A program made the position numbers and the translations under genes. The notes under the pieces are model-generated. The model ran no database searches. It worked only from the letters and a program-made list of their open reading frames with translations, and was not told the DNA's origin. A stretch of 64,000 nt of DNA. It comes from Spirochaetales bacterium. Its GTDB lineage: Bacteria > Spirochaetota > Spirochaetia > SZUA-6 > RPPD01. Below are positions 1 through 64,000 of this stretch, piece after piece. The stretch is from assembly GCA_016930675.1 (NCBI GenBank), contig JAFGGG010000035.1, positions 1-64,000 on the forward strand, in the 5' to 3' direction. The first letter of the stretch is position 1, and each line of letters starts with the position of its first letter.

Positions 1-2
1 CT

Positions 3-65
3 GAGGTATATATTGGATTTTTGGATGATGATGGTCGTGTTTTACCTGTAGCGATAAAGCGATAA
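3..65 (+). CDS. 3' end of a CDS truncated by the window edge (…EVYIGFLDDDGRVLPVAIKR*)
   Basis: Open frame from the window edge to TAA at 63-65; too short to identify. Confidence 0.4.
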   Translation, partial: EVYIGFLDDDGRVLPVAIKR

Positions 66-82
66 AAAAAAACGATAAAGTG

Positions 83-111
83 TTGATTTTTACCGAGAAG
101 TAGTATATATT
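83..111 (+). promoter_or_regulatory. Candidate sigma70-type promoter TTGATT-N17-TATATT upstream of the first anchor-D lipoprotein gene
   Basis: Hexamers at 83-88 and 106-111, 17-nt spacer; same arrangement repeated at 2543-2571. Confidence 0.5.
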
Positions 112-146
112 TATAATAGAGATCAAGATGAATAAGGAGGTATAAT

Positions 147-2417
147 ATGGAACTTATTCAATCATCAATAACGAAAAATGTAAAAAGAATTAATTTCTTT
201 GTGATTATATGCCTTTCATTCAGCGCTATCTTCCTGGGCTGTTCCGCCGGCGGCGGAGGCGGCACGGGCGGCGGCGGTGAAGCCCCGGAAATGGATGTGA
301 CATGGGACGGAACCGACGTGGACGACGGCGCGGTAAATTTCGATCTGGGCACGATTCAGATTGATCAAACCCTGGAGTACACATTCACCATCACCAACAG
401 CGGTAATCTTGACCTGAATCTAACAGGAAATCCGGATAAGATTGTATTGGCCGGCGCGGGCTTTTCCAAAGATGAGTCTGCTACCGCTGCGGTGCTGGCA
501 CAGTCTGCCTCCACCACCTTTGAGGTCGAACTTGACGCCACCGGATCTGTTGTGGACGATGTGTACACAGCCGATATTTCTATTGATAACGATGACGGTG
601 ACGAGAATCCGTATGATTTTTCCGTTCAGGTGACGGTTGTGGCCCAGGCCCCGGAAATCAATGTAAAGCAGGATGGGGATGATATCATCAGCGGTTCGGC
701 GTTTGATTTTGAGGACGTGCAGATAGGCGCCTCTCCCGCGGTAACCTTTACCATAGAAAACCTGGGTATGGTGGATCTGAATCTGGACGGCGTACCTGAT
801 CTGGTAAGCTTTGTAGGCGACGCGCAGTTTACCGTGACCGCAGATCCCTTAACTCCTGTGGTGTCGGGCGGCTCAACCACTTTTGAGATTACCTATACTC
901 CTACCGCGGAAGAGATCAATACCGCCACCATATCAATCGCTAATGATGATAGTGATGAAGATCCCTACACCATTACACTCGCAGGTACGGGTGTGGTAGC
1001 GGAACCTGAAATAAATATTCAAGAGGGCGGCGCGGACATTCCCAACGGCACCGTCAACTACGATCTGGGGAACACCTTCGTCGGCACGCCTCTGGATGTC
1101 ACCTTTACTATTGAAAACGAGGGCTATGCCGATCTGAATTTGAGCGGCGCGCCCATTGTAGTCATTTCTGACGACGCGGACGGCGTGTTCTCGCTTGATA
1201 CCGATGCCGCGACCCCGGTAGCCGGTCCGGGTTCAACAACCTTTATTATTACCTATGACCCGGCAGCCGAAGTGACAAGCACGGCGACCATCACGGTTGA
1301 AAGCGACGATACGGATGAAGCAACCTATTCATTCTCGATTCAGGCAGCAGGCGTGATCCCCCTGCCAGAAATTAACGTGCAGGAGGGCGGAGTCGATGTG
1401 CCCGACGGAACAGTAGATTACGATGTGGGCGAAACAAGAAACGATACCCCCATGAACATCACCTTTACCATTCAGAATACCGGGGATGATGTACTCAACC
1501 TGACGGCAGGCCCGCCCCGGGTAACTGTTTCAGGCGATGCCGAGTTCGCACTCGATACCGACGCCGCGGCCTCGGTTGCGGCCCACGGATCAACGACCTT
1601 CATCATTGCCTTCGATCCGGCCGGTGTGGACGGCACCTACAACGCCTCCATCTCGATCGATCATGACGATACCACGGACGACGAGAATCCCTACAACTTC
1701 AGCATCGCGGCTACCGCGGCCACTCCGGGCATCTATGTGGAAGAAAACAGCGTGGAAGTGACACAGGCTTCGACCGTTGACTACGGCACCACGACTCCGG
1801 GCACCCCGGTGGTTAAGACCTACACCGTCACCAATGACGGCAATAATGATCTTACTATCACCAGTATCGTGCTGACCGGAACGGGCAGCGCGGAATACAC
1901 TCTGGACACCACAGGTGTGGTATCTCCTATCGCCCCCACCGCCAGCGGAACCTTTACCCTTACCTTTGACGCTAATTCCGGCGGAACTTATGCAGGCATC
2001 ATCACCATCACCAACGACGATCCGGTTGACGCAAGCTACGTGTTCAATACCACTGCCGCATGCACAGGTCCTGAAATCCAGCTGGTACGCACAACCGGGA
2101 CAGGCAGTCCGAAAATCGAAGTGATTGCTGCACAGGACAACTGGAACAACCAGGTAAGTACCATCACCTTTCAAATCGACAACCTGGGCAATACCGATCT
2201 GAACGTATCCAATATTACGATTACCAACGACGGCGACGGTGCCTTCGCGCTCGAAGTTCTTGTCTATCCCATTGTCATCTCGGCTTCAGGCAGCACTACG
2301 TTTGATATCGAGTTTACCCCCGGAGACACCGACTTCCACAATTGTACGCTCACGGTATACAGCGACGACTATGATGAAGCAACGTTTACGGTGCCTTTAC
2401 GTGCCAGAATACAGTAA
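147..2417 (+). CDS. Choice-of-anchor D domain-containing lipoprotein, several ~100-aa Ig-like repeats
   Basis: Lipobox-like FLGC followed by Gly-rich tract; repeated 'PEINV…G…DFG…V…FTIxNxGxxDLNL…STTFxITYxP…ATISIxNDDxDExPYxF' units; RBS AAGGAGG. Confidence 0.85.
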   Translation: MELIQSSITKNVKRINFFVIICLSFSAIFLGCSAGGGGGTGGGGEAPEMDVTWDGTDVDDGAVNFDLGTIQIDQTLEYTFTITNSGNLDLNLTGNPDKIVLAGAGFSKDESATAAVLAQSASTTFEVELDATGSVVDDVYTADISIDNDDGDENPYDFSVQVTVVAQAPEINVKQDGDDIISGSAFDFEDVQIGASPAVTFTIENLGMVDLNLDGVPDLVSFVGDAQFTVTADPLTPVVSGGSTTFEITYTPTAEEINTATISIANDDSDEDPYTITLAGTGVVAEPEINIQEGGADIPNGTVNYDLGNTFVGTPLDVTFTIENEGYADLNLSGAPIVVISDDADGVFSLDTDAATPVAGPGSTTFIITYDPAAEVTSTATITVESDDTDEATYSFSIQAAGVIPLPEINVQEGGVDVPDGTVDYDVGETRNDTPMNITFTIQNTGDDVLNLTAGPPRVTVSGDAEFALDTDAAASVAAHGSTTFIIAFDPAGVDGTYNASISIDHDDTTDDENPYNFSIAATAATPGIYVEENSVEVTQASTVDYGTTTPGTPVVKTYTVTNDGNNDLTITSIVLTGTGSAEYTLDTTGVVSPIAPTASGTFTLTFDANSGGTYAGIITITNDDPVDASYVFNTTAACTGPEIQLVRTTGTGSPKIEVIAAQDNWNNQVSTITFQIDNLGNTDLNVSNITITNDGDGAFALEVLVYPIVISASGSTTFDIEFTPGDTDFHNCTLTVYSDDYDEATFTVPLRARIQ

Positions 2418-2447
2418 CAGCTAAAGCTGCTTCTATATCCTTTTACA

Positions 2448-2484
2448 GGCTGCCCTGCTTTTAGAGCGGGGCAGCCTTTTTTAT
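2448..2484 (+). terminator. Rho-independent terminator
   Basis: GGCTGCCC … GGGCAGCC stem followed by T6. Confidence 0.85.
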
Positions 2485-2542
2485 GCTTTCAATTATAATA
2501 AACAGGAAAAACGTAAATACGATAAAAAAATACGAAAAAGTG

Positions 2543-2571
2543 TTGAATTTCGCCAATAATTAGTATATATT
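2543..2571 (+). promoter_or_regulatory. Candidate sigma70-type promoter TTGAAT-N17-TATATT (duplicate of 83-111)
   Basis: Hexamers at 2543-2548 and 2566-2571; flanks nearly identical to upstream of the 147 gene. Confidence 0.5.
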
Positions 2572-2606
2572 TATAGTAGAGACTACAATGAATAAGGAGG
2601 TGTACT

Positions 2607-5330
2607 ATGGAACTTATTCAATCACCAATAATGAAAAAGGTAAAAAGAATTAATGCTTTTATGATTATATGTCTTGTAATAGGCGCTCTTTTCTTCGGCT
2701 GCTCTGCCGGCGGCGGCGGAGGAGGAGGCGGCGGCGGAGACGCCCCTGAGATGGATGTGACGCTGGACGGCGCCGCTGTCCCCGACGAAGCGGTTGCTTA
2801 TGATATAGGAACCATTCAATGGTCGGGCGCGGAGACGCTTGTTGTCAATTTTACCATCGCCAACAGTGGCAATCTCGACCTCAATCTGACCGGCAATCCC
2901 GATAAAATCGAACTTACGGGCGATGCCGAGTTTACCAAGGATGAGTCGGGTACGGGCGCTGTTTTGGCCGCAAGTACGTCGACCACGTTCGAGATAACCT
3001 TTACGCCTGTGGCCGAAGGACAGTGTTCGGCTGATATATCCATTGCCAATGACGACAATGATGAAAATCCCTATAATTTTTCTATTATAGCAGAGGCGAT
3101 CGCTCCTGCTTCGGAAATCAACGTGAAACAGGATGCCGCAGATATTCTGAGCGGAACGTTGTATGATTTTGGAAATGTACAGGTAGGCGATTCTTCAACA
3201 GTGACCTTCATCATTGAAGACCTTGGCTTGTTGGATCTGAACCTGACAGGCGGACCTCCTCTGGTCGAGCTTACGGGAGACGCGCAGTTCACGCTGGAAA
3301 GCGACGCCTCAACACCTGTGGCCAGTATGGGTTCGACTACATTCGACATTAAATATTCTCCTGATGCCGAAGCAACCCATACGGCAACCGTATCGATTGC
3401 CAATGACGACGCGGATGAAAATCCTTATACCTTTACCATTTCCGGTGACGGAGTAGTACCCGCTCCGGAGATGAACGTAAAGCAGGATGCAACCGATATT
3501 GAAAGCGGTACGGGCAGTCATGATTTCGGCACAGTGCTTGTGGGTTCACCTGAAAACGTGGCCTTTACCATAGAAAACAGCGGTATGCTGGAACTGAACC
3601 TGATCGGAGGTCCTCCGGTGATCGAACTTACAGGCGACGCCGAGTTTACCCTCGATACCGACGCCTCCACCCCGGTGGCCGCTTCGGGTTCGACAACTTT
3701 CATTATTACCTATACACCGACCGGTGCGGTTGACAATTCGGCGACCGTTTCAATTGCCAACGACGACAGTGATGAAAATCCCTATACCTTTACCATTACC
3801 GGTCACGGCCAGTCGCTCGCCCCGAACATTAATGGAATCAGCTCCGGTTCGTATAATACGGATCAGGCCTTTACCCTTTCGGGTATTGATGTTGGCTCCA
3901 CAGGCTACTATTCACTCAATAACGGCGCAGACTGGATAGAATATACTGCCGAAGTGACTCTCTCGGCTGAAGGCGATTACCAGGTTGTGGCCAAGCAGAT
4001 TGACGCCTTACTGCAGGAATCGGATGTTTCGAGTCCGAGTATTGACGTGACCATCGATAAGACCGATCCCGATCCTCCTGCCGGACTGGATCTGGCCGCG
4101 GCCGATGACACGGGAGATTCTGATACCGATAATATTACCAAGAATGCTGCCGGTCTTACCATTTCCGGTACCGCGGAAGCGGACGTGGATATCGATCTTT
4201 CCAGTGATGTGGACGGTCCTGTAGGCAGCACCACTGCCGACGGCAGCGGAGACTGGTCTGTGGATATCAGCCTTAGTGAGGACGTGCACAGTATTACCGC
4301 TGTGGCAACCGACGCGGCGAACAACAGCTCTGGCGACTCAGTAGCGCTAGGAATAACCGTGGATACTACTCCGCCTTCAACTCCCGGCAGACCTGATCTG
4401 GCTGCTGCCGATGACTCAAATATCAATAATGATGACATAACTTATAACTATCAGGATCTGACCTTCACAGGTACTGCGGATGCTGGTATTGAGGTTGTTT
4501 TAAGCAGTGATATTGAGGGGGATCTGGACACTGTTAACGCCGACGGCGGCGGAAACTATACGTTTGATCCTATCGATCTGGTGAACAACAACACCACCCA
4601 CAGCATTACTGCCAAAGTAGTGGATATAGCCGGTAATGAAGCCTCTTCATTAGCACTTTCACTTACCTTGGACACGATTGCACCATCATTCCGTGACGAT
4701 AAGTTTGGTTTAACCGACCTGGTTGTGGTAGTGGACGCCAGTGTTGCAAGCAACTTTACCACTGAAAGCAATATAACCTCAACATGGAACAGCGGAACCA
4801 AACAGGTAGAGCTTAAGGATGTGGCCGGAAATACAGATACGCGAGACAATGTATACCAGGGCGCGGAAGCCGACGGCTTACGCACAGCGGTTGAAGATGA
4901 TGTTGTAAACGGTGATGTGGTCTACATGATGGCCGGACAGTATGATATTGCCTCCGAGCTTAACGTAGGCGTGAACATGACGATCAAAGGTGAGGGAAGC
5001 TCATCCTTTATCAACCAGCAGACGGCAAGCGGTGAAGCAGTCATATATCTGGCTGTAAACGGCTTGACAGTGTATATTGAAGGTCTGAAGCTGGATTGCC
5101 TGGACTGGAATATCATAAGAGCGGGATTCAACACTGTTGATCTGTACGTGAAGAATATCACCAAAGGTCCGGTGACGGCTCAATACTTGGTAACGATTAT
5201 TGGAAACGCGTACTATTGGGTCTCGGGCTCCGGATATGTTGCTGCTCAAAACGGCGTAGATGGCTGGGAATTTGCTTTGATATGGTGGAGATTCATGGGT
5301 GCGAACGATACCACCTGCTGGACGGAATAA
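2607..5330 (+). CDS. Paralogous choice-of-anchor D lipoprotein with C-terminal bacterial Ig-like repeats and a distinct C-terminal domain
   Basis: N-terminus near-identical to the 147 gene (MELIQSPIMKKVKRIN…GCSAGGGG); anchor-D repeats then 'DKTDPDPPAGLDLAAADDTG…' Ig-like repeats. Confidence 0.85.
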   Translation: MELIQSPIMKKVKRINAFMIICLVIGALFFGCSAGGGGGGGGGGDAPEMDVTLDGAAVPDEAVAYDIGTIQWSGAETLVVNFTIANSGNLDLNLTGNPDKIELTGDAEFTKDESGTGAVLAASTSTTFEITFTPVAEGQCSADISIANDDNDENPYNFSIIAEAIAPASEINVKQDAADILSGTLYDFGNVQVGDSSTVTFIIEDLGLLDLNLTGGPPLVELTGDAQFTLESDASTPVASMGSTTFDIKYSPDAEATHTATVSIANDDADENPYTFTISGDGVVPAPEMNVKQDATDIESGTGSHDFGTVLVGSPENVAFTIENSGMLELNLIGGPPVIELTGDAEFTLDTDASTPVAASGSTTFIITYTPTGAVDNSATVSIANDDSDENPYTFTITGHGQSLAPNINGISSGSYNTDQAFTLSGIDVGSTGYYSLNNGADWIEYTAEVTLSAEGDYQVVAKQIDALLQESDVSSPSIDVTIDKTDPDPPAGLDLAAADDTGDSDTDNITKNAAGLTISGTAEADVDIDLSSDVDGPVGSTTADGSGDWSVDISLSEDVHSITAVATDAANNSSGDSVALGITVDTTPPSTPGRPDLAAADDSNINNDDITYNYQDLTFTGTADAGIEVVLSSDIEGDLDTVNADGGGNYTFDPIDLVNNNTTHSITAKVVDIAGNEASSLALSLTLDTIAPSFRDDKFGLTDLVVVVDASVASNFTTESNITSTWNSGTKQVELKDVAGNTDTRDNVYQGAEADGLRTAVEDDVVNGDVVYMMAGQYDIASELNVGVNMTIKGEGSSSFINQQTASGEAVIYLAVNGLTVYIEGLKLDCLDWNIIRAGFNTVDLYVKNITKGPVTAQYLVTIIGNAYYWVSGSGYVAAQNGVDGWEFALIWWRFMGANDTTCWTE

Positions 5331-5358
5331 TCCAAGCTGCTTCTGGTTTTTATATGCA

Positions 5359-5393
5359 GGCTGCCCTGTTTTTAGAGCGGGGCAGCCTTTTTT
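5359..5393 (+). terminator. Rho-independent terminator (duplicate of 2448-2484)
   Basis: GGCTGCCC … GGGCAGCC stem and T6. Confidence 0.85.
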
Positions 5394-5470
5394 ATTCTCA
5401 GGCTTGCAGTAAAATATTAATTTCACTACTATCCCTAAAAAATTAAGATATCGGTTGAAAGGAGTTAATT

Positions 5471-5671
5471 ATGTTAACGTTAAAAAAAGCTGAAGTAAAA
5501 GACGCTGAGACAGTTACCCGCATCAAAATAGCGGCTTTTAATAAAGATTCGAGGGAGTTCTGCACGGGAACAGCCGGCAGGCCTCTGGGCTATGATTCTG
5601 TTGAATGCACTATAGAGGGAATAACTCCAAATATCTATTACCTGATATATCTGGATGAAAAAACAAAGTAA
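5471..5671 (+). pseudogene. N-terminal fragment of a GNAT-type N-acetyltransferase
   Basis: 66-aa ORF MLTLKKAEVKDAETVTRIKIAAFNKDSREF…YYLIYLDEKTK matches the start of a GNAT fold but lacks the acetyl-CoA-binding region. Confidence 0.55.
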
Positions 5672-5687
5672 GGATATTATTTTCTGT

Positions 5688-7067
5688 CTACTCTATATCA
5701 AACGTTACTTGTTTGATCTGTGGCTCCAACTCCAGAAACTTGTCTACCAAAAAGGGCTCGAAATACGCGCCCTTTTCTTTGGTCATTATTTTTATGGCCT
5801 CCTCGTGTGTGTTTGTGTCGCGGTAGGGGCGTTCGCTCATGATGGCGTCGTAGGTGATGCAGATGGCGGTGATGCGCGCGCTTAAAGCGATCATGCTGCC
5901 CGACAGTCCGTAGGGATAGCCCGAGCCGTCCCATTTTTCATGGTGCTGCAGGGCGATCTCCTTGCCGATGGGATTGGGGTAAGCGCTTAAAATATAGGCG
6001 CCGTTGACGGTATGCTCCTTAACCAGCTGCCATTCCCACTCTTCCAGTTTGTTTTTCTTGTTCAGGATGTCGTCGGGTATGCCAATCTTGCCGATATCGT
6101 GCATGGGAGCGAAAAATATCAGATCCTGGATATACTTTTCAGTGATTTCCGGATATTCAGGGATTTGCATAAGCGCGCGGCAGAGGATTTCGATATACTT
6201 ACGGATGCGCTTTATTTTGGTAAGAGAGTTTTTTTCCTTTAACAGGGAAATTTCCGCCAGTTTGGCAAAAATATTGTCGATGGCGTACTTGTTGTCCTGA
6301 TTGATATTAACGAACACACCGGCGTAGCCCTGGGGCATCTCCATATCCTTGCGCGATTTATAGGATTTGTATATGGGAATGAGAACGATATTGCGCAGCA
6401 GGGCGGGGGCCTGTTTTTCATCCGCATCCGCGAGTTCTCCCTGATCCGCACTCACGGGGATCAAGCCCTGGTCTTCATCCGTTACTGTTTCAGCCGGCGC
6501 GATTTCTGTTAGATGAGCGTCATTTTCGGACTGTGCTGCGTCTTTTATGGTTCGAGTATCAACCGGTTCCGCCGAAGGCGTGTCCTCATCAAGATACTCC
6601 AGCGCGGGCAGCTGCTCCGAGGCCGTCAACAGTTTGGAGCCGATAAGTCCCGTGTCGTTTCCGAATACCTTAATAAATTTATCGTTTAACCAGGTAATAT
6701 ACAGGTTTTTATCCAGCATCAAGGCGGGAGTGGACTCCATGTCCTGGGTTACGTTTACGTAGTTAAAGAGTGTTAATGACGACTCGATATTGACCAGGGT
6801 CTCGTGATTCTGTTCCTTCAGGAAGTTGATGATATTTTGTAAAGCGGGATCATGGCCCGCTGGCAGGCCTTTACCGGTTACCAGAAAGTCCAATGAGGTG
6901 TTGAGTGTCTGGGCCACCTTGAGCGCGTCGTCTATTTTGGGAAGAATATCCTTGGAAAACCATGAGTTGATCGTGCTTAATGCGATATCCGTCTGTTTGG
7001 AGAGCCAGGTGCGGCGTTTGCCCTTTTGTTTGAGGATCTGGTCTACCTTCTGCAAAAAGATATGCAT
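5688..7067 (-). CDS. XRE-type HTH domain fused to an HD-GYP phosphodiesterase domain
   Basis: N-term 'RRTWLSKQTDIALSTINSWFSKDILPKIDDALKVAQTLNTSLDFLVTG' (XRE HTH); C-term HDIGKIGIPD and HHEKWDGSGYPYGL (HD-GYP signature). Confidence 0.88.
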   Translation of the reverse strand: MHIFLQKVDQILKQKGKRRTWLSKQTDIALSTINSWFSKDILPKIDDALKVAQTLNTSLDFLVTGKGLPAGHDPALQNIINFLKEQNHETLVNIESSLTLFNYVNVTQDMESTPALMLDKNLYITWLNDKFIKVFGNDTGLIGSKLLTASEQLPALEYLDEDTPSAEPVDTRTIKDAAQSENDAHLTEIAPAETVTDEDQGLIPVSADQGELADADEKQAPALLRNIVLIPIYKSYKSRKDMEMPQGYAGVFVNINQDNKYAIDNIFAKLAEISLLKEKNSLTKIKRIRKYIEILCRALMQIPEYPEITEKYIQDLIFFAPMHDIGKIGIPDDILNKKNKLEEWEWQLVKEHTVNGAYILSAYPNPIGKEIALQHHEKWDGSGYPYGLSGSMIALSARITAICITYDAIMSERPYRDTNTHEEAIKIMTKEKGAYFEPFLVDKFLELEPQIKQVTFDIE

Positions 7068-7098
7068 AATTCCCTCCCATGCAAGTGTTTCTCACTTT

Positions 7099-7119
7099 TT
7101 AACACACAATCTGTGTTAA
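7099..7119. promoter_or_regulatory. Perfect 8-5-8 palindrome TTAACACA-CAATC-TGTGTTAA, candidate operator
   Basis: Read directly; 32 nt upstream of the XRE-HD-GYP start codon. Confidence 0.55.
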
Positions 7120-7263
7120 TACCATTACTCTATCTCTGCTTTAAATTTACGCTAGTTTAAGGTAATTTTCAACGAGATTTGAAAAAATAATGTCGATAAA
7201 GCGATTAAAAGCTCATTATACGCCTTAATTTGATCATAGATGAGCGATTTTCGGCGGAAAGGT

Positions 7264-7869
7264 TTATTGAATGATATACCCGATGCTCACTCCCAGCATG
7301 AACGTTAATTGATAGGATTCCAAGCCGGATGGCGGATCGTCGACCATATAGGGCATTAAATTGTAGGCAACAAGCAGGTGGGGGGAAATGATGATATTTC
7401 CGGTTTCAAAGTCCAGACCCACGCCGATAATGACATGGAGGTCTCTGAATCCCTCTTCCGTGGGCGGATTGGTGCCGATGTCGGGGATCTCGAAGTCTAT
7501 ACAGTATGTGTATTGCAATCCCGCGGCGGGCCAGATCTTAAAATCTCCCAGGTCGAAAGGGTATTTGCCGAGCAGAGAGAGGTTGAGAAAACTGATGACC
7601 GCGTCCGATAAGTCATGGGTGCCGGAATCATCCGTCTGTATACCGCCCAAAAAAAAGCTGAAAAACATGCTGAAGCGTACATACGTGGCGTCAACATATG
7701 AGCCGAATCCGCCGAAGTGGGTAAACGTGATAAAATCGCCGCCCGGTGAGTAGTCCAGGAACAGGGCTGAAAAATAGTTCAGATGCGCTCCGGTCGAGAT
7801 GGTTATTTCCTGGGCCTGTAAACATGCGGCTAATACGAACAGCATCAGGATGATGCAGTATTTTTTCAT
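7264..7869 (-). CDS. Outer-membrane beta-barrel-like protein
   Basis: Signal peptide MKKYCIILMLFVLAACLQAQ; alternating hydrophobic strands. Confidence 0.6.
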   Translation of the reverse strand: MKKYCIILMLFVLAACLQAQEITISTGAHLNYFSALFLDYSPGGDFITFTHFGGFGSYVDATYVRFSMFFSFFLGGIQTDDSGTHDLSDAVISFLNLSLLGKYPFDLGDFKIWPAAGLQYTYCIDFEIPDIGTNPPTEEGFRDLHVIIGVGLDFETGNIIISPHLLVAYNLMPYMVDDPPSGLESYQLTFMLGVSIGYIIQ

Positions 7870-7967
7870 ATCTCCTCCCCGTTTGGTTTAAATGTAGTTT
7901 TACCGCCTTTAAGAGATGTTTTAGTATTAATTATATGTCGTTTATGCAAAATAACAAGAAAATTATC

Positions 7968-7993
7968 AGGGCCGGCGCTTCTGCGCCGACCCT
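7968..7993. terminator. GC-rich hairpin downstream of the 8031-8993 gene, possible terminator
   Basis: AGGGCCGGCGC-TTCT-GCGCCGACCCT, 11-bp arms with one mismatch; weak T-tract. Confidence 0.4.
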
Positions 7994-8030
7994 GCAACCA
8001 TAAAAAAAGAAATCAGGCTTAGACCGTTAG

Positions 8031-8993
8031 TTAGAATTTGTATTTGGGTTTCCATTGAAAGCGAAGAGTAAATTCCCAATCCATTTCAGCGCCATTGGCT
8101 TCACTGAGGTTTTTAAGTGTGAGGAAAGGATAGATTACAAAGCCTTTCACAGCTTCAATTTCCGCTCCGAAGTCAATGTTCATTTCCACATCGCCCGTGT
8201 TGGCGGCCAGATCGTACAAGTACGCATTTACCACCGGTTTTAGTATGTCAATCGTATACTTCAGAGTCGCGTATGCGTTTATTATGCCGGCGGCTTCATC
8301 ATGCAGGTCTAAGGCGTCCGCGTCCAGGATCACTTCGAGGTCTGCAATACCAAAAATCACATACACATTAGCCCCGATTCCCATATCATCGTCGCTTGCG
8401 TACGGTGTCACAAATTGCGCGTTCACTCCCGCCTTCAGGCTTATGTCTCCCAGGTCCGGAGTAATGATCAACCCGGGCATTATCAATAATGATTGTTTGT
8501 CCACGTCGTCATTGCCGCCCACCTGCAGGGCGAACGTGCCGATGTCGAAGTCATAAGCGGCTTCGATACAGTCTGTTTTCTTATCATAAAGATCGAGTGA
8601 TTCCGGAGTAAAGACCTGGTACATTTTACCCGCGGACAAGGTCAGGTTTTCAATAACTTCCCAGCTGATGTAGGCGAGCCTGATGTTGATGGTGCGCAGT
8701 GTTTCGGTGGTATCGGTTCCGCCGGTGTCATTGTCGGTGAACGTCTGCTTTTCGAAAAGCTCCACTTCCAATACCGATTTCAGTACCTCGCTCATCCGGT
8801 ACTCCCAGCCCAACCGCGATCTGGCGACATTAAAGCCGTCCAGTGCGTTGAAAGTGTCATCTTCGGACATGGCTTTGGTATAATCAAAGTCCAGTCTGAA
8901 ATAACCGTACAGGGTCGATTGAGGCTCGGATTCTTGAGCAAAAAGGGCAGCAGTCATACATGCGGCCATTACAATTAGTAAAAATTTCTTCAT
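8031..8993 (-). CDS. Porin-like outer-membrane beta-barrel protein
   Basis: Signal peptide MKKFLLIVMAACMTAALFAQ; beta-barrel-like pattern ending in aromatic residue (KPKYKF). Confidence 0.65.
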   Translation of the reverse strand: MKKFLLIVMAACMTAALFAQESEPQSTLYGYFRLDFDYTKAMSEDDTFNALDGFNVARSRLGWEYRMSEVLKSVLEVELFEKQTFTDNDTGGTDTTETLRTINIRLAYISWEVIENLTLSAGKMYQVFTPESLDLYDKKTDCIEAAYDFDIGTFALQVGGNDDVDKQSLLIMPGLIITPDLGDISLKAGVNAQFVTPYASDDDMGIGANVYVIFGIADLEVILDADALDLHDEAAGIINAYATLKYTIDILKPVVNAYLYDLAANTGDVEMNIDFGAEIEAVKGFVIYPFLTLKNLSEANGAEMDWEFTLRFQWKPKYKF

Positions 8994-9295
8994 GTATATC
9001 TCCTTTTGTTGTTGTGTATCCGCCGACAGCGGATATTAATTTCAGTAAAACATAGAGAGAAAGTATTAATGAATTATGTTGTAGACATTAATAAATAATT
9101 AATATCTACTAAATCGATAGAATATATAGTTAATAAAGTTTTGTCAAACGGATTTTTATTTTGGGAGTGCCAGTGATGGCTGCTTATAAACTCAAATTAG
9201 ATAACCGGCCCGGGCCATGTAAGAAAACCAGAGTGATTTTGTTATTGCGTTTATATCGATTAACCTGTACTATACTTCAAAAAAAGGAGGAGCAC

Positions 9296-10423
9296 ATGAT
9301 CCATTTAGGTAAAACCGACTGTAATCCCGAAGAAGTGGGCTATAATGCGCAGGCTTTGGAGAGTCTGGACAAACACTTTCAGGCGCTTATCGAAAAGGGA
9401 ACGATTCAGGCCGCGGGTTATCTGCTGGCCAAAGACGGCAAGATCCTGGCTCACCACTCAATGGGTAAGCAGTCCGCTTACGAGGACAAGGGCGATTTTT
9501 TACCGGACAGCATTCGGCCCATTGCCTCGATTACCAAGGTATTCACCACAACCGGCCTTTTACAGTTGATGGAACAGGGAAAGTTCTTTCTGCACCAGCC
9601 GGTTGCCGACTTTATTAAAGAGTTTGATACCGATATGCACAAACATATTACTGTTTTTCAGCTTTTAACTCATACTTCGGGCTTAAAGGCCGATCCGGGC
9701 AATTTTTTCGAGCCTTATCCGGAACAATGGGAAAGCGGTAAAGTGAACAAAAAGAACTGGATCAAGAAGACATTGACCGGACCGCTGCAGTTTAAACCGG
9801 GAACCGTGTGGAACTACTGCTCCAAAGGCTTTAATATCCTGGCGGAACTGATCGCGCGCTTATCGGGAATGGATTATGATATATATATCCAAGAGCATAT
9901 TTTCAAGCCGCTGGGTATGGACAGCTCCTATTTTTTTGTGCCGGACAAGGTGAAGGATAAGGTGTGCATGGCGTCGCCGTGGAACAAAGAGAGGCTGAAG
10001 TTTACGCGTGAAAAAATACCCACGCCATCGTTATTCGGAGGGGGCGGTATTCTGTCCACACTTGCGGATCTGTGTAAATTCGGCCAGATGATGCTGAACG
10101 GCGGAACCTTCAATGGCAAGAGGATTCTGGGCAGAAAAACAGTTGAAGCGGCCACAAAGCCGCAGGAAAAGGAAATCAAAGCCTACAACTGGCAGCCGCA
10201 TATCTTCGACGACAGCTTTAAGTGGACCTGCGGCCTGGGCTGGGAGATCAACAAGCACAGCTTTTTAAGCGACGTCACCTATGACCATGAAGGCGCTGAG
10301 GGAGCGGGGTTGTTCATCGATCCCAAAGAGAACTTTATTTTCGTGGGTTTTTATCCTGATCCCGATTGGCACGGTGAAGCATGGGTAAGCCCGCTGGCCA
10401 TCGCCTGGTCGGGGATTGAATGA
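9296..10423 (+). CDS. Serine hydrolase, beta-lactamase class C / penicillin-binding-like
   Basis: S-x-x-K motif in 'IASITKVFTTTGLLQL', 'YCSKGFNIL' Y-x-[SN]-like motif; strong RBS AAAGGAGGAGCAC before ATG 9296, preferred over the listed 9161 start. Confidence 0.85.
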   Translation: MIHLGKTDCNPEEVGYNAQALESLDKHFQALIEKGTIQAAGYLLAKDGKILAHHSMGKQSAYEDKGDFLPDSIRPIASITKVFTTTGLLQLMEQGKFFLHQPVADFIKEFDTDMHKHITVFQLLTHTSGLKADPGNFFEPYPEQWESGKVNKKNWIKKTLTGPLQFKPGTVWNYCSKGFNILAELIARLSGMDYDIYIQEHIFKPLGMDSSYFFVPDKVKDKVCMASPWNKERLKFTREKIPTPSLFGGGGILSTLADLCKFGQMMLNGGTFNGKRILGRKTVEAATKPQEKEIKAYNWQPHIFDDSFKWTCGLGWEINKHSFLSDVTYDHEGAEGAGLFIDPKENFIFVGFYPDPDWHGEAWVSPLAIAWSGIE

Positions 10424-10509
10424 GGTAAAGAACGGACCGCGCGCAAACACGTATTATGATCGGCTCCGGAATTGAACAGGCGCATACGCGGGCCGTTTAA
10501 TAACGCACA

Positions 10510-11340
10510 TTGAAGCAAATTTTAAATTACCTACTAAAAAAAATCCGCATCATCAAGGCCGTGGCGTTCGTCACCTATAAAGAGTGGGCCGCCTACCGTT
10601 CGCACATGCTTATCTCTTTATTCGTGGGTCCGGTGCAGTTTCTGGTGCAGGTGTTTATCTGGCGGGCCGTGTATACGAATCAAACCGTACTCAACGGCCT
10701 TACCCTGGAACAGATGATCACCTACTATGCCGTGGTAACCATTATTCATTACCTGGTCATGGACTTCGCGGCCTGGAACCTGCACATGCTCATTCGTACC
10801 GGACGTTTCGTCACCTATATGATCCGGCCCCTGTCCCACCGCTTTTTCGCGCTTTCGCAAAAGGTGGGGCACCGTGCGCTGGGCTTTGTCTGGGAGTTTA
10901 TACCGGTTTACTGTATGTTCTTTTTTTTGTTTCAGCTGACGTTGATTCCGGCTCATGCGGGCTGGGCGCTCTGTTCCATCCTGCTGGGGTTTATGATGCA
11001 CTTTTTTCTCAACTACTGTATCGGAATTATGGGTTTCTGGCTGATAAGGGCCGAGGGAGTGAGACGGATGATCATGATATTCAGCATGCTGTTCGAAGGT
11101 GTGTTTATCCCTCTGGTGTTTTTTCCTCTGGCCGTGCAGAAGGTCCTGTTTTTCCTGCCCTTCCAGTTCGCCACGTACGTACCCATCCGGGTGTTTATAG
11201 GATCTTATGAGCTGGCCGGTATGAGCTTCGAGCTGCCGCATATTATCGCAATTCAGGCCGCGGCCGTGGTGGTGATGTTTTTTGTGTCCCAGCTGCTCTG
11301 GCGCCTGGGGGTAAAGAAGTTTACGGGAGTGGGTACATGA
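10510..11340 (+). CDS. ABC-2 family transporter permease
   Basis: Multi-TM protein, TTG start; overlaps next permease start by 4 nt; upstream of second permease and ATPase. Confidence 0.8.
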   Translation: MKQILNYLLKKIRIIKAVAFVTYKEWAAYRSHMLISLFVGPVQFLVQVFIWRAVYTNQTVLNGLTLEQMITYYAVVTIIHYLVMDFAAWNLHMLIRTGRFVTYMIRPLSHRFFALSQKVGHRALGFVWEFIPVYCMFFFLFQLTLIPAHAGWALCSILLGFMMHFFLNYCIGIMGFWLIRAEGVRRMIMIFSMLFEGVFIPLVFFPLAVQKVLFFLPFQFATYVPIRVFIGSYELAGMSFELPHIIAIQAAAVVVMFFVSQLLWRLGVKKFTGVGT

Positions 11341-12119
11341 AATCGCAGGTTAAAATTTATCTTACCGCCTTTAAAAACGCCCTGGCCACGCGCATGGCCT
11401 ACAGGATCGATCTGTTTGTGAGCGCCTTTATCATGCTTGTGTTCGAGCTGATTATCCCGCTGGTAACCTATTTGATCTACAGCTCCGGGGCCGGCTTCCC
11501 GGGCTGGAAGTTCCATGAGGTCTTTCTGATCCAGGCCGTGTTTTTATTATCCAAGGGCATCACCTTTCCCTTTTTCGCGGGGATTGTCTGGAACACGATC
11601 ACCCAGATAAGAGAAGGCACCTACGACCTGCTGCTGATCAAGCCGCGCAACATCCTGTTCATGACCCTGCTTACGGGTATCGATATCGAAGACCTGGGCA
11701 AGCTTTTGGGCGGAATCGCCGTGTTCATTTTCGCGGTCTCGCAGGTGCCGGACCCGGGCGCGTTAAACTGGGTGGCCTTTATTCTGCTGTTTGTCTGTTC
11801 CGTAATCGTGTTTATGTCATTCGCCTTTATCATGGCGGCCAGCGGCTTTAAATGGGTGGGAAATTTCAGGGTGTACGAAATATTTGAGGCACTTACCAGC
11901 TTTGCCATGTATCCCATGAGTATTTTTTCCAAAGGCGTGCAGATCCTGATTACCGCCTGTATTCCCCTGGCCCTGATGGGATTTTTCCCGGCTTCGCTTA
12001 TTTTGGGCAAACCTCTGGACTGGTTGTTGATCAGTTTGGTAAGCTGTGTGTTTTTTTTGGTATTCAGTATTTTTTTCTGGTACAGAATGTTGCGATCTTA
12101 TACAAGCGCGGGCGGGTAA
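11337..12119 (+). CDS. ABC-2 family transporter permease (second subunit)
   Basis: Multi-TM protein, ATGA overlap with preceding permease. Confidence 0.8.
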   Translation: MKSQVKIYLTAFKNALATRMAYRIDLFVSAFIMLVFELIIPLVTYLIYSSGAGFPGWKFHEVFLIQAVFLLSKGITFPFFAGIVWNTITQIREGTYDLLLIKPRNILFMTLLTGIDIEDLGKLLGGIAVFIFAVSQVPDPGALNWVAFILLFVCSVIVFMSFAFIMAASGFKWVGNFRVYEIFEALTSFAMYPMSIFSKGVQILITACIPLALMGFFPASLILGKPLDWLLISLVSCVFFLVFSIFFWYRMLRSYTSAGG

Positions 12120-12194
12120 AAATGACGGTCCACAGTGCGTGCTCTGGAAACAGCCGCCGCCTGTATCTAGATATGGGGAGGTAATGATAAACAG

Positions 12195-13163
12195 ATGATT
12201 ATCAATGTTGAAAATCTTTGCAAAACTTATGTCACCTACAAAAGGGGTCATACCTTTTGGGAGACCGTAAAAAGCATCTTCGTGCGCAAAAAAATACTCG
12301 TAAAGGCCCTGAAAAACATCAGTTTTTCCATTGAGAAGGGAGAACTGTTGGGTCTGCTGGGTCCCAACGGAGCGGGCAAATCCACCACCATTAAAATTCT
12401 CACCGGTATTCTTTTCCCGACCGCGGGCAAGGTTGAATCGTACGGTTATGTGCCCTGGAAACAGCGTAAAAAATACGTGGCTCATATCGGAGCCGTGTTC
12501 GGTCAGAAGTCGCAGCTGGTGTGGGACATCCCGCCGCTGGATTCCTTCTATATGAACAAGGCCATCTACGATATTAAGACCGCGGATTACAAAAAGCGCC
12601 TCAATAAAATGGTAACCATGCTCGAAGCCCATGAGATCATCAAAAAACCCACACGCCAGCTTTCCCTGGGAGAGCGGATGAGGTGCGAGTTCATTATGGC
12701 CATGCTGCATAATCCCAAGATCGTGTTTCTGGATGAGCCCACCATCGGTCTGGATGTGATCGCCAAAGAACAGATCCGCATCTTCATCAAAGAGATGAAC
12801 GCCGAAGGAGTAACCTTTATACTTACCACCCACGACATGGATGACGTGGAACACCTGGCCCGGCGGGTGATTGTGATCAACCACGGCCAGATCGTGTTCG
12901 ACGGTCAGATGAACGCGCTGAAGAATTATCTGGGAACAAAAAAGGTGGTACGCCTGGCCACTCACGAAAAACTGCCCGTGCTGAAAAAGCGCGGTGTGGA
13001 AAACATCCGCATGCTCAGCGAGTACGAAGCCGAGCTGGAGCTGGATCTTGCCAAGATAGAACTGAACCGGTTTATAAAAACCATCAATGAAAAGAACACC
13101 ATCCGCGACATTTCCATCCACGAACCGCCTATAGAGACGGTGATAAAGAAGTTGTATGAGTGA
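12195..13163 (+). CDS. ABC transporter ATP-binding protein
   Basis: Walker A GPNGAGKSTT, signature LSLGERMRCE, Walker B IVFLDEPTIGLD, H-loop TTHDMDD. Confidence 0.95.
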   Translation: MIINVENLCKTYVTYKRGHTFWETVKSIFVRKKILVKALKNISFSIEKGELLGLLGPNGAGKSTTIKILTGILFPTAGKVESYGYVPWKQRKKYVAHIGAVFGQKSQLVWDIPPLDSFYMNKAIYDIKTADYKKRLNKMVTMLEAHEIIKKPTRQLSLGERMRCEFIMAMLHNPKIVFLDEPTIGLDVIAKEQIRIFIKEMNAEGVTFILTTHDMDDVEHLARRVIVINHGQIVFDGQMNALKNYLGTKKVVRLATHEKLPVLKKRGVENIRMLSEYEAELELDLAKIELNRFIKTINEKNTIRDISIHEPPIETVIKKLYE

Positions 13164-13221
13164 AAGAGAGGGATGCCGGGTTTCCCATTTAAAGCGCGGA
13201 TGAGGACATTTCTATTGTGCT

Positions 13222-13890
13222 TTGAAAAAGATTATTGGTTTGCTGCTAATTTTACTGTTATCCACGGGCGCGTTTGCCCAGGATATCAGCATCAGCGCGG
13301 GAGCGGGGATCAATTTTGTTTATTGGGTGACCGCACAATCGGATGACAGCGGAGGTCCTGAGGTAAATTTTGAAATGGGGTGGAGCGCGCTCACCGGGGG
13401 AGTATTTGTTGACCTTACCTACGTGATGGTGAATTTGTCCTATGCTTTCACCTTGGGAGGTCCGGGAGCAACCATTTCAGTGGACGGTACCAAAGATGAC
13501 GCGGCTTCCGATGCCCAGACAACTCTGATGGAAGATATGTCAGCAAGTTACCTGATTATCACCGTGCTCGCCAAGTATCCTTTTGATATGGGGGGAGTGG
13601 TAATCTTTCCCATGCTGGGCGCCGAATATCAGCTTAATCTATCGTTGTACGATGACGATACCGACTTGAAAGATGGTTATAGTGATGAGCAGAACGCTTC
13701 ATTGAACGACCTTTATATCCTGGCCGGTGTGGGCGCGGACTTTGACATTACGGAGAGTTTATACGCGCGCGTTATGGCTCTTTTCTCATATAGTCTTACC
13801 CCGGAAAATCCCGGAAATTATGATGACGACGATATCGTCAAGTGGGGCTGGAACATCAGAGCAGGAGTGTGTATAGGTTATAGATTCTAG
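13222..13890 (+). CDS. Outer-membrane beta-barrel-like protein
   Basis: TTG start, signal peptide KKIIGLLLILLLSTGAFAQ, C-terminal aromatic (IGYRF). Confidence 0.6.
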   Translation: MKKIIGLLLILLLSTGAFAQDISISAGAGINFVYWVTAQSDDSGGPEVNFEMGWSALTGGVFVDLTYVMVNLSYAFTLGGPGATISVDGTKDDAASDAQTTLMEDMSASYLIITVLAKYPFDMGGVVIFPMLGAEYQLNLSLYDDDTDLKDGYSDEQNASLNDLYILAGVGADFDITESLYARVMALFSYSLTPENPGNYDDDDIVKWGWNIRAGVCIGYRF

Positions 13891-13913
13891 TAAATATATT
13901 GAAACCTTCTATA

Positions 13914-13940
13914 AGCCGGAGGAAGTACCTCCGGCTTTTT
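13914..13940 (+). terminator. Rho-independent terminator
   Basis: AGCCGGAGG-AAGTA-CCTCCGGCT followed by T-tract. Confidence 0.85.
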
Positions 13941-14080
13941 TATGGTATATCAGGTATCAGGCAACTGTATGAATTAAATCTTGCAGCGCTGTTAACAAAA
14001 GGCCAGATTAGTATGGTGCTTTTTAGCGAGTTCATAGTTTTTTAGCATAGGTGAAATATAAGGAAGCAATGTAAGAAAGT

Positions 14081-14716
14081 TCAGGACCCATCCTTAAACA
14101 CATAACGGGCGATCATCTTTATCAGTTCGTCCAGCACGCTTTCAGTATCAATGTTTCTGCCGGACGCCTGCGAGCGTTTTAAGGTATGGATGATCTCATC
14201 AACGATTTTTGCGATCAAAAAGGCGGCGGTTGCATAATCAGTGATCTGTATGATGTTCTTAAATTTTTTAAGTAACGTTATGATCGCTTGAACGCTTGCT
14301 GCTTCATATTCCTCATGTTTACGTTTTACATCGGGATCGGAGTGCCTCATGATGTTGATCTCGTCGTGCAGATCGAAAAAAGTTTCGTGCGCTTTGGCGA
14401 TCGGTTCGATTAATGAGCGTACAAACTGATATTTATCATCCGGTATAAACTCGGTATTGTTTATGGAATCAAGCAGATTGCTGAATATCTGTTTAAAATG
14501 AAGGTTTACCACATCGAGAAACAGATCCTTTTTATCTTTATAGTATGAATAGAAGGTGCCAATAGATACACCCGCCAGATCGGCTATCTCTTTGGAGTTG
14601 GTTTTATAGAAGCCTTTTTCGGAAAACAGTTTTTGAGCCGCTTCTATTATGTGATTCTTCTTTTCTATGGCCCGGTCCTGAACGGGTGTCCGTGTTTTTC
14701 TGTTGTCCTGACTCAT
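14081..14716 (-). CDS. TetR/AcrR family transcriptional regulator
   Basis: N-term HTH 'IIEAAQKLFSEKGFYKTNSKEIADLAGVSIGTFYSYYKDKKDLFLDVV'. Confidence 0.95.
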   Translation of the reverse strand: MSQDNRKTRTPVQDRAIEKKNHIIEAAQKLFSEKGFYKTNSKEIADLAGVSIGTFYSYYKDKKDLFLDVVNLHFKQIFSNLLDSINNTEFIPDDKYQFVRSLIEPIAKAHETFFDLHDEINIMRHSDPDVKRKHEEYEAASVQAIITLLKKFKNIIQITDYATAAFLIAKIVDEIIHTLKRSQASGRNIDTESVLDELIKMIARYVFKDGS

Positions 14717-14768
14717 TGTTCCTCACCTTAAAATTTAAATGGTTATCGCCTGTTTGTCAATGAAAAAT

Positions 14769-14847
14769 ATGAATAAAAGTTCATTTATATGCTTGACAAT
14801 ATGAATAAAAGTTCGTATATTTGCCAATAATCTGAATAATAGTTCAT
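14769..14847. promoter_or_regulatory. Three direct copies of a palindromic motif (ATGAATAAAAGTTCAT), candidate TetR operator array
   Basis: Copies at 14769-14784, 14801-14816, 14832-14847; 31-32 bp phasing; divergent TetR/RND intergenic region. Confidence 0.75.
14793..14821 (+). promoter_or_regulatory. Candidate sigma70 promoter TTGACA-N17-TATATT for the RND operon
   Basis: Consensus -35 at 14793-14798 and -10 at 14816-14821; middle operator copy fills the spacer. Confidence 0.7.
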
Positions 14848-14874
14848 GTTCATAATTTTGATGAAGGAGCAGTT

Positions 14875-17346
14875 ATGAAAAACAATAAGATCGGCCGTCT
14901 GGCCTCAAAAATCGGGATGAACGTTATAGTCAGGTATAAGTGGTTTTTTTCCCTGGCTGTAGCGGTTTTGGTTGTGTTCGGCTATCTGGGTCTGGACAAA
15001 CTGGTGCTCGATAATTCAAACGAGTCCATGTTTGAAAAAGATGATGAAGTTAATCTTAAGCTGCAGCAGTTTCACGATATTTTCGGAAATGAAGATTTTG
15101 TGTTTGTCATGGTGGAGGCGGACAATATCTTCACCCCCCAAAACCTTGGATTTATAAAGCAGTTAAGTGATGATCTGGAACAGCATCTGCCTTTTGCCAA
15201 AAGAGTGACATCCGTGACCCACATGGAATACCTCGATGTTATTGACGGGGATTTGTATGTTGATGATTTAATCAGTGCCCACATACCTGAAGATCCTGCC
15301 GGGCTTAATGAAATCAAGAACAAACTGTTGGTAAAACAGGTGTATGTGGACCGGCTGCTGTCTAAGGATGCCAAAAAAACCGGTATTTTTATCGAGTTTC
15401 AAACCATACCCGAAAACGTATACATTCCGCTGGTAAAAACAGGGGCGGGCTCACAGGAAATCGCTCTGCAGGGGGATGTTTTCTTTGAAGAGGAAGTTGA
15501 AGATAAAAGCGTATATTTGAATATAATGGAACCTAAAATGCTTATTGCGCCCGCTCTGGATCTGATATTGCAGCGCAATCAGCAGAATGGCTGCATCGTC
15601 ACGGCGACGGGCATGCCGGTAACCGATTATAAAACCGATGAGACCATTATAGCGGAAACCGGCAGAACCTTTATTATCACATTGTTCATCTGTATCATTC
15701 TCCTGCTTGTTATTTTCCGCTTTCCAATGGCCGTGTTAGCTTCGGTTATTGTGATTCTGGCCGCGACCATTAGTACCTTCGGATTGCTGGGCTGGTTTGG
15801 GATTCCGCTTTCCTCTTTTATCATTATCCTTGCTTGCTTATTGTTGATCATCGCTGTGAGTTATTCCATTCATATTATCAATCACTTTAGAAGGAATTAT
15901 AAACTGACCGGTAAACGCAAAGAGTCTGTACGATATGCCTATGAGCACGCGAGCTGGCCCTGCCTGCTTACGGCCCTTACAACCGCCGTGGGCTTTGCCT
16001 CCTTTATTTTTGTGCCCATGGTGCCGCTGCGCAATCTGGGTATGGCCAGCGCTCTGGGTGTACTCATCAGTTATATTTTGGTGATGGTCCTGATCCCGAT
16101 CTTTCTCTCTTTCGGAAAAGACAAAAAGAGTGCGGCCGGAGCTTCGGTCAGGCAAGACACAGAAGCTGTTGATAACTCACGTTCCAGCCGGTTTATGTTG
16201 AAATGGGCGGATCGGGCATTGAAAAGCTCTTTACCCGTAGGGGTGATATGTGTTGCCGTGCTGTTGGTAATACCCTTTTTTATTGCGCAGGTTGAGCCTG
16301 ATTCGGATTTCATCCGTTTGTTCGGAGACCGTAATGAATTTGTGCGGGATGCCAAGCATGTAACCGATAATCTGGGCGCGCTTTACTCTTATGAAGTGTT
16401 AATTGAGTTGCCTGAAGAGGAGCTGGCCCAGGAGCCTGAAGTGCTTAAGGCGCTTGCTGATCTGGAAAAGCTTATTGATAGCTATGACACAACCAAACGC
16501 ACCATGAGCCTTAACGATCTGGTGAAGGATATCAATATGACCATGCACAATAACGATAAAAACTATTTTGTAATCCCCGATTCCAGAGAGCTGATCGCCC
16601 AGTATCTGCTTTTATACGATATGTCGGGCGGCGGTGAGCTGACGAACTGGGTGGATTACAACAATCAGTATTTACGTCTTTCCGTGCAGGTAAAACGTTC
16701 TACCACCACGTTACGCAAGGTGTTTGCTGAAATCGAAAAATTTGCCCGGGAAAGATTTCCTTTTAACGCCAAGGCTACGATAACCGGGGATATGTCGATT
16801 TTTATCAAGTCGGTCGGAGCATTGGTTGACGGACAGATTATTTCAATATTCGTGGCTTTTTTAGGTATAGCCGTCATGATGATGCTGGTGCTGCGCTCTA
16901 TTCCGGTGGGTCTGTTATCCATGATACCCAATGTACTGCCCGTTCTCATTGTGGCGGGTTTGATGGGCCTTTTAAATATCACGCTGAATATGATGACTAT
17001 TGTGGTGGCGCCGCTGCTCATCGGGATCGCGGTTGACGATACCGTGCATTACTTTGTGCACTTCAAAGAAGAGTATAAAACGAGCAGGTCGTACTTCCGC
17101 GCCAACAGGGAGACCTTCAGGAAGATCGGCTGGGCGCTGGTATTTACCTCGGTAATCCTGATGATAGGGTTTTCCGCGTTTATGTTTACCAGTATCGACA
17201 GTATTATCCAGCTGGCCGTACTGCTTACTGTGGGAATCGCAGCGGCACTGGCCGCGGATCTGTTGATTACTCCGGTACTGTTTGTGTTTATAAAACCTTT
17301 CGGTAAAGAAGAGGATACAAATAATAAGAAGCGCCTGGTCGCTTAA
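14875..17346 (+). CDS. RND/MMPL family transporter
   Basis: Two repeats of large periplasmic loop plus TM bundle; 'LLIGIAVDDTVHYFVHF' RND motif. Confidence 0.9.
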   Translation: MKNNKIGRLASKIGMNVIVRYKWFFSLAVAVLVVFGYLGLDKLVLDNSNESMFEKDDEVNLKLQQFHDIFGNEDFVFVMVEADNIFTPQNLGFIKQLSDDLEQHLPFAKRVTSVTHMEYLDVIDGDLYVDDLISAHIPEDPAGLNEIKNKLLVKQVYVDRLLSKDAKKTGIFIEFQTIPENVYIPLVKTGAGSQEIALQGDVFFEEEVEDKSVYLNIMEPKMLIAPALDLILQRNQQNGCIVTATGMPVTDYKTDETIIAETGRTFIITLFICIILLLVIFRFPMAVLASVIVILAATISTFGLLGWFGIPLSSFIIILACLLLIIAVSYSIHIINHFRRNYKLTGKRKESVRYAYEHASWPCLLTALTTAVGFASFIFVPMVPLRNLGMASALGVLISYILVMVLIPIFLSFGKDKKSAAGASVRQDTEAVDNSRSSRFMLKWADRALKSSLPVGVICVAVLLVIPFFIAQVEPDSDFIRLFGDRNEFVRDAKHVTDNLGALYSYEVLIELPEEELAQEPEVLKALADLEKLIDSYDTTKRTMSLNDLVKDINMTMHNNDKNYFVIPDSRELIAQYLLLYDMSGGGELTNWVDYNNQYLRLSVQVKRSTTTLRKVFAEIEKFARERFPFNAKATITGDMSIFIKSVGALVDGQIISIFVAFLGIAVMMMLVLRSIPVGLLSMIPNVLPVLIVAGLMGLLNITLNMMTIVVAPLLIGIAVDDTVHYFVHFKEEYKTSRSYFRANRETFRKIGWALVFTSVILMIGFSAFMFTSIDSIIQLAVLLTVGIAAALAADLLITPVLFVFIKPFGKEEDTNNKKRLVA

Positions 17347-17371
17347 CACACTTATTTTTAGGAGGAATATA

Positions 17372-18142
17372 ATGAAAAAGAAACTTATAGCCGTAAGTAT
17401 ATTTTGTTTGATCGTGATTGCGGCCGGATTTTCCCAGGCAAACAGGGGAGCCGGTATCGCCAAAAAGACATTCGAGCTTTTGGAATCCAACGATGATTAC
17501 TCATTGATAACCATGGTACTCATAGACAAACGGGGAAATAAAAAAACGCGTAAGTTTAAGATGTATTCAAAGCAGGGCAGCCGGGGACGCGACAGCTTTA
17601 TTGAGTTTGTGGAGCCCGCGGACGTAAAAGGAACAAAATTTCTGACTATAGCCCGCAAGAACGCGGATGATGAGCAGCGGCTGTATCTGCCCGCATTGGG
17701 CAAGGTGCGAAAAATAGCTTCCTCGAAAAAGGACGGCGAGTTTATGGGTTCTGATCTGTTTTACTACGATATGGAAGACAGGGACTATGAAGAGTTTACG
17801 TATAATTATGTGGGAGAAGAGGTGTTCAGAGGGATGAACTGTTATGTTGTCGAATCCTTTCCCAAAGACAGCAGCGCGCCCTATTCCAAAATGGTGATGT
17901 GGGTCAATAAAGACAACTATTTCGTGTATAAGCGGGACTGTTACGACAGCAGGCAGCAAAGAAGGCTGCTTAAGAGCATTATCGTTCTGGAGGTTAAGAA
18001 TACCCGAGGAGTTCTTACGGGAACAAAGATGGTAATCGAGAACCATCTGGAGGACCATAAAACCTTATTGGAAAGAGATAATCTCTATGTGAACACGGGA
18101 ATAGACGACAGTGTTTTCTCGGTCCAGAATCTGACAAAATAG
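17372..18142 (+). CDS. Outer membrane lipoprotein-sorting (LolA-like) protein
   Basis: Signal peptide; 'FIEFVEPADVKGTKFLTIARKNADDEQRLYLPALGKVRKIASSKKDGEFMGSDLFYYDME' typical of the RND-associated LolA-like family. Confidence 0.85.
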   Translation: MKKKLIAVSIFCLIVIAAGFSQANRGAGIAKKTFELLESNDDYSLITMVLIDKRGNKKTRKFKMYSKQGSRGRDSFIEFVEPADVKGTKFLTIARKNADDEQRLYLPALGKVRKIASSKKDGEFMGSDLFYYDMEDRDYEEFTYNYVGEEVFRGMNCYVVESFPKDSSAPYSKMVMWVNKDNYFVYKRDCYDSRQQRRLLKSIIVLEVKNTRGVLTGTKMVIENHLEDHKTLLERDNLYVNTGIDDSVFSVQNLTK

Positions 18143-18203
18143 CGGTGATCTTCACCCGATTTTAGGCTTGAACCGCCGGGTATGATAATGAGAGGAGTAA
18201 AGA

Positions 18204-19742
18204 GTGAAGCCGGTTAAAATAATATATGCGATAGTGTGTCTGCTTATAATGGGTATCTACACGTTTGCGGATGAGTATGATGAGATGTTTGAAGCTATAA
18301 GTGAAGATTCAGAGTCTGCGCCGGAACAGGAGCAGGGGGATGTCGGTGATTGGCATGACATGCGGCAGAGCTTGTCCCTCACCCTTACCGGAGAACATAT
18401 AAGCAGTCTGCGCACGGGAATAATGGAAGATTACACGGATTTCCAAGGGCCTTTCAAATCACCTCAGTTTATAAATACGCTGGGCATCCGGGTCAGGCAG
18501 ACCGGGCTGGAAATTGTCTCGAATTGGGAATACAAAATGATCATGAATGATGCGGGAGAGTGGGGGGATATCTTCTCACTCTCTCCTCTTGAAAATTATC
18601 TGCGGTGGTCGCCGGAGCATTTTACCGTACGTGTTGGTTTCCAGTATTTTAACTGGGGTACGGCCGATAGGATAAATCCCACCGATAATCTGAATCCCAG
18701 TGATTACAGCCTGTCGCCGCGGGCTGAAAAAATACCTGTGTTTGCCTTATCGTTGGAATATTTTCCCTCTGCGGCGGTATCTTTCTCTGTGGTGTATATT
18801 CCTTTTAACCAGCAGGATATTATGCCTGTAGATTCCGAAGCGCTGCTTCAGACCCAATTTCCCGCCAGTACAGTGGAAACGGAGCAGACCGCTTATGATC
18901 TTACGTCGTTTGTGGCGGGTGCAAAATGCAGCTTTTATTTACAGTTCATGGATTTCTCTTTCAGCTATATCTATAATTTTGATTCCTTTTATACGCCGGA
19001 TATCGGGCTTGTTGATTTAGGCGCGCTGTACGGTGTCGCTGCGATAAGCCTAAACAAAACCAGAGTGCACCAGTTCGGCTGTGATTTCAGGACCACGATC
19101 GAGGGTGTGGGTGTCTGGGCAGAGGTGGGTTTTGAAGTTCAGGACGGATATTGCGCCGGAACCTACAGTATCCGGCCGCCCGCTTTGAGCTGGGCCGCTG
19201 GTTTTGATCTGAGTTATGGCGCGGAAGACGAGCATTATCTGAATGTCCAGTATATCGGGCGTTTTACTTTCGATTATGACGACAGCTACCTGCAGGATTA
19301 CGCAGACGGTCAGCCCGCGTTGGGTCAGACTGAAAAATATTACAGAGAGTTTTATTATCGCTCACTGCTCAACCGGCTTGCTTCTCTGCAGGAGGCGCTC
19401 TTGCAGGGAGTGACCCTTAATCTGGAGTGGAGTTTTGCGGATTCACTTTTAAGCCCTTCAATCTCGGCAGTGTATCTGTTTCCTCTGCTCTATGAAGATA
19501 AAATAGTGGATCAGGGCACGACTGTGGACTACAAGAGGTTGGGAAGCCTGATGCTGGGCGCGGAGCTGGATATCATGCCGATTGATTCGTTTCATATCAA
19601 AGTAGGCTGCGATATCTTTGTCTCATGGCATCAGGTAGGAGATGAGCCTTTTACCCTCAATCGTACGTCCCAGATAGGCTCTTTTTTAGAAAACTCAAGT
19701 CTTTACTTTAAAATTCAGTATAAGTGGGGTGTGGACCTGTAG
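18204..19742 (+). CDS. Outer-membrane beta-barrel protein of the RND operon
   Basis: Signal peptide; 'DRINPTDNLNPSDYS' motif seen in DUF1302-like barrels; position downstream of RND and LolA-like genes. Confidence 0.65.
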   Translation: MKPVKIIYAIVCLLIMGIYTFADEYDEMFEAISEDSESAPEQEQGDVGDWHDMRQSLSLTLTGEHISSLRTGIMEDYTDFQGPFKSPQFINTLGIRVRQTGLEIVSNWEYKMIMNDAGEWGDIFSLSPLENYLRWSPEHFTVRVGFQYFNWGTADRINPTDNLNPSDYSLSPRAEKIPVFALSLEYFPSAAVSFSVVYIPFNQQDIMPVDSEALLQTQFPASTVETEQTAYDLTSFVAGAKCSFYLQFMDFSFSYIYNFDSFYTPDIGLVDLGALYGVAAISLNKTRVHQFGCDFRTTIEGVGVWAEVGFEVQDGYCAGTYSIRPPALSWAAGFDLSYGAEDEHYLNVQYIGRFTFDYDDSYLQDYADGQPALGQTEKYYREFYYRSLLNRLASLQEALLQGVTLNLEWSFADSLLSPSISAVYLFPLLYEDKIVDQGTTVDYKRLGSLMLGAELDIMPIDSFHIKVGCDIFVSWHQVGDEPFTLNRTSQIGSFLENSSLYFKIQYKWGVDL

Positions 19743-19797
19743 AAAGGCCGGCAGCTGTTATCAGCAGGCGGCTGGTTGTAAGTCCTCCATGTATCGG

Positions 19798-20934
19798 TTA
19801 AAAGTCCGTTATTGCGTAGTAGGCAAGCTTGGGTTTATGCCTGTCATCAAAAAGCAGGGGGTAGTCGTTACGCCTTTTCGGATGGTAATCCAGCCAGGTG
19901 GCGTCGTCCGAAACTCCCCAAAAGGTAACACTTGTTATCCTGCCGCTGTTGGCTTTGAACAACATGAAAAGCTCTCTGTAACGCACCGCCTGCTGCGTTT
20001 CAAGCTGTTCGGTAAACGCTTTTTCCGCTTCCCAGGCATGTGTGGACCAGTCGTCATTTGTATAAATGGAAATATCCAGTTCGCTGATTTTTACTTCCAG
20101 GCCGGCGGTAGAAATCTTATTTATAGCGCTGCGGATATCGCTTAGTGTCGGCCAGTCCAGCTTCCAGTGGCCCTGCAGACCGATTCCGTCGATACGTAAG
20201 CCGCGGGAGCGCAGCCATTGTACCATGGATAAGATTTTGTTCAGTTTTGACGGAACTGTAACATTATAATCATTATAATACAGCTTGGCGTTTGATCCTT
20301 TGGCCGCCAAAGCGTCCTGGGAGTATTTAAAAGCCCAGTAAATGTACTCCTCACTTTGAAAGATTCTATACCACTCCGAACCTTCACTGCCGTCGCGGTA
20401 GGTTTTACCTCCTGTATCGGAAATCGCCTCATTAACCACATCCCAGTTGTCGACCACATCATCATAGCGGTTGACAAGCGTTTCAATGTGGTTTTTAAGC
20501 TGGTTTTTCAGGGTTTCAATATCGCGGGTATTACCCGGACTAAGACCCGAAAACAGCCATGAAGGCTGCTGCCGGTGCCAGACAAACGTATGTCCCGTCA
20601 TGGTCATGCTGTTGTTTCTCGCGAAATTGGCGATAGCATCCGCGTTACTGAAACTGTATCTTCCAGCTGCCGGATGGATCGGGCCGAATTTCATATCATT
20701 TTCCGCGGCAAGCCGGTTAAAATGAAATTCCAGAATATCGGCAACGCTTGAGAGGTGTTTCGGCGCTACCGCCGCTCCCACGGAAAAGTAAGATTCATAC
20801 TTTTTATAAAGCGATACATCGGCTGTGCCTGTTTTTTTAATCTCAAGCTGGCGGCAGCCGTAAAGATTTATAAGCATGAAGGCAAGAATTAATATGATGC
20901 CTTTGCTGGATGCTCTCGGTGAATTTGAATTCAT
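19798..20934 (-). CDS. GH10 endo-1,4-beta-xylanase, lipoprotein
   Basis: Lipobox-like LYGC; 'GHTFVWHRQQPSWL', acid/base 'DNWDVVNEA', nucleophile 'VKISELDIS'. Confidence 0.93.
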   Translation of the reverse strand: MNSNSPRASSKGIILILAFMLINLYGCRQLEIKKTGTADVSLYKKYESYFSVGAAVAPKHLSSVADILEFHFNRLAAENDMKFGPIHPAAGRYSFSNADAIANFARNNSMTMTGHTFVWHRQQPSWLFSGLSPGNTRDIETLKNQLKNHIETLVNRYDDVVDNWDVVNEAISDTGGKTYRDGSEGSEWYRIFQSEEYIYWAFKYSQDALAAKGSNAKLYYNDYNVTVPSKLNKILSMVQWLRSRGLRIDGIGLQGHWKLDWPTLSDIRSAINKISTAGLEVKISELDISIYTNDDWSTHAWEAEKAFTEQLETQQAVRYRELFMLFKANSGRITSVTFWGVSDDATWLDYHPKRRNDYPLLFDDRHKPKLAYYAITDF

Positions 20935-20946
20935 GTAATACCTTCT

Positions 20947-22116
20947 TTAAAGTGAGATCTTGTAGAGAAAGGTCATCCTCCCGATATAGCCTTTGTCCGT
21001 GTCGAACGGATAAAAATCGTAGGCGATTTCAAGTATCATCATTGTAAACCTCATACCGCCCGAAATGCGGAAACCGACCGCGCTTTCAGGCGACAGCTCG
21101 AACAATGCGCCCGCACTCAAGCGGAGATCGCCGAAGAAGGCGAAATAGGGATGCACCTTGTCGCCGAGGATGAAGGTGTAGATGACGGGGAACTTGATAC
21201 CGGTGCCGAAGGGGTTGCCCTCCACGCCGGCTGAAAGCTGGTGGTTATAGAAATAAAAATCTACCATGGCCTGCGCCATAAACTCCGTGTAATCCACGTA
21301 ATTGGTCACCAGACCGCCGCCCGCACTCCCGCCGAACATGCTGTAGACCGCTTCGTGCTTTCTCTTGGCTTCGATGTAGGGCGCGGGCATACCCGCGAAC
21401 GATCCGGTGAAGCTTTTAACGCCGTTGGCGGTCTTGCCTTGCACAAGCGGAATATTGACCTCCACATCGTCGTTTTCCGGAATGATGATCTCCACGTCAA
21501 GGCGGCGGATGCCGCCCGAAAACGTTCCGGCCGCGTCCAGATTATAGAGGTACCAGACCGTCGAGTCGGATTCCACAGCCCAGTTAAGCGCATGCGCGGC
21601 TTCGCCCATATGCAGTCCCATGTCCTCGGCCCGGTTATCATAACCCGCCGGCAGCCTGAACATCACTTCCACGACCGTTTCGGTGTTGCCGGGAAAAGAC
21701 ACATGAAACCGGTATGCCGGTATTTCTTCCCTTCCCCAACTTTCAGGAAAGACAGGTTTCCATGGTAGTTTCTTAAAGGGTATGTTTTCCTGCTGTATCT
21801 CGATCTCCTGCGAATTGACAGACACGCTTACGTTATACATGTAGGGTGTGATAAAAATAAGATCGGTAGAGATCTCCCCGCCCGCGGTGTTGCGGATGGT
21901 ATAGCGGGCGTGTGAAAAACCCGCTTCCCTGCGGGTAAGATCGAGAATGAGTTTTTCGTGTTCCAGACGCAGTGCAGTCAGGCCCCCCCCGGACGCAAAA
22001 ACATCACCGGACGGAGGCGGTTCCTGAACCGGAAGCCCGATATTGGCAAAAGCACCGCTTCCTATAAAGATAAAGATACCCAAAACAGCACATATTTTTC
22101 TCAGCATGATGTTCAT
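20947..22116 (-). CDS. Secreted protein of unknown function next to GH10
   Basis: Signal peptide; no recognised catalytic motif; beta-rich C-terminus. Confidence 0.5.
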   Translation of the reverse strand: MNIMLRKICAVLGIFIFIGSGAFANIGLPVQEPPPSGDVFASGGGLTALRLEHEKLILDLTRREAGFSHARYTIRNTAGGEISTDLIFITPYMYNVSVSVNSQEIEIQQENIPFKKLPWKPVFPESWGREEIPAYRFHVSFPGNTETVVEVMFRLPAGYDNRAEDMGLHMGEAAHALNWAVESDSTVWYLYNLDAAGTFSGGIRRLDVEIIIPENDDVEVNIPLVQGKTANGVKSFTGSFAGMPAPYIEAKRKHEAVYSMFGGSAGGGLVTNYVDYTEFMAQAMVDFYFYNHQLSAGVEGNPFGTGIKFPVIYTFILGDKVHPYFAFFGDLRLSAGALFELSPESAVGFRISGGMRFTMMILEIAYDFYPFDTDKGYIGRMTFLYKISL

Positions 22117-22193
22117 CCCATTTTAAAGTATAGTTCCTTATCATGGCATTAACAAGTTTGGTGCGTGATTTTTTATGGTTATTTTCAAAAAGC

Positions 22194-22222
22194 TTGATAC
22201 TCAGTGTTGAGTACGCTATTAT
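22194..22222 (+). promoter_or_regulatory. Candidate promoter TTGATA-N17-TATTAT overlapping palindrome TACTCA-GTGT-TGAGTA (22198-22213)
   Basis: Read directly; immediately upstream of the LytTR gene. Confidence 0.5.
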
Positions 22223-22233
22223 AGAAATAAATA

Positions 22234-22782
22234 GTGATGAACATGAACTGGGAAAATATCGGGAATAACAATGTGCTTAAGGAGTTGCTTTCTGACCGGG
22301 GAATCTTAATCACGGATAAAGCCGGTGTTACATTGGTTCCGCGTGGGGCACCCCTGCCTGAAAAGGGTATTGTTATTATATACGATGAGAAAAATCCTGA
22401 GGAGCTGGTTAATTTCATCGATTCTTTTAAAAGTATTACGGCAAAAACGGACAATGAAATTATCATCGGGAAAAGAAAACACGGGTATTCGGTTGTACCG
22501 GTCGAACAGATACTGTTTTTCATGGCCTGGGGTAACTATGTGTATTGTCACACAGTACAGGAGCGTTTTGAGATAAATCAAAAATTATACGAAATTGAGC
22601 GAAATTTTCGCTCACAATATTTTATCCGTATAAATAAATCTTATGTTGTGAACATCCGCTGGATCAGGGAAATAATCCCCTGGTTCGGCGGGCGGCTTTT
22701 GTTGAAGCTAAAAGAAATAAGTGAGGAGTTAGAGGTTTCACGAAACTATGTCAAAGCGTTTAAAAGATCCCTCAGCATCTGA
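22234..22782 (+). CDS. LytTR-domain DNA-binding regulator
   Basis: 'YSVVPVEQILFFMAWGNYVYCHTVQERFEINQKLYEIERNF…FIRINKSYVVNIRWIREI…LKEISEELEVSRNYVKAFKRSL' LytTR pattern. Confidence 0.85.
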   Translation: MMNMNWENIGNNNVLKELLSDRGILITDKAGVTLVPRGAPLPEKGIVIIYDEKNPEELVNFIDSFKSITAKTDNEIIIGKRKHGYSVVPVEQILFFMAWGNYVYCHTVQERFEINQKLYEIERNFRSQYFIRINKSYVVNIRWIREIIPWFGGRLLLKLKEISEELEVSRNYVKAFKRSLSI

Positions 22783-23218
22783 AGTGCGAGTGTATAAAGA
22801 ACTCAAAGAATTTCTGTTTACAGCTGTAGTCTCCGCGCTGCTCGGTGCCCTTGTTGCCCTTCCTTTTGTCTATTTGTTTGAAGACAATTTATTTATAGGG
22901 ATGTTAAAAGGATGCGGCGCCGGCGCGGTTATTGGAATAATCTCAAGAATTGTCTTTACAATCGTTCTGCGCACGGTGCATTCCCGTACCTTATGGGCTT
23001 TTCTATGCATATTCTTTACGATCGGAAGCGGTACATTGGCAAGCTCATACCTCTTCGGCCTCACTGAGATATTTTTCTTATTTCTCATCACAGGCTTGGC
23101 CGAAGTAGTGGGCCTGAGTGTCACCTTTTTTATTTACCGTTACAGCCTGTATTTAAACAGCAAACTGCACGCTGTTCAGGAAAAAATTCAGGTGAAAGTA
23201 AACAAAAAGCACACATAA
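22748..23218 (+). CDS. Four-helix-like integral membrane protein paired with the LytTR regulator
   Basis: Several hydrophobic segments; 35-nt overlap with LytTR gene. Confidence 0.7.
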   Translation: MSKRLKDPSASEVRVYKELKEFLFTAVVSALLGALVALPFVYLFEDNLFIGMLKGCGAGAVIGIISRIVFTIVLRTVHSRTLWAFLCIFFTIGSGTLASSYLFGLTEIFFLFLITGLAEVVGLSVTFFIYRYSLYLNSKLHAVQEKIQVKVNKKHT

Positions 23219-23346
23219 TACGAGCAGCTTAACACGGATATCTGCCTGTTATCATCCGTATATAACCACTTATCACAATTTTATTGGAGTATCCACCGGG
23301 TTATAGTAGTTTTACATTGAAAACTATTACATATCCGGAGGATTGT

Positions 23347-25071
23347 ATGAAAGCAAAATATTTCATTCCATTAATTTGTTTTTTAACGATCAATGTGTCC
23401 TGTTCGCTCTTAATGATGCCGCCTTATCCCCTGATGATAATTCAATTTGCATTTTTTTTGGCAGGTTTTAGTATGACCTATTATTATGCCGTCAAGCAAA
23501 CACTTAAAAACAGGGATGCGGTGATAAGATTGAAGCAAAAATCTCCCTATGTTATGCCTGTTAGTTTTTTTATAGGTATAACAGCCGTGACCACACTATT
23601 GTTGATTCCGCGTGATAGTGAAATAATCGTTCAGTTTTGCGGCTGTTGTGTTATGGCACTTTTATGTTATACGGTTGGTGTGATTATGCTTTTACGGGAC
23701 ATTAAAAAAGCGGTGAACCAGCCCGCCCCGAAGCATGACCCGGGCAGTGCGGGTAAAAAGAAATTGCTGCTGATAAATCCGGTCAATCCTCATAAAACAG
23801 GATTAACCGTCAACTCGTCCTCCCGCTTTCCTCCGTTGGCTCTGGGAATAATCGCGGCCTTGACTCCCGATACTTTTCACGTGGAATTAATAGACGAAAA
23901 TATGGAACGGTTTACCTTAAAACAGGCGGATCTGGTTGGGATCACCGCTTTCACCTCAGCGGCCGGCAGAGCGTATGAGATCGCTTCGCACTACCGAAAC
24001 AAGGGTATCCCGGTAGTTATGGGAGGAATTCATGCCTCCATGCTGCCGGATGAGGCCTTGCGCTATGTGGATACTGTTGTGATAGGTGAAGCGGAGGCTG
24101 TATGGCCCCGTATTATGGACGATTATCTTAAGGGCGAGCTTAAGCAAAGATACACAGCCACACCGGGAGAGCTTGACAATATGCCGGTCGCGCGCAGGGA
24201 CATATTCAGTTCACACTATACTTTTGCCACTGTGCAGACGTCGCGGGGATGCCCCATGGACTGTGAATTTTGCTCCGTTACGGCGTTTAACGGCAGGAAA
24301 TACAGACAGCGTCCGGTGGAAGATGTACTGAATGAGCTTGAGCGGATTCCCCAACAGTACATCTTTTTTGTTGATGATAATATCATCGGCTACAGTAAAG
24401 CCTCGGCCCAAAGGGCGGTACGGCTTTTTCAGGGAATGGTACAAAGAAAGCTGGATAAAGCATGGTTTTGTCAGGCCTCGTTGAATTTCGGTTTGAATGA
24501 TGATGTCTTGTTGTGGGCACGAAAAGCAGGCTGTAAAATGGTATTTCTGGGTTTGGAATCTCCGGAACCCAATGAGTTGAAACTGATGAATAAAAAGGTT
24601 AACCTGCGCATAGACTATAAAAAAGCACTGAAAAACATTAACAAACACAAGATCGCCGTCTTGGGCGCTTTTATCAACGGTACGCAGGAGGAAACCGCTC
24701 AGAGCCTTAAACATAAGGCCGACTATATCCTGCACCACCCCATAGATGTGATCCAGACCACGATTCTTACGCCGCTCCCGGGGACAAGGTTATTCCGTAA
24801 ACTTGAACGGGAAAAGAGCTTGTTGTACACTGACTTTCCCGCGGATTGGGGAAAATACGATATGGCTGAGTTGACGTTTGCGCTTAAAAATCTGACGCAG
24901 CAGGAGTTTATGCGGATGCATAGCGATTGTAACAGGCGTTTTTATTCCACATGGAATTTGGTAAAACAGTTTTGTAAAACCCTGCTTCACACCAAGAGTA
25001 TGGAAAGCGCGCTGTGGGCTTATAATTCAAATAAAAATTATCGTAATGTGGCTTTTGCGTATAATAAATGA
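23347..25071 (+). CDS. B12-binding domain radical SAM protein with N-terminal TM segments
   Basis: 'GITAFTSAAGRAYEIASHYRNKGIPVVMGGIHASMLPDEAL' (B12-binding), CPMDCEFC radical SAM cluster; ATG 23347 has RBS CGGAGG. Confidence 0.9.
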   Translation: MKAKYFIPLICFLTINVSCSLLMMPPYPLMIIQFAFFLAGFSMTYYYAVKQTLKNRDAVIRLKQKSPYVMPVSFFIGITAVTTLLLIPRDSEIIVQFCGCCVMALLCYTVGVIMLLRDIKKAVNQPAPKHDPGSAGKKKLLLINPVNPHKTGLTVNSSSRFPPLALGIIAALTPDTFHVELIDENMERFTLKQADLVGITAFTSAAGRAYEIASHYRNKGIPVVMGGIHASMLPDEALRYVDTVVIGEAEAVWPRIMDDYLKGELKQRYTATPGELDNMPVARRDIFSSHYTFATVQTSRGCPMDCEFCSVTAFNGRKYRQRPVEDVLNELERIPQQYIFFVDDNIIGYSKASAQRAVRLFQGMVQRKLDKAWFCQASLNFGLNDDVLLWARKAGCKMVFLGLESPEPNELKLMNKKVNLRIDYKKALKNINKHKIAVLGAFINGTQEETAQSLKHKADYILHHPIDVIQTTILTPLPGTRLFRKLEREKSLLYTDFPADWGKYDMAELTFALKNLTQQEFMRMHSDCNRRFYSTWNLVKQFCKTLLHTKSMESALWAYNSNKNYRNVAFAYNK

Positions 25072-25104
25072 GTTGTCTGCCGGATGAATGTGAATAAAAT
25101 AAAA

Positions 25105-25137
25105 AAGGCCCTGTTGTTTAATACAGGGCCTTTTTTT
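25105..25137. terminator. Bidirectional Rho-independent terminator
   Basis: AAAAAAGGCCCTG…CAGGGCCTTTTTTT between convergent genes. Confidence 0.88.
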
Positions 25138-25160
25138 GATTTTAAATACAAGACGGGGGT

Positions 25161-26894
25161 TTATCTAATCTCAACATGACTCCAGCGGTAGTTGCCTCTG
25201 TAGTGCACGTAATAAAGACCGTTGATCTTGGCAGGCAGATTCGAGCCTGAAACCCACTTGTTTGTGTAGTCAACACCGTTTATGGAGAGTTCAACAAGAT
25301 TCCATGAGTTGATGAAATTGGGAGTGTTGCTGAATGACCAGCAGAACTCACCCGCTCCGTCACGTGTGAACGGAATGGAAATTGAAGACGGATTGGCACA
25401 TGGTGTGCCCGATGTGGGCGTCGGAGTGGGCGTAGGAGTGGGTGTCGGAGTAGGTGTGGAGGTGGGAGTAGGTGTCGGTGTGGGGGTAGCCGTAGGCGTA
25501 GGTGTGGAAGTCGGAGTAGGTGTTGGTTGTGATGTGCCTACGATTTCAACATGACTCCATCCAAAATTACCACGGTAATGAACATAGTAGAGGCCGTTAA
25601 TTTTGGCAGGCAGATTATAGCCTGAAACCCATTTATTGGTGTAATCGACACCATTTACAGATAGTTCGGCCAGATTCCATGAATTTATATACTCCGGAGT
25701 AGAGCCGAATGACCAGCAGTACTCACCTGCGCCATTCTGGGTAAAGGGAATCGAGATGGCAACAGGATTGTCACACGCATCGCCGGATGTGGAAGTCGGA
25801 GTAGGTGTTGGTGTTGAGGTAGGTGTTGGTGTTGAAGTGGGAGTAGGTGTCGGAGACGTACCTTCCATTATTTTCTGTTTCACAAATCTCCCCGATTCGG
25901 TAAGTTGTGAATCAGGCCAGGGACCTGTAGTACTCGCGCCGGGAACCAGGGCAGACGCGGTTTCGGCTTTATCGTTCATCGACCAGTTACACCAGCTGAG
26001 TGAATTCTGTGCCATGAAATTAATCCACACCTGTGATTCCGTGAGATCCAGACCGCCGTTGCCGGAAGCATCGCAGGTTCCCCATTCACTTACGAACAAG
26101 GCAACTCCGTTTGACATAGCTGTTGTGGCTTTATCTCTGAGAGACTGCTTATGCGTACCCGCATAAAAATGCAGGGAATAGGCAATATTGGAATAGCCTG
26201 TAATGGGATCTCGTGAAGCAACGTCAACATCCTGAGACCAGGTAGGCGAGCCTACAAGGATGAGGTTATCGGCTCCGGTATTCCTGATTGCCTGAATAAC
26301 CTGAATTGAATAACTTTTAACATCAGCCCAGGACTCGTAATCGGGCTCGTTATAAATCTCAAAAATGACGTGCGCCTGGTCTCCGTAGCGCTGAGCCATG
26401 TCGGTAAAAAAGGCAACCGCTTCCGATGTGTGAATATCGTGCGCGTGCCAGTCGATTACGGCGTAAATACCTTTTGCACCCGCGGCATCAACAATAGTGA
26501 TCACCTTCTGCCTTTCGGTAGAAGGATTTTCAAGATAGCCGCCGGATTCAACTCCCATGGACGCTCTGATGATCGGAGAATTCCATGTGTCTGCAAGATT
26601 GGCTACCAGGGTAGCGTTATAAAACGGGGCAGCCCACTGGCTCCAGAAAAGGCTCATGCCCTTAAACTGTACGGGACTGCCGCCCGCATTGCACACCTTA
26701 TTACCCACTACTTTAAGCATCCCGTTTTGTGCGACAGGTGAGCCGGAGGGGTAGACTGCTCGTGCGCTTGAGCTTGGCGCGGCCGTTTGTGAACTGTCCA
26801 AAAAGGACGGATCGCAGGAGAAGATGAGTGCCAAGACGGAAAGTACACTCACTACTGCGAAGGCAACGATTTTAGTTTTTGTTTTAAAATTCAT
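25161..26894 (-). CDS. GH5 endoglucanase lipoprotein with two C-terminal CBM64-like modules
   Basis: 'VIFEIYNEPDYESW' acid/base, 'ALFVSEWGTCD' nucleophile; lipobox LIFSC; two Pro-Thr linkers; modules INSWNLAELSVNGVDYTNKW…HVEI. Confidence 0.92.
   Translation of the reverse strand: MNFKTKTKIVAFAVVSVLSVLALIFSCDPSFLDSSQTAAPSSSARAVYPSGSPVAQNGMLKVVGNKVCNAGGSPVQFKGMSLFWSQWAAPFYNATLVANLADTWNSPIIRASMGVESGGYLENPSTERQKVITIVDAAGAKGIYAVIDWHAHDIHTSEAVAFFTDMAQRYGDQAHVIFEIYNEPDYESWADVKSYSIQVIQAIRNTGADNLILVGSPTWSQDVDVASRDPITGYSNIAYSLHFYAGTHKQSLRDKATTAMSNGVALFVSEWGTCDASGNGGLDLTESQVWINFMAQNSLSWCNWSMNDKAETASALVPGASTTGPWPDSQLTESGRFVKQKIMEGTSPTPTPTSTPTPTSTPTPTPTSTSGDACDNPVAISIPFTQNGAGEYCWSFGSTPEYINSWNLAELSVNGVDYTNKWVSGYNLPAKINGLYYVHYRGNFGWSHVEIVGTSQPTPTPTSTPTPTATPTPTPTPTSTPTPTPTPTPTPTPTSGTPCANPSSISIPFTRDGAGEFCWSFSNTPNFINSWNLVELSINGVDYTNKWVSGSNLPAKINGLYYVHYRGNYRWSHVEIR
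25164..25400 (-). other. CBM64-like module (C-terminal copy, GH5)
   Basis: 79 aa CANPSSISIPFTRDGAGEFCWSF…WSHVEIR. Confidence 0.6.
25419..25528 (-). repeat. Degenerate hexanucleotide-type repeat encoding (PT)n linker
   Basis: Repeated GTNGGN units; encodes PTPTPTSTPTPTATPTPT…. Confidence 0.85.
25542..25775 (-). other. CBM64-like module (internal copy, GH5)
   Basis: 78 aa CDNPVAISIPFTQNGAGEYCWSF…WSHVEI. Confidence 0.6.
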
Positions 26895-27075
26895 TAGTAC
26901 CTCCTTATATCGTTACTTAAACGTTAAATTATAATCGCGCGAGTTATAATCTCCCTGGAGTATATATTTCCTAAACTTTTGGTATAAAATTAATAAACTT
27001 CGGCTGTTAATTGCTCAAAACTCCGCTGTCAGTATGGCTCTTTTTTGAAATAACAGAAACAATCCGCAGTTAATG

Positions 27076-27110
27076 AAAAAGGGCCCGTTTTTAAATAACG
27101 GGGCCCTTTT
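27076..27110 (-). terminator. Rho-independent terminator after GH9 gene
   Basis: AAAAGGGCCCCGTTATTTAAAAACGGGCCCTTTTT on minus strand. Confidence 0.85.
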
Positions 27111-27139
27111 CAATATATTTTTAAATACGAGGTGGGTGT

Positions 27140-29857
27140 CTATTTGATCTCAACATGACTCCATGGGTAGCTGCCTCTGTAGTGCACGTAATAGAGACCG
27201 TTGATCCTGGCGGGCAGATTGGAGCCTGCAATCCATTTATTGGTGCAGTCGACGCCGTTTACCGTCAGTTCAGCCAGATTCCACGAGTTGATAAAGTTTG
27301 GCATTGAACTGAACGACCAGCAGAACTCTCCCGCGCCATTGTACGTATACGGTACTGAGATCGACTCGGGATTATCGCAGGTTTCCCCCGGAGTGGAAGT
27401 AGGAGTAGGGGTTGGAGTTGGGGTAGCTGTGGGAGTAGGCGTTGGAGTAGGAGTAGGTGTCGGAGTGGGTGTGGGTGTGGGCGTAGGTGTAGGTGTTGAA
27501 GTAGGTGTAGGAGTAGGCTCTGCCGTACCCACAATTTCAACGTGACCCCATCTGAAATTGGACCGGTAATACACGTAGTAGAGACCGTTTATTTTTGCAG
27601 GCAGGTTGTAACCTGAAACCCATTTGTTGGTATAGTCGACACCATTTACAGTCAGTTCGGCCAGGTTCCAGGAGTTTATATACTCCGGAGTTGAGCTGAA
27701 CGACCAGCAGAACTCGCCCGCGCCGTTGTTCGTGAATGGTATGGAGATGGGCTCAGGATTGTCGCAGGCATCTCCCGGTGTGGAAGTTGGCGTAGGAGTA
27801 GGTGTAGGTGTAGGAGTGGGCGTAGGTGTCGGAGTGGGAGTGGGAGTGGGCGTAGGAGTAGGTGTGGGTGTCGGAGTGGGAGTGGGCGTAGGAGTAGGAG
27901 TAGGTGTCGGAGTGGTTCCGTTGGGTTCTTCTCCGAAGATCAGGATTGAACCGTTGTAGACCGGGATATAGATAGTCTTGTTGTCACCGGTGGAGGACGA
28001 TGAAAGGCCTTGATATGAAAAATCATTTGAAGGGTCCCAGAAACTTGTGCCGGAGGGAGCGGATATACGAAACTGTATTTCAGCCGCGAACTCACTCTGG
28101 CCGCCCGGATAAATGTCCGAACCGTCCCGAAAGCTTATTTCAATATAGTAGATATTACCGGTATACTGAGTGATGGAAGAGATGGTCACAGGGAATTCCA
28201 CATAGTTGGTGTTTATTGAAATATCATCAACCGAATATCCGGCCGCGAACACCTCGGAAAGATCCATAAAATAACGTATTCTAAGATTGGGAATAACACG
28301 AGCAGGCCAGGCTGAACGGTTATTTACCAATGCTTTAATCTCGCTGTAGTTGCTGCCCGAACTGTTTATATTTGCTTCCACGAAAAACTCGTCATCTTCA
28401 TAATGCGTTCTGGGTTCGGGCTGCGGAAAAGAGCTTAACGGCGATCCGCCGTAGCTTTGATACATTCTGGCCAGAGAACCGACAAATCCGGCGTTGTAAT
28501 CACAGGCCACTTCATTAGTCTGATAGTTGCTGATATCATCACTGTAAGACCCGTTCTGACCCGGACCTCCCACCAGTGCTCCGTAGAGAATGTGCCGGTG
28601 GTATAAGGGCACGCTTTGACTGTCGGCCCAGGAACAGTGCGCTGTCCGGTGGTGAGGATGCTCCGGAGGATTGGATCCAAAACCAACCACATAACTTGAT
28701 CCTCTTTCATTGTCACCCAGTGCGTAGGCTACCTGTTTTTCAGCGAACTCCCTGTAGGACGCCGCTTTAGCCGGATCGGCGCCCGACCAGTCGGCATACA
28801 CAAAAGCAAGAAAAGCCGCGGTGGTCGCGTAGCGCAGGCTCCCCCAGGTATCCAACCAGGCCAGACCGCCGGGAGTATAACCTTTGGCGCCGTTTACCCA
28901 CCAGTCAAGGTGCATATGGACGAAATCGATGTATTCCTGCTTGCCTGTTAATCTTGCCAGCAGCAGCATGGCGCCGTAGTGTGAATCATCCCAGCAGTGT
29001 CCCCACTGATATTCTATATCTGTTGATTGACCCTGTCTGTTTAAAAGCGGGACGTAACTCTCGGCCTTAGCAAGATAACTGCTGTCGCCGGTGGCAATAT
29101 AGAGCCAGATCGCCGCCCACATGAGTTCATCGATAGGACCGCTCCAGGAATCATAGAATCCGGAAGCGGCGCTGTAGTTGCTGTCGCTTCTGTCCGAGTC
29201 CGCTCTGTTAAAAAGCTGCTGAGCTTTTTGCAGATACACGGAATCGCCGAAGATGTGATAGCCCATGGCAAGGGCCGCCGCTGTTTGGGCCATTACTGCG
29301 GAAAGACCGCTGCCGGATGAGTAGGCCGGTCTGTTTCCCGCCTGAGTTTCCAGTTCGATTACTTCTACCGGACCCCACCAGCTGTGATCATTGCTTCCGC
29401 TTCCTATCTGATAGACATAGGAGCTTCCGTTCCAGCAGTCTGCAAGGTAGTCCAGAGTGAACTTTACATTCTGCTTGAGAAGATTGAGCTGACCGGCCTG
29501 AGATAGCGCGCCGGAATACTCATAAATCGCCCATTGCAGCATGCTCGCAGTATAGGCCATGGGAAGGTTAAACTTCACATGATCGCCTGCGTCATACCAG
29601 CCTCCGAGTACCGAATCGTTCATGGTAGCGTCACCGCGCCATTCACACCTGTTCCAATCGGGAAGAGGTCCGGCCTGCTGGCACTCATAGAAATAGATTG
29701 CCTTTTGCAGCGCTTCTCCGTAATTATAACTGCCCACGGCCCGGGAAGCGGATCCTGGTGAAGGGCCGCTTTTATCCGAACCGGGAACAGCACAGCCGGC
29801 TGCCAGAAGCAACACTATACATCCGACAGACATAAGCTTATAAAAGTTTCTTACCAT
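27140..29857 (-). CDS. GH9 endoglucanase lipoprotein: GH9, CBM3-like, PT linker, CBM64-like, PT linker, CBM64-like
   Basis: 'YNYGEALQKAIYFYECQQAG…GGWYDAGDHVKFNLPMAYT', 'DDISNYQTNEVACDYNAGFVGSLARM'; CBM3 'VEANINSSGSNYSEIKALVNNRSAWPARVIPNLRIRYFMDLSEV'; lipobox LAAGC. Confidence 0.95.
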   Translation of the reverse strand: MVRNFYKLMSVGCIVLLLAAGCAVPGSDKSGPSPGSASRAVGSYNYGEALQKAIYFYECQQAGPLPDWNRCEWRGDATMNDSVLGGWYDAGDHVKFNLPMAYTASMLQWAIYEYSGALSQAGQLNLLKQNVKFTLDYLADCWNGSSYVYQIGSGSNDHSWWGPVEVIELETQAGNRPAYSSGSGLSAVMAQTAAALAMGYHIFGDSVYLQKAQQLFNRADSDRSDSNYSAASGFYDSWSGPIDELMWAAIWLYIATGDSSYLAKAESYVPLLNRQGQSTDIEYQWGHCWDDSHYGAMLLLARLTGKQEYIDFVHMHLDWWVNGAKGYTPGGLAWLDTWGSLRYATTAAFLAFVYADWSGADPAKAASYREFAEKQVAYALGDNERGSSYVVGFGSNPPEHPHHRTAHCSWADSQSVPLYHRHILYGALVGGPGQNGSYSDDISNYQTNEVACDYNAGFVGSLARMYQSYGGSPLSSFPQPEPRTHYEDDEFFVEANINSSGSNYSEIKALVNNRSAWPARVIPNLRIRYFMDLSEVFAAGYSVDDISINTNYVEFPVTISSITQYTGNIYYIEISFRDGSDIYPGGQSEFAAEIQFRISAPSGTSFWDPSNDFSYQGLSSSSTGDNKTIYIPVYNGSILIFGEEPNGTTPTPTPTPTPTPTPTPTPTPTPTPTPTPTPTPTPTPTPTPTPTSTPGDACDNPEPISIPFTNNGAGEFCWSFSSTPEYINSWNLAELTVNGVDYTNKWVSGYNLPAKINGLYYVYYRSNFRWGHVEIVGTAEPTPTPTSTPTPTPTPTPTPTPTPTPTPTPTATPTPTPTPTSTPGETCDNPESISVPYTYNGAGEFCWSFSSMPNFINSWNLAELTVNGVDCTNKWIAGSNLPARINGLYYVHYRGSYPWSHVEIK
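27143..27379 (-). other. CBM64-like module (C-terminal copy, GH9)
   Basis: 79 aa CDNPESISVPYTYNGAGEFCWSF…WSHVEIK. Confidence 0.6.
27533..27766 (-). other. CBM64-like module (internal copy, GH9)
   Basis: 78 aa CDNPEPISIPFTNNGAGEFCWSF…WGHVEI. Confidence 0.6.
27779..27915 (-). repeat. Degenerate short tandem repeat encoding long (PT)n linker
   Basis: GGNGTNGGNGTN… repeat, encodes PTPTPT…. Confidence 0.9.
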
Positions 29858-30046
29858 ATTAAATACCTCCTTTGGTTATATGGTTTTTATTTTTTGATGC
29901 TTTATTATATGAGATTTATGTTTTCAGATTTAATCTTTGAGAATGGGAAAGCTAAACTTTTAGGATTATTCTTCTAATACCCTGCGGTTATTTTCAGAAA
30001 AAACACCGGTACACAAGGGAGGATAACGGGTGCTTTGAGGGTGCGT

Positions 30047-31966
30047 TTACTTTTTCGTAAGAACATCACGTATGGCGTAATATGCAGGTTTGGGATTGTA
30101 GTTCCTGTCAAAGGGAAGAGGCTCGGCGTTTGGCAGATTCAGACAACCGTCGCACACATTATACCATGAGAATGCGTCACTGATTCCAAAAATGGAAAAA
30201 CTCTTGCAGGCCGGCACCTTTAAACAGGCCTGGAGCATGTCGGCATACACCTTTGCCTGAAAAGCCCATTTTTGCTTTTGAGTACCCGGAACCTGAGATA
30301 GATTGACATCGAATTCCGTAACGTAAATGTCGACTCCCAGTGCGGCGAAACGCTTCATGGTGGATGTCACCTTGTCTTTTTGCGGAGCATGCTTTTTATC
30401 AAAGGCGAATGGCGATAAGAGGTGCATCTGCATTCCCACGCCATCCACGGGAACGCCCTTTTTCTTAAGCGTCCTGACCAGCTCGTACATGGCATCGGCT
30501 ATTTTGGTGTCATTCTGTGTCGGCCCGCCTTCGTTGTGATCGTCATTCAGAATAAGCACCGCGTCGGGATCGGCTTCCCGTGCCCAGCGAAACGCCAGCT
30601 CCACATACTCCGGCCCGATGTTCTTGTACCAAAAGTCCAGATCGCTGTTTCCCCAAAGAGTGCGGCTGGTCACTTCGTTGGCAATAGACCACGCCCGGAC
30701 TTTACCCTTGTAGCGGGTGACGACGGTGTTGATGTGCTCATGCAGTATGGCAAGCAGTTCCTCCCGGCTGAATTTTCCGTTTTTAAGCCAGTCCGGGAGA
30801 TGCTCTTTTGCTCCCCACACCAGATGGTGGGCCTCCACCGGTATGCGGTTTCTGCCTGTAAATTCCACTATCAGGTCGGTTCTGCTGAAATCGTAACTTG
30901 TTCTGCTTGGTCGTATCAGTGCCCAGTGGAAATCCTCGGAAACCAACCTGTTGAATTCTCTGGTGAAGATATTGGTATTGCGAAGTCCCTCCAGGCCCAG
31001 CATGGCTCCGATTTCGATACCTCGTTTCTCAGCCAATTCTCGCAACGGCGGAAATTGTGTTTCGGAATCCTCGGGCGCAAGCGTAATATATTTTCCCGAA
31101 GGAGGAACGCGGATTGAAAAGCAGGAGACTTCCATCTCGGCCTTTGGCGCCGCGTTTAAACCGACGTACAGCATATGGTCCGGGCAAAGTGGTGCGGAAA
31201 GGCGGATCGGGTTTTCCGTCACGGATTTACCGTCCGGCCCGCTTACGGTTATCACGCTGCCCTTATCCCGCAAACGCAGCGTTATCCGTTTTCCTTTAAG
31301 CCGCTGCGGCAGGTTGAACGTTGCGGCCTCGATTTTTGTTCCGTCGAAGAAAAGCAGAGAAAGGCTTCCGTTGTATACGCTTATATCGAGTCTTCTGATA
31401 CCTGACCACCACTCGCCTCCCGTGTTCAGTCTTCCGTACAGAACAATCCCGTAGTCATGTCCCTGCCCCGTAAATTGCAGCTGGACCACGAACTTGTCCG
31501 GGATATGTATGGGCTCGTAGTCGTAAACAAGCGTCAAATAGCCGTTATAGAGCACGGCTTTGTTTTGATGCTTCAGTTTCCCGTGTTCAATCCAGGTAGA
31601 CCAGGTATTCCAGACGGGCATAGCGGCTATGTTTACCATTTCCGTCCACGGCACATGGTCTTCATCCAATCCGGGCAGATCGCCGGGAAGGTTCTTTAAC
31701 AATATGGCGGCTATAAATCCTTCGAGCGTCTTACCGTCGAGAGCAGCGCGTACTTTAATAAAATCGCCGAACAAAGCAAGCGGGACAACCGTTGTTCCTT
31801 GGGCAAGCTCTGCAAGCGTCTCGTAGCCCGCGTTCCCGGGCCCGCTGTAAAGCACAGCGGCATGCGCTGTCACGAAGGATGTATCGGTCTGGGATGGTGT
31901 GTCGGTGGGAAAGGCAATAACAAATAGCGTAAAGAAAATAACAAAAAATACCCGCATTCTCTTCAT
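30047..31966 (-). CDS. GH10 endo-xylanase with N-terminal SH3-like domain and intervening carbohydrate-binding-like region
   Basis: N-term 'VTAHAAVLYSGPGNAGYETLAELAQGTTVVPLALFGDFIKVRA' SH3b; GH10 'EAHHLVWGAKEHLPDWL', 'RAWSIANEV', 'IYVTEFDVNL'. Confidence 0.9.
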   Translation of the reverse strand: MKRMRVFFVIFFTLFVIAFPTDTPSQTDTSFVTAHAAVLYSGPGNAGYETLAELAQGTTVVPLALFGDFIKVRAALDGKTLEGFIAAILLKNLPGDLPGLDEDHVPWTEMVNIAAMPVWNTWSTWIEHGKLKHQNKAVLYNGYLTLVYDYEPIHIPDKFVVQLQFTGQGHDYGIVLYGRLNTGGEWWSGIRRLDISVYNGSLSLLFFDGTKIEAATFNLPQRLKGKRITLRLRDKGSVITVSGPDGKSVTENPIRLSAPLCPDHMLYVGLNAAPKAEMEVSCFSIRVPPSGKYITLAPEDSETQFPPLRELAEKRGIEIGAMLGLEGLRNTNIFTREFNRLVSEDFHWALIRPSRTSYDFSRTDLIVEFTGRNRIPVEAHHLVWGAKEHLPDWLKNGKFSREELLAILHEHINTVVTRYKGKVRAWSIANEVTSRTLWGNSDLDFWYKNIGPEYVELAFRWAREADPDAVLILNDDHNEGGPTQNDTKIADAMYELVRTLKKKGVPVDGVGMQMHLLSPFAFDKKHAPQKDKVTSTMKRFAALGVDIYVTEFDVNLSQVPGTQKQKWAFQAKVYADMLQACLKVPACKSFSIFGISDAFSWYNVCDGCLNLPNAEPLPFDRNYNPKPAYYAIRDVLTKK

Positions 31967-32055
31967 CGTATTCTAACCCTCTGTTGTATTATAGCTAATT
32001 TTCACACATAGAACAAGAAGATTGTTTTTTCACATGTTTACGTGTACAAAAACAG

Positions 32056-32733
32056 TCAAAAAAGCGTTTTTATAACTCGGAGTGCATCTAAGGTGAGCCA
32101 TTTATTGGGTTGACCTGCAGTACCGAAATCCAGCGGTGTCCGCTTGATTGCACGGTCAAGCGGCCAGCTTCCGTTGGGAAGTTGTCTGCTGAGAAGATAA
32201 TCGAACGCCGATGTTGTGCGTAAGCCGGGTGGAGAGCGGCGGCACCCAGTACGTCCAGGGCAGCCCTCAGACAACCGTGACGGTTGTTCTTGAAACCGCA
32301 CAGCCACATGTCATCGATCCAATGTGTTGTCCATAGCCACTCAAACGCCTTGACAATACGAATATCATCTCTGTAACCAAAGTGGATTAGGAAACGTATA
32401 ATTCGGGCGTGAGTACAGGGATCAGGTTTGTCTTCCCGGAAGAAACCTTTTCCGGGCAGTTTACGACGGCGGCAAAATGAGCCATTGTCCCGCTGATGTG
32501 TAAACATATACTCGTAGGCCATGTGAATATTATGATTTTCAATCGTCAATCCCGAGTCGGCCAATACGCTTAAAATCCAGAAGGTACCGAGGCTTTTTGG
32601 AAGATAATAGTCATGGCTTATCCTGAATTTCTGTAAGCGTACGATAGCGGACAGGAGGATTGTCCTCTTCCATTCACCAGCCTATGGGATCGTTTTTAAG
32701 GCAGCTTTTCCAATTTTGTGTATGCTTATTCAT
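32056..32733 (-). pseudogene. Prenyltransferase/squalene-oxidase-repeat-like (alpha/alpha-toroid) protein, multiply disrupted
   Basis: Fragments in successive frames: MNKHTQNWKSCLKNDPIGW*MEEDNPPVRYRTLTEIQDKP / HDYYLPKSLGTFWILSVLADSGLTIENHNIHMAYEYMFTHQRDNGSF…AALDVLGAAALHP / LRTTSAFDYLLSRQLPNGSWPLDRAI…WLTLDALRVIKTLF. Confidence 0.7.
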
Positions 32734-32789
32734 TTTGTAATACAATAATGATAGAAAAATAAGGATTAATGATCAAGTGTTGTGGGTAT

Positions 32790-33860
32790 TTATTCAGGGA
32801 TCAGTGCATCGAGCAGCTCTTCGCACCAGGCCCCGGCAAGAATATCTCTATTATATACTCCGAATCCGGCACAGAATTCCCAATAGGCCCAGATAAAGTC
32901 CCTGGCCTCGGCCTGCTCTACTATATATTCGGTCCAGGTTATGCGCGAGCAGTTGTCCGCCGCGCTGTAGGCGCCGAACTCTCCCAGGAAAATCTGCCTG
33001 TTGTGGTTATCGGCCCAGTCCTTTACCGCGTTGAAATCGGATTGTACGGCTGCCGTTTCCGCTGCAGTGCCTGTCCAGGTCGTGCCCAGCCATGCGTCGC
33101 TACCCGTTACCCACTCCGCTCCCTGGTGCGTAAATTGGAAAGGACTATAATAGTGGATTGTGACGATAATATTGGCATCTTGGGCTGCTGTGGGTATTGT
33201 CAAATCATTCAGACTTGAAATTCCGCCCCAGTTCGCCGTGCCTACAATCAGCTTTCTGGTATCGTTGGATCCGCCACTGCCCCTGATTAATGTAATGGCT
33301 TCATTAAGATACTGGTTCCACAGTGCGGTCGTCAGTTGATCATTAGGTTCATTGAGTATTTCAAAGTAGAGATTAGCGGAATAGTCTTTAAAATGATCCG
33401 CAATCTGACTCCACAGGGCCAGGAACCTGTCCTTATGCCCCGCCGGATCGCTCATAATCTCTTCGTAATGATGAATGTTGATGATGGTAATAAATCCCTC
33501 GGTCAATGCCTCATTTACAGCCCAGTCCACCCGGGCCAGGAAACCGGCGTCGATTGTATACGGAGGATCGTCGGCAGCATGGTTCGACCACCGGATCGGT
33601 ATCCTGAGATAATTAAATCCCGCATTTCTTATAATCGTAAAATATTCCGCCTGCAGTATCACGCCCCACTCTCCCTCATTAGGAGCTTCCAACGCGTTGC
33701 CCAGATTGATCCCGGACAGCGGGCGCACCGCTCTGTTCTCATCGGCTACATAGGTAAATTCACATTCTCCACTACTCGATAGAGGGCATCCTAAAAAGAG
33801 TAATGGCAAAACTACCGCTAAAATTGAATAAATAAATATATTCTTCATAATTTGTTTCAA
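32790..33860 (-). CDS. GH5 cellulase, lipoprotein
   Basis: Lipobox FLGC; 'GINLGNALEAPNEGEWG', 'LYFEILNEPND', 'QIFLGEFGAYS'. Confidence 0.93.
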   Translation of the reverse strand: MKQIMKNIFIYSILAVVLPLLFLGCPLSSSGECEFTYVADENRAVRPLSGINLGNALEAPNEGEWGVILQAEYFTIIRNAGFNYLRIPIRWSNHAADDPPYTIDAGFLARVDWAVNEALTEGFITIINIHHYEEIMSDPAGHKDRFLALWSQIADHFKDYSANLYFEILNEPNDQLTTALWNQYLNEAITLIRGSGGSNDTRKLIVGTANWGGISSLNDLTIPTAAQDANIIVTIHYYSPFQFTHQGAEWVTGSDAWLGTTWTGTAAETAAVQSDFNAVKDWADNHNRQIFLGEFGAYSAADNCSRITWTEYIVEQAEARDFIWAYWEFCAGFGVYNRDILAGAWCEELLDALIPE

Positions 33861-33930
33861 TGTAAATTTAACTCATTATCGAAATGTTTTCAATCAACTT
33901 CAAAAAAGACCCGCAGGTTTTCAGCTTAAA

Positions 33931-35154
33931 TCACCTTTTAAACTTTAACATGTTAATGATTATCCCTGAAAAAAGAATAATACTCATGCAGATAAAGATG
34001 GCATCCGTTGTGACCAGATCGCCCCCAATCCCCATAACGGTCGGGAAAAAGAGCTCGCCGCCGATATAATAAGCAAGAAAAATGTTATTAAAAACTACCT
34101 GGTCTTTGCCTTTGGCGCGGCTTACAAAGCGGGCGCTGAGAGTGGGAAACAGAATCGAATGGCCTATACCGTAGATAAAACCGATAACAAAAAGCATCAA
34201 GAATGAGTTTAAAAATATAAGTAAGAACATGGCACTGGATAAAGCGGAAAAAGCGATAAAGAAAAGCAGTTTGGAAGGTATTTTATCAACCCGGTTAAAA
34301 ATAAGCAGACGGATGGTAATGGCAATCACGGAATAGGCGATAAAGAAAAGTGATATATTGGCTTCGCCGATTTTGCTGCCGCTGGCTATCGGTATAAAAG
34401 AAACGAAAACTCCGTACGCTCCTCCCAGCAGCATGGCAAAATACACCGCTTTTTTAATTTTTCTTTCTTTAAGAATCGATATCAGATTTCGGCTTTTGGC
34501 TATTCCCTGATAAGGCACATCACTTTTGAGGAAGAACATAAGGAAGAGTGTCAATGTAAAAAAAGCAGCGGAAAGCAGAAATAAATACTGAGGGCCGAGC
34601 TGTTTAAATACATGTTCACTTAAAAGAGAACCTATGGGTGAGGCGAGCAGCCCGGAAATACCGTAGATAGCCGCTCCGCCGCGTCTTTTTTCAGGCTGCA
34701 GGATATCATAAATAAAACTGAATAATAAGGTAAAACCAAGCGCAAAGGCTGTTCCGGAAATAAAGCGCAGAATGAGCAGCATAATTAAGTTGTCATAAAA
34801 GAAATACATTAAAAAAACAACGACCAGCGACAGGAAAAATCCCGCGAGCAGAAGATGTTTGCGCTTTATTTTTTGCAGCAGCTTTTTCATGCTTACTACG
34901 AAAAGAATAAGCATAATCCCGGTTGAGTTCATGAAAAAGCCCACATAGGTATCCGACGCGCCCAGATCTTTTAAATGCTTGGGCAGGATGGCCAGGCTGG
35001 AAAAACTCAGGAAAAAACAGAGATTGATGATAAAAATAAAGAAAAATTTATATGAAAAAAATCCTTTGTTTTTAATAATGATTTTCTTCCTTTCCTTACG
35101 GTAAATTGCGATTAGAGCGTATGGACGATTTTGCCAATCATACGCAGACACCAC
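33931..35154 (-). CDS. MFS transporter
   Basis: 12-TM-like hydrophobic pattern, 'YGISGLLASPIGSLLSE'; start codon uncertain. Confidence 0.85.
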   Translation of the reverse strand: MVSAYDWQNRPYALIAIYRKERKKIIIKNKGFFSYKFFFIFIINLCFFLSFSSLAILPKHLKDLGASDTYVGFFMNSTGIMLILFVVSMKKLLQKIKRKHLLLAGFFLSLVVVFLMYFFYDNLIMLLILRFISGTAFALGFTLLFSFIYDILQPEKRRGGAAIYGISGLLASPIGSLLSEHVFKQLGPQYLFLLSAAFFTLTLFLMFFLKSDVPYQGIAKSRNLISILKERKIKKAVYFAMLLGGAYGVFVSFIPIASGSKIGEANISLFFIAYSVIAITIRLLIFNRVDKIPSKLLFFIAFSALSSAMFLLIFLNSFLMLFVIGFIYGIGHSILFPTLSARFVSRAKGKDQVVFNNIFLAYYIGGELFFPTVMGIGGDLVTTDAIFICMSIILFSGIIINMLKFKR

Positions 35155-35528
35155 TCATGTAGTCAAGAGAGAAATGAGATTATAATTGAATTAACTAACC
35201 GCGGCTTTCAGGGCAGCTCATTGCTTCATTTCCGAAATCTCCAAAGTGTACCTTGCATCTTAATACTTTTCACCCTATTTTGCTTAAATCGCCTCACACG
35301 TCCTGTAATTTCGGCGGCAGTTTATCCTCACTGCCAGGGGATGGGTGAATCTCTGGGTAGCTTGCCCGCCATTTTGTTCGGGGGAATTGAAGATATAGTT
35401 TTGCTTTAACAGGTGAAATTTATAAAAAATTATAAATGAAAACATAAGCACCGGATTGAGAATAATTTTAAATTTTAAGACTTTATTTTCTATTTATTTT
35501 CCTATACATTTATGTCGAGGTCTTCAAA

Positions 35529-36251
35529 ATGCCATACAATATTCTTCTGGTTGATGATGATAAGGATTTTCGCAATGAATTCAAGGAATTTTTTAATGAA
35601 TATGATGTTATAGAAGCAAAAGATGGGTTAGAAGCCTTAAACATATTAAATAAAATAAACGTTGTGGATATTGTTATATTAGATATCCGAATGCCGGGTT
35701 TAAAAGGAACAAAAGTTCTGACTGAAATAAAAAAAATAAATCCGGAACTTTATACAATTATATTGACAGGTTTCAGTACCGAAGAAATTGCAATAGAAGC
35801 ATTACAAGCACACGCCGATGATTATGTCGTAAAGCCGGTTAATTTTATCAAATTTAAAGAAAAAATCGACACCCTTATCAATAAAAAGAATTACAGCGCA
35901 AAACTTGACGCAGACAGTACGGAAGCAAAAATTGAAAAAATAAAATTATATGTGGAAAAAAATTATCATCGGGTATTTAATTTAAATGAAATTTCAAAAA
36001 TCATATTTTTATCACCAAAATATTTGAGTAAGATATTCAAGGAACAAACGGGAAAACGTTTTAACGAATATAAGCTGAATGTTAAAATAAAACATGCAAA
36101 AGAAATGCTTACGAATACGGGTTATAATATTGACCAGATTGCTTATAAATTAGGGTATAAGAAACCCGAATCGTTTATCAAAATATTCAAAAAAATTACT
36201 CACTTGACACCAACCGAGTTTCGAAGGCAAATGAAAGAAATGAGAGAATAA
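35529..36251 (+). CDS. Response regulator with receiver and AraC-type HTH
   Basis: 'ILLVDDDKDF…VILDIRMPG…KPV' receiver; 'FNLNEISKIIFLSPKYLSKIFKEQTGKRFNEYKLNVKIKHAKEML…IAYKLGYKKPESFIKIFKKITHLTPTEFRR' AraC HTH. Confidence 0.93.
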   Translation: MPYNILLVDDDKDFRNEFKEFFNEYDVIEAKDGLEALNILNKINVVDIVILDIRMPGLKGTKVLTEIKKINPELYTIILTGFSTEEIAIEALQAHADDYVVKPVNFIKFKEKIDTLINKKNYSAKLDADSTEAKIEKIKLYVEKNYHRVFNLNEISKIIFLSPKYLSKIFKEQTGKRFNEYKLNVKIKHAKEMLTNTGYNIDQIAYKLGYKKPESFIKIFKKITHLTPTEFRRQMKEMRE

Positions 36252-36252
36252 A

Positions 36253-37470
36253 GTGTCCATGAAACATAATGAAAAGAAATTAAAAAAAGAATCCTATCAA
36301 AAACAGATTAATAAATTAAAAAAAACCGGAAATAAATTGGAAGCAAATCATAAAATGTTACAGAATGAAATAAACGGGAAGAATAAAGAAATAAAACAAA
36401 AAAATAATTTATTGGAGCGTATTTTTTCCAATACGCATATTTTAATTGCGTATCTGGACACGAATTTTAATTTTATTCAGGTAAACAACACGTATGCCAA
36501 TTATAATAAAAAAGCAATTGATTATTATATCGGAAAAAATTATTTTGAACTTTTTCCTGATAAAGAATATGAAAAAATATTCAAGCAGGTAGCAAAAACA
36601 GGCAAGCCTTATATTGTTTTTGGAGAGAAGTTTAATTATTACATGAATACGGAAAAACCGGATTGTACATATTGGGACTGGAGTCTGCATCCGGTCAAAG
36701 ACAGGAAGAAAGCGATTGACGGAGTAATTCTGACTCTTCTGGATGTGACAGAACGCGTAAAAGCGCAACAGGAACTGGAAGAAGTTAAAGAACAGCTGCT
36801 GCAATCAAAAAGATTATCTGATCTGGGATTATTGGCGGCGGCTGTCGCCCATGAGTTAAGGAATCCGCTTAGTGTCATACAGGCTGCATTGTACAATATT
36901 GAAAGGAAAAAAGGAAACGCCCCTATTCAAAACCAGCTACATACAATCGAAAAAAAAATAATGGAAGGCGATCAAACCATCTCAAATCTTTTAACGTATG
37001 CAAAAATAAAACTGCCCGAATTCAAAAGAATCGATATACTTACATTATTGGACGAGTCTGTTGATTTGGTTAAGCTTATATTACCGATTGAAAATATACA
37101 GATTAATAAATTTATAAGTGATGATTTTAATAGTTTCATTAAAATCGATCCTTTTCAAATAAAAAAAGTTTTCAATAATGTTTTATTGAACTCATTTCAA
37201 TCCATTAAAAAAAGCAAAGGTATAATAAATATTCATGCAAAAACAGTTAACAATGTAATGAAATTGACCATTATCGATAATGGATCGGGTATAAAAAAAG
37301 CTGATTTATCCAATGTGTTTAATCCATTCTTTACCAGAAAATCACGAGGAACAGGACTCGGCCTGTCCATTTGTATGGAAATTATAAATCTTCATAACGG
37401 GAATATTTCAATAGACAGCACATTGTTAAAAGGAACTACAATTCGTATCGAGTTACCATACAGGAAGTGA
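36253..37470 (+). CDS. Soluble PAS-containing sensor histidine kinase with N-terminal coiled coil
   Basis: 'AAVAHELRNPLSVIQAAL' H-box, 'DNGSGI', 'GTGLGLSIC' G boxes; no obvious TM; GTG start. Confidence 0.92.
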   Translation: MSMKHNEKKLKKESYQKQINKLKKTGNKLEANHKMLQNEINGKNKEIKQKNNLLERIFSNTHILIAYLDTNFNFIQVNNTYANYNKKAIDYYIGKNYFELFPDKEYEKIFKQVAKTGKPYIVFGEKFNYYMNTEKPDCTYWDWSLHPVKDRKKAIDGVILTLLDVTERVKAQQELEEVKEQLLQSKRLSDLGLLAAAVAHELRNPLSVIQAALYNIERKKGNAPIQNQLHTIEKKIMEGDQTISNLLTYAKIKLPEFKRIDILTLLDESVDLVKLILPIENIQINKFISDDFNSFIKIDPFQIKKVFNNVLLNSFQSIKKSKGIINIHAKTVNNVMKLTIIDNGSGIKKADLSNVFNPFFTRKSRGTGLGLSICMEIINLHNGNISIDSTLLKGTTIRIELPYRK

Positions 37471-37474
37471 TGTT

Positions 37475-37858
37475 ATGATAAAAAAGATATTAATAATAGA
37501 AGATGATATGGATATGTGTAATGAATTAAATGAAGCTTTAACGGATTTGGGTTATCAGGTTCATCTGGCTTTTGACGGTTTAGCCGGGAAAAAAATAATT
37601 GAAAAGAATAAGTATGATATTATTGTTTTGGATTTAAAGATTCCGAAATTTGACGGATACCGGATTTTAGATTTTATGAGTAAGAAATTAATTAAATCCA
37701 AGGTAATTGTTATTACGGCAAGAATGAAAATCCATTATGAAGATATAATCAGGCAGAATCAGGAACAGGAAGAGAATGATCTGCTAAAAAAGGCAGATTC
37801 GATTTTAATAAAACCTTTTAAAATAATGGAATTAATAAACGAAATAAACACATGTTAA
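37475..37858 (+). CDS. Receiver-only response regulator
   Basis: ILIIEDDMDM…IIVLDLKIPKFDG…VIVITAR…ILIKPF. Confidence 0.9.
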   Translation: MIKKILIIEDDMDMCNELNEALTDLGYQVHLAFDGLAGKKIIEKNKYDIIVLDLKIPKFDGYRILDFMSKKLIKSKVIVITARMKIHYEDIIRQNQEQEENDLLKKADSILIKPFKIMELINEINTC

Positions 37859-37962
37859 TGTCAAGTCTTTCTTAATCACCGTCTTTAACAAGGAAAAAGG
37901 ATAGTAATTAGACGAACCCGGGAATTGTTAAGTATTCCTCTTAATGTATACATTATATTGAG

Positions 37963-38337
37963 ATGATAATAAAAAGAATATTAATAGTTGATGACGATAT
38001 GGAATATATGAATGAGTTGGAAGAATTTTTAATTCTACAGAATTTTGAGATTGTTAAAAAAAATAATACTTTCAAGATATTAATGTTTACAATAAAGATC
38101 AAACCTGACCTTATAATTCTGGATTTAAAAATAAATGGAATGACCGGTATTGATGTAACCAGGCTGTTAAAGAGGTGTCAAGCGACTAAAGATATCCCTG
38201 TAATAGTGATGTCTAATTATCATAATTCTGATTCCAATAATCATGAAGTAATTGAATCAGGGGTAGAAATATATCTTAAAAAAACAATACGACCGGAATT
38301 GTTGATAGAAGAAATCAGGAAAATTGAAAGGAATTGA
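37963..38337 (+). CDS. Second receiver-only response regulator
   Basis: ILIVDDDMEY…LIILDLKINGMTG…VIVMSN…YLKKTI. Confidence 0.88.
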   Translation: MIIKRILIVDDDMEYMNELEEFLILQNFEIVKKNNTFKILMFTIKIKPDLIILDLKINGMTGIDVTRLLKRCQATKDIPVIVMSNYHNSDSNNHEVIESGVEIYLKKTIRPELLIEEIRKIERN

Positions 38338-38414
38338 ATTATGTATTTTATTGATATTAATTTAAGATCTTCGTTGGAGATCAATAATATTAAATGTTTT
38401 ATAAGGAGATAATT

Positions 38415-38693
38415 ATGGAAAAGGAAAATAAAACTGAGAATGTCTTTGAGAAAAGTATGGCTTCATTTTTAATAGACAAACCAATATGGGTATGGTGGTT
38501 GAGTCATATTGTGTTGACCGGAGTACTTTTCGGGATTTTCTATTTAGCTTTATATCTGCTGACAATTAACTGGTGGGTGGGAGTTTTGATTCTTCTTGTT
38601 ACCGGGATTGTCTGGGGTTCGATTAAACGTTTTCAAACAAAGGGAAGAATAAAAGTAAAAAAAGGGGAAGCTGAAGCTTCGCAAGCGGGTTAA
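38415..38693 (+). CDS. Small two-TM membrane protein, unknown function
   Basis: RBS AAGGAG before ATG 38415; two hydrophobic helices then basic tail. Confidence 0.75.
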   Translation: MEKENKTENVFEKSMASFLIDKPIWVWWLSHIVLTGVLFGIFYLALYLLTINWWVGVLILLVTGIVWGSIKRFQTKGRIKVKKGEAEASQAG

Positions 38694-38733
38694 ATAAATA
38701 TTTTTATCACTTTTGACATGAGGAGGAAATATT

Positions 38734-39036
38734 ATGATGACAAGAGATGAATATGTAAAAAATATAAAAACAAAGCTTGATGAATTAACTACAGGAATTG
38801 AAAAAATTGAGCACAAGGCCAAATCAGTCAGGGAAAATGTCAAAGCAAAACTTCAAGCAAGGATAAATGAGCTCCGGGAAAAACGTGATTTCGCGTTTTC
38901 AAAGCTTCAAGAAATAAAAGAAACCGGCGAAGACACCTGGCAGGACCTTAAACTGAGTACCGAAAATGTTATTGATTCTTTAAAGGATGCTTTATCCAAA
39001 ACAATGGCACGGTTTAAAAAGAAAAAAGCAAGTTGA
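38734..39036 (+). CDS. Short coiled-coil protein, unknown function
   Basis: RBS GAGGAGG; charged heptad-like 100-aa sequence. Confidence 0.75.
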   Translation: MMTRDEYVKNIKTKLDELTTGIEKIEHKAKSVRENVKAKLQARINELREKRDFAFSKLQEIKETGEDTWQDLKLSTENVIDSLKDALSKTMARFKKKKAS

Positions 39037-39105
39037 TCTTTACAAAAATATCAAAGAAAAAGGGATTAATTAATTGGTTTCAAATCTTAATTTTGGAAGG
39101 GGAAA

Positions 39106-40686
39106 ATGAAAAACAGAAGATTCCGTTTAAGGATTATAATTCCGGCATTTCCGAATTTCAATGTTTATTCAATAGTAGCTTCGAGAACTACTTCCGTCGG
39201 GCCTGTGTATGTGGGAACTGCCGCCGCTAAATTGGATTTGTGGGATGTTGAAATAATTGACGAGAATAATTGTCATGGCAGGTTTTATCCAAAAGATAAC
39301 GATAACAAACTTGATCATGAAAAACTGCAGCAGGAAAGACCGGCAGATGTTGTAGGTTTTTATGGTTCGATTTCCTCCACCATTCCAAGGCTTTTTAAGC
39401 TGGCCGGGTTCTATAAAAGCAGGGGCGTAAAAACAGTTGCCGGAGGCAAGCATGTGGAAAACCTGCCCCTGGAAGCTCTCCGCAGCGGTGTTGATGTTGT
39501 TGTTTTTAAGGAAGGTGAGGAAACAATAAAAGAGCTTTTACTGGCCTGGCAGAATGAAAATCCCATAGCAAATGTTAAGGGTATCGCTTTTCTTGAAAAT
39601 GATGAATTAATCAGGACAAAAGACAGACCTTTGATACATAATTTTGATACTGAAATATATCCTGATTTCAGCCTGCTTTATTATACAAAAATGAAGATCT
39701 ATCCTCTTAACAGAACAAGAGGTTGTAATTCTAATTGTGAGTTTTGCGCTGTCAAAGACAAGGCGCGAAGTTGCACACCTCAAAAAATGTTCAACAATGT
39801 TGTTCATCTTGTTGAAACAATCGGTGCCAGGCATTTCTTTGAAACAAGCGACCATTTCGCGGCTAATAGAGAGGATGCGATCGAATTCTGTAAATTAATC
39901 GCTTCTTATCAGAAACACAAGCGTGTAAAACTTTCCTTTACAGTGCAAACAAGAATTACGGATGCCAGATATCCCGAATTACTGCAAGCTATGAAAGAAG
40001 CAAATATAGAAATTATTTGTATTGGGTATGAATCTCCTATTGATAATGAGTTAAAGAATATGCAAAAAGGTTACAGTTCCAAGGATTTGATCAACTGGAC
40101 AAAAACATTTCATAAATATCGATTTTTTATTCACAGCATGTTTATATTCGGCTATCCTAATAAAAAAGCTTCAGATCATGAAATATCCTTAGCTAAAAAA
40201 ATCAATATTTTCCGTAAATTTATTAAAAACGCAAAAGTGGATACCATACAGGTACTACTGCCGATACCTCTGCCCGGAACGGCTTTATATAAAAGGCTGG
40301 AACAGGAAGACCGGCTCTTCTCTTTAGATAAAATCGGATGGGAGTACTATGACGGTCAGTACCCTTTATTTAAGCCTGATGACGGAACAACTCCGGAGGA
40401 ATTGCATAACGCTATCAGAAAGATTATGTTTCCGTTTTATTCATTTCTAACTATATTCAAAATAATTATTATTCTGCTTTTCCTATTTCCCGGTCTTATG
40501 TTTATTTTATCATTTACATTTATTACCGGCAAAACAAAATATTTTTTTGATGTTTTCAATATATGGAGAAGAAAATTATTTAGCAAACACATATTGAAAT
40601 TCGGAGGTCATTTGATCATTAAAGACTGGGTTAAAAAATATAAAGAAGGAGTTTTTCAGAAAAAATTACATGCAGCAAAACAGTGA
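39106..40686 (+). CDS. B12-binding domain radical SAM protein with C-terminal hydrophobic segment
   Basis: B12-binding-like N-term 'DVVGFYGSISSTIPRLFKLAGFYKSRGVKTVAGGKHVENLP', CNSNCEFC cluster, C-term 'FKIIIILLFLFPGLMFILSF'. Confidence 0.88.
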   Translation: MKNRRFRLRIIIPAFPNFNVYSIVASRTTSVGPVYVGTAAAKLDLWDVEIIDENNCHGRFYPKDNDNKLDHEKLQQERPADVVGFYGSISSTIPRLFKLAGFYKSRGVKTVAGGKHVENLPLEALRSGVDVVVFKEGEETIKELLLAWQNENPIANVKGIAFLENDELIRTKDRPLIHNFDTEIYPDFSLLYYTKMKIYPLNRTRGCNSNCEFCAVKDKARSCTPQKMFNNVVHLVETIGARHFFETSDHFAANREDAIEFCKLIASYQKHKRVKLSFTVQTRITDARYPELLQAMKEANIEIICIGYESPIDNELKNMQKGYSSKDLINWTKTFHKYRFFIHSMFIFGYPNKKASDHEISLAKKINIFRKFIKNAKVDTIQVLLPIPLPGTALYKRLEQEDRLFSLDKIGWEYYDGQYPLFKPDDGTTPEELHNAIRKIMFPFYSFLTIFKIIIILLFLFPGLMFILSFTFITGKTKYFFDVFNIWRRKLFSKHILKFGGHLIIKDWVKKYKEGVFQKKLHAAKQ

Positions 40687-40729
40687 TAAGACATTACGAA
40701 AGGGGAATGCGGTAAAGGAACGAATCTAA

Positions 40730-41728
40730 ATGAATGGTGATGAATTTCTCAAGGAGATCGCAGAAAGCTTTAAGAGGACGCCAAAAGAAATAATTATTTT
40801 AATAAGCGTCATCCTTGCTGTTATTTGCTTAATCATAATTATAAATATTATTAAAAGGATTATGGAACGAAACAAATTGGCTTTAGCTGTAAATAAAAGA
40901 TTTGAAAAATACATAGTCAAGTACTCACTTACAAAGCCTGAGCTTGACTTAGTCGATCGAATGTCCCGGTTTCTAAAAAATCCTTTAAAAAAATATCTGC
41001 TTCTGACGAATGCGCATACATTTAATACCTGCTTTCACTTGTTATCGAGAAAAGAAGAAGTGGATAAAAAAATCCAGATGTCATTTTATAAAAAGCTGGG
41101 ATTTGATCGTTTTGATCCCTATAAAGTTCCAAGTTCAAGTAATGATATCGCGGAAGGAACTCCGGCCAGGGTGTTCAGTGCGGATAAAAAAACTGCTGTA
41201 AACGGAATTATAACTCGACACCTGCCGGACGCCCTGGTGTTCGAATCTTTGGATAGCCTTGAAAAATTTTCAAACGAGGATGAAGTTATTCTAGTCACGC
41301 ATAATTACACAGGTCTCTATGGTCTTAAAACAAGAGTGTTAAAAGGTGAGAATAAAACTATTTATATGGCTAATTCTGAAGACATTGTAACAATACAACG
41401 TAGGGAATATTTTAGGAAAAATATTTATCTGCCCATATTATTACGCCGAGAAGATTCCAAAGATGAACCTGACTATGCATATATCCGCGATCTTAGCGCC
41501 GGCGGACTTAGTGTTACGAATCCTGGAAAGAAATATGTGAAAAAAGACGATTTATCTCTTTTTTTTCATAAAGAAGCAGATAAAAAGTTCCATCTCTCCG
41601 GTGAGGTAGTACGTGTGTCTATAAATAATAAAATACTTCATATTAAATTCGGTTATGTAACAAACAGCGTCAGGGATCGTCTTGTTGGTTTGATTCAAGC
41701 AGGGGATCCCATTCATGTTAAAAAATAA
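40730..41728 (+). CDS. Membrane-anchored PilZ-domain protein
   Basis: N-terminal TM; RREYFRKN (RxxxR) and DLSAGG (D/NxSxxG) PilZ motifs. Confidence 0.85.
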   Translation: MNGDEFLKEIAESFKRTPKEIIILISVILAVICLIIIINIIKRIMERNKLALAVNKRFEKYIVKYSLTKPELDLVDRMSRFLKNPLKKYLLLTNAHTFNTCFHLLSRKEEVDKKIQMSFYKKLGFDRFDPYKVPSSSNDIAEGTPARVFSADKKTAVNGIITRHLPDALVFESLDSLEKFSNEDEVILVTHNYTGLYGLKTRVLKGENKTIYMANSEDIVTIQRREYFRKNIYLPILLRREDSKDEPDYAYIRDLSAGGLSVTNPGKKYVKKDDLSLFFHKEADKKFHLSGEVVRVSINNKILHIKFGYVTNSVRDRLVGLIQAGDPIHVKK

Positions 41729-41803
41729 ATCCTTTACCTATAATGAGTCGCGAAAACACGATAATAAACCAGACCTCTGTCATATAAAACAACATCGCCG
41801 GGT

Positions 41804-43473
41804 TTAAACGATATTCGCTTTAATATAATTCTTAATATCTCTGTGTCCTCCGAGTACTTCGCGAGCACGGGTAATTTCAAAAGCCCCTTTAAGATATTCT
41901 TTTCGATCAAGATAAAGTGTGCCGATTTTCCAATAGGCTTCGACAAACCACATATCAATTGCTATTTTTGAATTATTTACTTTTTTAAATTCATTTTGAA
42001 CAGCGATAATATCCTGCTTCAGCTTTTTGTCAGCTATTTCACTGAGAAGATCACTATGCGGTTTAATTTACACATAATACTCGGTTGCGGTCTGTGCATC
42101 CAAGAGTTCGATGATGTCTGAATAAACTGCGAAACTTTTTTTCTGTTATAACGGTAAAGGGCTCCGGCATAGTAATAAAGAATGAAGGGATTCGAGGGTT
42201 CGTCTTGGGCGGCTTTTTTCATAAGCTTTGCCGCCTGTTCGTACCTCTTGGCATTGTAGAGGGAGATAGCTTCTTGGATGGTATGATGGTGCTTGTCCGA
42301 AAGCAGGGTAGGCTGCTCTAGTTCCTTTCCTAAATGAATGTTCGGCGTGATTATATCACCGCGTTCAATCACTTCATTGGGAATTACATGTATGTATTGA
42401 AGAATTTTATCAGCAAAAACATAGGATTCATAGTTGGTAACCTCTTCAAAAACATCAGCGTCAGTAAGCAGTGATTCTCCGAACCTAGCCATAAGTTTGT
42501 TACCGTACGTGATAAACAGCACATTGTAAGGATTAAGCAGTTCCTGCATCTTAAGCACTATGTCGTACAGCTCCTGTGAATGCTCGGGCAGAAAAAAATC
42601 TTCCGGTGCCATAACAAGCCAGGCCTTTTTGACCAGCACATTATATACATACTGCTGAATAAACCTGCAATAGGTGTGCATAGGGATTAATGTAATAAAC
42701 CGGTTCCACTCATTATCCTGTTCGGGAAATTCAAAGGAATCGATGAGTTGGTTTCCCACCCGAATAAATTCCCGAATGTTTTTTTCCGCGCTTTGTTTGT
42801 CCAAGGTTACATCACATAAATAATAAACCAGGCTCATGTCGAGATTTTTGAAAACATAAGAGAAGTAATCCAAATTATCGTTTTTAAAGCTTGATACAAG
42901 TAGTTTTCCAAAATCAGTAAGCGGCAATTTATGCGGGATCAAGACATCCCTGATTAAGAGAGCTTCCACATGGTAGGCATCCATTTCATAGAGATAGTTT
43001 TCAAGCAGGTTGTTGTAAGTGGAGGTAAAAGCCTTGTAATCAATAAAATAGTTGTACGCATGCTGCATTTCGTGGATAAGCAGGGAAAAAACAAGAGATT
43101 TCTGTCTGGGATAAAGGGCAAGTAAATTTTTTTCTACTATAATAATGGGTTTTTGTTCGGGATTATCCGGTGAATAATTAAACTGTGCTCCATAGTGTAC
43201 ATTGCTGACAGCCTGGTCGCTCATCAACAGCAAGAGTTCATAACTCTCTCTTTTTGTTCTGATAAGAGCAACACGTTGACAAAGCATCTCATTGGCAGGA
43301 TGACTATTTTCAACCAGATCACAGAGTTCATAGAAAATTTGAAGCAGTCTTTCTGAAAAGTGATAGGTAATGCTCCGGTTTGAATCCGCTTTATCGGCGG
43401 ATATATACATAACAGAAACCAGAAAAAGCAGACAGAGTACGATGCGCATCACATACCGCTGCATAAAATCCAC
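41804..43473 (-). pseudogene. Secreted HExxH-motif protein with C-terminal TPR, disrupted near the C-terminus
   Basis: 'LLIHEMQHAYNYFID' HExxH; TPR 'AISLYNAKRYEQAAKLMKKAAQDEPSNPFILYYYAGALYRYN'; coding resumes in another frame as KSFAVYSDIIELLDAQTATEYYV*IKPHSDLLSEIADKKLKQ…MWFVEAYWKIGTLYLDRKEYLKGAFEITRAREVLGGHRDIKNYIKANIV*. Confidence 0.75.
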
Positions 43474-43654
43474 CTCCGAAATTACCGCTGGCTTGGCCGG
43501 CAGTATATTAATCTCCGGTTCATTACTTTAGTATATACAAACACTTATTTCAACGTAGAATTCATCTGTAAATATCAAATACGCAATGCATTTTTTTATG
43601 CTGCGATAAAAGCTGCTTGTATACCTAAGCGGACTTTCATAATATATATACTAG

Positions 43655-44905
43655 GTGGCAAAAATAAAATATTTTTTCACTTTTTTCTTTTTTCTGGTGG
43701 CTTTTTGCGGTTACGGAGAAAAATCCGGAACCGAACCGCCTGTTATCCGGAGCGGTGAGCTTAATCTTAGAGGTTTTAACTTCACTGAACAAAACCTGAT
43801 CGTACTGGAAGGGGAGTGGGAGTTTTACTGGGAACAGTTGATCGATCCCAAAGCCTTTTTAAGCGGCGAAAAACACAGTTTAGGTTTATATTGCGAAATA
43901 CCGAGTTTCTGGACGGAGAAAGAAATAGGGGGAAAACGCTTTCCGGCCTTTGGTTACGCCACCTACCACCTCAAAGTGGAAATTGATGAAACCGTACCGT
44001 TGCTTGGGATTTCAATAAAAAATGTGTACTCCGCTTACGCATTATATCTTAATGATACTCTAATTATTGAAAACGGCACGGTTGGTAAAAATCCTGAGTC
44101 TACGGTAGCGGAATCTCTTCCCAGAACAGCCTTTTTTAAGCCGGATTCGGATGTCCTCCATATCACAGTTCACGTAGCTAATTTTTCGAACAAGTATGCG
44201 GGAATTTCTGAAATAAAGCTGGGACAGTCCGATAAAATCGCCCGGGCGGTAAATCTGAATATCACACAGGATGCTGTGCTCTTCGGGAGTATTTCTGTTA
44301 TCGGACTCTATCATCTGCTTTTGTTTTTATTACGCAGGCGGGATAAAAATCTGCTTTTTTTTGGACTTTTTTGCCTCGTGGTTGCCATACGGACTCTCCT
44401 GATGGGCGAACGGCTGTTAAGAAGTGCGTTTTTCTTTGTGGACACAAATAGCATGTTCATTTTGGAATATCTTACCGTTCCTTTGAGCGCTGTGCTCTTT
44501 TCAAGTTTTTTTTATTATCACTATCGTATGCGCTGGTATTTTTGGATACAGGCCGTGCTTATTATCTTAAGTGTACTCAATGTCTGCGTCACCATAATTA
44601 CTCCGCTTGCCGTCTCGATGATGTTGGCGAGATTCTATTATATAGCCATTATCCTCATGTGCGCGTTTGTACTCACAGGAATCGTCCGGGCGATTATCCA
44701 GAAACGGCAGGGAGCTCTCATTTTTCTTATTGGATTTATTATTATCTTCTCCACAGTTGTCAATGACGTATTAATATTCAATCGGGTTTTTATCGGGTCC
44801 TACCTGCTTCCTTTTGGGCTGTTTAGCTTCATCTTTTCCCAGGCTACGCTTATTTCGATCTATTTTGCCGCTGCATTTAAAGAAACGGAGAGACTGACAA
44901 GGTAG
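43655..44905 (+). CDS. 7TMR-DISM-type receptor (extracellular domain plus seven TM), ends at an in-frame TAG
   Basis: Extracellular 'LEGEWEFYWEQLIDPKAFLSG' then 7 TM; frame continues directly into HD-GYP. Confidence 0.8.
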   Translation: MAKIKYFFTFFFFLVAFCGYGEKSGTEPPVIRSGELNLRGFNFTEQNLIVLEGEWEFYWEQLIDPKAFLSGEKHSLGLYCEIPSFWTEKEIGGKRFPAFGYATYHLKVEIDETVPLLGISIKNVYSAYALYLNDTLIIENGTVGKNPESTVAESLPRTAFFKPDSDVLHITVHVANFSNKYAGISEIKLGQSDKIARAVNLNITQDAVLFGSISVIGLYHLLLFLLRRRDKNLLFFGLFCLVVAIRTLLMGERLLRSAFFFVDTNSMFILEYLTVPLSAVLFSSFFYYHYRMRWYFWIQAVLIILSVLNVCVTIITPLAVSMMLARFYYIAIILMCAFVLTGIVRAIIQKRQGALIFLIGFIIIFSTVVNDVLIFNRVFIGSYLLPFGLFSFIFSQATLISIYFAAAFKETERLTR

Positions 44906-45502
44906 CTGGCCGTAGAGATTCGCGGAACTATTGAGGTTATTCTAAAACTCCTGGCAACCAAAGATCCTTATACCGCGAGTCATCAGCAGCGGGTTACCGA
45001 ACTGGCGGTACATATTGCCAGGGAATTTAACTTAAACGAACAACAGATCGAGGCTCTTACACTCGCGGGCCAGATACATGATATCGGTAAAATATCCATT
45101 CCCACGGAGATACTCTGTAAACCGGGGAAGTTAAGCGATCTGGAGTTTAATTTAATCAAAACCCATCCTGAAACAGGCTATAATATTTTAAAGGAGATTG
45201 AATTTCCCTGGCCCATTGCGCGCATCGTATATCAGCACCATGAGCATATTGACGGGACAGGTTATCCTCAGAGCTTAAAAGGGCAGGACATAGATTTCTT
45301 AGCCAAAATACTTACAGTCGCGGATGTCGTAGAGGCGATCGCTTCGGACCGTCCTTATAGAGCGGCCCTGGGAATAGATGAGGGATTAAAGTATATCACG
45401 CAAAAAAGAGCTCATTTTTTCGATGCCAAAGTGGTCGATGTCTGTATTAGAATTTTCAAGAAAAATATATTCCATTTCCAAACAAAAGCGTTGGGTGCTT
45501 AA
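44906..45502 (+). CDS. HD-GYP domain, in the same frame as the preceding 7TM-DISM ORF; absent from the supplied ORF track
   Basis: Manual translation: LAVEIRGTIEVILKLLATKDPYTASHQQRVTELAVHIAREF…GQIHDIGKISIPTEILCKPG…YQHHEHIDGTGYPQSLKG…LTVADVVEAIASDRPYR…. Confidence 0.88.
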   Translation: MAVEIRGTIEVILKLLATKDPYTASHQQRVTELAVHIAREFNLNEQQIEALTLAGQIHDIGKISIPTEILCKPGKLSDLEFNLIKTHPETGYNILKEIEFPWPIARIVYQHHEHIDGTGYPQSLKGQDIDFLAKILTVADVVEAIASDRPYRAALGIDEGLKYITQKRAHFFDAKVVDVCIRIFKKNIFHFQTKALGA

Positions 45503-45663
45503 AGTAATCCCTAACAAAAAGCAATTCTGGTAAGCGGCTTTGCGGAAAACCAAGGCCTTAGGGATGCTCAAAAATAAGGTGTGGGAAAGTATGTTAAGAA
45601 ATCCTGTCTGATAAAGAAAATCGGTATAGCCCTTAAGCATGAATTAAAAAAAGTAATCCATGC

Positions 45664-46114
45664 TTATTCCACAAAACTATGACCATTCCATCTGTACTCG
45701 GCGGTTCCGATGACATGTTCTTCTTCCAGAATACACTCCTCGCTATCAATATAGATTTCTTCGTTATAATTTAGGATAATCGTGTTGCGTTTTCCCCCCT
45801 TATCCTTGGGAAAAAGAATGTCGGTTCTTTGTATTACATCATTGCAGCAGCCTCCGCTGGAATATGAACAGATTAATACGAATTTATTATTTTTCAAATA
45901 GAACAGCTGTTCCTCTCTGGAATAACAGAGACCGTCTCCGAAAGCCCACGACTGATGATTTTGTCGTCGGTTGTGAGCGAACATTCACTACGTCTTCAAA
46001 TATATAATGTGTTGTGTTTGTTTGCAGAATCAGAACAATATTGTTGTTGGATTCGGAAAAAACCAAACAGGTAAATATTGTAAGAAAAAGCAAAAAAACT
46101 CCAATTTTCTTCAT
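45664..46114 (-). pseudogene. Small secreted SH3-like protein, frameshifted
   Basis: MKKIGVFLLFLTIFTCLVFSE…NVRSQPTTKSSVVG in one frame, GDGLCYSREEQLFYLKNNKFVLICSYSSGGCCNDVIQRTDILFP in another. Confidence 0.75.
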
Positions 46115-46235
46115 GAAATACTCCTCATGCTGTATGAAAGATAATAATAGTATATTGCATCTATAATATGGTTTCAAATTTTAAAAATAAAAGTAGAATT
46201 GCAAAATGGAACTTAATTGAGAATACTTATAGTAG

Positions 46236-49200
46236 ATGAGTAATGAGAGTCATGCCAATTCACAACCGGAACAGTCTTCGCGTACAAGTAAAGCTGATTT
46301 AAAGGTGTTTGTAGAAAGGTTTTGTGAAACAACCGCGACCACCCATAAAAAAGATTTGCTAGCTGATTTTTTAACCCGTAATCCCGCCATGAAATCAACT
46401 AAGATTATCGATGCGGTTTCAGGTTTAAGCGATCGCAAGCGCTGTATAGAGTACATTGCAGCTTGTAAGGGAAAATTATCCATAATTGAAAATCTAACCC
46501 TCTCCCGCAGGCTTGCCAGTGCCAACAGAGAGATTGATAAACGGGCTAAGGCAATTTTCAACAGAATGACAGCCAAAGACCGTAAAGGCAGGAAATTTGA
46601 TGAAATTGTAATGGGCAATATTTCACCATTAATTAAGCATAATGAAAGTCAGGTATTGGAAAATGTATTACAAAGAATTAATAAACTAAAAGGCGGCTCC
46701 CCCATTACCAATATTTATTCTTCGTTTATTTCCGACCTGATTCAGGCACTTAATATTGTACAGCGGATTAAAAATAACGGGATCACGGAAATTTCGATAG
46801 AAGAGGAATTCACGCAATCCCGCTCCAAGCTAATGAAACCCGGAATGCGCACGATCCTGCAGAATGTCCTGTTTATGGATCCGCGGTTCGCTTTGTTTAA
46901 ACATAAGATTCAGGAGCTGCTTCATTCCTTTCGCAGCGAGGAACTGGAAAAAGAAGCGGAAAGCGGACGTATCTTAAATCAAGACCAAGCCTTAAAAGAT
47001 CTCTCGGACGTAAAAGATTTGGAAACTTTTTTAGACAAAGCGTCCGCCATTATTGAAAGCGGATCCGGCTATATAAATCATGTGGCCAAACTCTTTGATT
47101 TCCGTTTACATAATCCGCTCCTAAGCATCTATAAAATTCTAAAATTCCCCATAGACAGAGAGTTATTCTGGAAATGGATGCAAAAGGCTCCGGTCCCCAC
47201 CAAGCTGTTACCCGAGATCAAAGCGGAAGTAATCAGCTTAAAAAACGAGTTGGAAAAAGATTCCCAAACCAAAAAACCTCCGACCTCTTATGAAGATCTC
47301 TTAAAACTCATATATGACTATAAGGGTTGTTTTACGGATAAATATAAGCTTATTACCGAAGCCTCTAAAACTCATCCCGAAAAGCAGGCTTTGAATTTCT
47401 GTCTGGATCAGATAAAAAATGTGTACTATAAAATTGAAAATAAAATTCTCACTTTGGTTATAAATCAGTTACAGTTCTGCTTTTCCTATTCGGAAATAGA
47501 GAAGATTCTGCTTGAAGACAAAAAAAAGATATCCCAGCGTATTAAAGGTTACAAACTCAAGCTAAAGAAAAATATCGACAGTCTCATGCAGGGCGGCGAA
47601 CAGGAGAAATACAAGGTGCTTCCTTCTGTCCTGAAATATGCGGTTGAAGAAAAGGTAATCACCGAAGAGGCCTTTTTGCAAATAGACCGACAGGTTAATC
47701 CGGAGCACGAACTGGGATTCATCGTCAGGTTAGCCAGTTCGCTTCTGGGTTTTTACTTTTTACTCAACTGTAAACTTATTATCGATTTATGGCGCCGGTA
47801 CTTCGCATCGCTTAAAGTAAGTGACGGCGTGTTTTTAAGGCATAAGCTCAGCTCTCTTACCAAAGAAGAGATTTACGAGTTATGTACTCACTATGCCAAA
47901 GAAAAGCCTGTGGTCATCGAGAATTTAAAGAAGTACCTGGATTGGGGAAAAGCCGAAAAACAGGTGCGTCTGCACATGTTGGAGCGGTTGGGTAAACCTG
48001 AGAGTTTTGCTCCCGAAATTACTTCAGGCAAATATCGGCTTATAGGAGACAAATACAGCTCGACCATGACAGTTAAAATTTTAGACGCTGAGAAAAAAGT
48101 ACGGTTTCATAATAAATCTCCGGGAGTTAATACGTTTTTGGATTTTTTAAATATTATAAAGAAAAACAAGATCCATAATCTTATTAATGTTTCCGACGAA
48201 CAACTTAAAGTGCTGTTTCAGAATATCCATCTGCACGCGATAGATGACCTTTCCCGTTATATCGAAGAAAGACTCAAACTGCTTACATCTGAAAACTCAC
48301 TAGTTAGTCTTTCTGCCAAGGAAATCGAACTCAATTACGCGAAACAGGATGATCCTGCCAAGTATATCGAAGACCTCTTAAAAAGCGGGGAAGCGGAGCG
48401 GGTTTTACGAAACACTCTGTCGGGCAGGCTCGATCAGGAGCTTAAGACCACTCCGGTACAGGAGACGGATATACTAGAACGGATTAAGGCTGAAATACAA
48501 AATCAAAATACCGCTCTTGAGCATATCGAGACTATGATCCGGTTTATCCGCGCCTTGGAAACAAAACAGGGTGGCGTGAAAAAGATAACGGACATATCCA
48601 TAGATGAGATTAATAAATATCTTAAGCTGCATAGAGTCGAAAAAAACGCCGCTTATCTGGAAACAATTTTGGATACATTGATGGAACTCGAAGCCGGTAA
48701 AGATACCGGCGGGGATCTGATAAAAACAAAAGAGTATGTAAGGCAAATTCCTAAGCCGGAGGTTTTTACGGGAGAGGATTCGGTTTATGAGGGCAAATAC
48801 GAGTCTCTGGATCAGGCAAAGGCAGGGATCAGAGATACTATCCTTGTTAATTCTATTGAGGATAATCTAAGCTTTTTAGATGAATTATTAAAAATCGGGA
48901 ATAATGAGCTGGCGGCCAGAACCGCATACGTAAAAGACCACAGTGCCTATAAAAGGGGATCGGCTCAATTTTTCGTTTATGCGAGAGAGCTGGATGAGCA
49001 GCAGGCACTTACAAAAAAAATAAAAAGTTTCTTGGAGTTTGTATCGAATGAGTTTGAAAAACTGCAGGAGGTTAAAAAGCTCAATGATGCCGCTGCTCTG
49101 CGCTTCAAGCAAATCGCGGAGAAAATGCGGGGCAAGCAACCTGACGAGCAGTCCCGTCTGTTGGCAGAAGACTTATATCAACTTACCGACCAGGAACAGA

Positions 49201-51722
49201 AACTGGGAGTTGCCGCGAATTTTTTAGTTAACTCAACGAATGAAGATGTTCTCGAAAAAACCAAGGAGATCATAAATAGCGGCTCGGTTAACAGATATAA
49301 AATATTAATCTCCCTCTATAATATTCTTGATCAGCAGCAGGACCATGATGCCAAAATAAAGATTTTAGACGAGTTCTGCAGTTATCTGGAAGAGAACCGT
49401 TATGAGCTTTATGTGCAATTAAAAGACCTGCTCGACACCCAGCGAAAAAATCTGCTTAATCAGTATACAAAAAAACGGGCCAGAATATCGGATTTATGGA
49501 GAGTACTGGAAACACAGCAAAGCAGAGAGAACAAAATCCAATATTTGAATGAGCTTTTAGCGGATAGCGAATGGAGTATGTTTTATTCGTATGTTGAAAA
49601 TATTAAGCAGGGGCTTTTAGCAGAGAATGTTGATGATATGCTGACGCGTAATAAGCATTTGGCCCTTGAGGACCAGTACGATCTGCTGCAGAAGATTAAG
49701 ATGTTTCGTGCTGAAGAATACGATACGCCGGAAATTAATGAAAGACTCTCACGTAAACTGCTGGAGCTTAGTGCGCGACAAGGTGTGCTTAAAGATAAAA
49801 AAACAAAAATTATTTCCTCTCAGGGCTTTTCGTTCATTATGCGTATTCCGGCTAATGAAGAAAAGATAATTAAAACCATAAACTCAAGCCTGTTTAACGA
49901 GGAACGGGCTGCGGTGGAGAAGGAGTTTAAGGCGCAGGGTATAGCACCGCACGAAATTAAACAATATATTACAAAAAACTTACGCTCTGAAACGGATGTT
50001 TCAACTTTTGTTTCCCGGAAGCAGAAACAAACAGGTCAAAAACCGGCCCCGGTTGCGGCAGTTACTCGTGCGGACGCACCGGGCACTCATGCTGAAAGGG
50101 CGGCTGCCCGTGATGCTGCACAAGAACAGAAGAAACAGGAAACAACACGACATGCAGCGGCGCCTCCGGTCAAGAAAGAGCAAGCGGTTACGCCTCCGGT
50201 TGCGGAAAAACAGGCGGCAACGTCTCCTGTTAAGGAAAGGCAGACCCAAACCCTGCAACCGGAAATAAAAGCCAAAGAGGTGCGGACAAAAAACAAGGAT
50301 CAGACCATACAACCTGAAATCACAGACAAAGCAGCGGCACCTGACATAAAAGATCTTGCCCAAGCTCAAGAGTTCTTTGGACCGGCACACTCAGGCGAAG
50401 AGCAAGATCTTGTCTCAAAGATACAAAAGCTGGTGCATGATAATAAAATACAGGAAGCGGTTTCAACAATACAGAACGAGGTGGTGTGGGAAAAAGGTAA
50501 AAGCGGAGAGCTTGATAAAATGTCCAGGCTGCTTTATTCGGTGCATGAATCACCGGTCATCCGCAAACATGAAGAGGTTAATGATTTTTTAGAAAAGCAA
50601 TTACAGACATTGAGTGCGGTAATTATTAACCACGCGCAAAAAAAAGCAGGACAGGCTCCTTCCCGGCAGGCCGTACCTCAGGCGCAAAACGGGGAAGATC
50701 CTGACCGGGAACATCAAGCTGTCAAAACAAAGGAGACAGAAGCGGTAGCAAGAGTGGAAGAAAAGGCGAAACAGGACTTAAGAACGCTGGTTATGTCTTT
50801 AGAAGGATTGAGGGATTTCACGGATTTACATACTTTTGCCTCACAAAGGGATTTTGAAGAGGAAGAAGAAAAAAGACTGGCCAGGATCATGAACCAGCTT
50901 ATGGACAAGGGTAATTTTATTTATTTGGAAAAAGCGCAGCTGCTTCTGGGAGGGGGAAGGCTTAAATCCCTTATTGAAACGGCTTTTGATCAACACAGTA
51001 CGGGTAAGCCGGTCACCATAGATCCGAACCTGCTAAAAAAGGCATGGGACTTTATAAGGGAAAGAGGCAACATTCAAAATCAGCTGCGTTTGATCGGAGT
51101 CAGCAGCCAGGAAGAACGCAGCGATCTGTTTAAAGAACTGGAAAAATTGATGCATCCACATGGAGTACCTGTTCATAAACTGGCTAAGCAGAAGATGTTC
51201 GCAAAAGGGGAAAGTGAATCACAAGAAACGGAAGCGCCTGAACGAAAGCAGACAGAAGCGAAAGCGCTCGAACCTGAGCGTACATCTCACGTCAGAAGTG
51301 TTACGCGGGAAAAACGACGAGGTCTCTTTACCGCTAAAGTTAAGCCCAAAAAAAAGCCCAAAGCAAAACAGCCTGTCAAGAAAATAGATTATTCTCAGAC
51401 CGTAAAAAACTATATTCACCGGTCCTATGCGCCTGTGCTCATGGACTACATGAAGCGCATGTATAGAAAAAAGAAAGATTTTTTTATTCCCATCAGCGGG
51501 AGAAGACAATATTATGATATTGAAATATTGAGACGCTCGATTGAGGGAATATTACGGAAAGACGCGCGCGGCAAGCATCATGCGGATCTTTTGCATTCGC
51601 TAAAACATGATGAAAAACTTTTTCCGAGGATTGTCTCTGAACTCTTTATCGAACAAAAAACAAAAAACGGGAAGAGCTATTTCTTTCCCAAGTTCCTAAA
51701 AGGCGAGATTGAATTGTCGTAA
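46236..51722 (+). CDS. Giant (1828 aa) predominantly helical/coiled-coil protein of unknown function
   Basis: Single uninterrupted frame; charged helical sequence, low-complexity A/E/K/Q/P-rich stretch around residues 1265-1370, basic patch near C-terminus (KVKPKKKPKAKQPVKK). Confidence 0.85.
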   Translation: MSNESHANSQPEQSSRTSKADLKVFVERFCETTATTHKKDLLADFLTRNPAMKSTKIIDAVSGLSDRKRCIEYIAACKGKLSIIENLTLSRRLASANREIDKRAKAIFNRMTAKDRKGRKFDEIVMGNISPLIKHNESQVLENVLQRINKLKGGSPITNIYSSFISDLIQALNIVQRIKNNGITEISIEEEFTQSRSKLMKPGMRTILQNVLFMDPRFALFKHKIQELLHSFRSEELEKEAESGRILNQDQALKDLSDVKDLETFLDKASAIIESGSGYINHVAKLFDFRLHNPLLSIYKILKFPIDRELFWKWMQKAPVPTKLLPEIKAEVISLKNELEKDSQTKKPPTSYEDLLKLIYDYKGCFTDKYKLITEASKTHPEKQALNFCLDQIKNVYYKIENKILTLVINQLQFCFSYSEIEKILLEDKKKISQRIKGYKLKLKKNIDSLMQGGEQEKYKVLPSVLKYAVEEKVITEEAFLQIDRQVNPEHELGFIVRLASSLLGFYFLLNCKLIIDLWRRYFASLKVSDGVFLRHKLSSLTKEEIYELCTHYAKEKPVVIENLKKYLDWGKAEKQVRLHMLERLGKPESFAPEITSGKYRLIGDKYSSTMTVKILDAEKKVRFHNKSPGVNTFLDFLNIIKKNKIHNLINVSDEQLKVLFQNIHLHAIDDLSRYIEERLKLLTSENSLVSLSAKEIELNYAKQDDPAKYIEDLLKSGEAERVLRNTLSGRLDQELKTTPVQETDILERIKAEIQNQNTALEHIETMIRFIRALETKQGGVKKITDISIDEINKYLKLHRVEKNAAYLETILDTLMELEAGKDTGGDLIKTKEYVRQIPKPEVFTGEDSVYEGKYESLDQAKAGIRDTILVNSIEDNLSFLDELLKIGNNELAARTAYVKDHSAYKRGSAQFFVYARELDEQQALTKKIKSFLEFVSNEFEKLQEVKKLNDAAALRFKQIAEKMRGKQPDEQSRLLAEDLYQLTDQEQKLGVAANFLVNSTNEDVLEKTKEIINSGSVNRYKILISLYNILDQQQDHDAKIKILDEFCSYLEENRYELYVQLKDLLDTQRKNLLNQYTKKRARISDLWRVLETQQSRENKIQYLNELLADSEWSMFYSYVENIKQGLLAENVDDMLTRNKHLALEDQYDLLQKIKMFRAEEYDTPEINERLSRKLLELSARQGVLKDKKTKIISSQGFSFIMRIPANEEKIIKTINSSLFNEERAAVEKEFKAQGIAPHEIKQYITKNLRSETDVSTFVSRKQKQTGQKPAPVAAVTRADAPGTHAERAAARDAAQEQKKQETTRHAAAPPVKKEQAVTPPVAEKQAATSPVKERQTQTLQPEIKAKEVRTKNKDQTIQPEITDKAAAPDIKDLAQAQEFFGPAHSGEEQDLVSKIQKLVHDNKIQEAVSTIQNEVVWEKGKSGELDKMSRLLYSVHESPVIRKHEEVNDFLEKQLQTLSAVIINHAQKKAGQAPSRQAVPQAQNGEDPDREHQAVKTKETEAVARVEEKAKQDLRTLVMSLEGLRDFTDLHTFASQRDFEEEEEKRLARIMNQLMDKGNFIYLEKAQLLLGGGRLKSLIETAFDQHSTGKPVTIDPNLLKKAWDFIRERGNIQNQLRLIGVSSQEERSDLFKELEKLMHPHGVPVHKLAKQKMFAKGESESQETEAPERKQTEAKALEPERTSHVRSVTREKRRGLFTAKVKPKKKPKAKQPVKKIDYSQTVKNYIHRSYAPVLMDYMKRMYRKKKDFFIPISGRRQYYDIEILRRSIEGILRKDARGKHHADLLHSLKHDEKLFPRIVSELFIEQKTKNGKSYFFPKFLKGEIELS

Positions 51723-51733
51723 GTGTTACCTTG

Positions 51734-52309
51734 TCAAAATCCTTTGCGGAAATCAAGTATTGCTTGATTTTTAATCTCAAACTTCTTAAAGATCACCCGG
51801 CAGCCATTCCCCGCCGGACTTTGGGCGCTGATGCCTATGCGAGTGCTGTTTTGAGATCCGTGTGAAAAATGAAGTAAACGCGTCATCTTCCAATCTGCGT
51901 TGTCCGGGGAATAATACAAACCGATGACCTTTTGTTTACGGCTGATTTTTAAAGTGATTGCATCAGCTTCAATCTTTTGTCCGTTACAATCATCACTTTT
52001 TTCATTGGTGACCACACTAACAACCGCAGGATAACCCAAATCGGTATTTTCAAAGGCGAATTTAATCCAATGCTTTCTATCGGCATAAAACAGCACGGCT
52101 CCTGCATCATAGGTGTTTGTAAAATCAGGAAGTATGGTACAGGAAAAAGTAAAATCGCCGCTGATTTCTCTATAGAGGAATGGCGCATTACTCATTGAAT
52201 AATCAGATAACGGGTCTTCAAAATAATCCGTTTTCGCGGGCGCGTGGATGATTATGTGATTGTCTTCAATTGCGTATGTGTCCGGCTTATTCAGCCATTC
52301 TGTAAACAT
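51734..52309 (-). CDS. DUF1349 / concanavalin-like domain protein
   Basis: 'DYFEDPLSDYSMSNAPFLYREISGDFTFSCTILPDFTNTYDAGAVLFYADRKHWIKFAFE' pattern. Confidence 0.85.
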   Translation of the reverse strand: MFTEWLNKPDTYAIEDNHIIIHAPAKTDYFEDPLSDYSMSNAPFLYREISGDFTFSCTILPDFTNTYDAGAVLFYADRKHWIKFAFENTDLGYPAVVSVVTNEKSDDCNGQKIEADAITLKISRKQKVIGLYYSPDNADWKMTRLLHFSHGSQNSTRIGISAQSPAGNGCRVIFKKFEIKNQAILDFRKGF

Positions 52310-52330
52310 TGCTTTTCTCCTTTTGCGGAT

Positions 52331-52963
52331 TCATTCTATTATAGTAACCAGTTTTTGGGATTCGAAAATATCCTGCGGCGCCACCATGTATTCTTCAAAC
52401 GGAATATTATTTCCATATCGCATTTTCAACATCTTTTTTACATGCGGATCATCAATATTATAATCTTTCAATTTTCGCGGTTTGCATAATTTTATTCCAG
52501 CTCCTTTAAAATAGATTTTCCACACAAGTTCGGAGCAGTAAAGTGAATCATCCGCCCATCCGTAATATAAATCGTATGCTTTGCCGTTATAAGATTCCCC
52601 CACGTTTTTCATTTCTTTCAAAATACCGGGCGTAAGATATGTCGTACTGTTTTTCAGCCGTTTTACAACATAATGACTGTTTTTATTTTGCTTTATCCAT
52701 TTGTCCAAAGGTGTGAGTTTTACCGTACCGAGCGCTTCAAATACATAAATAGTATCATTTTCAACATATATTATTCCCACATGATCATATTCAGAATGTG
52801 TAGCTACCTTAATGGCCTTCCCATATTCGGAATCGAGGTCTTGAAAAATAATATCACCGTTTTGTAAAATATTTTCTTGATTACAATGGATAGTCATTAA
52901 AAGGCAAATAATAATTGAGAATAAAATACTCTTTCTCTTGGTAATTTTTTTTAACCTGTTCAT
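52331..52963 (-). CDS. YiiX/YebB-like NlpC/P60-type hydrolase
   Basis: 'GDIIFQDLDSEYGKAIKVATHSEYDHVGIIYVENDTIYVFEALG', 'YCSELVWKIY'. Confidence 0.8.
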   Translation of the reverse strand: MNRLKKITKRKSILFSIIICLLMTIHCNQENILQNGDIIFQDLDSEYGKAIKVATHSEYDHVGIIYVENDTIYVFEALGTVKLTPLDKWIKQNKNSHYVVKRLKNSTTYLTPGILKEMKNVGESYNGKAYDLYYGWADDSLYCSELVWKIYFKGAGIKLCKPRKLKDYNIDDPHVKKMLKMRYGNNIPFEEYMVAPQDIFESQKLVTIIE

Positions 52964-52968
52964 TCAGA

Positions 52969-53385
52969 TTACTCCGATATAATATTTCTGCGCAGAATTT
53001 TTAATCGTCCCCGTTTTATCTTGCGTTCAAGACGTTTTAGCTGTGAGGTTTTTGTGGGGCGTGAAGGTTTCCGCTTTTTTGGCACAGATAATACGCTTTG
53101 AAGAAGTTCTCGCAGTCTGTTTAAGGCCGCCTGCTTATTCTTTAGATTACTTCTGTGCTGCTGCGCCTTGATGATAACAACTCCGTGTTTTGTGATGCGC
53201 CGATCGGTTAACTGTAGGAGGCGTTTTTTATAAACCTCGGGCATGCAGGAAGCTTTGATATCAAAGCGCAGATGCACCGAGGAGGAGACTTTGTTTACGT
53301 TTTGTCCCCCCGGTCCGCCGGCACGGATGGGAGTTAATTCGATTTCCTTAAAAGGAATGCTCATATGTTTTGATATATATAACAT
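52969..53385 (-). CDS. arfB: Peptidyl-tRNA hydrolase / ribosome-rescue factor ArfB
   Basis: GGQ motif 'TPIRAGGPGGQNVNKVSSSVHLRFDI', basic C-terminal tail. Confidence 0.9.
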   Translation of the reverse strand: MLYISKHMSIPFKEIELTPIRAGGPGGQNVNKVSSSVHLRFDIKASCMPEVYKKRLLQLTDRRITKHGVVIIKAQQHRSNLKNKQAALNRLRELLQSVLSVPKKRKPSRPTKTSQLKRLERKIKRGRLKILRRNIISE

Positions 53386-53397
53386 ACTTCTCCGTAC

Positions 53398-55083
53398 TTA
53401 TTCGTTCTTGTTTTCAAATATTCCCGTATGCTCCTGTTCGGCATGTACGGATTTATAAAGTGTATAGCTTCCCGCCAGACTGGCGACACTGGTAAAGCCA
53501 TGCTGAAGCAGGATGCGCAGGGTAAAATATACTGTTTTACCCTGGTAACAATATAGGATCACAGTGCGATCTTTGGGAATTTCCCCAAGCCGCGCTCTTA
53601 TCTCTGAAAAAGGTATGTTTACGGCTCCGGGTATGTGATCCCGCCTGAACTCTTGTTTTGTGCGTATATCTAAAAACAAGGCGTTTTCTTTTTTAAGCTT
53701 GGGCAGCTCTTCCCAAGGAACAACTCTATTCTTTCCCTGCATCTGGTTAATAGCCATCATACCGGCGAGGTTTACCGGGTCTTTGGCCGACGAATAGGGC
53801 GGAGCATAGGCCAGTTCCAGTTCGGCGAGATCGAAAACCGTTCTTCGGTTTTGCAGCATAGCGGCAATTACATCGATTCGTTTGTCCACGCCCTGTTCCC
53901 CGATTATCTGTGCTCCCAAAATGAGGCCTGTTTTTTCTTCATAGAGAAGTTTTAGTTTGAGTTCCGACGCGTCGGGATAGTATTCCGCGCAATGAGCGGG
54001 ACTTAGATAAACCTTATTAAATAGGCGATTTTTGGCTTTCAGTTGTTTTTCATTATTACCGGTCATAGCAACTGTGAGATCGAACACTTTGGCGATAATG
54101 GTTCCGGGGGTGCCTTTGTAGGTTGATTTTGCGCCGCAGATATTATCTGCTATGATCCGTCCCTGTTTATTGGCTGAATTGGCCAAGGGAATAAGCAGGT
54201 TATCGCCTGAAACCGTATCCGTAATTTCAGCGGCGTCGCCTAATGCATAAATGGAGGGATCATTCGTCTGCAGATAATCATTTACCTTAATTCCGCCGTG
54301 TATTCCTAATGTGAGCCCCGCCCGCTTTGCCAGACCTGATTCAGGTTTTATGCCAAGCGCCAATATAACCAGATCGGCTGTGATGCTGCGCCCGCTTTGC
54401 AGCACAACACGTAACGATCCATTCAGATCCTCAAATTTCAGGACTCCGTCATTTAAGAAAAGTTCGGTATGTTGTGTCCGCAGGTGCTGATGAATAAAAG
54501 TGGCCATTTCATAATCGAAAACATTCATTACCTGACGAGCCAATTCGATGATCGAGACCTCAAGTTCAAGCTTATGCAGATTTTCCGCGATTTCCAAGCC
54601 TATAAAACCGGCGCCGATCACCGCTGCCTTTTTCGGCTTTTGTTTTTGGATGTATGTTTTAACGGCATCCATGTCTGAAAGATTTCTCAGAGTAAAGATG
54701 CGCGGATCATCAATCCCCGGCAGCGCAGGGCGAATGGGGGACGCACCGGGCGAGAGCACAAGCTGGGTGTAGCTTTCTTCATAGACAGCATTGGTTGCCA
54801 GATTTTTTACCGTGATGGTTTTCCGTTTTCTGTTGATGGCTGTAACTTCGGATTCCACACGCACTTCAATGTTAAGCTGCCGCTTAAAATATTCCTTGCT
54901 TACAAGCACCAGTTTTTTACGCGAGGTAATCACATCACCGATATAATAGGGAATACCGCAATTGGCGTAAGAGATGTCTTTCCCTTTTTCAAATATTATT
55001 ATGTTGGCTGCTTCGCTGTTGCGCCGCAGCCGGGCCGCGGTGCTCGCTCCTCCCGCGACGCCCCCTACTATTAAAACTTTCAT
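53398..55083 (-). CDS. FAD/NAD(P)-dependent oxidoreductase with C-terminal rhodanese domain (CoA-disulfide reductase type)
   Basis: 'VLIVGGVAGGASTAARLRR', 'YANCGIPYYIGD' active Cys, C-term rhodanese 'FLDIRTKQEFRRDHIPGAVNIP…VILYCYQGKT'. Confidence 0.92.
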   Translation of the reverse strand: MKVLIVGGVAGGASTAARLRRNSEAANIIIFEKGKDISYANCGIPYYIGDVITSRKKLVLVSKEYFKRQLNIEVRVESEVTAINRKRKTITVKNLATNAVYEESYTQLVLSPGASPIRPALPGIDDPRIFTLRNLSDMDAVKTYIQKQKPKKAAVIGAGFIGLEIAENLHKLELEVSIIELARQVMNVFDYEMATFIHQHLRTQHTELFLNDGVLKFEDLNGSLRVVLQSGRSITADLVILALGIKPESGLAKRAGLTLGIHGGIKVNDYLQTNDPSIYALGDAAEITDTVSGDNLLIPLANSANKQGRIIADNICGAKSTYKGTPGTIIAKVFDLTVAMTGNNEKQLKAKNRLFNKVYLSPAHCAEYYPDASELKLKLLYEEKTGLILGAQIIGEQGVDKRIDVIAAMLQNRRTVFDLAELELAYAPPYSSAKDPVNLAGMMAINQMQGKNRVVPWEELPKLKKENALFLDIRTKQEFRRDHIPGAVNIPFSEIRARLGEIPKDRTVILYCYQGKTVYFTLRILLQHGFTSVASLAGSYTLYKSVHAEQEHTGIFENKNE

Positions 55084-55148
55084 CCAGTCGTCCTTTTTAA
55101 ATTATAATATAATGATATTGCTATATTAAAAAAAGTGAAAGTTATTAA

Positions 55149-56819
55149 TTAATGGAATTCTTTTAACAGAGTTACACTATTGCCGGCTTTATTGTAACTT
55201 ACTTTATCAAAAACACTGAGCGCCATCATCATGCCTCTACCGTGGGCCTTTATTTCTTTGGACGGTTGTTTTGTTTTTTGGTAAGCCTTTTTGAAATCAA
55301 ATCCCTTGCCCTGATCGGTAATCCGGTAGATTACCTTTGTGGGTGAAAGAGAATATTCCACAATTATCCTTTTATGCTGATATTCCGGCTGGTTTTGTCT
55401 TTCACGGATAAACAGGAAATAATTATCTTCCACCAGTGCTTTCGATTTTTCTTCGTAACTAATATTCAGGTTGCCGTGTTCCACGGCGTTTATAAGCATT
55501 TCCCGTAGGCCCATCCGGATCTCTCTTGTGCTTTGAGTCGGCATAAATTTAGGCAGATAATCCACCAGTCTATTGCTTATTTCTTCGATAGTAAGCAGAT
55601 AATTATCGATGACAAAACGGCTGCTTTCGGTTTGAATATATTTCAGGAAAATATCTTCAGGAATAAGGATGGCCTTGCCGATGATTTCGTCACCTTCTTC
55701 CTTCATCAGGTAGTTAAAGGACAGATCATATGTTTTCGGTTCGGTTGACAAGAAGGTCCTTAGTTTGGCCTTCAACGACACCGGTTTTTTAGTCTGTTTC
55801 AGTGTTTTCAGTTTATCTTTAATAAAACTTGTTAAAAAATCTTTGTTATCATTTTCCAGATACACGATGTCAAAGAAGTTTGTTTTTTGTAACGTCTCAG
55901 TTTTAAGATCAAGTTTTCGGAGGGCCTGGTTGTTGGCATGGATGAAATTGTAATTTTCATTAAGGGAAAATATGCAGTCGCGCGTACCTTCGGCCAAGAT
56001 CTTATATTTTTTTTCGGAAAGTACGATTTTTTCATTGGCCTTTTCAATTTCCTTGGAAACCTGGATGAATCTTCTGGTTATTCCCGACATAAGGATCAAC
56101 ACCATGAAGGTAAGGCCGAAAGAGAAACGGGAAAAGTCGATACCGGCGAAAGGATCAAAATGTGTATGAAAGTAAACAAAAAGAATATCTATAACCGCGC
56201 CGTAGATGGCGAAAAACATGCCGATGGCGACGGGAATCAGATCTTTTCTTTTGTATTTGATGAGATCTATGGTTATGCAGATCATACCATAAAGAATAAG
56301 CGCGCCCACAAGCATGTCACGCACAGAGTAAAGTACGCCCTCCTGACCTCTCGGATAATCGACCTGAGACTTTAATTTCAAATAAGTGTCGCTGTGTTTT
56401 GTCATGGATATAAATAAATCCGGATTAACAAAGGCGATGGTGGTAAAAACAGCAGCGATAACAAATCCGATAATGGCAATTACATAATTAACTTTTTTCC
56501 AGGTTTTATTTAGTTTGAGCAAATAAGCGATGAGAAAGGGAAAAGAGAATAAAAAATATAGTGCTCCCAGCTGTTCTATCCGGTGGAACTGTAAACCTGC
56601 CGGTCTGTTAACAAGCCAGGCTCCCCATACGTTTATTATCATCTCGCTGGCTACGAAAAGCAGTGAGGTAAAACCGAATAATGAAATAGCGGTATAGAGC
56701 CGGGATTTATACTGTATAGCCAGGTACAGGAAGAGCAGAAGACCGCCTAACAATAATCCCGTACAAACAGCGGGCAGTAATAATTGTAATACGCTTAACG
56801 GTTCATTAAATTCAGGCAT
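55149..56819 (-). CDS. 7TM-PAS protein with anti-sigma-type histidine-kinase-like ATPase domain
   Basis: Seven hydrophobic segments, PAS 'YKILAEGTRDCIFSLNENYNFIHANNQALR', HATPase 'LREMLINAVEHGNL', 'ITDQGKGFDF', 'GRGMMMALSVFD'. Confidence 0.85.
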   Translation of the reverse strand: MPEFNEPLSVLQLLLPAVCTGLLLGGLLLFLYLAIQYKSRLYTAISLFGFTSLLFVASEMIINVWGAWLVNRPAGLQFHRIEQLGALYFLFSFPFLIAYLLKLNKTWKKVNYVIAIIGFVIAAVFTTIAFVNPDLFISMTKHSDTYLKLKSQVDYPRGQEGVLYSVRDMLVGALILYGMICITIDLIKYKRKDLIPVAIGMFFAIYGAVIDILFVYFHTHFDPFAGIDFSRFSFGLTFMVLILMSGITRRFIQVSKEIEKANEKIVLSEKKYKILAEGTRDCIFSLNENYNFIHANNQALRKLDLKTETLQKTNFFDIVYLENDNKDFLTSFIKDKLKTLKQTKKPVSLKAKLRTFLSTEPKTYDLSFNYLMKEEGDEIIGKAILIPEDIFLKYIQTESSRFVIDNYLLTIEEISNRLVDYLPKFMPTQSTREIRMGLREMLINAVEHGNLNISYEEKSKALVEDNYFLFIRERQNQPEYQHKRIIVEYSLSPTKVIYRITDQGKGFDFKKAYQKTKQPSKEIKAHGRGMMMALSVFDKVSYNKAGNSVTLLKEFH

Positions 56820-56901
56820 AACTTTACAATTGAATATTATAAGAAATTAATTTGGATTGTACACAACTTTTTTATGTGTTTATTGAAATTTTAAGATCGA
56901 A

Positions 56902-57348
56902 TCAGGTTTTTAATTCATTTTGGGCTGCCGCACGGACATCATTTACAGTTACGGCAAAATGCAGTCTTTTACCGGCGAGTTCATGATTCATATCAACCCG
57001 TACTCTGTCAGCTGCGATTTCTTTGATCGTAATTATTTTTTCTCCCTGGTTAGTGTTTGCCCTGAGTTTCATTCCCGTTTCAAGGTCGGCAATGTCCTTA
57101 AACTTGTCTTTTGACACACTGAAAACAAGTGAGTTATCGTATTCACCGTACGCATCGCCTGGTTCCACGGTAATGTCAAGCTTGGCGCCCTTTTGTTTTC
57201 CTTCCAGCGCCCGTTCCAGTCCCGGAATTAAAAAGCCATTTCCGTGAAGATAAGACAAGCCCTTGTCGGTCGAACTGTCCAGCACTTCGCCCCTATCATC
57301 CTTGAGCGTATAATCTATTGTGACTACTTTATCTTTTGATATAACCAT
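56902..57348 (-). CDS. SlyD-type FKBP peptidyl-prolyl isomerase
   Basis: 'VVTIDYTLKDDRGEVLDSS…YLHGNGFLIPGLERALEGKQKGAKLDITVEPGDAYGEYD'. Confidence 0.92.
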   Translation of the reverse strand: MVISKDKVVTIDYTLKDDRGEVLDSSTDKGLSYLHGNGFLIPGLERALEGKQKGAKLDITVEPGDAYGEYDNSLVFSVSKDKFKDIADLETGMKLRANTNQGEKIITIKEIAADRVRVDMNHELAGKRLHFAVTVNDVRAAAQNELKT

Positions 57349-57391
57349 TCCATCTCCTTTCTTTAAAAATTGGTTTTATGCGTATGCTTTA

Positions 57392-57676
57392 CTAATAACT
57401 TCGATAATTTTGACGCGGCCCCCTGTTTCTGTTTTCCCTGGCTTCATCTATTCTTAGCACCTTCCCGTTCAACTCACGCCCGTTTAAAGTGGATATCGCG
57501 TTTTTTGCTTCCTTGGAAGTTTCCATTTCAATAAAAGCAAATCCTCTTGATTTACCGGTATAGGCATCGGTAATTATTTTGACGGAAGCAATTGTGCCGC
57601 ATTCTTTAAACAACTCTCTCAATTCATCATCTGTGGTTTCATAACTTAAATTCCCTACATAGACTTTGTTAGCCAT
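57392..57676 (-). CDS. RRM-domain RNA-binding protein
   Basis: RNP2 VYVGNL, RNP1 KSRGFAFIEM; start MANKVYVGN at 57676 preferred over 57697. Confidence 0.93.
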   Translation of the reverse strand: MANKVYVGNLSYETTDDELRELFKECGTIASVKIITDAYTGKSRGFAFIEMETSKEAKNAISTLNGRELNGKVLRIDEARENRNRGPRQNYRSY

Positions 57677-58026
57677 ATTTAACACTCCTTTTTGCATAAT
57701 TAGTGCATGTGGTAATATTTTACTGATTTGATCTCAAATAGTGGGGGATAATATTGGCAAGTAATTTAGAAATGACCTTAAATTGTTTTTAATTCACCTG
57801 CTTCATTATGAGCGCACTTTATATTTTAAAACCAAAGCAATAGTCTCTTATAGTATACTACTTATCTGTGCCTTATACAAGGCGGTTTTTTTTCTCATTA
57901 TGGGCTGTTTTTATCAACACAGCTTATATTTTTTAAGTTTGACTCCTTTTAAAAAATCGATATCATTTAAAGAGAGGCGCATCACGTAATTTCCAAATGC
58001 AGTATCTGCAATGGAGGAGGTGGATT

Positions 58027-58317
58027 ATGCAATATAAAACAGTTCTGATTTTAACCATAACAATGGCCTTGTATAGCATGAGCTGCGGCGAACCTCCTCA
58101 AAAGGAAACAGAAACTCAGGAAAAAGATGTGAGATATATCTCAAGAGAACTATCTGCAGAGGAGAGAACACAATTAAAAGAGGAAATAAAAAAAGAGGTG
58201 GTTGAAGAACTGTTGGAGGAACTCAACCGTCCGGCGACCAGACAGACCAAGACGGAAATTAAAAAATTGAGAGAGATTATTGAAGAATTAAAAAAACAAG
58301 AGGATTATGAACCCTAA
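58027..58317 (+). CDS. Small lipoprotein with charged helical C-terminus
   Basis: Start MQYKTVLILTITMALYSMSCGEPP; lipobox SMSC. Confidence 0.6.
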   Translation: MQYKTVLILTITMALYSMSCGEPPQKETETQEKDVRYISRELSAEERTQLKEEIKKEVVEELLEELNRPATRQTKTEIKKLREIIEELKKQEDYEP

Positions 58318-58372
58318 GCAGCGTATAAGTCCATTGAAGGTAAATTTGTAGCGTGGGTACAAGGATGATGAT

Positions 58373-60370
58373 ATGAAACTGCAATATATAATGTTTATTG
58401 TCTTATGCGGTTGGCTGATACTTTTCAATATGTTTGCTCAGGATACACTGACCTACACAGTAAAAAAGGGGGATACGCTTGAGAGTATCGCCATAGAGGT
58501 ATACGGGAACCTGCCTTATAGTGAAAGCGAGCCTTTTGATAACCGTTTCCGGAGTATTTTGATATTTAACGAGAATAAAAAGCGATTGGGGCTTTCCATA
58601 ACATTTGAAGACTATGACTGGAATCCCGTGGTGAAGCTGGAACCGAATTGGGAGCTGATTATCCCTGTTTGTACTCAAGGGTATCCCGGCAAACCTGAAC
58701 TCAAGCACATGCTGGAAAAAGAGATGATAGCCGTAAAATTGGAGATCAGGAGTGGCAATGAGGCGGTTCAGCTTGAAAAAATAAAAAACAGTACCACGGA
58801 TAACGTGAGAAAAATTATTTTTGCAGGGAATGAAAACAATGATTATATATTGGAACAAGTTTTTTATGAAAAAACCCCTTATCCACTGTCGGATGGAGCA
58901 GTATTACCGCAATTACACAGCGCCCGATATAATTTTTTCGTATGGCAGATTATTGAGCATCCGGATGCCAAGAAAACCGTATTCCTTTTTCCTGATACGG
59001 GGATAAATTTGGATGGAGCTGTCAGTAAACTCCTGATCATGAATGAAATCGCGGACGCCAACTATAATAAGCAGCTGGTCGTGCTGCTTGAATTATTGGA
59101 TAATGTAAACGATAAGAACCTTATTAGCCGGTTCTATGATCTTAGGGGGAAAAAAACAGATTGTGATTTTTCAAGAATTGTGTCCTCCCCGTGTGCCGAA
59201 ACCTCAAACAATGAAAAAACGCGGGCCGCTATGAGCTGTTCAATGGCGCTTTTCTATCAAAATTCAGCGATCAAAGTATCGGGGGCTGAAGACAGCAACG
59301 AGATTGAAGAATACGTGGACCGGAAAGGCGGAGTAGAAAAAGAAATTGAAGAAAATTACAGAAAATACCGGCAGGCGCAGTTAAAAGAATTTTATGAATT
59401 CTATTACCTCAGGACAGAACTGTTTTTGCGGAGAATAGAGGATGATATAATTGATTCGGCTTTGAAAAGGGGTATTACCGATGCAAAGCGGGCTTCACAA
59501 ATAAATTCTTTGCAGCTTGAATTCGCCAGGCTGTTTTTAAGTGAGGAGTATCTGGATATTCTGCTGGCAAAATATGAAGATAAAAGGATTGAAAAGATCC
59601 TGTCGGCAATCGATGAGATCTGCGGTTCACATACCATAACACGGTATAATCTCTATAAACAGGATATTATGCAGAGTTGGGAGACACATGCTTCAGCTGA
59701 AGTTCTCAAACAGCTTGATGATTACAAACAAAAGCTTTTAAGAGAAGGCAAGGCCGAGCTGCTGTTAAAAAGGGATGAAATAATCGCGGGCTCTTTTGCC
59801 GCTCTGGAAGATGGTGCTGTTGGAATCTGTGAATTGGGAGTAGATCATGTCTATAATCAGATTGAATTATGCATGATGAATAAGGAGTACAACCTGGTTG
59901 TTTTCTATCATCCCGGGATTAACGCTCTTGATCGGAATTACCCTCAAGCGCAGAATCCCCAAATGCATGAACAGGTAATGGCGCAGAACCGTCTTGCTGA
60001 CAGTTATTTTAACGAGCTTAAACTGCCTGACGGTTTTGAGGCCGCCACCGAAGCGGAAGTGAAGCAATTGCGTTTTTTACGAGAAAAATATATTCTCTTT
60101 CGGGCCTTACCGGTTGAGAATGATATCCTGAACCAAAAAAAGAGTGTGATTGAGATCCGGAGAATACCATCCCAGGGGGAACTGGTAAGGCTGGCGACCT
60201 CGGCGGCCGACGGGACTATCAGCCAGGCATATTATTTTTTTCCCAAAAAGAATAATGAAGAATCAGACAAAAGCTATGCGGAACTGTTTTCCGCGACCGA
60301 TATTACTGAGCAGGGAAAAAAGCTTTTACGAAAATTTACTGAACTGTCAAACGCGGCTAAAGATCTTTAG
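58373..60370 (+). CDS. LysM-domain secreted protein
   Basis: Signal peptide; 'YTVKKGDTLESIAIEVYGN' LysM. Confidence 0.8.
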   Translation: MKLQYIMFIVLCGWLILFNMFAQDTLTYTVKKGDTLESIAIEVYGNLPYSESEPFDNRFRSILIFNENKKRLGLSITFEDYDWNPVVKLEPNWELIIPVCTQGYPGKPELKHMLEKEMIAVKLEIRSGNEAVQLEKIKNSTTDNVRKIIFAGNENNDYILEQVFYEKTPYPLSDGAVLPQLHSARYNFFVWQIIEHPDAKKTVFLFPDTGINLDGAVSKLLIMNEIADANYNKQLVVLLELLDNVNDKNLISRFYDLRGKKTDCDFSRIVSSPCAETSNNEKTRAAMSCSMALFYQNSAIKVSGAEDSNEIEEYVDRKGGVEKEIEENYRKYRQAQLKEFYEFYYLRTELFLRRIEDDIIDSALKRGITDAKRASQINSLQLEFARLFLSEEYLDILLAKYEDKRIEKILSAIDEICGSHTITRYNLYKQDIMQSWETHASAEVLKQLDDYKQKLLREGKAELLLKRDEIIAGSFAALEDGAVGICELGVDHVYNQIELCMMNKEYNLVVFYHPGINALDRNYPQAQNPQMHEQVMAQNRLADSYFNELKLPDGFEAATEAEVKQLRFLREKYILFRALPVENDILNQKKSVIEIRRIPSQGELVRLATSAADGTISQAYYFFPKKNNEESDKSYAELFSATDITEQGKKLLRKFTELSNAAKDL

Positions 60371-60378
60371 CGCCGTTT

Positions 60379-61713
60379 TTAGAGAGACAAGTCGAAGGCA
60401 GCGCCCAATGACCAGAGAAAGAGAGCGTCGGTAGATTCAAATAATACTCCTGAATATGACCAGATCTGAGTACCGATTTCTCCGTAAAGGATAATCCAGT
60501 CGTTAAAGGGCGTAAACTCCGCTCTCAGGCCTGCATAGAACAATGGTGTTATGGCGTCACTTCCAAAATACACATCCACACGAACCGGTACTACCAAGAT
60601 AATATCGTTAAAAAATAAGAGTCTGCCATTGGCGAACACAAGCAGACCTAACTCATCCTTGCGTTCCACGCCCTGGTTGTCGTATTCAAACGCGGATGCG
60701 CGCCAGCTTGCCCCGGCCCCCGCTTCAAGAATAAGCCATTCCGACAATTGGTATTTAATAAAACCGGCCGCGCCCAGGATAGCCCAGGCTCCGTGAAAGG
60801 TTGTGTCCGGATCCAGGCCGTCAAATGAAGCGTAATCGTAAAATAACAGACCGCCTACCACATACTCCTGCAGCGGGATACCGCATTTGGCGTTGAAGTG
60901 CAGGCTGTTGCCGAAGGAGTTCTCGAATGTATTGTAAATAAAGGGATTAACATGAAGATCGGCGAGCAGTTGAATGCCCAGTTTTTCAGACTGCGGGTGC
61001 GATTGCCCGGAATCATCTTCCGGTACTACCGCAATCTGTGAATCTAATTCCTCCTGCCGTTTGGCAATAAGCTCTTTGTATGTGCCTTTTTCATATATTA
61101 TTATTACTTTATTGTTCGTAAAGTCCGCTTCAAACTCTACCGCCACATCGTTAATCTGCGCATTATAGATGTATGTGTTATAAAGCTCCTTTTCCTCCGC
61201 AGCAGATAAAACAATATTATATTTATTCATAAAGAGGATCATGAGTTCTCTAAAAACTGTCTTTAGCGTTTCCTGATCTTGCTGTGTTTGTTCAGGGCGT
61301 ACGTGCACCTCCGCTTTATACAATTCAAGCATATCTTTTTTACTTTGGCTGTTAAAAAAATACAAGAACAATGTTACGGGGATATCAAAATATGCTTTTC
61401 CCTCCGTATAATATACGACAACAGCCTGTGTGCTCAGGCTTGTCTGTTCCTGCTTTGTAATGGTTTGCAGATTATCGGTTTCTAATCCGGATACATGGGC
61501 AATAGTGTTAAAAGCTTTATTCTTTCTGTGAAAGGTTTCGTCTGCCTGTGATGGCGATATGCCCCAATCCAGTTCAAGCAGACGGGGGATAACGGTTTGA
61601 CTTAATACTGTTTCTATGCTTGCTAAAAACAGGATGGCAAAAAACAAAGATTTTTTGTGGTTGTATAACCGCTTCAGGAGGTTTAACAGCCGTTTTAGTA
61701 CATTAGTTTTCAT
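60379..61713 (-). CDS. Secreted/outer-membrane protein with C-terminal beta-barrel-like region
   Basis: N-terminal hydrophobic segment; C-terminal aromatic-rich alternating strands ending …AAFDLSL. Confidence 0.55.
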   Translation of the reverse strand: MKTNVLKRLLNLLKRLYNHKKSLFFAILFLASIETVLSQTVIPRLLELDWGISPSQADETFHRKNKAFNTIAHVSGLETDNLQTITKQEQTSLSTQAVVVYYTEGKAYFDIPVTLFLYFFNSQSKKDMLELYKAEVHVRPEQTQQDQETLKTVFRELMILFMNKYNIVLSAAEEKELYNTYIYNAQINDVAVEFEADFTNNKVIIIYEKGTYKELIAKRQEELDSQIAVVPEDDSGQSHPQSEKLGIQLLADLHVNPFIYNTFENSFGNSLHFNAKCGIPLQEYVVGGLLFYDYASFDGLDPDTTFHGAWAILGAAGFIKYQLSEWLILEAGAGASWRASAFEYDNQGVERKDELGLLVFANGRLLFFNDIILVVPVRVDVYFGSDAITPLFYAGLRAEFTPFNDWIILYGEIGTQIWSYSGVLFESTDALFLWSLGAAFDLSL

Positions 61714-61869
61714 AATCTTACACTACATATAATTATAGGTAACTTGGAAAAAATTGCAAAACCTATAATTTCTTTGACATTTCGCTTTATTGGTATAAAC
61801 TTTATAATATAATCATACCTTCTAAAACAGGCAGTTTTTAAGTTTGGGCCTTATGGGAAGGAGTATATA

Positions 61870-63792
61870 ATGTCAGAATTTAAAAAACAGAAGCGATTTA
61901 TTTTGGATTCCGCGAGTCATGAGCTTCTGCTAGAGATTATTAAAACAAGCCCTGTATCGATCATCATCCTGGATAAAAGCGGCCGGATTATTTTTGCCAA
62001 TACTCGGGCGGAAAAAGTGCTGGAGCTGAAAAAGAACGACATTACACAGCGAACATACAATGATCCGTTATGGAAGATTACGGATTTTAAGGGCAGGCCT
62101 TTTCCCAACAAGGACCTGCCCTTCGTCGTGGTAAAGCGAACCGGCAAATCCGTATTCAACATAAGACACGCTATTGAGAAACCGGACGGAAAAAAGATAT
62201 TTCTTTCCATCAATGCGTCTCCGATTTTTGATGAAAAAAAAGAGTTCAATGCTATGGTGGCTTCACTCGAGGATGTCACGGAAAAAGTACTCTCAAAAAA
62301 GGCTTTAAAAGAAAGCGAAGCCCGCTATCGTCAGCTTTTTAACCGTATTCACAGCGGGGTGGCCATTTATGAAGCTGTGAATGACGGCGAGGATTTTATT
62401 TTCAAGGATTTTAACCGGGCCGCGGAAACTATCGATTCAATCAAAAAACAGGAGTTGATGGGTAAAAGGGTGAGCAGGGTGTTTCACGGAGTGAAGAAGT
62501 TCGGACTGTTAAATGCTTTTAGAAGTGTGTATAAAACAGGTAAACCGCGGCATCACCCTGTATCATTCTATAAGGACGAGAGGATTACCGGCTGGAGAGA
62601 AAACTATATATATAAACTGCCTTCTGGTGAGGTTATTTCCGTGTATGAAGACCGCACCAAACAAAAGCAGGATGAAATGGCGCTTCGCGAAAGTGAAGCC
62701 ATGCTTAAAAGTATTTTCCGGGCCGCGCCCATCGGTATCGGTCTGGTAAAAAATCGTGTTTTTTGTTGGACCAACAATATGATTCACAAGATAACCGGCT
62801 ATTCGGAAAAAGAGCTTCTTGGAAAGAACGCCAGGATTATCTATCCTTCACAGGCGGAATATGAATTCGTAGGCGAGGAAAAATATAATCAGATCAAAGA
62901 AAAGGGCATAGGAACTGTAGAAACCTTGTTCAAACGCAAAGACGGTAAGATTATTGATGTGATATTAAGCTCCACTCCCCTTGACCTCAACAATTTCAGT
63001 AAAGGAGTGATTTTTACCGCGCTGGATATCACAAAAAGAAAGCAGATGGAAAATCAGCTGCGCCACGCGGAAAAGATGCTGGCCATCGGTCAGCTTGCCG
63101 GCGGTATCGCCCATGACTTTAATAATCAGCTGTTAGGCATAATCTGTTATGTGGATCTGCTGCGGGAGGCGGCGGAGACTAATCCGCTTATGCATGAGTA
63201 TATCGATCATATCTATAATATCACGGAAAGAGCAGCCGATCTTGTGGACCAGCTGCTCGCCTTTTCACGTAAAGAAAAATACCTTTCCGTGCCTGTGGAT
63301 GTGCATAAGATACTCAGAGAAGTATTTTCACTTTTGGAACATACCATTACCAAGCGAATTATCATTAAAATGGAGTTGAACGCCAAACAGTCCGTATTGA
63401 TAGGCGATCCTTCACAGCTGCAGAATGTGTTCCTTAATCTGGCGCTTAACGCCCGTGACGCCATGCCCGACGGAGGAGAACTCACTTTTAGCACGGATCT
63501 CATTAGGCTTGACAAACAGGTCTGTAGCAAATATGGTGTCGAGCTGGCTTCCGGTACTTATCTGAAGATTGAAGTTGCCGATACCGGAGTTGGGATGAGC
63601 GCTGAAGTGCAGCGGCAGATCTTTGAACCCTTTTTTACCACGAAAGAACAGGGAAAAGGCATCGGCATGGGGCTGGCGGCAGTACAGGGAACCGTCAAGA
63701 AACATAAGGGAGAGATAACAGTATCTTCCCGACAGGGACGCGGGGCCGTATTTACTCTTTTCCTGCCTTTGCCGAAAAAAATCTCCCCATGA
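61870..63792 (+). CDS. Multi-PAS sensor histidine kinase
   Basis: PAS repeats; 'GGIAHDFNNQLLGIICYVDLL' H-box; 'DTGVGM', 'GIGMGLAAV' ATPase boxes. Confidence 0.93.
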   Translation: MSEFKKQKRFILDSASHELLLEIIKTSPVSIIILDKSGRIIFANTRAEKVLELKKNDITQRTYNDPLWKITDFKGRPFPNKDLPFVVVKRTGKSVFNIRHAIEKPDGKKIFLSINASPIFDEKKEFNAMVASLEDVTEKVLSKKALKESEARYRQLFNRIHSGVAIYEAVNDGEDFIFKDFNRAAETIDSIKKQELMGKRVSRVFHGVKKFGLLNAFRSVYKTGKPRHHPVSFYKDERITGWRENYIYKLPSGEVISVYEDRTKQKQDEMALRESEAMLKSIFRAAPIGIGLVKNRVFCWTNNMIHKITGYSEKELLGKNARIIYPSQAEYEFVGEEKYNQIKEKGIGTVETLFKRKDGKIIDVILSSTPLDLNNFSKGVIFTALDITKRKQMENQLRHAEKMLAIGQLAGGIAHDFNNQLLGIICYVDLLREAAETNPLMHEYIDHIYNITERAADLVDQLLAFSRKEKYLSVPVDVHKILREVFSLLEHTITKRIIIKMELNAKQSVLIGDPSQLQNVFLNLALNARDAMPDGGELTFSTDLIRLDKQVCSKYGVELASGTYLKIEVADTGVGMSAEVQRQIFEPFFTTKEQGKGIGMGLAAVQGTVKKHKGEITVSSRQGRGAVFTLFLPLPKKISP

Positions 63793-64000
63793 TTTTTAAC
63801 TAATTTTCTTTCTACAATTCTCATTTTTTACGATTATGTAAGCAATTTATTATAGAATTTTGAACTTTATTATGCATACATTGTAAAAAATAAGAATCGT
63901 TGTTATTGTATATTTTTAATTTCACAATTATTCTTAGAATAAATCCAGGTTAGATGATTAGTTAAAATTTGCGAATATAAAAGGAGTAGAAGTGATGAGT

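Follow-up and report, generated by a model that had tools for sequence, protein, structure and literature searches.

The window, which is the whole stretch of 64,000 nucleotides that was analysed, carries a 7TM-DISM receptor and an HD-GYP phosphodiesterase in one forward-strand reading frame that is divided by a single TAG codon. Our analysis suggests that this is probably a nonsense-interrupted gene for one membrane receptor-phosphodiesterase, and that the stop would be a genuine mutation or, with lower probability, an error of the consensus. The receptor ORF (43655–44905, forward strand) closes with the TAG at 44903–44905, and 3' of this codon the same frame continues for 198 sense codons up to a TAA at 45500–45502. 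The 615 codons of the joined frame contain no further stop and no frameshift, and none of 20,000 base-shuffled copies showed 198 open codons. The TAG-joined 7TM-DISM and HD-GYP frame had already been pointed out in the initial annotation of this DNA, and its coordinates and its 198 downstream codons are confirmed here, with a Pfam match for each half.

Two domains in one interrupted frame

The receptor half (43655–44902, forward strand) consists of a signal sequence, an extracellular beta-rich domain and a seven-helix membrane domain, as assigned by Pfam, AlphaFold2 and homology. Residues 207–398 match 7TMR-DISM_7TM (PF07695) with an E-value of 4.4e-19, and the score of 69.7 bits against a cut-off of 29 identifies the seven-helix membrane domain. 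Identity of this half to 7TM-DISM proteins is 31–40%. The AlphaFold2 model places the beta-rich domain at residues 35–191 and the membrane helices at residues 192–436. The extracellular domain lies N-terminal to the seven helices and aligns with that of the fused homologues described below; the Pfam search gave no separate DISMED match in it. Under the standard code the polypeptide stops at 44905, so the intracellular signalling module lies beyond the TAG and the product as terminated lacks the full layout of a 7TMR-DISM protein. The gene starts with a GTG that has an in-frame TAG immediately 5' of it (window 43640–43660). No evident Shine-Dalgarno sequence is present before this GTG, and the 25 upstream bases of the fused homologues are likewise without an obvious one.

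The phosphodiesterase half (44906–45502, forward strand) comprises the 198 codons and the TAA, has no usable start, and is identified by Pfam, by identity to a paralogue, by invariant sites and by a PDB match. HD_5 (PF13487) matches residues 11–176 of this part with an E-value of 1.5e-40, and the score of 139 bits compares with 123–152 bits in intact relatives. The HD and HHExxDGxGYP motifs and the other metal-ligand motifs are all present (HDIGK, IKTHPETG, HHEHIDGTGYP and VADVVEA), and all of the 56 sites that are invariant across nine HD-GYP relatives are retained. The modelled domain matches the solved HD-GYP structures 9rbz and 4mcw, with 35% identity to 4mcw over the match. Hydrolysis of c-di-GMP is predicted for this domain from its sequence. 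Its codon score is at the 71st percentile among ORFs of at least 200 codons, and the score is positive in the HD-GYP frame only of the three forward frames.

The closest relative of this half is a REC–HD-GYP protein of the same genome (G000:C27, L080:8475–9704), to which it is 65% identical over 192 residues without a gap. Differences from this paralogue at codon positions 1, 2 and 3 number 52, 28 and 111 respectively, a spread that is typical of long-term purifying selection and that does not date the stop. The interrupted domain has changed somewhat more than the paralogue in seven of eight outgroup comparisons (for example 24 versus 13 and 26 versus 10), but not consistently, as the reverse is seen with L013 (12 versus 19). 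Because the invariant residues are all kept, either the break would be recent or the domain is still in use.

The stop marks the exact boundary between the two domains. Only 1.3% of the single-step routes to a stop in the frame fall within 5 codons of this boundary and 3.1% within 10 codons. We regard the position as a mild coincidence, recognised post hoc, which somewhat favours a tolerated or selected stop over a random one. AlphaFold2 was run on the read-through frame with the TAG entered as Q for folding only, and gave a mean pLDDT of 79. One unbroken helix (residues 385–436) spans residue 417, the position of the stop, with pLDDT values of about 69–75 near the junction. Judging from this model, no extra upstream module would be needed between the membrane helix and the catalytic domain.

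Fused homologues and the codon at the stop position

Uninterrupted single-ORF 7TM-DISM–HD-GYP genes are present in six genomes from other families of the class (G147, G084, G220, G129, G067 and G050). A class-wide search of 398 genomes gave five of them (L094–L098), to which L017 is added. The residues in the stop column of these six fusions are E, Q, E, E, E and Q, and the next residue is L, as it is here. A stop at this column is found in none of 41 distinct homologues in local alignments, where single residues are less certain than in the six-protein alignment. Since all six class fusions carry Glu or Gln and the modelled helix crosses the position, TAG appears to have taken the place of a sense codon in a fused gene, and it is likely that this sense codon formerly stood in this same gene. 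Homologues that are uninterrupted at the same codon are what is expected for a pseudogene. They also lend support to the earlier statement that one substitution separates the frame from a full receptor-phosphodiesterase.

A comparison of orthologues had been proposed with the initial annotation, with the prospect that the two parts might always be separate genes. The single-ORF fusions speak against this prospect; however, a true orthologue was not found, and the two other genomes of the same family contain no such fusion. A full-length match is absent from the 26 genomes of the order, in which relatives of the HD-GYP part and of the 7TM part occur as distinct proteins, combined with different partners. 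The wider phylum contains four more 7TM-DISM–HD-GYP fusions, each with an HATPase after the HD-GYP domain. These four (L099, L100, L101 and L102) belong to other classes of the phylum, and their C-terminal HATPase_c_2 gives an unusual receptor-phosphodiesterase-ATPase layout.

Full-length identity to the fused 7TMR-DISM–HD-GYP receptors is 29–33%. Receptors of this kind, such as those of G147 (L094:1465–3378) and G050 (L017:1411–3438), share with the gene described here the domain order, the extracellular and seven-helix part and the catalytic motifs. However, they are uninterrupted, their linker is longer and their HD-GYP domain contains inserts, whereas the HD-GYP domain here is of the type found in the REC–HD-GYP protein of the same genome. 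That paralogue in turn has a receiver domain in the place where the present gene has a membrane receptor.

We propose that the ancestor was a single gene whose product had a 7TM-DISM sensor and a c-di-GMP phosphodiesterase of the HD-GYP type connected through one helix, and the fused protein would presumably sense an external ligand and hydrolyse c-di-GMP. A nonsense substitution would then have hit the linker codon of this working fused gene. Translation would end at the TAG and give a 7TM protein of 416 residues that lacks an output domain, and the HD-GYP part would be unmade, or made in trace amounts through ordinary stop-codon leakage. Because neither half is otherwise damaged, the substitution may be recent, or a strain variant, or a consensus error of the metagenome assembly. 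The last of these, a sequencing or consensus error in a gene that is truly uninterrupted, has in our estimate a small though real chance. One base would account for everything, and the genome (G000; 3.23 Mb) is an incomplete metagenome assembly in 46 contigs with a completeness of 78.4%. However, a substitution is required here, whereas many errors are homopolymer indels, and the remainder of the 1.85 kb is undamaged.

Reading of TAG and routes to the catalytic domain

TAG is an ordinary stop in this genome, as far as the assembly shows. The RF1 gene is present, and TAG closes 46 of the 225 long coding ORFs in a 541 kb sample of the genome. No tRNA with a CUA anticodon is found among 34 tRNAs (Rfam tRNA model and ARAGORN) of this 78% complete genome. 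PylS was not found in it either, and the control Methanosarcina set gave matches. Genome-wide recoding of TAG was rejected on these grounds. A second TAG-joined case was not found in the 541 kb, and no stimulating RNA structure is present within 100 nt 3' of the stop (z -0.22).

These results bear on leaky or programmed readthrough, in which a selected TAG would yield mostly an output-less 7TM protein and, as a minority product, the full receptor-phosphodiesterase at low dose. Such a reading would suit the intactness of both halves, the position of the stop at the domain boundary and a frame in which the HD-GYP part, lacking a start of its own, joins gaplessly inside a helix. It would also accord with the report that in-frame stops under purifying selection, with dN/dS below 1, are widespread in bacteria (PMC7918605). 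In Shigella flexneri, nonsense mutations interrupt the c-di-GMP genes dgcE, dgcQ and dgcN, and the nonsense alleles of dgcQ and dgcN have been reported to give a product of full-length size as well as c-di-GMP, by a mechanism that is unclear there (PMC11327459). However, with RF1 present, with no CUA tRNA, PylS, second TAG case or RNA structure found, and with the TAG conserved in none of the relatives found, we consider readthrough unlikely. A regulatory amber, which would make two products from one gene and set c-di-GMP removal at the receptor through its leakiness, is in our view more doubtful still. Among the three options initially put forward (recent nonsense mutation, sequencing error and stop-codon readthrough), readthrough or suppression thus gains no specific support, and the nonsense mutation is favoured.

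Bacterial precedents for such interrupted genes are already published. The Shigella flexneri genes likewise have a premature stop between the sensor part and an intact catalytic domain; however, they are diguanylate cyclases with an ATG near the stop (PMC11327459), whereas no ATG, GTG or TTG is nearby here. The cases collected in PMC7918605, for example a Paenibacillus TAG/CAG sulfotransferase, likewise have TAG where homologues have a sense codon, but they were retained only when common to at least two genomes, whereas the present case comes from one genome.

The two halves could also be two genes, an output-less 7TM protein followed by an HD-GYP protein for which ribosomes would reinitiate on a non-standard codon (CTG at 44906, ATT at 44918 or 44930). 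Termination immediately 5' of the CTG permits coupling in principle, and the bases just 5' of the stop include AAGG. However, the earliest ATG, GTG or TTG in the HD-GYP frame is a GTG at 45431, which is located beyond both HDIGK and HHEHIDGTGYP. This bears out the earlier remark that no start codon suited to HD-GYP is obvious near 44906, and an independent start at a standard codon was rejected for this reason. Furthermore, in 25 of the 27 codon-scored in-frame neighbour pairs in the 541 kb a start codon lies no more than 8 codons from the stop, and the full-length homologues found are fused, never split. We therefore consider two separate genes very improbable. In one of the two exceptional pairs (L123) a protein could not be recognised, and the frame resembles an antisense one. 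The other (L129, G000:C41:1–20000, forward strand) has a TGA at 13342 that joins two similar tandem secreted proteins of 234 and 240 codons. The second copy has a signal peptide, and its earliest ATG, GTG or TTG is at codon 15 past the TGA.

The absence of a start before 45431, past the catalytic motifs, is also the reason why ORF callers skip the HD-GYP part. The nonsense-interrupted gene proposed here therefore matters mainly for annotation, as a catalytic domain that follows a stop without a start is dropped even though relatives have the intact receptor-enzyme architecture. Should the stop prove conserved and leaky, the gene would offer a clean test of stop codons setting output dose in bacterial second-messenger genes.

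Origin of the fusion and its surroundings

For the 7TM part, a 7TM-histidine kinase-receiver-cyclase protein of the nearest genome shows 40% identity, and the gene has neither the inserts nor the longer linker that are seen in the class-wide fusions. Because the nearest HD-GYP domain is that of the same-genome paralogue and a receptor histidine kinase is the nearest relative on the 7TM side, the fusion appears to be separate from the class-wide ones, a point that counts against the proposed reading of an interrupted gene. It would thus be lineage-specific and would have combined a receptor with an HD-GYP domain of local origin.

Around the gene, scans for promoters and terminators scored no higher than shuffled sequences. 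The upstream neighbour (window 42034–43473, reverse strand) encodes a 479-residue protein with only a weak, sub-threshold TPR match, and the remaining 25 genomes of the order contain no relative of it. The downstream neighbour (window 46236–51722) encodes an 1828-residue protein without a Pfam or NCBIfam match. No relative of the latter was found in G002, and beside its relative in G001, a genome of the same family, neither the receptor nor the HD-GYP part of this locus is present. The neighbours give no shared synteny, and therefore no true orthologous locus was found. The G001 relative of the 1828-residue protein is of similar length and 35% identical.
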